Origin: Nanoarchaeota archaeon
GTDB lineage: Archaea; EX4484-52; LFW-46
Reading direction: 5' to 3'
Length of the DNA: 28,804 bases
Assembly: GCA_018897155.1 (NCBI GenBank)
Contig: JAHILE010000055.1
Coordinates: 1 to 28,804, forward strand
The translations under genes were made by a program, and so were the position numbers. Under the pieces are notes generated by a model. That model had not been told where the DNA came from. It did no database searches and saw nothing but the letters and a program-made list of their open reading frames with translations. Positions 1-28,804 of the stretch are shown here, in pieces; position 1 is the stretch's first letter; each line of letters opens with the position of its first letter.

Positions 1-127
1 CATCGTCTTTGACAAACCACGCTTTGCAGTCTTTGCATCGGTATTTCTGTTTTTTACCACATGCATTGTGTCGAAAACCTTTTTTGGCATAATTTGCAGA
101 TTTACATATTGGACAATTGAACGGCAT
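1..127 (-). CDS. Transposase, N-terminal zinc-ribbon part (cut by window edge)
   Basis: The leftward frame starts at the ATG at 125-127 and runs off the window, giving 42 residues. It begins MPFNCPICKSAN and contains a second CxxC (YRCKDCKAWF), with the KKGFRHNACGKKQKYRC pattern between. That CPxC ... GxxQxYxCxxC arrangement is the usual N-terminal zinc ribbon of IS1/ISXO2-like and other DDE transposases, where it helps bind the element ends. GAGGA lies 6-10 bases before the start as a plausible ribosome binding site, and a CTATAAAA box lies about 40 bases upstream. The catalytic domain is outside the window, so whether the element is intact cannot be judged. I did not find a convincing terminal inverted repeat in 128-330. 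Confidence 0.65.
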   Translation of the reverse strand, partial: MPFNCPICKSANYAKKGFRHNACGKKQKYRCKDCKAWFVKDD

Positions 128-192
128 AGAGATTCCTCTATACCTATTTGGTAACAGGAGTTTTTATAGATGACTTTAATTGGACAGTATCT

Positions 193-215
193 CTCAAAAC
201 TCCGGATGGTTTGAG
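193..215. repeat. Imperfect palindrome upstream of the transposase
   Basis: Arms CTCAAA (193-198) and TTTGAG (210-215) pair perfectly around a TCCGGA centre. It lies in the intergenic stretch between the leftward transposase start and the aIF2-alpha gene. It could be part of an insertion-element end or another member of the hairpin family seen elsewhere in the window. Apart from this and the promoter elements, nothing else stands out in 128-376. Confidence 0.35.
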
Positions 216-320
216 GATGTAACAAAGACTTGGAACAAATTGTGGGGCTAATAATAGGGGGCCTTTTAGTGCGTAAACTATTTTTTAATCATTACAAATG
301 CATTTTTTGATACCGACTTA

Positions 321-376
321 CTTTTAAAGATTCTATGACAATATTTATTATTATTTTTTATTATTTTGGTGATATT
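321..376 (+). promoter_or_regulatory. Promoter and ribosome binding site deciding the aIF2-alpha start
   Basis: A TATA-like CTTTTAAAG at 321-329 predicts transcription from about 350. That is downstream of the first in-frame ATG (335) and upstream of a TTG at 377. GGTGA at 368-372, complementary to the archaeal 16S tail, precedes the TTG by 4 bases. Both signals favour TTG 377 over ATG 335 as the start of the following gene. Confidence 0.5.
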
Positions 377-1159
377 TTGAGAACATTAAAAGAATGGCCC
401 GATCCTGAAGATTATGTTGTATGCACAATATCTGAATTGAATCCGAACTCTGCAGTTGTGGTTCTTGACGAATATGAGGGTAAAAAAGGAATGGTGCATG
501 TGTCAGAAGTCGCAAATACAATGGTCCGCGATATCCGGAGATTTGTAAAAATCGGCGAAAAAGAGATTGCAAAAGTCCTTTTTGTCGATCCTCAAAGAGG
601 TTATGTCGGCCTTTCGCTTAAGCGCGTCAAGCCATCAATTCGGCGCGAAAAGATACTTGAGTTTAAGAACGAAAAAAAAGCCGAAAAATTTCTGAATTTT
701 GCGGCAAAGGAAATGAAAAAGACAATAACTGATGCTTACGAAAAGGCAGGTTACCCTTTGATGGAAAAATATGGCGGCCTTCTTTATCCTGCTTTTGAAT
801 GCGCAAAAACAGGGGGCAAGGACGCCCTTATAAATGATGGTGTTCCTACCGATTGGGCAGCGGCTATTGCCGACATTGCAGAGAAAAACATAAAGGAAAA
901 AGAGGTTGTAAAGACGCTGATACTTTCACTTGAATCATTCGCTCCGAATGGAGTAGTCGCGATAAAGAATGCCCTTGAAATAAAGGATAAAAAAGGCGTG
1001 GAAATAAAATATGTGAGTGCCCCGAAATTTAAGCTCACAGTTTCAGGACCGGATTATCCGGCGGTCGAGGCGCGCATTGCAAAAATCATAAAAAACGCCG
1101 AGGAGATAATGAAAAAAGCCGGCGGCGAAGTCAAGGTCGAGGAAGTCGCAGCTCAGTGA
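377..1159 (+). CDS. eif2a: Translation initiation factor 2 subunit alpha (aIF2-alpha)
   Basis: This is the alpha subunit of archaeal initiation factor 2, which with beta and gamma delivers initiator Met-tRNA to the small ribosomal subunit. From TTG 377 the protein begins RTLKEWPDPEDYVVCTISEL, the normal family start. The first ~80 residues form an S1-like OB fold (DEYEGKKGMVHVSEVA, then YVGLSLKRV). A helical middle domain follows (KAEKFLNFAAKEM ... YPLMEKYGGLLYPAFE), then a C-terminal alpha/beta domain that contacts the gamma subunit (VEIKYVSAPKFKLTVSGPDYPAVE). The length of about 260 residues is typical. An upstream ATG at 335 would add a hydrophobic MTIFIIIFYYFGDIL tail that is foreign to the family. 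nop10 follows 5 bases after the stop, a pairing common in archaea, so the two are probably co-transcribed. Confidence 0.93.
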   Translation: MRTLKEWPDPEDYVVCTISELNPNSAVVVLDEYEGKKGMVHVSEVANTMVRDIRRFVKIGEKEIAKVLFVDPQRGYVGLSLKRVKPSIRREKILEFKNEKKAEKFLNFAAKEMKKTITDAYEKAGYPLMEKYGGLLYPAFECAKTGGKDALINDGVPTDWAAAIADIAEKNIKEKEVVKTLILSLESFAPNGVVAIKNALEIKDKKGVEIKYVSAPKFKLTVSGPDYPAVEARIAKIIKNAEEIMKKAGGEVKVEEVAAQ

Positions 1160-1164
1160 CCTGT

Positions 1165-1335
1165 ATGAATTCAATCCGTTTTTGCAGGAAATGCAAAGAA
1201 TACACCATGAAAGATACTTGTTCTGTGTGCGGGTCTGCAACAATAGATCCCAAGCCTCCGAAGTTCTCGCCGCTTGATAAGTGGGGGAAGTGGAGGAGGA
1301 AAAGCAGAGATATGTGTAATTCAACTATTGAGTAA
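1165..1335 (+). CDS. nop10: H/ACA ribonucleoprotein protein Nop10
   Basis: This is a 56-residue protein. Nop10 binds the Cbf5 pseudouridine synthase in archaeal H/ACA guide RNPs that modify rRNA. The sequence shows the family's zinc ribbon, C7-x2-C10 and C19-x2-C22 (FCRKCKEYTMKDTCSVCG). The conserved DPKPPKFSPLDKWGKWRR stretch follows and forms the linker and helix that pack on Cbf5. The start ATG at 1165 lies 5 bases after the aIF2-alpha stop. An in-frame GTG at 1156 would overlap the upstream gene and add only three residues. Length and motifs are normal. Confidence 0.93.
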   Translation: MNSIRFCRKCKEYTMKDTCSVCGSATIDPKPPKFSPLDKWGKWRRKSRDMCNSTIE

Positions 1336-1416
1336 TATCTGCTTTGACGACGATGAGGAGAGAAACGAAAGCAGCTGCGAAAGATTGATGGTTTCTGCAA
1401 AATTTAAAGATTCTGT

Positions 1417-2145
1417 TTGCAGTTTTATTATCGCTTGATATACCCCGCAGCTCTGCTGCGGTTGGGTGTGCCGCCGCAACGTTTGACTGACATCGCGGAA
1501 AATGAATGCGCGTTCAAATTATTTTTGATAGAGACCAACGGCATGCTTCTTGGCGAGGACAAGGAACTCGCAAAAGAGCTGAGCAGCTTTGGCGATTACA
1601 TACATGTTCGGCTTTCTTTCAAAGCAGGCACTCCCGAAGCGTTTGAACAAAAAACAGGCGCAGAGGCAAAATATTTCGAAAACCAGTTTCGCGCTTTGGA
1701 ATATTTGAAAAAATACGGCATTCCTTACAACCTTGCCGCAATGTCAAAGAATCCGGAGCTTATGCCGGATGGTGAGAGGCACAACTTGTTTAAAAGGATG
1801 GCGGAATATGGGCTTGAGAATTTCAGCCGGCTGGACGAAGAAAAAGCCGATTTATTCGGCATAACAAAAAAACGGCTTGCTGAAAGCGGAATCATTTCAA
1901 AGCCCGAAAATTTTGGACAAATGCTGTATGAGCCTATCAAACATTCTATTTTTCGCGAGGTGAATAAGGAAGGAAAAGCGCGTGAAGTATCGGAAAAAGA
2001 ACTGGATGAATTAGTAAAGAGGTCTCTTGACACAAGTGAGTTCGGACTAATTGAAAGCCCGTGCAATACCTGCACTTCAAAAAAACCATGGCACGGGCAC
2101 GGCGCAGAGGATGATTTGGGCGGTTTGCTGACGTACGGGTATTGA
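1417..2145 (+). pseudogene. Radical-SAM-like protein lacking its N-terminal half
   Basis: The frame encodes 242 residues that resemble the later strands of a radical SAM barrel. FKLFLIETNGMLLGEDKEL is followed by YIHVRLSFKAGTPEAFEQKTG and LEYLKKYGIPYNLAAM. It ends in a conserved-looking tail with ESPCNTCTSKKPWHGHG and LGGLLTYGY. The CxxxCxxC loop that binds the 4Fe-4S cluster, and the strands before it, are absent from the frame and from the ~80 bases separating it from nop10. The first ~30 residues (around YPAALLRLGVPPQ) do not look like the family. They contain a perfect hairpin at 1445-1461 (arms CCGCAGC and GCTGCGG, loop TCT), which may mark the deletion junction. It could still be expressed as a shortened protein, but radical SAM chemistry is not expected. 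The exact family is not identified. Confidence 0.55.
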
Positions 2146-2180
2146 TGTTGTTGATTTAATTCAGCGGCATTGCAAAACAT

Positions 2181-2445
2181 ATATAAACCTTCGCGCCAAG
2201 TTTTCTGTATGAGAATAACAATGGTTGGATTTCTGTCCAATGTAAAGCGTGCGGATCTTGAGAAAAAACTCGCATCATCAGACATCATAGATGATACGGA
2301 CATTGAGAATCTGGACAAGGTCGACGGCGTGAAAGACGTAACTGTCGTCTTCAAGGAGCCGATTGACGCGCGTTTCATCGGAAAAACAATGATGGATCTT
2401 CTTGGAAATATTGAGAAGAAAATGGCAGCGGAAGATGAGGAGTGA
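2181..2445 (+). CDS. Small hypothetical protein (start ATG 2209)
   Basis: The likely coding part is 2209-2445, 78 residues beginning MRITMVGFLSNVKRADLEKK. An ATATAAACC box at 2180-2188 lies about 25 bases before ATG 2209, consistent with a leaderless transcript starting at that codon. The protein is acidic, with no cysteine and no membrane segment. It ends in a helical, charged tail (NIEKKMAAEDEE). Its pattern of alternating strands and helices (VKDVTVVFKEPIDARFIGK) suggests a small alpha/beta fold, but I do not recognise the family. The stop lies 15 bases before the next gene's start, so the two may be co-transcribed despite different base composition. Confidence 0.6.
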
Positions 2446-2460
2446 GTTTGAGGCGTATTG

Positions 2461-3093
2461 ATGACACTTCAAGAGAAAATAAATCTTCTTATTACACATA
2501 TTGATACACTCCCTGATTTTAAAATAGTTTCTCCAGATTACCCATATAATCATATGGGTGCGACTATAGTTGATGCGATGCTTCAAGCAGGCTTAAAGTA
2601 TGCTACGGTGGTTGAACCACGCGTTAAAAAATTACGGTCGACCTATTCAGAGGCTAAAACAACATCAGGATTTCTTGGATTATTAGAAAAATCGAGTCTA
2701 AATGAATTAATAAATTGGAAACACCCTGAAAAAATACATCGTATTCTGGAAGTGGCACGTTTTCTCGCTAAAGAAAGAATAGAAACTGAGGAACAACTTA
2801 AAATCTGGCTAAGCAATGAGTCGAATGTAGAACGATTTAAAGAAATTAGAGGGATTGGAAATAAAACTGCAGACTATTTCAAAATGTTGTCTGGCATTCC
2901 TACGAGTGCAATAGACCGTCATTTGATTAATTTTGTTAATCGCGCAGGAATATCAACACAGGGTTATTTTGATGTGCAAGAAATTATAAATGGCGTTGCA
3001 GAACAAAAAGGAATCAATAAGGTTGTGTTTGATTATAGTATTTGGAAATACATGTCCGAAGAAAAGAACAATGCGCGATTATGTAAACACTGA
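2461..3093 (+). CDS. HhH-GPD family DNA glycosylase, endonuclease III-like, no iron-sulfur cluster
   Basis: This 210-residue protein belongs to the helix-hairpin-helix DNA glycosylases, which excise damaged bases. The hairpin is IRGIGNKTADYFKML (129-143). It carries a lysine (K135) where endonuclease III has its catalytic lysine. The essential aspartate is D152 in SAIDRHL. The four-cysteine 4Fe-4S loop of Nth and MutY is absent; only one cysteine lies near the C-terminus (ARLCKH). I take ATG 2461 as start; the preceding TTG at 2458 is less likely. The gene is clearly AT-richer than the ribosomal-type genes before it and the GTPase after it, which suggests acquisition by transfer. It ends 4 bases from the convergent DRG gene. 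Substrate (oxidised pyrimidine, mismatch, uracil) cannot be told. Confidence 0.8.
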   Translation: MTLQEKINLLITHIDTLPDFKIVSPDYPYNHMGATIVDAMLQAGLKYATVVEPRVKKLRSTYSEAKTTSGFLGLLEKSSLNELINWKHPEKIHRILEVARFLAKERIETEEQLKIWLSNESNVERFKEIRGIGNKTADYFKMLSGIPTSAIDRHLINFVNRAGISTQGYFDVQEIINGVAEQKGINKVVFDYSIWKYMSEEKNNARLCKH

Positions 3094-3097
3094 GACT

Positions 3098-4201
3098 TTA
3101 TTTCCTCATAACAATCTCGACAATATCTCCGTCAAAAACGATGTGCTTTGCGCCTACTTGCTGGCCTGCGAACTTCACTGATTTTCCCCAGATATGCGCG
3201 ACCAAGAAATTTTTTGCAAGGTCTTTGTGGATGTGCTCGCAAACACCCATTACCGTGCTATTTTTACGCAATATCAGCGGCTGCTTCATGTCTGCGGGCT
3301 TTCCGGGCTGCTTGAGATTTATGCGAATGATTCCTAGATTTTCAAACATTTTTTTCTTTAGCTCTTCAAGCCCGATTCCCTTGTCTGCTGAAATAAATAC
3401 ACAATCCTCGCCTATTTCTTTTCGCACGGATTCAATATTTTCAACGGCATCTACTTTATTCGCCACAATAACTAATGGAAGATAAATCCTGTTCGCTGTA
3501 ATGACATCGATGAGCTCTTCAGGGGTTATGTCTGATTTTATCAGTATGTCTGCGTTGCGCAGATTGTATTCGTTCATGATTGCGATTATCATATCTTCAG
3601 AAATTTTTGTGAGTTTCATCGCGCAATTGATAGTTACTCCGCCGTATGGTTTTGTCTCTATTAGTACGTCCGGCTTTTTTTGATTAAATCGTATGCCTAT
3701 GTTTTGAAGCTCCTTTTTCAGGATATCTATTTGCAGCCTTGGTTTTATTGCAGCATCAACTACGAGAAGTATAAGATTTGCGTTTCTTGCAACTGATAGG
3801 ACTTTTTTCCCAAAGCCCTTGCCGAAAGAAGCATCTTCAATTATGCCCGGTATGTCAAGAATCTGGATTTTCGCGCCATTGTACTCTAGCATTCCCGGAA
3901 TGATATCCAGCGTCGTAAATTCATAGGCGGCAACCTTTGATTCCGCATTAGTGACTTTATTTATAAGGGTTGATTTTCCGACAGAAGGAAATCCGACAAG
4001 AACTGCCGTCGCATCCCCGGCTTTTTTGACAGCATAACTGATTGTGCTCGTTCCTGATCTTTTCTTCTTGCGCATATCTTTTTCGTCTTCTAGTTTCGCA
4101 AGCTTTGCCTTGAGCTTTCCGAGATGCCCCTGCGTTGCTTTATTTGAAGGAGTCTTATCTATTTCATCAAGGATTTTCTGGATTTCGTCGTCTACGGACA
4201 T
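3098..4201 (-). CDS. DRG/Rbg-family GTP-binding protein with TGS domain
   Basis: This 367-residue GTPase of the DRG (developmentally regulated GTP-binding) branch of the Obg family acts in translation and ribosome-associated processes. An N-terminal helical region (EIQKILDEIDKTPSNKATQGHLGKLKAKLAKLE) is typical of DRGs. The G1 loop GFPSVGKST is followed by the G2 region with TTLD, G3 DIPGI and G4 NKVD. A C-terminal TGS domain (IIRINLKQPGKP ... HIVFDGDIVEIVMRK) finishes the protein. Length matches archaeal and eukaryotic DRG proteins. A CTTAAACC box lies about 25 bases upstream of the ATG, suggesting a nearly leaderless transcript. It converges with the glycosylase gene and is divergent from the protease gene. 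Confidence 0.93.
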   Translation of the reverse strand: MSVDDEIQKILDEIDKTPSNKATQGHLGKLKAKLAKLEDEKDMRKKKRSGTSTISYAVKKAGDATAVLVGFPSVGKSTLINKVTNAESKVAAYEFTTLDIIPGMLEYNGAKIQILDIPGIIEDASFGKGFGKKVLSVARNANLILLVVDAAIKPRLQIDILKKELQNIGIRFNQKKPDVLIETKPYGGVTINCAMKLTKISEDMIIAIMNEYNLRNADILIKSDITPEELIDVITANRIYLPLVIVANKVDAVENIESVRKEIGEDCVFISADKGIGLEELKKKMFENLGIIRINLKQPGKPADMKQPLILRKNSTVMGVCEHIHKDLAKNFLVAHIWGKSVKFAGQQVGAKHIVFDGDIVEIVMRK

Positions 4202-4282
4202 AGCACATTATTGGAAAGAAAGGTTTAAGAGATTTGATGTTGCCTAAAGTACGGCAATTATCGAGCAGATCGGTAAAGAGCG

Positions 4283-4328
4283 TTAAGATTTAAATAGGTT
4301 ATATCCTAATTATAAAGAGGTACTTTCT
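4283..4328 (+). promoter_or_regulatory. Promoter and ribosome binding site of the protease gene
   Basis: A GATTTAAATAGG box at about 4287-4298 is a good archaeal TATA element. AGAGGT lies 8 bases before the ATG at 4329 as a ribosome binding site. Unlike most genes here, this one appears to have a short leader. Confidence 0.5.
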
Positions 4329-5855
4329 ATGAGAGCTAATTTTCTGATTATTCTCGCGGCCGCGATGATTGTATTTGTTTCAGCAACAGCTGGCGTTAAT
4401 GCACTTGATTCGCATGAAGGTGCGATTAATTCACCAGATAAAAACGCAATTAACTCACCTGATAATCACGGTAAAAAATACGTTGTTGATAAAGTCGGCG
4501 AAAAGGACTTGGAATCTTTGCGCGAAAAAGGCTGTGAAATCATAAAACAGCATAAGAAGGTGGCTTCTGTAAGCTGTTCTGATGATGTTGCGGCGGCGTT
4601 AAATCTCAAAGAGGATATAAAAGTGTATGCTGTTGACATTATTGCAGACGCGCAGATAGGGGCGGATTCTGCATGGGCTTCCGGTTATGCCGGCACAGAC
4701 AGAAAAGTGGCGGTACTTGATACTGGAATAGATTACACTCATCCTGAACTTAGCGATAGTTTCGCCGGCGGATGGAATGAAATTGCCAACAACGATAATC
4801 CATTTGATGACAACGGCCACGGAACGCATGTTGCAGGAATAATAACTGCGAACGGCGTGGATTCAAGAGCAAAAGGTGTTGCTCCGGACGCAAAAGTCCT
4901 TGCATTCAAGGTGCTTGACAGCACAGGCTCAGGATATTTCAGCGATGTAATTGCCGCGATGTACGACGTAGTTGACGGGCAGGACGGTGTTTATGGCACA
5001 AATGATGATTATAATGCTGATGTGATAAGCATGAGCCTCGGTACAAGCGCGCCTTATCTATACACGGGCTCAAACTGCGATTATGCATATCCCGAGATGG
5101 TTACTGCAGTAGCTTACGCCAATTCAAGAGGCGTAGCAGTCGTAGCTGCTGCAGGGAATGACGCGCGCGGAGTTTCAATACCCGGGTGCATTTCGGGTGT
5201 GATAACAGTTGCTGCAGTTGACAGCAATGATTTAAGAGCTTCATTCTCCGGAGTCGGCGGCTCAGTCGATATTGCAGCCCCGGGTGTCGGAATTTATTCG
5301 ACGCTACCGGGCAATTCATATGCTTCATGGAGCGGAACATCAATGTCAACTCCGATGGTTTCTGCAGTTGTCGCGCTTCTGAGGCAGGCAAAGCCAACAA
5401 TAACTGTTGCGGAAATTAACAATGCTCTTTACAATACTGCAAAGGATTTAGGCACCGCGGGATGGGACAAATACTATGGCGCAGGCCGAGTAAACGCATC
5501 GGCAGCTATTGCTTATGTTTTGTCGCCGCCTGTTAAGCCGGCTATGCATATATCCGGCATTAGCATAACAAAACAGACATTAGGCTCCAAAACAAGAGCA
5601 GTTGTAACCGTCAAGGTTGCCGATGCAACAGAAAGCGCGGTTAGCGGTGCAAGCGTTTCAGGGTACTGGAGCGGGCTTACATCAGGCATCAGTACAGCGA
5701 CAACAAGCACAAGCGGAACGGCAATAGTTTATTCCGCTTGGAAGACAAGAGCTAATGGCATATTTACCTTTACAGTTGACAATATTGCAAAAAGCGGATG
5801 GATTTATGACGCTTCAGTTAATGCCGCAAGCAGCGCGAGTATAAGGGTGCCGTGA
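4329..5855 (+). CDS. Secreted subtilisin-like serine protease (S8)
   Basis: This is a 508-residue exported protease. A signal peptide covers about residues 1-25 (FLIILAAAMIVFVSA ... GVNA). A linker with two tandem AINSPD units and a short propeptide (about 48-105) follow. The catalytic domain shows all three catalytic residues: D131 in AVLDTGIDYTHPEL, H164 in NGHGTHVAGI and S338 in SGTSMSTP. The oxyanion asparagine is N277 in AAAGND. After about residue 400 an Ig-like beta domain (ISITKQTLGSKTRAVVTVKVAD) closes the protein, with no C-terminal anchor. It is expected to be active outside the membrane, for nutrition, surface protein maturation or interaction with other cells. It is monocistronic, with a hairpin array just downstream. 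Confidence 0.93.
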   Translation: MRANFLIILAAAMIVFVSATAGVNALDSHEGAINSPDKNAINSPDNHGKKYVVDKVGEKDLESLREKGCEIIKQHKKVASVSCSDDVAAALNLKEDIKVYAVDIIADAQIGADSAWASGYAGTDRKVAVLDTGIDYTHPELSDSFAGGWNEIANNDNPFDDNGHGTHVAGIITANGVDSRAKGVAPDAKVLAFKVLDSTGSGYFSDVIAAMYDVVDGQDGVYGTNDDYNADVISMSLGTSAPYLYTGSNCDYAYPEMVTAVAYANSRGVAVVAAAGNDARGVSIPGCISGVITVAAVDSNDLRASFSGVGGSVDIAAPGVGIYSTLPGNSYASWSGTSMSTPMVSAVVALLRQAKPTITVAEINNALYNTAKDLGTAGWDKYYGAGRVNASAAIAYVLSPPVKPAMHISGISITKQTLGSKTRAVVTVKVADATESAVSGASVSGYWSGLTSGISTATTSTSGTAIVYSAWKTRANGIFTFTVDNIAKSGWIYDASVNAASSASIRVP

Positions 5856-5931
5856 AGGAAGCATATCTAATATTAGGTGCGAAGAAACGCAGAGCACTTT
5901 AGTTTTTGTATTGCTTCGCGCGAAATGTATA

Positions 5932-6166
5932 GTGAATTCAAGAACTTTTGATAACAATCTTTTCGAGTCCGGTCGCATCGCTCTCGGCTTTTTGAAACTC
6001 AGAGTTTTTAAAAGCTTTCCGCATAGCGGAATGATTTTCGACTTCGTTGAAAAATATTTGAATTCACAATTTCATGAAAATCTTAATGATTTTCAAGCTT
6101 TTGAACTGCTGTTCAAAATAGTTAATCGCCAATATAATAACAATCAAAAAATGTGCGATTAACTAT
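5932..6166. repeat. Hairpin array A
   Basis: A stretch of successive perfect or near-perfect hairpins follows the protease gene. An outer stem GTGAATTCAA (5932-5941) pairs with TTGAATTCAC (6058-6067) and encloses three inner hairpins. These are about 5987-6015 (AAACT/AGTTT, extended by CTTTT/AAAAG), 6017-6031 (TTCCGC, ATA, GCGGAA) and 6035-6053 (TTTTCGAC, TTC, GTTGAAAA, one GU pair). Then come 6075-6095 (TGAAAATC, TTAAT, GATTTTCA), 6099-6118 (TTTTGAAC, TGCT, GTTCAAAA) and 6118-6166 (12-base arms ATAGTTAATCGC and its complement, A-rich loop). A frame of 83 codons is open through it (5911-6162), but it is built of the hairpins and I do not call it a gene. Parts match array D and the insert in ileS. 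Confidence 0.85.
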
Positions 6167-6207
6167 AGTTAATGCTGCCCGCATCATGCAGTTTTCAGGT
6201 AAGATTA

Positions 6208-6540
6208 TCAGTTTCTTCGGAACATATTTCTGAATTTATAGAAAAATTCAGATACTTTTGATTTAACGCCGTCATAGAATGCCCCGATTCTGCTTCTTTG
6301 TTCCGACCTTTCCTGGACTTCATTCCTGTAAGCGTTTCCTGTATTTTCCCCGGCTTCGTTTCTATAATCAGTTTCTGTTCTTTTTTCGGTTTCTTTTGCG
6401 ATACCGGAATCTGCCGAATTAGATGCCCCTTCTTTTTGAATTGCCGGCCCTGACATTGGATTGGATGCCGCTGCATCTGTAAAAACGAAACTGGCTATAG
6501 CCGCTATCGATAGGATAAAAACAACTGCTTTTATTTTCAT
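6208..6540 (-). CDS. Small secreted or membrane-anchored hypothetical protein
   Basis: This is a 110-residue protein with an N-terminal hydrophobic segment (VVFILSIAAIASFVF, residues 6-20) that looks like a signal peptide or anchor. A low-complexity hydrophilic region rich in E, R, N and S follows (KETEKRTETDYRNEAGENTGNAYRNE is read across about 50-75). It ends in a short basic amphipathic helix (VSEFFYKFRNMFRRN). GAGGAG lies 7 bases before the ATG and TATA-like ATATATTTA upstream, so it is likely expressed. It contains no cysteines or known motifs. Function is unknown. Confidence 0.65.
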   Translation of the reverse strand: MKIKAVVFILSIAAIASFVFTDAAASNPMSGPAIQKEGASNSADSGIAKETEKRTETDYRNEAGENTGNAYRNEVQERSEQRSRIGAFYDGVKSKVSEFFYKFRNMFRRN

Positions 6541-6592
6541 AGTTACTCCTCTATATATTTAATTGCTTTAGTTATTTATATATTTAGTAATT

Positions 6593-6838
6593 TGTGCTGT
6601 GTCGCATAAATCCGTTCAATCCAGCAGAAACTCCTGTCGGAATCCTGACATTTTCAACAAGCTTATCGCGCTTTTCTTTAACCGGAAGCTTGTCGCCATG
6701 CTATATTGCGGATTCTATCAGTTTCGCGCGACATCCTTGCAATATCCATAGTTTCTGCTATTGTTCTTCCTTGCGCGATTAAGCCCCGAATATCCTTGCC
6801 TGTTTGGCAAGAAAGCCGCTCTCTTCGATTTTCAGTTT
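6593..6838 (-). pseudogene. Decayed gene remnant, two frames
   Basis: On the minus strand one frame reads KDIRGLIAQGRTIAETMDI and ARMSRETDRIRNIA, then stops. The next frame picks up immediately with GDKLPVKEKRDKLVENVRI and PTGVSAGLNGFMR. Both stretches look protein-like and abut, which suggests a frameshifted remnant. No start codon or full domain is visible and I do not recognise the family. The rest of the 410-base gap between 6540 and 6953 holds only a 6-bp hairpin (6796-6812, CTTGCC/GGCAAG) and an inverted AAGCTT-containing pair near 6657-6692. Confidence 0.3.
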
Positions 6839-6952
6839 ATGGGATATTCGGAAATAGGTTTTATGTAACGCGACGTTTAAATATGAGCGTTACGCATATG
6901 TGCCTGTTAAGAGGCGAGAAGCAGAGGACACTGAGTAAGTCTTGCCGTGGAA

Positions 6953-7309
6953 TTACTGCTTTTTCTCCTTTTCAAGTTTAGCAAGCATATCCTGTAATTC
7001 ATGCTTGGCTTTTGGGAGTTCAACATGTATGGCATCCCAGACTAGGCGGTAATCTATCCCGAAGTATGCATGAATGAGCCTGTCCCTCATACCCGCCATC
7101 TTTGGCCACGGCACGTTAGGGTACTTCTTTTTCATCTCATTAGGAATGTGTTTTGTCGCTTCGCCGATAATTTCAAACTTTCTGATAACTGCGCTGGAAG
7201 CCATATCATCTTCTTCAAGCTCTTCTTGGTCCTTGTTTTCTACAAACTGTTCTATGGACTCCATGGCTTGAATTATGTCTTTTACAAACAGCTTATAATT
7301 GCGATTCAT
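6953..7309 (-). CDS. hepT: HepT-like HEPN ribonuclease toxin (DUF86)
   Basis: This is a 118-residue all-helical HEPN protein of the DUF86/HepT family, the toxin half of HEPN/MNT systems that cleaves RNA. The diagnostic RX4HXY motif is present as R75-DRLI-H80-A-Y82 (MRDRLIHAYF). The preceding EIIGEATKHIP segment is also typical. The start codon overlaps the stop of the upstream nucleotidyltransferase (7306-7309, ATGA type), so the pair is translationally coupled, in the antitoxin-first order. In characterised pairs the partner MntA inactivates HepT by adding AMP to the tyrosine of this motif; that tyrosine is present here. Confidence 0.88.
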   Translation of the reverse strand: MNRNYKLFVKDIIQAMESIEQFVENKDQEELEEDDMASSAVIRKFEIIGEATKHIPNEMKKKYPNVPWPKMAGMRDRLIHAYFGIDYRLVWDAIHVELPKAKHELQDMLAKLEKEKKQ

Positions 7310-7629
7310 ATTTCTTGCGCCTCGTTGAATATTTGCTTCTTTAGCTCCTTTCGAACTCCGCCTTCAGAAACAACATCTACTTTTATTTTGAGCTTTTTTT
7401 CAAGAAAATCTGCAAGCCCGACAAAGTCAAATAAAGTAGCTCCTTTATAAAATCTTACAAGAACGTCAAGGTCGCTTCCTTTTTTCTGCTCTCCGCGCGC
7501 GTAAGAGCCAAAGATTCCGATGACTTCCGCTTTGTAGTCCTTCCTCATCTCTGCGCCCAGTTTCCGTATTTTTTGGCGAATTGCCCTAAGCTCTGCGCTT
7601 TGCGGGCGCGCCAGTGCTGTTTGCGACAT
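7306..7629 (-). CDS. mntA: MntA-like minimal nucleotidyltransferase antitoxin
   Basis: This 107-residue protein of the pol-beta nucleotidyltransferase superfamily carries G41-S42-YARGE with D53-L-D55 (GSX10DXD). That signature binds nucleotide and metal and is intact. In this family it AMPylates the HEPN partner encoded next, neutralising it. CTTAAATAT at 7651-7659 lies 22-30 bases before the ATG, suggesting a leaderless transcript that covers both genes. The N-terminus (LARPQSAELRAIRQKIRKLG) is a helical extension. It is one of three nucleotidyltransferase-fold proteins within 6 kb. Confidence 0.87.
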   Translation of the reverse strand: MSQTALARPQSAELRAIRQKIRKLGAEMRKDYKAEVIGIFGSYARGEQKKGSDLDVLVRFYKGATLFDFVGLADFLEKKLKIKVDVVSEGGVRKELKKQIFNEAQEI

Positions 7630-7691
7630 AAGATTAATTGCGCGCAGGTGCTTAAATATGTTTTTTAAGTGGTTATGTTATCGGGGTATGA

Positions 7692-7868
7692 CTATTTTTT
7701 AGTGGATTTTGGCTTTGAAAAAAACTTTTTATCCAGTTTCCAAACTGCGAAGAATATTATTACCAAAAAAATCATAAACCCTAATCCTGAAGGAGTCAGT
7801 AAACTGACCTTTGCTGATTTGACTACGATTAAGAACGCAACAATCAATATTATCTCAGACCAATCCAT
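7692..7868 (-). CDS. 58-residue two-helix membrane protein
   Basis: A short leftward frame begins MDWSEIILIVAFLIVVKSAK and ends KKFFSKPKSTKK. It has two membrane helices (about 5-16 and 31-43) joined by a short loop, and a strongly basic C-terminus. It is the last of five leftward genes, 37 bases after the previous stop. The stretch GTGAGT lies just upstream of the ATG as a weak ribosome binding site. An 88-codon frame open on the opposite strand looks like its shadow: it lacks protein character, whereas this frame has the hydrophobic pattern and basic tail of its operon neighbours. Function is unknown. Confidence 0.6.
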   Translation of the reverse strand: MDWSEIILIVAFLIVVKSAKVSLLTPSGLGFMIFLVIIFFAVWKLDKKFFSKPKSTKK

Positions 7869-7905
7869 AAACTCACATCTATTTTTTCTTTATCTGTATG
7901 ATTGC

Positions 7906-8094
7906 TCAGATTATGGCTATAAAGGCAATCAATAGCACAAGAAAACACCACGCGACCATTAACGCCTCTATTGTGGTGGGTTTTTTGTAGTTGTTTTTGA
8001 ATAATTTTTGACGGGTTATTGCTCGCCATCCAAAATACAAAATCGGTATGAATAAGTATCCAATTATGGTTCCTAAAAATACCTCAAGCGCCAT
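7906..8094 (-). CDS. 62-residue two-helix membrane protein
   Basis: Starting at ATG 8094 the product is MALEVFLGTIIGYLFIPILY and onward. One membrane helix is at about 5-20, a basic linker (RAITRQKLFKNNYKKPTT) follows, and a second helix sits at the C-terminus (ALMVAWCFLVLLIAFIAII). The start lies 4 bases after the stop of the upstream gene, which decides it over an earlier ATG that would overlap the upstream gene by about 50 bases. It is part of the leftward operon of a nucleotidyltransferase protein and membrane proteins. No family is recognised. Confidence 0.62.
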   Translation of the reverse strand: MALEVFLGTIIGYLFIPILYFGWRAITRQKLFKNNYKKPTTIEALMVAWCFLVLLIAFIAII

Positions 8095-8098
8095 AATA

Positions 8099-8308
8099 TC
8101 ACTGACCTGTTTTGTTTTTAAGAGATTTTGCCTTTCGATATTTCTCACGGTGTTTTTTAATCCACGTTATATTGAAATATAAAAACCATATTACGAAAGC
8201 GTAAATAGCAAGAATCCCAAAAGTTTCAAAAAATGTTTTAATAAGTATTAGGATTACAATAACAGTCACTATTTTATTAGATACTATTTTATCGATGAAG
8301 TTACCCAT
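8099..8308 (-). CDS. 69-residue membrane protein
   Basis: This is a small protein with a membrane helix at about 12-24 (IVTVIVILILIKTFF), a second at about 30-47 (FGILAIYAFVIWFLYFNITW) and a basic C-terminal tail (IKKHREKYRKAKSLKNKTGQ). It begins 4 bases after the stop of the larger membrane protein upstream and ends 4 bases before the next gene, so all are one transcription unit. The basic tails on three of the four membrane proteins in the unit probably lie in the cytoplasm. Function is unknown. Confidence 0.65.
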   Translation of the reverse strand: MGNFIDKIVSNKIVTVIVILILIKTFFETFGILAIYAFVIWFLYFNITWIKKHREKYRKAKSLKNKTGQ

Positions 8309-8312
8309 TAAA

Positions 8313-8891
8313 TCACTTATCAGTCTTATTTTGACTAGATTTTGTATTAGCGTTATTACTTTTTCCTCTCAAATACCACAATAAAATTAAAAACAAAATA
8401 ATCTCCATATTAACCAAAATTCCAAGAGGAATTTTGGGCAATATATAAATTACGATAGCTACACTTAAAATACCGCCAAGTGCAAGCATGAAATAGTCAA
8501 CCATTACTTTAAGATCAAGTTTTTTTGTTTCAGAATTTTTGGTCAATATGCCTAGCGCCAAAGGAGAAAACATACTTGCGGAAAATATTGCTATAATGGC
8601 AGTTAGTTCTGGATGCGAGCTTTGTGATGTGGGTTGAAGTGTGAGTAATATGAGTATTGTGGTAAACGCAAGTGCTAGTCCTCCAATAAAATAAGATAAT
8701 ACTAGTTTCTCATAATATTTAAAATTAGAAAATTCGTCTTCTTTTTTGCCTAAGGATAAGAGAATGATGGATGCATAGCCGACCACTATTGCCGCGATAC
8801 TAAATCCAATAATTACATTAGTTCCTACAGAATTAATGTTGAAACCGCTTGCAATTTCTGCAGCAGTTATATTAATATTTATAGTCCCCAT
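8313..8891 (-). CDS. 192-residue polytopic membrane protein
   Basis: This is an integral membrane protein with about five hydrophobic helices: VIIGFSIAAIVVGYASIILL, LSYFIGGLALAFTTILILL, TAIIAIFSASMFSPLALGIL, FMLALGGILSVAIVIYILP and LVNMEIILFLILLWYL. It has a hydrophilic Ser/Asn/Lys-rich C-terminus. It starts 5 bases after the stop of the nucleotidyltransferase gene and ends 4 bases before the next small membrane gene. The tight spacing indicates an operon. No catalytic motif or known transporter signature is visible. Confidence 0.7.
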   Translation of the reverse strand: MGTININITAAEIASGFNINSVGTNVIIGFSIAAIVVGYASIILLSLGKKEDEFSNFKYYEKLVLSYFIGGLALAFTTILILLTLQPTSQSSHPELTAIIAIFSASMFSPLALGILTKNSETKKLDLKVMVDYFMLALGGILSVAIVIYILPKIPLGILVNMEIILFLILLWYLRGKSNNANTKSSQNKTDK

Positions 8892-8896
8892 CTATT

Positions 8897-10384
8897 TCAC
8901 TTTTTCTTTTCCTTCTCATTAATCATCTCTTCGGTCATAATCGGTTGCTGCTGTTTTTGTCCTTCTGCGCTGTCCTTTTCTTTGTTTAATTCAGTCTCCT
9001 CAGGCACAACAATTTCCCCGCGCTCTTTCATGTCTTTCAGCTTTTTGCCGAGGTTTAGGACAAACATCTTTGTCTTCTCGCGCAAATCGTAGACATCGCG
9101 CTCGGGAATTTCGTTTTCCTTTCCGTCCTTGACCATTGTAAGCACGCGTGTCAGGTGCTCAAACAGTTCTGCATGCGAGTCCTTGAAGTCCGGGAAGTGC
9201 TGGTACATTACTTTTGGAAGGTCTTTGAGGGATTCCGGCGGAGTTACGCCTTTGTATTTCAGCGCCCCTACATTCGCTTTTAAGAACGTTTTGTAAGTAT
9301 TCATGAGCACTGTGGATTTTTTCTTTGATTCAAGGTCTTTCACAAGTTTTTCCATGCGCTTGACAAATTCGTCAGTCAGATTGAGGTATTTGTCAACTTC
9401 TGCGCCGCATACTTTACAGTCTTCCTCTTTTCTGTGCTCGAGTTCCTTTGCGAATTTTCTTATATCTTCAGCATCCTTGACGTATTTTTCCTCAAGAAGC
9501 CCGTCAGCTACAAATGATTCGCGAAGAGCTTTCGGCACTTCTTCCTTGTTCGGCGGAACGCGGCCTATGAACATCAATGCTCCCTGGCCTGCCGCAGCCA
9601 TGCCCTGTTCAAGATAGTGTGCGGCGGATTTGACTCTTGCGCGCGCATATTCCACAAATTCAGGAGCTGCCGCAATCTTTTTGTCAACCGCTTCCTTTGT
9701 TGTCGGGATTTTTCCGCGAAGGAGCATCCTTTTTGCAGGCATGAACACGCCAACGTCAAAAACAGGGACGCCTGTCCGCAATATCGCAAGAAGAACAGCT
9801 TCCGCAGTCCTCATATTTTCCCAGAATTCTGTGAGAAACATAAATGCCTGAATCGTTATTCCCTGGCCTTCCGGGATTTTGTTTGCTTCGTTTGTGTCTT
9901 TTGCCACTCGCAGGATTTCATTCCATATCCTGTCCTTTACTTCCTGCGGGATTTCCTGCTCGATTTTTGTGTCATCCATTAAGACAAATGTGTCGATGTC
10001 GCTTGTCTTCTTGTGGCTGCCCGTTGCTGTTGAGCCGTAAACTATGACGCATTTGACGGTTTTCTTGAATTTTTCAATTAATCTTCGCGAGAAATCCTGG
10101 GCGACTTTGAAGCGCCTTTCCTGCTCCTTTTTTCTTTCCTTTTCTTCAGGGGTGCTTTCTTTCTTTTCATCTTTATGTTCGCCCTCTTTTTGGGTTTCTT
10201 CTTTATTTCCAACAGGTGCGCCGCTCTTTTTTTCAACAGGAGTTGTCTCTTTTTTAGTTTCCTTATTTTTTCTTAGAGTGTATCGTTCATGAAGTTTTTT
10301 TGTAGATGTCTCTTCCTGCTTTTCCTTTTTGGATTCGGGCTCTTTAGAATTTTTTTTCTGTGCGTCCTTAGAAGGCATAATCAT
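8897..10384 (-). CDS. Large nucleotidyltransferase-domain protein with charged N-terminus
   Basis: This protein has about 495 residues. Residues 1-95 are a K/E-rich, low-complexity, probably disordered or coiled-coil region. A pol-beta type nucleotidyltransferase core follows, with VIVYGSTATGSHKKTSDIDTFVLMDD, which is the GS-X9-11-DxD signature. Further on come FLTEFWENMRTAEAVLLAIL and PVFDVGVFMPAKRMLLRG. A helical, HEPN-like segment (YARARVKSAAHYLEQGMAAAGQGAL) and a second helical domain with CKVC complete it. The likely start is ATG 10384 or 10378: CTTTAAATA at 10405-10413 lies 21-29 bases upstream of the former. It heads a five-gene operon with four membrane proteins. The substrate is unknown; roles in RNA or protein nucleotidylation, or in surface polymer metabolism, are open. 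Confidence 0.8.
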   Translation of the reverse strand: MIMPSKDAQKKNSKEPESKKEKQEETSTKKLHERYTLRKNKETKKETTPVEKKSGAPVGNKEETQKEGEHKDEKKESTPEEKERKKEQERRFKVAQDFSRRLIEKFKKTVKCVIVYGSTATGSHKKTSDIDTFVLMDDTKIEQEIPQEVKDRIWNEILRVAKDTNEANKIPEGQGITIQAFMFLTEFWENMRTAEAVLLAILRTGVPVFDVGVFMPAKRMLLRGKIPTTKEAVDKKIAAAPEFVEYARARVKSAAHYLEQGMAAAGQGALMFIGRVPPNKEEVPKALRESFVADGLLEEKYVKDAEDIRKFAKELEHRKEEDCKVCGAEVDKYLNLTDEFVKRMEKLVKDLESKKKSTVLMNTYKTFLKANVGALKYKGVTPPESLKDLPKVMYQHFPDFKDSHAELFEHLTRVLTMVKDGKENEIPERDVYDLREKTKMFVLNLGKKLKDMKERGEIVVPEETELNKEKDSAEGQKQQQPIMTEEMINEKEKKK

Positions 10385-10485
10385 CAAAATATATATGGAA
10401 AGATGGCTTTAAATAGAAATTTAAATATTTGCAATCATTCAAGAGTTATAAATCTTACGAACTAAGAAAATAAACGGGTGTATTC

Positions 10486-10686
10486 ATGAGCGGTAAAGAA
10501 ATGATGCGAGAACTTTTTGGTGTTTTCGGAGATTCCGCAGTAGCATTAACAGAGCTTCCAGAACCTTATGAAACTGGTGGTATGCGTGTTATTCCGCATT
10601 ATACTGTTAAGAAAACTACAAACTGTCCTGAAGGGTATCTCCAATCATCAATGAATATTGAAATCACGGCGCATCCTACTTTTTAA
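10486..10686 (+). CDS. 66-residue hypothetical protein, probably interrupted
   Basis: The frame starts MSGKEMMRELFGVFGDSAVA after GGGTG about 8 bases upstream of the ATG, and a TTATAAATC box lies near 10445. It proceeds to HYTVKKTTNCPEGYLQSS and stops at 10684-10686. The phrase encoding TTNCPE is repeated 80 bases later in another frame, where it runs on as TNCPECKKCEPLNN. If the 80 bases between the two copies were removed, this gene would continue without a stop into an 87-residue protein with a CxxCxxC motif. The current 66-residue product may therefore be a truncated or alternative form. No family is recognised. Confidence 0.55.
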   Translation: MSGKEMMRELFGVFGDSAVALTELPEPYETGGMRVIPHYTVKKTTNCPEGYLQSSMNIEITAHPTF

Positions 10687-10711
10687 TATATATTTCTACA
10701 AACTGTCCTGA
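10616..10711. repeat. 16-base direct repeats 80 bases apart
   Basis: The 16-mer CTACAAACTGTCCTGA occurs at 10616-10631 and again at 10696-10711. Recombination or slippage between the copies would remove exactly 80 bases. That would join codon 44 of the upstream frame (10486-10617) to the frame at 10698-10829. Confidence 0.9.
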
Positions 10712-10829
10712 GTGTAAAAAATGCGAACCCCTAAATAATGCCATACTTGAAATAAAAGCGATTCTGAAACGCCACGATATTTCGCCATTATGTCAGTACT
10801 TTGACGGAAAAACACTTAAACTGGAATAG
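10698..10829 (+). pseudogene. Orphan C-terminal fragment with CxxCxxC
   Basis: This is an open stretch of 43 codons reading TNCPECKKCEPLNNAILEIK, followed by RHDISPLCQYFDGKTLKLE and a stop. There is no ATG, GTG or TTG start: the frame is open only back to a stop at 10659-10661. It looks like the displaced tail of the gene at 10486, with a small metal-binding CPECKKC motif and a helical end. See the direct repeats that connect the two. Confidence 0.5.
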
Positions 10830-10849
10830 AATATTTGAAGGCAATTGAA

Positions 10850-11383
10850 CTACTTCATTTGCAAATGCTCTGAAAGAGCCACCCTTAGTTTTCCGTCAAC
10901 AAAAGACGAGCCTGCAAGCCGCATGTTTTGCGGTATGTGCAGGATTTTCATATACATTTTTTCAGGCGCAACCGCTCTTATCTCTATGGATTCGCCAAGA
11001 AGCATTATTTTTATACTGTCGCCTGATTTGACTCCGGGAATTTCTGTGTCAAGCATTATTCTGCCCGGGAGGCGAGTTATGTCTGTTTTTGGCTCGACAA
11101 CCTCAAGCGGCTTGTTCGGAGTATTCAGGAAGCTGTTTTGTTTCTGGCGCTTTGAATGGATTTTACGATCTTCTTGAGAATTGTTTATGGTTTTGTTCGG
11201 CAGCATATTTATTTCAAGATTGCCTTTGTTTTCAGAACCGGTTAGCGAAGAAATTATTGATTGAGTTATCTCTTTTGTCAGCGCTTCCGAGCAGTTCTTG
11301 ATGTTTGCTCCGCAGGATGCGCAGAACTTCCACTTTTCTTCCAAAACCGAATTGCAAGCAGCACAACGCATAGGCACCATCAT
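10850..11383 (-). CDS. Zinc-ribbon plus Hsp20-like domain protein
   Basis: This 177-residue protein begins with a zinc ribbon (C7-AA-C10 ... C21-AS-C24). A Ser/Asn/Lys-rich linker runs from about 30 to 100. A C-terminal beta-sandwich segment resembles the Hsp20/alpha-crystallin or CS fold: GRIMLDTEIPGVKSGDSIKI, then SIEIRAVAPEKMYMKILHIP and FVDGKLRVAL. The EIPGV and G-x-L-x-V/I patterns are typical of that fold. It may act as a small chaperone or adaptor. The ATG at 11383 overlaps the TGA of the upstream gene (ATGA), so the two are coupled. The combination of zinc ribbon and Hsp20-like fold is uncommon in bacteria but plausible in archaea. Confidence 0.65.
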   Translation of the reverse strand: MMVPMRCAACNSVLEEKWKFCASCGANIKNCSEALTKEITQSIISSLTGSENKGNLEINMLPNKTINNSQEDRKIHSKRQKQNSFLNTPNKPLEVVEPKTDITRLPGRIMLDTEIPGVKSGDSIKIMLLGESIEIRAVAPEKMYMKILHIPQNMRLAGSSFVDGKLRVALSEHLQMK

Positions 11384-11658
11384 TTAATAACTTTCTTCAG
11401 AATTTCCAGAGGTTCGTTCGGCTTTATTTCAAAGCCTTTTGAAGTAAGCGATAGAATCATCCAGAACACATCTGATATGCAGCGAAGCGAAGCAACCGCG
11501 CTTACTTTTTTGCCCTGGAAAACAAGAGTGTCGCCGTCGTAGTCGAATGTTATCTGCTGGAATTTTTCCGCATCAAGATCAATCTGCTGGCCTTCGGGGC
11601 CTGTGATAATCAGTTCCATTTTTTCCGGCGGTTTTATCTCTACTGTATAGTCTGCCAT
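11380..11658 (-). CDS. 92-residue hypothetical protein
   Basis: The start is ATG 11658 (MADYTVEIKPPEKMELIITG), with GTGAT 4-8 bases upstream; an in-frame GTG at 11667 is less likely. The sequence alternates strands (ELIITGPEGQQIDLDAEKFQ, QITFDYDGDTLVFQGKKVSA) and ends in a helix (EPLEILKKVIK). It is coupled by an ATGA overlap to the zinc-ribbon/Hsp20-like gene, so the two products probably work together. The family is not recognised. Confidence 0.65.
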   Translation of the reverse strand: MADYTVEIKPPEKMELIITGPEGQQIDLDAEKFQQITFDYDGDTLVFQGKKVSAVASLRCISDVFWMILSLTSKGFEIKPNEPLEILKKVIK

Positions 11659-11775
11659 AAGAATCACTAATTATATTATTATTGCGCAAGGTTGTATTTA
11701 AAGAAGTATTTTAAAAATCTGACTTTTGGAATTATCCGACTTGTTTCAAAAAAATAGTTTTTTCTCTTCTGAAAG

Positions 11776-12159
11776 TTATTTTTTCTCGCGCGCTTGCAAC
11801 AATCCCAGAATATTATCTTCAGTGTCTTTGAAGTAGGCGGAATATCCTCTATTGTTAAATTCCGTTTTTTCCTTAATAACTCTGCCGCCCATCTCCTTTA
11901 TAGTTTTTAGTGTTTCATCAATATTATCGACATCTATCGTTATTACCGGAGAGTTTATCGGGTTTGAACGCTTCAGCATTCCGCCGTTTATTGCGCCCGG
12001 TTCATTTAACCTCTCACCGTCATCTGTCGGTGCAGTGTGCCGGAGCGTATAATTAATGTCTGGCATGTCATTTATCTTCCATCCGAAAATATCGCTATAA
12101 AACTTTTGGGCGCGCTTGACATTTTCTGCAGGAATTTCAAAATGTACTACACGGTTCAT
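11776..12159 (-). CDS. VOC (glyoxalase/bleomycin-resistance fold) family protein
   Basis: This 127-residue protein has the vicinal-oxygen-chelate fold. MNRVVHFEIPAENVKRAQKF, then YSDIFGWKI, gives the first beta-alpha-beta unit. SPVITIDVDNIDETLKTIKEMGG and FKDTEDNILGLLQ give the second. This single-domain type is widespread and usually binds a metal and a small molecule; the substrate is unknown. AGAGG lies 8 bases before the ATG and a TATATATA box lies near 12195-12205, so it has its own promoter. The length is normal. Confidence 0.88.
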   Translation of the reverse strand: MNRVVHFEIPAENVKRAQKFYSDIFGWKINDMPDINYTLRHTAPTDDGERLNEPGAINGGMLKRSNPINSPVITIDVDNIDETLKTIKEMGGRVIKEKTEFNNRGYSAYFKDTEDNILGLLQAREKK

Positions 12160-12361
12160 AAAATTGCCTCTGGATAATACTTGTTTTAATTCAGTATATA
12201 TAGATTTTGCAGAAGATGGAAGAACATATTGTGATTGACGTGAATTAGTTGGTTGATGTGAACCGGTTATCGGAATAATCGTGAGCCATTGTCTTTGTTT
12301 GAATGAGTTTGAGCATAGGAAGAAGTATTACTGCTAAAACGCGAAAACGGTTTTAATCGGT

Positions 12362-12673
12362 TCAAACCACCATGCCCTCTCTTGCAATTTCCTTTATAAT
12401 AGATAGCTCGTTTCTTCTTTCGCGAAATTCTTTATGGGTGAGGCAGATTATTTCGACGTTCGCAGGACGATCTACAAGCTCGTAAATTTCCTCGAGCCTT
12501 TTTCTGAACGGCACATTTTCGAAATCATCTGATAAAATAAGCAGGTCATAGTCGCTTGATTCGAGATGGTCGCCGCGCGCCCGGGAGCCGAACAGCAGTA
12601 TTTTTGCATCAGGATATTTCTTTTTTATTTTTTCAAGAAGCCACTCTATTTCTCTAACTTGCCCTTTACCCAT
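12362..12673 (-). CDS. Minimal nucleotidyltransferase of a HEPN/MNT pair
   Basis: This 103-residue pol-beta superfamily protein has LLFGSRARGDHLESSDYDLLIL, that is G29-S30 and D41-x-D43 (GSX10DXD). The core is intact. The gene overlaps the end of the HEPN gene upstream by 28 bases. Here the HEPN gene comes first, the opposite order to the pair at 6953-7629. The fold and partner suggest an antitoxin or regulator that modifies nucleotides or its partner; the precise activity of this subgroup is less well known than for MntA/HepT. Confidence 0.85.
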   Translation of the reverse strand: MGKGQVREIEWLLEKIKKKYPDAKILLFGSRARGDHLESSDYDLLILSDDFENVPFRKRLEEIYELVDRPANVEIICLTHKEFRERRNELSIIKEIAREGMVV

Positions 12674-13029
12674 ACGAATATTACCTCTGCTCTTTTAAGC
12701 GCATCTCTGCCGCTTTCTTCATCATATAATTCTGCAGGAATACCGCCTGCTGCATCAGGGTATCTTGTTATTATAAAATCTGGAGTGAGTTTTCTTGCAA
12801 CCGAAATGAGTTCTTTTGGTAGAGAGACCGCCATTGCAAGTTCGAAAAGATTGTGTGTTTTAGGAGCCGTGTCATTCTTTGAGAAGATAAAATACGCTTT
12901 CAGGGCTTTTTCAGCGCATTGCTCTGCAAAGAAAGCGCCAGCATAGTAATTCTTTGCGGTGAGGCAGTCTCGCGAGGTTTTCAAATCCGCTTCTGCCTGC
13001 TTTATCCAGTTCTCGGCTTCTTTGCGCAT
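12646..13029 (-). CDS. HEPN-domain protein
   Basis: Starting at ATG 13029 the product is 127 residues, MRKEAENWIKQAEADLKTSR and on. A TTTATATATT box about 25 bases upstream supports this start over a longer frame to 13092. The family hallmarks are AENWIKQAEADLKTS, NYYAGAFFAEQCAEKALKAY and THNLFELA, followed by RYPDAAGG. The RX4-6H ribonuclease motif of HepT-type toxins is not evident, so it may not be an RNase. It overlaps the nucleotidyltransferase gene and is its likely partner. Proteins of this HEPN branch often accompany minimal nucleotidyltransferases in archaea. Confidence 0.85.
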   Translation of the reverse strand: MRKEAENWIKQAEADLKTSRDCLTAKNYYAGAFFAEQCAEKALKAYFIFSKNDTAPKTHNLFELAMAVSLPKELISVARKLTPDFIITRYPDAAGGIPAELYDEESGRDALKRAEVIFVWVKGKLEK

Positions 13030-13175
13030 ACTTTTTATTGCATTTGGGAATATATAAAGCAGGATGTTTTGTGAAGCTGCGCGCCAACACACTAGTTCTG
13101 CATAAGTTTGAGTACGGGAAAGGGGTTTATCAATAAGAAAATTGCTTTAAATATTTGTGTGTGAACAGGGATATT

Positions 13176-13490
13176 ATGGGTGTAATCTCTAATTTATCCG
13201 ACTTTCTTCAAGGAAAAACGAAAATCCTGGAAGAAGAAGTATCTATTTCAGAAGCACAAGCAATTATGAAAAATATACCCGAAGATACTTTTGTTTCCAC
13301 CATTCCTGATATTTATGGATACGAGATACATCCATTAACTACGGTTCGCAGAATTTCAGAAGAAATTGCCGATTTCGGAAAGCCATTTGATGGTATTGAA
13401 AACCATCCAATTAAAAAAATAATGCATATTGTTTATCAAAATAGAGACGGCTCTAAGTCATATCGATTTGTCAAATCATATGTAATTTAA
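13176..13490 (+). CDS. Small hypothetical protein (104 residues)
   Basis: The start is ATG 13176 (MGVISNLSDFLQGKTKILEE), chosen because TTTAAATATTTG near 13146-13157 lies about 20-30 bases upstream. The protein is soluble, with an N-terminal helical part and a C-terminal strand-rich part (IKKIMHIVYQNRDGSKSYRF). No family is recognised. Its stop overlaps the stop of the convergent ileS gene by 4 bases. Confidence 0.6.
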   Translation: MGVISNLSDFLQGKTKILEEEVSISEAQAIMKNIPEDTFVSTIPDIYGYEIHPLTTVRRISEEIADFGKPFDGIENHPIKKIMHIVYQNRDGSKSYRFVKSYVI

Positions 13491-16400
13491 AACCCAACCC
13501 CAACTTTCTCATCCTCAAACTCGAAAGCCGATTTCGTTTTCCCGCCTTTGCCAATTACAACTTGCGAAGTCGTATCCTTCTCAATCATTGATTTCCACTT
13601 TGAAAGAAGCGCGCCGTCGCCGTCAAGATACAGCTTTATTTTCTCTTTGACATTCAGGTTTGCATCTTTTCGCATAATCTGGACGTGTCGTATAAGTTCC
13701 CTTATTAGCGATTCCTGGATTATTTCATTGTCGCGCTCAGTGTCAAGATAAACTGCTCCTCCTGTAAATGTTTGGCCCGCGAGGTTTTCTGTGACTTTCT
13801 CGCGGATTATGAGCATTTCTGGCGTCAGCTCAAAATTCCCAAGTTTTATTTTGCCCTTTTTTGCGTCTTCCTTTACTTTGCGCGCGCCAGCCTTTGAAAG
13901 CAAATCTGCGACAGTTTTTGCGTCTTTGCCGAATGCCGGGCCAAAGACTTTGTAATTCGGCTTGACATCGATTTCAAGGGATACGTCTCCAAATGCAATA
14001 TCCTTTACATTTGCGAGCTCGCATACAACGTCATGAAGCCGCTCTATTGCAGAAACAATTTTCGCATCACCTGAAACTGTCGCTTTTTTCAGCGGCCATC
14101 TCAGGCGCAAATTCTTCTCCTGCCTTATTGAGTTGATTGATTCGACAACATCAAGCGCAATTTTCATGTCTTGTTCAAGGCCGGCATCAACGAGCGTTTT
14201 GTCAGAGTCTGGGAAATCGCAAAGATGGACTGATTCTTTACCCTCAGCTCCACTAAGCATCTGATAAATCGCCTCCGCGCTGAAAGGCGCAGCAGGCGCG
14301 ATAAGCAATATTGCCTTTTGCAGGACATAATCCATCACAGCGAATGCGGTTTCCTTGTCTTTGCCTTCGTAATTCGGCGATGTGCGCTCGCGCGTCAGCT
14401 TTATGTAAGTCCTTGAAAAGTCGTTCACAATGAAATCATGGATTGCCGCAAGCGACTTGAAGCCGACATAATTCTTGTTGTGCTTTCCGCATTCTTCTGC
14501 AAGCGTATTAACACGCGAAAGCATCCATTTGTCGATTGTTGCAAGCGTTTTTGTGTCGAACTTTTCCGAAGGCTTGAAACCCTTTGGAGCATACGATTTC
14601 ATGAAATTGACTGAATTGAACAGGATGTTGAAGAACTTCTGCACTGATTTGACCGCTTCCCAATCAAAGTAGAAGTCCGATTCAGGAGTGTTTGAGAGCA
14701 GGTAATAGCGCAGGACATCGCGCGAGAATTTCTCAATCACATCGCCTGGCGCAATGACATTGCCCAAGGATTTTGACATCTTATTGCCCTTATTGTCTAG
14801 CACCATGCCGTGCATTATTATGTTGTTGAAAGGCCTTCTGCCGAAGGTTATTGTTGAGCAGATAAGCTGTGAATTCCACCATCCTCGAATCTGGTCAGGG
14901 CCTTCGATGTTCAGCTCTGCAGGCCACATTTTGTTGAACTTTTCCTTTTCTTTCGGATAATGCAGCGATGCCCATGACGAGACGCCTGAATCAAACCAGA
15001 CATCAAGCACGTCAGGAATTCTTTTTTGCATTCCGCCGCATTTTGCGCATTTGAATGCGATTGTGTCAATATAAGGCCTGTGCAGGTCTGTCAGCGTCTT
15101 TCCGCATTCGCCAAGTTCTTCAACCGAGCCGATGACTTTTACATTATTGCATTTGTCGCAGACCCAAATTGGAAGCGGAATGCCCCAATATCTCTGCCTT
15201 GAAATCGGCCAGTCGCTTAAGTTGTCGAGCCAGTCGCCGAAGCGTTTCTGCGCCCAGTCAGGAACCCAATTGACTTTTTTGTTTTCTTCTACGAGTTTGT
15301 TTCGGATTTCACTGACTTTGAAGAACCATTGAGGAACTGCAACTTGGAGAAGAGGTGTTTTGCATCGCCAGCAGTGAGGATAATCGTGCGTGACTTTTTC
15401 TGATGCGAGGATTGCGCGCCGCGCCGCGAGTTCTGCAATTATTTCTGTATCCGCCTCTTTTACATATCTTCCGGCGAATTTGCCTACACTTTTGTCAAAT
15501 GTGCCATCCAAATTGACCGGGCAGAGCTTTTGAAGATTATTTTCAAGGCCTACTTTGAAGTCTTCTTTACCATGGCCCGGAGCAGTATGTACTAATCCTG
15601 CGCCGTCAGTTAGAGTAACGAACATTTCTGAGAGAACGATTTTTCCATTGACGTTTTTCTGAAGCGGCAGGATGTCTTTTAATGGGTTGGTGTATTCTTG
15701 TCCTGCAAGATCTTTTCCAAGCACGATGCCTGTGATTTTAAAGTGTTTAATTCCTGCTTTTTTCATTACTGTATTGACAAGCTCTTTTGCGATTATGAGT
15801 GTTTCGCTATTTTGGGATTTAGGGTTCCCAAAAGCTTGAAAATCCGAAGGATTTTCATGAGCATCATCATTAATCTGTACTTTTGCATATTCGAACTTCG
15901 GATGAACCATTATTCCGGTATTTGAAGGAAGTGTCCATGGAGTGGTAGTCCAGATGACGAAATATGTATTGGGAATGTTTTTTGCCAGGAATTTGACAAA
16001 CACTGCAGGATCTGTTGCTTTCTGATATTCTATTTCGCTGTAGGCGACTGCGGTTGCGCAATGTGAGCAGACATGCACCGGATAGATTCCCTTGTAAAGA
16101 AGCCCTTTTTCGAATGCGATTTTGAACGTGTGCCACGCGCCCTCTATATAGTAATTATGAAGTGTAAGGTAGGGGTTTTCCCAATCCATCCAGACGCCGA
16201 GGTCTTCGAACTGTTCGTTCATTATGCCTATAAAATCAGTTGCGAACTTTCTGCATTCTGCATTGAATTTTTCTATGCCGAATTTTTCTATGTCTGATTT
16301 TTGGTTCAAGCCCAGTTTTTTTTCGACTTTGTTCTCTATCGGAACGCCATGAGTATCATATCCCGGCTGTGAATTGACGTCAAAGCCCGCCATCCGGAAG

Positions 16401-16684
16401 TAGCGCATATAGTAGTCCTTCAGCGTCTTGTTCAGGCCCGTGCCCATGTGAATATAGCCGGTTGCATAAGGCGGGCCGTCCATGAAGTAGTATGGTTTCT
16501 GTCCTTTTCGGGCTGAAAGAACCTTTTTTCTTATGCCTTTTTCTTTCCAGAACTGCGCGATTTCGACTTCCATCTGTTTCATGTTAAACGCGCCGGATGC
16601 TTGAGGCGCAGAGGCTTCGCTTTGGGCTGTTTTGGCTGGATTGTCTTGCTTTTGAATCATGGAAATTATCTCATTACGTCTCAC
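13487..16684 (-). CDS. ileS: Isoleucyl-tRNA synthetase (IleRS)
   Basis: This class I synthetase charges tRNA-Ile with isoleucine in the cytoplasm. In order it has PPYATGYIHMGTGLNKTLKD, where the HIGH motif reads H79-M-G-T82, then the CP1 editing domain around TTTPWTLPSNTG and HTAPGHGKEDF. ISRQRYWGIPLPIWVCDKC with CAKC gives zinc-binding pairs. DVWFDSG, KMSKS and a helical anticodon-binding end follow. Length is 1065 residues from GTG 16684 or 1057 from ATG 16660; the conserved part begins near MKQMEVEIAQFWKEKG (residue 35). Residues ~276-294 (HENPSDFQAF, then GNPKSQNSE) are an insert encoded by two DNA hairpins of the repeat family. A 11-bp hairpin lies just upstream (16697-16731). Confidence 0.95.
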   Translation of the reverse strand: MRRNEIISMIQKQDNPAKTAQSEASAPQASGAFNMKQMEVEIAQFWKEKGIRKKVLSARKGQKPYYFMDGPPYATGYIHMGTGLNKTLKDYYMRYFRMAGFDVNSQPGYDTHGVPIENKVEKKLGLNQKSDIEKFGIEKFNAECRKFATDFIGIMNEQFEDLGVWMDWENPYLTLHNYYIEGAWHTFKIAFEKGLLYKGIYPVHVCSHCATAVAYSEIEYQKATDPAVFVKFLAKNIPNTYFVIWTTTPWTLPSNTGIMVHPKFEYAKVQINDDAHENPSDFQAFGNPKSQNSETLIIAKELVNTVMKKAGIKHFKITGIVLGKDLAGQEYTNPLKDILPLQKNVNGKIVLSEMFVTLTDGAGLVHTAPGHGKEDFKVGLENNLQKLCPVNLDGTFDKSVGKFAGRYVKEADTEIIAELAARRAILASEKVTHDYPHCWRCKTPLLQVAVPQWFFKVSEIRNKLVEENKKVNWVPDWAQKRFGDWLDNLSDWPISRQRYWGIPLPIWVCDKCNNVKVIGSVEELGECGKTLTDLHRPYIDTIAFKCAKCGGMQKRIPDVLDVWFDSGVSSWASLHYPKEKEKFNKMWPAELNIEGPDQIRGWWNSQLICSTITFGRRPFNNIIMHGMVLDNKGNKMSKSLGNVIAPGDVIEKFSRDVLRYYLLSNTPESDFYFDWEAVKSVQKFFNILFNSVNFMKSYAPKGFKPSEKFDTKTLATIDKWMLSRVNTLAEECGKHNKNYVGFKSLAAIHDFIVNDFSRTYIKLTRERTSPNYEGKDKETAFAVMDYVLQKAILLIAPAAPFSAEAIYQMLSGAEGKESVHLCDFPDSDKTLVDAGLEQDMKIALDVVESINSIRQEKNLRLRWPLKKATVSGDAKIVSAIERLHDVVCELANVKDIAFGDVSLEIDVKPNYKVFGPAFGKDAKTVADLLSKAGARKVKEDAKKGKIKLGNFELTPEMLIIREKVTENLAGQTFTGGAVYLDTERDNEIIQESLIRELIRHVQIMRKDANLNVKEKIKLYLDGDGALLSKWKSMIEKDTTSQVVIGKGGKTKSAFEFEDEKVGVGF
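15810..15857. repeat. Two family hairpins inserted in frame in ileS
   Basis: On the plus strand TTTTGGGA (15810-15817) pairs with TCCCAAAA (15826-15833), and TGAAAATCC (15837-15845) pairs with GGATTTTCA (15849-15857) around GAA. Read in the ileS direction the order is TGAAAATCC hairpin, linker AGC, TTTTGGG hairpin. This is the same architecture as at 6075-6118 in array A. It encodes HENPSDFQAF, close to HENLNDFQAF readable in array A. Confidence 0.85.
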
Positions 16685-16696
16685 TGCACTCGAAGC

Positions 16697-16731
16697 TTTT
16701 TATTGCAGCGCGTACTTTAGTGCAATAAAAA
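16697..16731. promoter_or_regulatory. 11-bp stem-loop in the ileS leader region
   Basis: TTTTTATTGCA (16697-16707) pairs perfectly with TGCAATAAAAA (16721-16731) around a 13-base loop. It lies 13 bases upstream of the GTG start of ileS, and would be within the transcript if the TATA-like TTAAATTA near 16745-16755 is the promoter. Its flank CTCGAAGCTTTT is identical to a linker in array D (20800-20811), so it may be a solitary repeat unit, a leader regulator, or both. Confidence 0.5.
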
Positions 16732-16776
16732 TACCTTTAGGCGGATAATTTAATAAGGCTTTGATAAATTCGCTGA

Positions 16777-17067
16777 TTAAGGATATTTTTCAAAAATAAC
16801 CATTTTTTCTCCAGAGCCGTCAACGTTTAGAGCGTCTATGTACTTTTGAATGTTTTCCTCATTTCCTGTCAGTTCCGCATAGGTTACTGACGTATTTTTT
16901 CCTTTTTCATATGGCTTATTAATTCCTTCATCGCTTCCAAAATGAAGTTTTGTATTGACTCCTGTTTTATGGGCTAAATATTGATTAATCATAATCCACA
17001 TGTCTTGTCCGGGCAATACCCGATACGTTTCAGTCACTTTTCCGTTATTTTGTCCGTTGTTTTTCAT
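16777..17067 (-). CDS. Small hypothetical protein (96 residues)
   Basis: The sequence begins MKNNGQNNGKVTETYRVLPG and continues DMWIMINQYLAHKTGVNTKL, with a central polar part and KYIDALNVDGSGEKMVIFEK near the end. It is soluble, without cysteines or membrane segments. It is upstream of ileS on the same strand, with about 90 bases between. No family is recognised. The frame is longer than expected by chance in its context but the start is not backed by a strong ribosome binding site. Confidence 0.5.
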   Translation of the reverse strand: MKNNGQNNGKVTETYRVLPGQDMWIMINQYLAHKTGVNTKLHFGSDEGINKPYEKGKNTSVTYAELTGNEENIQKYIDALNVDGSGEKMVIFEKYP

Positions 17068-17393
17068 ACTTATTTCAACTCGTTATCCGCAAAAGCGCTC
17101 ATCATTCGGATGTTCGCCGCGCATTATTCAAAGTTCATAGTAAAAACTCAAAGAACAAGCAAGCGAAGAGAACGAAAAGGCGCCTTCGCTTAGATAATTA
17201 TAATAATGCCCATAATTCCAATTATTGCAAAGCTTATACTAACTTCAAAAAAATTATACTGAGAATTGAAATAAGTGCGCGCCTGCGCGAGTTTAGCGGA
17301 GAATCCGAGAATCGACCATCATTATCACTCTTTTCTATTGTGTGCAAAAGAATATAAATGTTTGCGCGGCAGGTTACATTAGATGGTGGTGAC
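17068..17393. other. Gene-free stretch with short palindromes
   Basis: This 326-base gap lies between two divergent genes. It holds a perfect 8-bp stem AAGCGAAG (17161-17168) with CTTCGCTT (17184-17191), whose loop contains the palindrome AAGGCGCCTT. It also has a CGGA/TCCG hairpin near 17297-17307. AATATAAATG at 17351-17360 is the likely TATA box for the rightward gene. I see no gene in it. Confidence 0.5.
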
Positions 17394-17717
17394 ATGAACT
17401 ATAAAGATAAATGCAATGGCGATTCAGACCAATATACAATAACTGCATTGAACACAAAGAATGAACTCATAGATGTGATCGTTTCAAAGTGCAAACATTG
17501 CGATGAGACTGTTCCTGTAGTGGGGATATGTCCTGATTGTCGGACCGTATATGAGCATGTAAAGACCGTGGAGAATCCTGAGACGGGGTTTATACACTTT
17601 GTTTACGAGTGCTTACTGTGCCCGCCCGGGAAAAGGAAAGCTCAGAAAATAATCCGGGTAACTGACGGCAACTCAAATGCGAACACGAGGGATGACCTTA
17701 TCAAGAATTTCCTTTGA
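17394..17717 (+). CDS. Multi-CxxC zinc-binding hypothetical protein
   Basis: This is a 107-residue protein. ATG 17394 follows GGTGGTG at about 5 bases, so it is preferred over ATG 17358. Three CxxC pairs are visible: C33-KH-C36, C46-PD-C49 and C73-LL-C76. The first two could form one zinc ribbon, while the third has no partner pair. A basic segment PPGKRKAQKIIRV follows the last pair. This suggests nucleic-acid or protein binding, but the family is not recognised. Confidence 0.62.
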   Translation: MNYKDKCNGDSDQYTITALNTKNELIDVIVSKCKHCDETVPVVGICPDCRTVYEHVKTVENPETGFIHFVYECLLCPPGKRKAQKIIRVTDGNSNANTRDDLIKNFL

Positions 17718-17803
17718 ATTCTTTTAAAATCATCATTTGTCTATTTTTATGTTGTTCCTAAATGGTTATTTAAACCTTTAAGCATAGTTATTCTTGTGAG
17801 TTG

Positions 17804-18559
17804 ATGACAGACATCTTCAACTATGTAGTGTTTTCTGAACCTCTTGATTCGGGCCTAAAAGCAGTTTTTGACGATAGTGCGTTAGGTTATGATGAATGCG
17901 GCAAAAAATACACCCTAATGGAAAAGAAAGCATTTATAAACTATATAGAATTGATTATATCTAATTTTAATATGATTGGGTGTTCTTTATTGGAGTTTGC
18001 CAATGTTCCGGAGATTATAAAGATCATAAAAATGGAGTACCCCCCTTGGTTGCCTAATCATCAATTAGATTATAATACAGAGGAATCACATCAGTGTATA
18101 TATGAGCATGTATTAAATCCGGGCGGATCCACTATAGATTTGCGTAATTATTGTGCGCGTAGACCGGATATAAAATTGGACTCTGACGGAGTACCAAAAA
18201 ATCAGGGAGTTGATTTAACGCGTTCCACATCACTTAAATCCGTAGCTGTTGCTGTTAATCAGATGGCTTCTTTTGAAAATGATTCCTTGTATGAAAATCG
18301 TGTGGAGAGTCCGGCGTCTCTTAGAGAACTTTCTCAAAATGATGGGCTGAAATATTATTATCCCGGCAAATATAACGCATTATGTGAGGCTGTCATGCAA
18401 GTGGATTATCTTAAATTTACTTTAGATTGCGCTAAAAATTTCGATGAGAGCAAATACGTATTTTTCATAGATGGTAATCGAATACCAACAATTTTGCCAA
18501 CTAATGAATTTTATAGCAAATATTTGCTTGGCAAAAGCGAGGATACTTGCTTTTCTTAG
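17804..18559 (+). CDS. Hypothetical protein of 251 residues
   Basis: The start is ATG 17804 (MTDIFNYVVFSEPLDSGLKA); a TTG at 17801 is alternative. ATTTAAACC at 17768-17776 lies 28-36 bases upstream. The protein is soluble with scattered cysteines. It contains YPPWLPNHQLDYNTEESHQ, NPGGSTIDLRNYCARRPDI and KYVFFIDGNRIPTILPTNEF. It is AT-richer than the housekeeping genes nearby, and no neighbour is in the same unit. No domain is recognised, and it may be accessory. Confidence 0.6.
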   Translation: MTDIFNYVVFSEPLDSGLKAVFDDSALGYDECGKKYTLMEKKAFINYIELIISNFNMIGCSLLEFANVPEIIKIIKMEYPPWLPNHQLDYNTEESHQCIYEHVLNPGGSTIDLRNYCARRPDIKLDSDGVPKNQGVDLTRSTSLKSVAVAVNQMASFENDSLYENRVESPASLRELSQNDGLKYYYPGKYNALCEAVMQVDYLKFTLDCAKNFDESKYVFFIDGNRIPTILPTNEFYSKYLLGKSEDTCFS

Positions 18560-18839
18560 AATGCGATCTATTGTATTTGTTTTTCCATCGGAAGCAAAGC
18601 TATTTCTATCTGAAGTATGGGGGATGTTTATCAGTCTCCATTGGAAATAAAGGTTCTTTTAACCAACTCCAAGAAACAACTACAGAGGAAACACACCCCA
18701 TTAAAATCAATGGCAGTAATTGTAGATGTTATAGAATATATTTGAAGAAATATACATGCGAGAAACAAAACATATATATACTCTTGTGCACAAAAGAAAA
18801 GTATAACTTTAGTTTAACATTTTTGGTTTTAGATTAGTG
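18560..18839. other. AT-rich gene-free stretch
   Basis: A 96-codon plus-strand frame (18547-18837) overlaps the preceding gene and lacks a ribosome binding site, TATA box or protein character; I do not call it. The stretch is AT-rich, with a TTGTGCACAA palindrome near 18784-18793. It leads into hairpin array C. Confidence 0.4.
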
Positions 18840-19298
18840 TTTTCAACCAATAGTTGAAAATCTTCAAGCCATTGGCGAGATGATTTAAAATCACAATTCG
18901 TTGGCGCGATTTGCAATGTTGAACACATTTTGTTTCAAAAATATATTTGCTTAAAATCTTTGGCGAGATTTTAATCAGATTGTTGGTAAGTTTTTTGGCA
19001 TTTTCAAGCTTGTCTTGAAAAGTTTTCCACGGAGTGGAATAAACTTAATTGATTTGGCAATCAATTGAAGTTAGATTTTCTGTTGTATTAGTTTTAACTT
19101 TGTTGCTCAAACAAACTTGGCGGTTCATTCGAGTTGTTCTGTTGTAAGGAATACTTATACTTTGGCATAGATATACTTTTCGTTTGTGTATCGTATATAT
19201 TGAACAATATACAACAATACAGAAATTGCCTAAAAGAACAGGCAATTTCTGTCTTTTTCAGTTTGGAATCGCAGCAAGCACAAATTCAAACTGAAAAA
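18840..19298. repeat. Hairpin array C
   Basis: Perfect hairpins are at 18840-18860 (TTTTCAAC/GTTGAAAA), 18951-18974 (TTAAAATCT/AGATTTTAA), 19001-19021 (TTTTCAAG/CTTGAAAA), 19025-19039 (TTCCAC/GTGGAA) and 19047-19066 (AATTGATT/AATCAATT). Further perfect ones are at 19193-19212 (GTATAT/ATATAC), 19220-19251 (CAGAAATTGCCT/AGGCAATTTCTG) and 19254-19298 (TTTTTCAGTTTG/CAAACTGAAAAA). A motif TTGGCG(A/C)GAT occurs three times (about 18873, 18901 and 18960). The last two hairpins share their stems with two in array D, in the opposite order. T-rich sequence follows the 19220-19251 stem. Confidence 0.8.
19220..19258 (+). terminator. Terminator-like stem-loop inside array C
   Basis: A 12-bp perfect stem (19220-19231 with 19240-19251) with loop AAAAGAAC is followed by GTCTTTTTC-like T-rich sequence. 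It has the shape of an intrinsic terminator, but archaeal termination depends mainly on T-tracts, and the stem also belongs to the repeat family. Its role is therefore uncertain. Confidence 0.3.
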
Positions 19299-19309
19299 TA
19301 AACGAACTA

Positions 19310-19456
19310 ATGCAGGCAAAAAACTATGTGATAACAACAGAGTTGAATGGCGAACACTTCCCAAATGTTCCTTTTGGATCGCGCGCATCAAAAAAAGCGA
19401 TTCAAAAATTCAAGTCATTGGCATCAGGGCAAAAAATAATAATTTATAATTCATAG
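19310..19456 (+). CDS. 48-residue hypothetical protein upstream of ftsZ
   Basis: A short frame starts at ATG 19310, MQAKNYVITTELNGEHFPNV, and continues PFGSRASKKAIQKFKSLASG to QKIIIYNS. It has a strand-loop-helix-strand pattern, a basic helix and good codon regularity, starting 11 bases after the last stem of array C. It ends 66 bases before ftsZ. Whether it is translated is uncertain. No family is recognised. Confidence 0.45.
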   Translation: MQAKNYVITTELNGEHFPNVPFGSRASKKAIQKFKSLASGQKIIIYNS

Positions 19457-19522
19457 TATGCGTGCAAATGAAAAGTAAATTTGTGCAGAAGCTCAAGGTA
19501 CTAAGGTAAGACGGGGATTTAA

Positions 19523-20623
19523 ATGGAATCTATCATACAAAGGGCAGTGTCAAATCAGGCAAGTAAGAGCGCACTTAGCAATAAGTCGCTGGACGAATTC
19601 GTCGGCTCAACCGATGCCAAAATAATGGTTGTCGGATGCGGCGGCATGGGAACAAACGCAATTAACCGGCTAGCGGCTGTAGGCGTTGTGGGCGCAGAGA
19701 CAATTGCGCTTAACACGGATATGAAGCATCTAAAGACCATAAACGCAGACAGGAAAATCCTTATCGGCCAGGAACTCACAAAGGGTCTTGGAGCAGGAGG
19801 ATACCCGAATGTCGGAAAACAGGCTGCTGAAGAGTCTATCAATGAAATAAGGGAAGCTCTTCGCGGAACAGACATGGTGTTTCTTATCGCAGGTATGGGC
19901 GGCGGGACAGGAACAGGATGCGCGCCAGTTGTAGCTGAAGTCGCAAAGGCGCAGGGTGCAATCGTCATTGGTGTATGCACCATGCCATTCAAAATAGAGG
20001 GCGCAAGAATTCACAAAGCAGAGGACGGCCTTGCAAAGCTAAGGCAGCACTGCGACACAGCAATAGTTATTGAAAACGACAAGCTTGTCGAAATCGCGGG
20101 AAACATGCCGCTGCAGCAGGCATTCGCGGTGGCAGACGAGATTATCGTGACAATGATAAAAGGAATTACCGAGACAATATCAACTCCGTCTCTTGTCAAC
20201 CTCGACTACGCTGACGTAAAAGCGATAATGAAAAACGGCGGTGTGGCAATGATTGGAGTTGCGGAATCCTCAAGCGCAGCACGTGCACGTGAAGCAGTGG
20301 AGAAAGCCATGGCAAACCCGCTTCTTGATGTGGACTACAAGGGCGCAACAGGAGCATTGGTGCACATAACCGGAGGAAGCGATCTAAAGCTCGAGGAGAT
20401 TACGGAAATCGGCGAATATGTCGCAAGAAACCTCGACGCAGGAGCTCAGACAATCTGGGGGGCGAGAATCGACGACAATATGAAAGGTGCGCTAAGAGTG
20501 ATTACAATAATCACTGGTGTGCGCTCGCAATATGTCCTTGGTCCTCAGTCTGCTGAAACTACAAAAGTTTCCTCAGGCATGACCAGCACATTAAACACTC
20601 TAGGAATCTCAGTAATACGATAA
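19523..20623 (+). CDS. ftsZ: Cell-division GTPase FtsZ
   Basis: This 366-residue tubulin homologue polymerises into the division ring. The N-terminal GTP-binding half shows VVGCGGMGTNAINRL and the tubulin signature GMGGGTGTG (124-132). The T7 catalytic loop is NLDYADVKAIM, with both aspartates. The C-terminal core ends in RVITIITGV. The protein stops soon after the core (TSTLNTLGISVIR), so there is no long disordered linker as in bacteria; archaeal FtsZ proteins are often this short. GGGGAT lies 5 bases before the ATG, and ATTTATAATT near 19441-19450 may be the TATA box. Hairpin arrays lie on both sides. Confidence 0.96.
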   Translation: MESIIQRAVSNQASKSALSNKSLDEFVGSTDAKIMVVGCGGMGTNAINRLAAVGVVGAETIALNTDMKHLKTINADRKILIGQELTKGLGAGGYPNVGKQAAEESINEIREALRGTDMVFLIAGMGGGTGTGCAPVVAEVAKAQGAIVIGVCTMPFKIEGARIHKAEDGLAKLRQHCDTAIVIENDKLVEIAGNMPLQQAFAVADEIIVTMIKGITETISTPSLVNLDYADVKAIMKNGGVAMIGVAESSSAARAREAVEKAMANPLLDVDYKGATGALVHITGGSDLKLEEITEIGEYVARNLDAGAQTIWGARIDDNMKGALRVITIITGVRSQYVLGPQSAETTKVSSGMTSTLNTLGISVIR

Positions 20624-20662
20624 GAGATAAAGCAATTGAAGACAGTTCATGAAAATCCTTTC

Positions 20663-21065
20663 GCAAGCTTTGCTTGCTCTAGGCTTTTTGGGTTACGCCC
20701 AAAAGCTTGCCGCGAAAGCGGCATGATTTGAGGACTTAATGTCCTCAAAATCCTTACGGATTTTCAAGCTTTTGAAAGTCATCTCGTTCGCTTTGCGAAC
20801 TCGAAGCTTTTCAAGTTCTTTTGAACTTGAAAATCTTGCTCTGCAATTTATTGCGAAGTTTCGGCTTTCAAAATAACACTGCCTTCTTACATACCTTAAA
20901 ATCTGCCAAATAAAAGCAGGGGCCAAAAAACATGCGCTTCTTTTGAAGGACAGCATCGGATTTTGGCTCCGCGTTATTTTCAGTTTGGGTCTATATTCCG
21001 TAGCTTTCTGCGGTTCATCCAAACTGAAAAGATAGAAATTGCCTACGACAATTTCTTTATCTTTT
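20663..21065. repeat. Hairpin array D, downstream of ftsZ
   Basis: About eleven hairpins cover 400 bases almost without gaps: 20663-20677 (GCAAGC/GCTTGC), 20686-20704 (TTTTGGGT/GCCCAAAA), 20708-20723 (TGCCGC, GAAA, GCGGCA), 20729-20747 (TGAGGAC/GTCCTCA), 20748-20763 (AAATCC/GGATTT) and 20786-20800 (GTTCGC/GCGAAC). Then 20808-20833 (11 bp, TTTTCAAGTTC arm), 20843-20854 (GCAA/TTGC) and 20919-20970 (10-bp outer stem with one GU pair and nested CTTC/GAAG). Last are 20977-21030 (TTTTCAGTTTGG/CCAAACTGAAAA with nested 20998-21013) and 21034-21056 (AGAAATTG/CAATTTCT). Loops are mostly 3-5 bases. The array begins 40 bases after the ftsZ stop, so it may be in the ftsZ 3' UTR. Confidence 0.88.
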
Positions 21066-21068
21066 TTA
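21027..21068 (+). terminator. Terminator-like stem-loop at the end of array D
   Basis: AAAAGAT (21027-21033) and AGAAATTG (21034-21041) pair with CAATTTCT (21049-21056) and, after a two-T bulge, ATCTTTT (21059-21065). A run of T follows. The shape and position suit an end for the ftsZ transcript, though it is also a repeat-family hairpin. Confidence 0.35.
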
Positions 21069-21103
21069 ATTTACGTAGTTCATATTTTCTTAGGCGTATT
21101 CCA

Positions 21104-21244
21104 ATGGATTTATTAGAATATCTTGGTGTGCGTAGAACTCCGGAAAAGAATTATGAAACACTTGGAATAATTGCTGATTGTGGAACTAAAACTAGGAGCG
21201 ATATCAGGATATTATTGAGCAATAAAGAGCGTTATATATCATAA
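21104..21244 (+). CDS. 46-residue hypothetical protein
   Basis: A short frame from ATG 21104 reads MDLLEYLGVRRTPEKNYETL and continues GIIADCGTKTRSDIRILLSN, KERYIS. It has helix-loop-helix character and no membrane segment. It starts just after array D and its stop overlaps the end of the convergent acetyltransferase gene by 6 bases. Nothing is recognised. It could be the rest of a longer gene or a small protein in its own right. Confidence 0.4.
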   Translation: MDLLEYLGVRRTPEKNYETLGIIADCGTKTRSDIRILLSNKERYIS

Positions 21245-21700
21245 TACCTTCTCTGCAAGAATTCTATTTTCTTTAGCATTTGGATATTTTTCAACTTCTG
21301 TGAAATAGAAGCCATATTTGACAAGATATGTTAGCATCTCGCGCCGGTTGTTGCGCGTTTTTATCCGAATTTTTTTGTAGCCTCGCGCCTTTGCCCAGGA
21401 TTCCAGATAATCCATCAGCGCGGCAAGAATACCCTTTTCTCTGAACTGCAGCGCAACGCCGGCCATCCAGCAGTAGAATGATCCATCTTTAAATCGGTCA
21501 TATCCCACAAGATAGCCCGCAGGCTTATTTTCAAAATATGCGGCAATGATCAAGTTTTCCTTTCCTTTGTATCTGTCCGCAAAATATTCTTCTGTGCGCG
21601 ACCTTTCATCAAATTCCGGAATCGTAAGATTAACCTTTACCGCTTCTTCAATCGGAACTTCTTTAACAAGAATTTTATTTTTTGCCGGCATTTTATTCAT
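21239..21700 (-). CDS. GNAT-family N-acetyltransferase
   Basis: This 153-residue protein has the GNAT fold, transferring an acetyl group from acetyl-CoA to an amine. The core strands and acetyl-CoA binding region are visible: IIAAYFENKPAGYLVGYDRF, then MAGVALQFREKGILAALMDYLE (motif A, with a variant Q/R-x-x-G-I/L loop), then KKIRIKTRNNRREMLTYLVKYGF (motif B). The ATG at 21700 is 2 bases after the stop of the pilin-like gene. It is therefore the last gene of the leftward surface operon and may modify a surface component. The substrate is unknown. Confidence 0.85.
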   Translation of the reverse strand: MNKMPAKNKILVKEVPIEEAVKVNLTIPEFDERSRTEEYFADRYKGKENLIIAAYFENKPAGYLVGYDRFKDGSFYCWMAGVALQFREKGILAALMDYLESWAKARGYKKIRIKTRNNRREMLTYLVKYGFYFTEVEKYPNAKENRILAEKVL

Positions 21701-21702
21701 AT

Positions 21703-22422
21703 CTATCCCCAGACATAAACGCGCACTTCTTTTGGCGAGAAAGTTGTTTCATTTCCTGACATGATGTATCCGACTGTTATTATATTTATGTTTTCTTCCG
21801 GCTTTTCAAGCTCAAGGGACTCGACGAGCAAGAGGCTGTAAGAAATTTTCGCGTCATTTGTAGTGTTTATCATCAGGGAGTTCTCTCCGGTTTGGGTGGC
21901 TGATGATATGTCCAATATTTCTTCGTTTCCGGAATAATCTCCGGAATGCTGTTTAAGAAGCGTGCCGTTAATGTATATTGACGGATCTGAGGCATTTATG
22001 TAATTGACGGAAATGGTTGCCGAATCAAGCGCGCCTTTATCCGCAGTATAATTTATGTATTCCGGCGCGCCGGGTTTAGGGTATATCGTTCCGTGGCTTA
22101 TGTTTGATTTTGACATTCCGACAGTGAATTTCAGAGGGGTTTTAAGCGTGCTGTTGAGCTCCGATTTTATTCCTGAAAGATTTTCGGCAGCGGCAAGGTT
22201 TCTAAGCGTTCCTGCACTATCCATTGCGGAAAGGCCGTCATAAACATGTGCGCGAATGTTTTCTGTTTTGCTGTTTGCAGTATTTATATGCGGCATGACA
22301 AAAACAAGAAAGCCGGTGACCATCATAAATGCGATTGTCGCTTCAAGCGTATGCAGAAGGCCTTTTCTATTTTCCTTAATTTTTTTCAGAACTCCTTTTT
22401 GCATTGCGCGCCCAATATCCAT
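21703..22422 (-). CDS. Pilin-like secreted/anchored protein
   Basis: This 239-residue protein has a basic N-terminus (KGVLKKIKENRKG) before a single hydrophobic helix (LLHTLEATIAFMMVTGFLVFVMP, about residues 22-45). That layout resembles archaeal type IV pilin-like and related anchored surface proteins. The remainder is extracellular, rich in beta strands and in N-x-S/T sites (NLS, NST, NYT, NAS, NGT, NTT, NET), suggesting N-glycosylation. The start overlaps the upstream stop by one base (TAATG). A full class III signal motif is not certain. Confidence 0.65.
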   Translation of the reverse strand: MDIGRAMQKGVLKKIKENRKGLLHTLEATIAFMMVTGFLVFVMPHINTANSKTENIRAHVYDGLSAMDSAGTLRNLAAAENLSGIKSELNSTLKTPLKFTVGMSKSNISHGTIYPKPGAPEYINYTADKGALDSATISVNYINASDPSIYINGTLLKQHSGDYSGNEEILDISSATQTGENSLMINTTNDAKISYSLLLVESLELEKPEENINIITVGYIMSGNETTFSPKEVRVYVWG

Positions 22423-24038
22423 TAATTACCATCTCCAATCCACAGCGCGATGTTCATGTATGTTTTAGTTATGTTTCCAAGCCGCCCTATGAGTGTCATC
22501 GGCCTGCTTACTACGATTACATCACGGTCGTCAGGTATTGTCCCGCCGATGCTTGTTGTTTTGTTCTCGATGGTTATGTTGTAGCTGATTCCGCTTCCAA
22601 TACGCTGCTGTATCTCAGAGCGTGTCAGTGACGCAAGTTCCTCTATTCTTTTGTCGGCAATTCCGTTTATCAGGGCAGGCAGGCCTATCAGAGTTGCCGG
22701 CGGATTCAAATACATGTTCTTTTCGGCAAGCGATGTTTCATATGTTCCCGGATGCACGTATATTTCGAATTCGGTTACGTTGTACAGCCGTATTTCCTTA
22801 TGCGTTGTGTTGTAGACTGACACGTTTAGATCCTTTCCGATTATCGTTACTGTTCTTGTTCCGGTATATATTGAAGTCATGTTCAGGATATTGCTGAATT
22901 GTTCTCCGGAGCCGTTGAATGTGTTTTCGCTGTCATTATAATAATTTGTGAATGTTGAATTCAGGTTGATAACCGGGCTGAAGCTATGGTTTGAGTAGAC
23001 AACTATTTTTGAAAGCTGGTCGTATATTTTTAGGAATACGCCGTTTGCATAATCTATTTTTGCGACAGTCGGATATAGCGTAACATTTGGCAGGCCGTAA
23101 GTAAGCAGGTCTATGCCTTCTTCAAGCAGTTCAGAATCATTCAGCTCCAGCGAAGATATTCCGTTTGGGGAAAATACCACATTGATGAGTGAATTCACCA
23201 CCCAAAGCTCAGAAGAATTTCGCGTTATTTCGAAATATATATCTTTTGTAGTTGTGTTTCCAAAGCTGTCGTTTGCCCACACATTTACGCTCCAGTTTCC
23301 GAGGCGCGCGAATCGCGTCCTTGTGAAATTATATTCATACATTGTTCCGTTTTCTATCGAAGATATGTTTGCCATTGGCGCCAGGTATATTCGCGTGCCA
23401 TTAAGAGGGCTTCTTATTGTTACTAGTGCAGTGTCAATATCTTCGGCTCCGGAAGAGTCGGTTATGTTCGCGCGGATCATTACCACATCAGTTCTGTTGA
23501 ACATAATAGCATATTCAATATTCAAACCATTTACGTGATATGTGCCAAGAGATATTATTTTTGGCGCCTGGTCAAGGCAGCAAATTTTGTCGCTGTAATA
23601 GTCCGGTGTCCCAATATGCGAATCAGTGCTGTTAAATACTGAGAAAATTGCGGTTTCATTTTCGCCGCATGCCGGCTTTTTTGAGCACCTAACATGCGGC
23701 GTGACGCATAACGTGTAATTGAAATTTCCGTTGGAATATAATTCTACGTGCGTATCGTTTGCATCATAAAGCGCAGCGATTCCTTCTTCATTCGCAAGAC
23801 AGTTTGCCCTTAAGGAAAGGCTGCCTCTAAGAGTTGCCGACTTCAGATCACAGCATGCTGAGTAGCCATAGTATCCGCACTGCGCGATATGTGAGTCGTT
23901 AAGAGAATATGATGAAAACATGCAGATTTCTTTGCCAATACAGCCGCTGCTTCTCATAGAGCACGTCATTGCTTCCGCAGAGCGGCTTAATGCAAGTAGT
24001 AAGAAAATGCATAAGAACACGCGGAAATGAAATCGCAT
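22422..24038 (-). CDS. Secreted Cys-rich, glycosylation-rich surface protein
   Basis: This is a 538-residue exported protein. The signal peptide is at 1-23 (VFLCIFLLLALSRSAEA). The N-terminal ~150 residues hold three related modules with the pattern C ... (D/N)D(S/T)H(I/V) ... Y ... C(C): ICMFSSYSLNDSHIAQCGYY, IAALYDANDTHVELYSNGNF and IFSVFNSTDSHIGTPDYYSD. Beta-rich Ig-like domains follow (IRANITDSSGAEDIDTALVTI; GNWSVNVWANDSFGNTT). There are many N-x-S/T sequons. It heads an operon with the pilin-like protein and the acetyltransferase. It is most likely an adhesion or cell-surface component; no enzyme motif is seen. Confidence 0.75.
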   Translation of the reverse strand: MRFHFRVFLCIFLLLALSRSAEAMTCSMRSSGCIGKEICMFSSYSLNDSHIAQCGYYGYSACCDLKSATLRGSLSLRANCLANEEGIAALYDANDTHVELYSNGNFNYTLCVTPHVRCSKKPACGENETAIFSVFNSTDSHIGTPDYYSDKICCLDQAPKIISLGTYHVNGLNIEYAIMFNRTDVVMIRANITDSSGAEDIDTALVTIRSPLNGTRIYLAPMANISSIENGTMYEYNFTRTRFARLGNWSVNVWANDSFGNTTTKDIYFEITRNSSELWVVNSLINVVFSPNGISSLELNDSELLEEGIDLLTYGLPNVTLYPTVAKIDYANGVFLKIYDQLSKIVVYSNHSFSPVINLNSTFTNYYNDSENTFNGSGEQFSNILNMTSIYTGTRTVTIIGKDLNVSVYNTTHKEIRLYNVTEFEIYVHPGTYETSLAEKNMYLNPPATLIGLPALINGIADKRIEELASLTRSEIQQRIGSGISYNITIENKTTSIGGTIPDDRDVIVVSRPMTLIGRLGNITKTYMNIALWIGDGN

Positions 24039-24151
24039 ATTATTTATATTGTGGCGCTGTTATTTATATAACTATGATTTTTTTGGCCCGATGAATAAAA
24101 AACTAAATATGTTTATATATGTTTATATATCTTAGACGCCATTATATTTTC
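24039..24151. promoter_or_regulatory. Divergent promoter region
   Basis: The leftward gene at 24038 has TATA-like boxes ATATAAATA and TTATATAAATA in the first 40 bases upstream. The rightward gene has two successive GTTTATATAT boxes (about 24111-24120 and 24121-24130); the second lies about 22-31 bases before ATG 24152. The duplicated box is unusual and could give two starts or arise from slippage. Confidence 0.5.
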
Positions 24152-24766
24152 ATGGCACTGCAAAAGCGTTCCGGAAGCATCGCGAGGCTATTTTTCTTTG
24201 TATTGATACTGGTCATAGTTGGCGGCTTTATGGTTCTAAAAACATCATCAGCTACGGCATCCAATACAAAAGCAGCCGAAGGCGTAAAGACGCTGTATGA
24301 GCTGGCCAATCCAGGCACATCTTTTGAGGTTGTGGCTGTAACTGAGGAAAGCGGAGTCTATAAGGTTCTTCTGAAATCCACTGGATCTGGCGGAACAACA
24401 TATCATGATGTTTATGTCACAAAAGACGGAAAGCTATTATCGCCCGGCGTTATACTTGTGGAGAATTCAACAAAGCAGCTTGAAAAAATGAATGGTTTTG
24501 TTGACTGTCTTAAGGAAAAGAATGTGATGATTTTCGGCGTTCTGAACAGCTCTTTCTCTCCGCAGGGCGCGGCAACAACAAGCCTTCAATTGCAGGCGCT
24601 TGGAATGTATTCCGGAAAAATCTATGTGAGCTGCGACGGCCCGAACCTGCAGGCATGCGTAAATGCCGGAATTACCGAAGTTCCGTCAGTTGTTTACGAG
24701 AACAAGGCATATAGCGGCGCAAAGGATATCGCATGGTTCGAGCAGCTTAGCGGATGCAAATTCTAA
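24152..24766 (+). CDS. Membrane-anchored thioredoxin-fold protein lacking CxxC
   Basis: From ATG 24152 (MALQKRSGSIARLFFFVLIL) this is a 204-residue protein with one N-terminal membrane helix (about 11-30). The C-terminal half resembles the thioredoxin-like domain often linked to disulfide formation. FVDCLKEKNVMIFGV precedes the place where CPHC is expected, but the sequence there is SSFSPQ (133-138). The cis-proline region ITEVPSVVYENKAYSGA (P178) is intact. Four cysteines (C119, C161, C169, C202) lie outside the active site. It likely has a structural or binding role, not an oxidoreductase one. ATG 24119 is upstream of the TATA box and rejected. Confidence 0.72.
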   Translation: MALQKRSGSIARLFFFVLILVIVGGFMVLKTSSATASNTKAAEGVKTLYELANPGTSFEVVAVTEESGVYKVLLKSTGSGGTTYHDVYVTKDGKLLSPGVILVENSTKQLEKMNGFVDCLKEKNVMIFGVLNSSFSPQGAATTSLQLQALGMYSGKIYVSCDGPNLQACVNAGITEVPSVVYENKAYSGAKDIAWFEQLSGCKF

Positions 24767-24817
24767 ATGGCGGCGCTATAAATTATATATGTGCGAAAGA
24801 CCATATTATAATCATCT

Positions 24818-26590
24818 ATGTTTAACAGAGCCATTATTGGGAGAGTGGCGGGGTTCGCAAGGGGTATGAATCTGTTAGCAGTTTTTCTATTTTTTCTGAT
24901 GTTCTTTACACCTGCAGAAGCCGCAAATACTCAAGGCCACCCGTTTTCCCAGATTTATTATATTGATACAAATTTCAATATGTCCGCGTATAACATTACG
25001 AATGTGAGCTATGTTGGCGTTGGCATTAGCTCTCCGGCTTATCCTTTGGATGTTGCTGGAGCCGGGAGAATAACCAACAATCTTTATGTCGGAGGAACTC
25101 TCGGCGTAGGAACGATTTCTCCGCAAAACGCGCTTAATGTCATCGGCGACATAAATGCGACAGGAAATATTTATGGAACTTTGGGTTCAGGCACCGTAAA
25201 TACGACATCCATTATTGATTCGGCAGTTACTGACGCGAAAATTTCGGAAGTCAACTGGATAAAGCTTCAGAATTATCCTTCAGCATGTGGCTCCGGCAAA
25301 GTGGTTCAGGGAATAGATGATACGCTGGCATGCGTCAATATAAGCGAACTTGTTGAAACTGTTGGAAATGTTTCTGGTTCGGGTAGTTTAGATTACATCC
25401 CTGTCTGGACTGGCGCAGAAACTCTTGGCAATAGTTTTATTTATCAGTCCGGCGGGCTTTTATACACGACAACAGGAATTGTTGTTGGCGGCACCATTGA
25501 TTTGAACGATAGTTACAGCATTATTAACGCGACTTATGTAAATGCCACAAATATTTATGCCGGAGGCAATGCAGTTCTTACTACGGCAACAATATTTGGA
25601 GGTAATGTTAGTGGAACCTATAGTAACGCACAGCTTGCATTAAATTCTGTCGGGGCGAGCCAGATAATAAACGGATCAATAGATTCAAGCAAGCTTGTGC
25701 CTGACTTGAACCTTGCATGGGCTAATCTTACAAATTTCCCTGCAAACTGTTCGGCAGGCCAAGTTGCTACTGGATTCAACGACACCCATATAATATGCAC
25801 TTCATCGGGAACTGGTGAGATTGGAGGGATCGGCACTCTGAATTATCTGGCCAAATTCACAGAAAATCAGGCTATTGGCAATTCTGCAGTCTATGAAGAA
25901 AACGGCCTTGTCGGAATAGGCGTTGCAGTATCGCTAACCAATCCGCTGAATATTAATGCAAGCGCATCCGGAAGCTCTATTGCATTGATTGGCAGGGCGT
26001 CGGACAATGCATCGTCTATTGATTTTTTAGACAGTGCGAGAACATCTGCGATTTCAATTAAACGCAACGGCACTGCTCTTGGAATAACCGGCGGTAATGT
26101 GGGTGTCGGGACAATGACACCGAATTCAACGCTGCATGTTGCAGGCAATATTACAGTAACGCCGGATTCTGATGTGTGTATAGATGGCGGAAATTGTTTA
26201 AGCAGCAGGGTTGCGTCAATTTTTTATAATAAGACCGCTACTACTTACACAGGTAGTTTGAGTTATAGCAGTTTAACCGGTTATAAAGCGGGTGATGCCA
26301 TTTGCAATGCAGAATTTTCAGGCACTCATTTATGCAGTATGGCGGAAATATCATTTACAATAGCTACGCAGAATTTGAGTTCAATATCTGGATGGGCTGG
26401 TGAAGCATGGATTGCAACAGGTCCTGCGAAATATTCTCCGGCATCGCTGCCAGTTAATGATTGCAACGGGTTTACACATGGCGCTGCAGGAAGCTATCTT
26501 GGCAATTGGTGGTCATTCGATCAATCAACAGGCGGAGTAGGCAAGACAGGACAATGCGGCAATACGTTACGTTTGGGGTGCTGTAAATGA
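24818..26590 (+). CDS. Secreted fibre-like surface protein 1
   Basis: This is a 590-residue exported protein. The signal segment is about 17-37 (NLLAVFLFFLMFFTPAEAA). The body is made of tail-fibre-like beta repeats: GVGISSPAYPLDVAG, GVGTISPQNALNVIGD and GVGTMTPNSTLHVAG, each V-G-x-x-x-P-x-x-x-L-x-V-x-G. Between them are units of the W-x-x-L-x-N-(Y/F)-P-x-x-C type, WIKLQNYPSACGSG and WANLTNFPANCSAG. The final ~130 residues form a Cys- and Trp-rich domain (GYKAGDAICNAEFSGTHLC, GNWWSFDQSTGG) resembling a lectin-like or DUF1554-like fold. The stop overlaps the next start (ATGA). It is likely an adhesin displayed on the cell surface. Confidence 0.75.
   Translation: MFNRAIIGRVAGFARGMNLLAVFLFFLMFFTPAEAANTQGHPFSQIYYIDTNFNMSAYNITNVSYVGVGISSPAYPLDVAGAGRITNNLYVGGTLGVGTISPQNALNVIGDINATGNIYGTLGSGTVNTTSIIDSAVTDAKISEVNWIKLQNYPSACGSGKVVQGIDDTLACVNISELVETVGNVSGSGSLDYIPVWTGAETLGNSFIYQSGGLLYTTTGIVVGGTIDLNDSYSIINATYVNATNIYAGGNAVLTTATIFGGNVSGTYSNAQLALNSVGASQIINGSIDSSKLVPDLNLAWANLTNFPANCSAGQVATGFNDTHIICTSSGTGEIGGIGTLNYLAKFTENQAIGNSAVYEENGLVGIGVAVSLTNPLNINASASGSSIALIGRASDNASSIDFLDSARTSAISIKRNGTALGITGGNVGVGTMTPNSTLHVAGNITVTPDSDVCIDGGNCLSSRVASIFYNKTATTYTGSLSYSSLTGYKAGDAICNAEFSGTHLCSMAEISFTIATQNLSSISGWAGEAWIATGPAKYSPASLPVNDCNGFTHGAAGSYLGNWWSFDQSTGGVGKTGQCGNTLRLGCCK
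25744..26008 (+). repeat. Near-identical DNA blocks, copy 1
   Basis: Block a (25744-25802, 59 bases) is identical to 27894-27952. Block b (25898-26008, 111 bases) matches 28048-28158 with one difference (A/G). The 95 bases between the blocks are equal in length in both copies but clearly diverged. Both copies are in the same reading phase at a constant offset of 2150 bases. Confidence 0.95.
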
Positions 26591-28368
26591 AATCAGGGGC
26601 AATAATTAAGATGCTGCTATTTACCATTTTAATTGTATTAATGAGTAATGATGCTGATGCCGCAATATATGTAAAAGACCACGGAAATTGTCCTGCAAGT
26701 TATCAATCTCAGGATTGTACGGGTGTTAATAAAGCATGCGGTTATACAAGCAGCGTATTGTATTGCGATGATCCAGCTACAATAAATAGCACAGTGCCTG
26801 GAATTACGGGCACTTCAAATACCACCCCTTATAATTCCAGTCTTGGCGGCGGTTATATTATTGATTGCGTAAAAAACGCAGCAACTTGTACTCCGTGGTT
26901 CTGCCAGAGCGATAGCTCGTGCTATAATAATCATCAAAAAACAAATTGTACTGCAGGAGCACACACATCCACTTGCGATACCAGCTGCGTCAGCAGCAGT
27001 TATGCAAATTGCAATGGCGGTTGGGGTGATGGCTGTGAGGTCAACGTGCTTGTGGATGGATGCTCTGCGATTGGCCAGCTTGACGGCAATAATACTGTTA
27101 ATTCCAGTTGCGAATGCCAGTGCAAGACAAATTATTATGATTGCGACGCAAGTGGTGTGGGTTCCGGCAACGGCTGTGAAATTCATGATGGCGATGCATG
27201 TACTGGTGCTGGAGGATTGCCGGGAAACTGGAGCGGATGCAGCTGTGTTGTGGCTCCGCAGCACCACATTACAGGTACCCCTGCCAGCTATAGTTCAATA
27301 GCCCCTAATTTGTGGTCCGTACAGTACGGCACAGGATCATTATTAAATCTGACGAGTATGGCCTATAATGCGACTTTGAGTGTAAATGGCAGTGGATGTC
27401 TCTTTTTTAACGATTCGTCATCATTATGCACCGCTCCGACTATCAATGGTCAGGTTAAGGGTATCGGTTCTACAGGCAATGTTGCGTGGTGGAAAAACAG
27501 TACGGACATAACATATGATTCAGTCGATAATTTTTATTGGGATTCGGTAAATCACCGGCTTGGCATAGGCACTAATATACCACAGCAAAAATTAGATGTG
27601 ATAGGAAACCTTAATGTAACCGGAATAGTATATGAGGGCGGCATCGCTTTGTCCGGCCTGTATCTCGGCATTTCAGACACTGCCGCAGATTCAATTAAGC
27701 TTAACGGACAGTTGAGTACGTATTATCTTAATGCAACAACCCTTTTTAGCGGAAATGTGACTGGGAATCAAACTAATCTTCAGCTTGAGCCGGGCTCTGT
27801 AGGAACGCCTCAAATATTGGACGGCGCAATAACTTCTGCAAAGATTGCGTCAGATTTAAACCTCGGATGGGCGAATCTTACTAATTATCCCCTAAACTGT
27901 TCGGCAGGCCAAGTTGCTACTGGATTCAACGACACCCATATAATATGCACTTTGGCAGGAACCGGCGATATTCTGGGAACAGGTGCGCCAAATTATTTAG
28001 CTAAGTTTACTTTAGCACAAACTATCGGGAGTTCCACCATGTATGAGGAAAACGGCCTTGTCGGAATAGGCGTTGCAGTATCGCTAACCGATCCGCTGAA
28101 TATTAATGCAAGCGCATCCGGAAGCTCTATTGCATTGATTGGCAGGGCGTCGGACAATATGTCGACTATTGCTTTTTTTGACAGTGCGAGAACATCTGCA
28201 GTGTCAATTAATCGTAACGGTAATGCTCTTGGAATAACCGGCGGAAATGTCGGAGTTGGAACAACAACGCCTCAGAGTTCATTTGAAGTTGCGGGAACAT
28301 TTAATGCATCCTCAAATAACGGCACATTGCTTTTGAGTTCAGAAGGGGATGTAAAAGTGGGTGTATAG
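26587..28368 (+). CDS. Secreted fibre-like surface protein 2
   Basis: This is a 593-residue exported paralog of the preceding protein. A hydrophobic signal lies at about 7-25. A Cys-rich region runs from about residue 30 to 225. It contains the known surface-protein motif of the type C-(N/D)-x-x-x-x-x-G-C-E: ANCNGGWGDGCEV and YDCDASGVGSGNGCEI. Fibre units follow: LGIGTNIPQQKLDVIGN, WANLTNYPLNCSAGQVATGF and VGVGTTTPQSSFEVAG. It ends without the lectin-like domain of its neighbour. The start overlaps the upstream stop (26587-26590), so the two are translated together. Parts of its 3' third are almost identical in DNA to the first gene. Confidence 0.75.
   Translation: MKSGAIIKMLLFTILIVLMSNDADAAIYVKDHGNCPASYQSQDCTGVNKACGYTSSVLYCDDPATINSTVPGITGTSNTTPYNSSLGGGYIIDCVKNAATCTPWFCQSDSSCYNNHQKTNCTAGAHTSTCDTSCVSSSYANCNGGWGDGCEVNVLVDGCSAIGQLDGNNTVNSSCECQCKTNYYDCDASGVGSGNGCEIHDGDACTGAGGLPGNWSGCSCVVAPQHHITGTPASYSSIAPNLWSVQYGTGSLLNLTSMAYNATLSVNGSGCLFFNDSSSLCTAPTINGQVKGIGSTGNVAWWKNSTDITYDSVDNFYWDSVNHRLGIGTNIPQQKLDVIGNLNVTGIVYEGGIALSGLYLGISDTAADSIKLNGQLSTYYLNATTLFSGNVTGNQTNLQLEPGSVGTPQILDGAITSAKIASDLNLGWANLTNYPLNCSAGQVATGFNDTHIICTLAGTGDILGTGAPNYLAKFTLAQTIGSSTMYEENGLVGIGVAVSLTDPLNINASASGSSIALIGRASDNMSTIAFFDSARTSAVSINRNGNALGITGGNVGVGTTTPQSSFEVAGTFNASSNNGTLLLSSEGDVKVGV
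27894..28158 (+). repeat. Near-identical DNA blocks, copy 2
   Basis: The partner of 25744-26008: 59 identical bases at 27894-27952, then 95 diverged bases, then 111 bases (28048-28158) with a single mismatch that changes one residue (N to D in SLT(N/D)PLN). The flanks are only moderately similar. Confidence 0.95.
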
Positions 28369-28420
28369 ACAACTATATATAGGATAAATACTAATGTATG
28401 ATTGCAGGAGCTGATAATTG

Positions 28421-28804
28421 ATGAGGGTAACTGGTTTTATAAATAAAAAACATCCGGGTTCTCTGAATTATTTTGCTTCTAAAATTATGGTGCTTTTTTT
28501 ATTTGCTATTTTATTTTCATCTACTGCTCAGGCAAGAAGCTTCATAGTTTCAAATAACTCTCAACTGTCTCAGAATTTTCTTGTTGTCAACGGCTCCACA
28601 GGCTACACCGGAATAGGTACTGGCACTCCGCTATATCCTTTGGATATTGTCGGTGACATTCGTTGGAGCAGTAACCTTACCGGCGGTGCAGTTCCATGGG
28701 CAAGACTTACGGAATTTCCCGATGCATGTCCTGCTGGTGAAGCAGTTCAGACTATTGGCGGAACTTTGAGTTGCATTAAATTGAACTCCACAAGCGGAAA
28801 TACG
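28421..28804 (+). CDS. Secreted fibre-like surface protein 3 (runs off the window)
   Basis: The ATG at 28421 follows GGAG about 12 bases upstream; ACTATATATAGG at 28373-28384 is the likely TATA box. The first 128 residues show a signal segment (IMVLFLFAILFSSTAQARS). Then comes the unit GYTGIGTGTPLYPLDIVGDI and WARLTEFPDACPAGEAVQTI, the same modules as in the two preceding genes. It is a third tandem paralog, continuing beyond the window. Confidence 0.72.
   Translation, partial: MRVTGFINKKHPGSLNYFASKIMVLFLFAILFSSTAQARSFIVSNNSQLSQNFLVVNGSTGYTGIGTGTPLYPLDIVGDIRWSSNLTGGAVPWARLTEFPDACPAGEAVQTIGGTLSCIKLNSTSGNT

Follow-up and report, generated by a model that had tools for sequence, protein, structure and literature searches.

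The hairpin array that follows ftsZ in the 28,804-nucleotide archaeal contig analysed here (the window) is very probably a composite of small mobile palindromic elements that was built by repeated nested insertion, the elements belonging to a family that is defined by structure and resembles the Rickettsia palindromic elements (RPE). FtsZ is 92% identical to that of the uncultured archaeon LFW-46, after which the nearest sequences come from MAGs labelled Candidatus Woesearchaeota; this places the host among DPANN-type archaea. All genomes used for comparison are drafts, and most are probably metagenome assemblies.

RNA folding of positions 20640-21070 gives -151.8 kcal/mol against -99.8 ± 6.2 kcal/mol for dinucleotide shuffles (z -8.5), a value equalled by none of 100 shuffles, so that the comparison with shuffled sequence proposed in the first-pass annotation came out far in favour of the array. 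The z value is -8.3 for the reverse strand and -9.7 with DNA parameters, and in a scan of the whole window by 200-base segments, the eight that fold best include four starting at 20601-20901. The helix list contains ten terminal hairpins together with enclosing stems, and 68% of the bases are paired. About eleven tandem hairpins had been described at first inspection; the hairpins are there, but the arrangement is not purely tandem, since the stems 20650-20766 and 20770-20873 enclose others. The 11-bp stem with a TTTT loop and the GAAA tetraloop hairpin mentioned in the same description are found at 20808-20833 and 20708-20723, while the proposed start 40 bases past ftsZ has to be corrected to about 16-26 bases after the stop codon (20623). 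The array lies in the intergenic space where ftsZ and an acetyltransferase gene converge, and contains at least two families, the AAAGC/GATT units (20647-20873) and a sequence-conserved CAGTTTGG/GAAATTGCC pair (20980-21064). A tRNA/tmRNA scan of the window found neither, and Rfam searches at gathering and permissive thresholds gave nothing above chance, the best hit being Clostridiales-1 (E 0.17, far under the cut-off).

The units of the array are nested. Its first alpha unit is read as split by a compound that consists of a gamma unit, a central hairpin, a second alpha unit and a capping hairpin, and the direct repeat AAAATCC at 20652-20658 and 20747-20753 stands at either end of this insert. 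The exact zeta motif occurs four times in the own genome and once in the same-genus genome G001, and is absent from the rest of the 34 genomes of the phylum that were surveyed for motifs. The zeta double hairpin upstream of ftsZ is composed of GAAATTGCC/GGCAATTTC and CAGTTTGG/CAAACTG, so two zeta elements bracket ftsZ. Coordinates are collected in the table.

Table. Features of the window that bear on the hairpin array (G000, own genome; a dot marks features without assigned strand)
Feature	Position	Strand	Evidence or remark
ftsZ	19523-20623	+	Pfam PF00091, PF12327; upstream neighbour of the array
Composite nest of AAAGC/GATT units	20647-20873	.	Fold, helix list, repeats
Outer alpha unit TCATGAAAATCC...GGATTTTCAAGC, split by insert	20647-20769	-	Repeat D4; helix 20650-20766
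126-bp compound	20652-20777	.	90%-identical copy at G000:C50:27066-27195
Gamma unit AAAGCCTAGAGCAAGC/GCTTGCGAAAGGATT with A.A, G.A, A.G mismatches	20654-20687	-	
Central hairpin GGCTTTTTGGG/CCCAAAAGCT	20682-20707	.	Helix list
Alpha unit AAAGCTTGCCGCGAAAGCGGCATGATT	20702-20728	+	
Capping hairpin GATTTGAGGAC/GTCCTCAAAATC	20725-20752	.	Helix list
Enclosing stem TTTTGAAAGTC/GGCTTTCAAAA, containing beta unit and two hairpins	20770-20873	.	Helix list
Beta unit AAAGCTTCGAGTTCGC/GCGAACGAGATGACT with tandem G.A/A.G	20777-20810	-	
Hairpin with 11-bp core stem, TTTT loop	20804-20837	.	Helix list
Hairpin GCTCTGCAA/TTGCGAAGT	20838-20859	.	Helix list
Long imperfect hairpin, 28 pairs in fold	20908-20979	.	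Helix list
Zeta element: CAGTTTGG/CCAAACTG hairpin, GATA, GAAATTG/CAATTTC hairpin, T-rich end	20980-21064	+	
Second zeta element, upstream of ftsZ, opposite orientation	19222-19298	-	
Alpha unit in ileS, in frame, 60 bp = 20 aa	15806-15865	+	Boundaries ± 3 bases
Further alpha unit (6072-6100) and unit at 6011-6036	6011-6100	.	

Comparison of copies side by side reveals a modular structure. The core unit consists of two hairpins, TTTT-[stem]-loop-[stem]-AAAA-GCTTG-[stem]-loop-[stem]-CATGA, and in many copies TTTT comes next. Its junctions are constant and its stems vary in sequence: 79 filtered units have 42 distinct second-hairpin stems. In motif matches from the fetched stretches, taken with no pairing filter, 91% of the first four inner positions of the arms form Watson-Crick pairs, against 45% when the 3' arms are shuffled (maximum 58% in 1000), which bears out the early impression that stems differ from one hairpin to the next while pairing is preserved. 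Sister unit types have common AAAGC...GATTT ends and, at a constant position ahead of the free stem, a tandem G.A/A.G mismatch that in many cases follows an A.A. This mismatch occurs in 56 of 418 candidate strings, whereas shuffled halves give a mean of 7.5 (maximum 18) and the complementary T.C/C.T form is absent. The purine mismatches mark one strand as the folding one. A strand test on the stems gave a slight excess of G.U over A.C (11 vs 4, small numbers).

A hundred or so copies of the family, if not more, lie scattered through the own genome (1.43 Mb, 62 contigs). Searching this genome with the 431 bases of the array region yielded 79 short matches distributed over some 40 places, and pieces of the array thus recur elsewhere, as the first-pass annotation had asked to be checked. 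At the DNA level the same query matched G001 and, among 39 other relatives, gave a single weak match in one. With the pattern AAGCTTG-N(6-36)-CATGA the spread is wider: against the reversed pattern, a control that is imperfect for compositional bias, there are 74 vs 2 occurrences in the own genome, 105 vs 0 in G001 and 22-58 vs 0-5 in most genomes of family f7, with enrichment that is clear in part of the f4 and f3 genomes, where it reaches 25, and weak in f2, f5 and f6. Eight motif loci were inspected outside the genus: four carry the full two-hairpin unit, and the remaining four match other sequence by chance, which makes counts close to those of the control untrustworthy. Copy number is exaggerated by the broad pattern AAAGC-N-GATTT (686 vs 122), since a strict pairing filter passes only 11 of 96 listed strings. 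After ftsZ, LFW-46 carries a different hairpin array (z -6.2); LFW-46 and G001 are possibly one genome. Viral carriage was considered and rejected: the beta pattern had no match in viruses and phage records yielded none, and of the 110 matches to the alpha pattern 80 were inspected, two of which were paired and none canonical, as expected of chance.

Units have been gained in frame within the genus. Seven genes, housekeeping genes among them, contain in-frame unit insertions of 16-43 residues that are lacking in the G001 ortholog. In ileS, located in the window, the 20 extra residues are absent from G001 and from ten further genomes. The other insertions measure 22 residues in uvrA, 16 in an Mre11-like gene, 43 in a Fic gene, where an alpha unit is nested in a beta unit, 19 in a radical-SAM gene, 30 in a glycosyltransferase gene and about 35 in ksgA. 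In ksgA and the radical-SAM gene the insert is located within an A tract, and the Mre11-like site reads CTGG-AAAAT-[43 bp]-AAAAT-GCATC; the empty site would have held a single AAAAT, to judge from the filled sequence, G001 having diverged there. Some insertions predate the split between the own genome and G001 because an RqcH element is common to both. The dispersed copies and the filled and empty sites in orthologous genes support the suggestion, made at the outset as one of three, of a mobile palindromic family. Separately, three near-identical tandem beta units, with KSSRSAIASLEAFEGSLT repeated, stand at the start of the N-terminus of a predicted protein at L059 (G000:C59:2155-2919), an in-frame tandem expansion. 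In rpiB (L157:394-930) an alpha unit is N-terminal; the usual MKIAIASDHAG start reads LKIAIASDHAG and an in-frame ATG lies upstream.

The other two early suggestions, a structured 3' UTR and a source of small RNAs, are variants of a reading in which the hairpins are functional RNAs of one dispersed class, acting as 3' UTR structures, terminators, translation leaders or small RNAs and maintained by selection at many genes. Strand-specific purine mismatches and covarying stems are what such an RNA would show, and some long-loop hairpins directly precede start codons. The genomic location speaks against it. In stretches fetched around matches, which are not an unbiased sample, and with dicodon-scored ORFs as gene calls, 93 of 107 units are intergenic and 14 intragenic; they are equally frequent near starts and near stops (29 each) and are present in all gap types. 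A terminator reading was rejected since a bias towards convergent gaps is absent. Of the 14 intragenic units, 12 have the AAAGC strand antisense to the gene, for which the simplest reason is that the other orientation has stop codons (CTTGA, CATGA). Given also that presence and absence vary within the genus and that an Rfam match is lacking, neither the 3' UTR nor the small-RNA proposal is supported, and we regard a functional RNA class as improbable. Many first hairpins, which have a 13-17-base loop of the form CATTC..CC..TTGGG, stop exactly in front of an ATG start codon (L032, L040, L043-L046 and others); on the mRNA strand their loop contains an SD-like GGTGAT or GAATGAT.

With mobile elements as the preferred reading, the questions of target and enzyme arise. 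A clean target duplication is seen at one site alone, AAAAT in the Mre11-like gene. A genome-wide direct-repeat test gave 19 vs 15.5 for shuffled sequence, indistinguishable from a general T-tract preference. A minority of units, five of 68, is flanked by outer palindromes of at least 6 bp, where 0.9 are expected and 500 shuffles gave at most 4. The stem of the first hairpin might have been the target flank copied in inverted form; this idea was abandoned, both arms lying inside the insertion in ileS and in the Mre11-like gene.

A more specific version of the mobile-element explanation names the enzyme, a Y1 (HUH) transposase acting on single-stranded hairpins, and takes the units to be REP/RAYT-type elements or derivatives of IS200/IS605. 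If a folded single strand is what the enzyme recognises, constant junctions with free stems would be accounted for, and the own genome has three Y1 genes. However, the Y1 family occurs in 7 of the 34 draft genomes and is missing from most of the element-rich f7 genomes, no unit ends were seen as termini when the flanks of the three Y1 genes were inspected by eye, and the GTAG or CGTC tag is absent. We consider this version unlikely. Reverse transcriptase does not track the units either, being present in 1 of 34 genomes; the enzyme searches covered Y1 and reverse transcriptase.

Palindromes could also arise without mobility if template switching between the arms (quasi-palindrome correction) made them and kept them perfect in place, which would yield perfect pairing with drifting stem sequence. 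Such a process would erase the conserved G.A mismatches, and it is contradicted by the recurrence of constant junction motifs across genomes, by filled and empty sites in which whole units were gained in frame, and by the repetition of the 126-bp compound elsewhere at 90% identity. As a full explanation it is very improbable, but it may contribute to stem turnover.

We suggest that a trans-acting enzyme recognises the folded single strand that bears the purine mismatches, probably through the constant ends AAAGC/GATTT and AAGCTTG/CATGA and the tandem G.A. Insertion would take place at A/T tracts and in some cases into the loop of a palindrome already present. Insertions would nest and grow into arrays where they are harmless, as in the ftsZ/acetyltransferase convergent gap, and copies in genes would survive only where the reading frame stays open. 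It is possible, and we propose it tentatively, that this is a mobile-element class identified by its folded single strand with almost no conserved stem sequence, spread across an archaeal phylum, moved by neither a Y1 transposase nor a reverse transcriptase and tolerated in frame in essential enzymes.

RPE are among the closest known systems. They are small palindromic selfish elements that occur in frame in unrelated, mostly housekeeping protein genes, where the protein tolerates them, and also between genes (PMC10969869, where Ogata 2000 and Ogata 2002 are cited on RPE). The archaeal units share with them the palindromic structure and the in-frame insertion in unrelated protein genes, here the seven genes with empty same-genus orthologs. 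They differ in the archaeal host and in length (48-130 bp vs about 150), in being two hairpins with constant junctions and free stems where RPE have a sequence consensus, and in the conserved tandem G.A mismatch and the nesting into arrays. The NCBIfam RPE models gave no matches for ileS and five insert regions. REP, BIME and REPIN sequences are likewise abundant short palindromes, paired in clusters; they are mostly extragenic, and of the archaeal units in the fetched stretches 93 of 107 are. The archaeal units lack the GTAG/CGTC tag, having AAGCTTG/CATGA and AAAGC/GATTT as feet, their stems are not sequence-conserved, they insert in coding sequence and they have no consistent Y1/RAYT partner. 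The RepRanger survey of REPs in archaea does not mention DPANN or Nanoarchaeota (PMC12306157). With MITEs the units have in common that they are non-autonomous, short, dispersed, probably moved in trans and directed to A/T-rich targets, but they have no conserved terminal inverted repeat of a known IS, and a clean duplication at one site. Coding palindromes, hairpin sequences inside protein genes, are described in the mitochondria of Nematomorpha (PMC6649704), and bypassed mitochondrial hairpins inside protein genes of Magnusiomyces are cited in that paper. Those systems are organellar and their repeats either belong to the sequence of the gene itself or are bypassed by translation, whereas the archaeal units are added and read in frame.

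A description of such elements in these archaea was not found in the literature, which is weak evidence as our coverage was partial. To our knowledge, protein-invading palindromic DNA among cells is a feature mainly of Rickettsia and their kin; if the present reading is true, it extends to DPANN-kind archaea. Since stems vary while pairing and mismatches stay, the family offers a natural experiment on recognition by structure alone. The pairs of filled and empty genes offer a direct test of how essential enzymes accept foreign peptides, and the conserved feet a handle for finding the mobilising enzyme.

Two further loci show units in other settings. At L038 (G000:C48:58964-59121) a gamma unit lies between the apparent halves of a CsaA-like tRNA-binding protein gene, with the frame broken. 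At L054 (G000:C23, about 12847-13138) hairpin units surround what by eye looks like a tRNA-Met gene, and a zeta element is present on one side.
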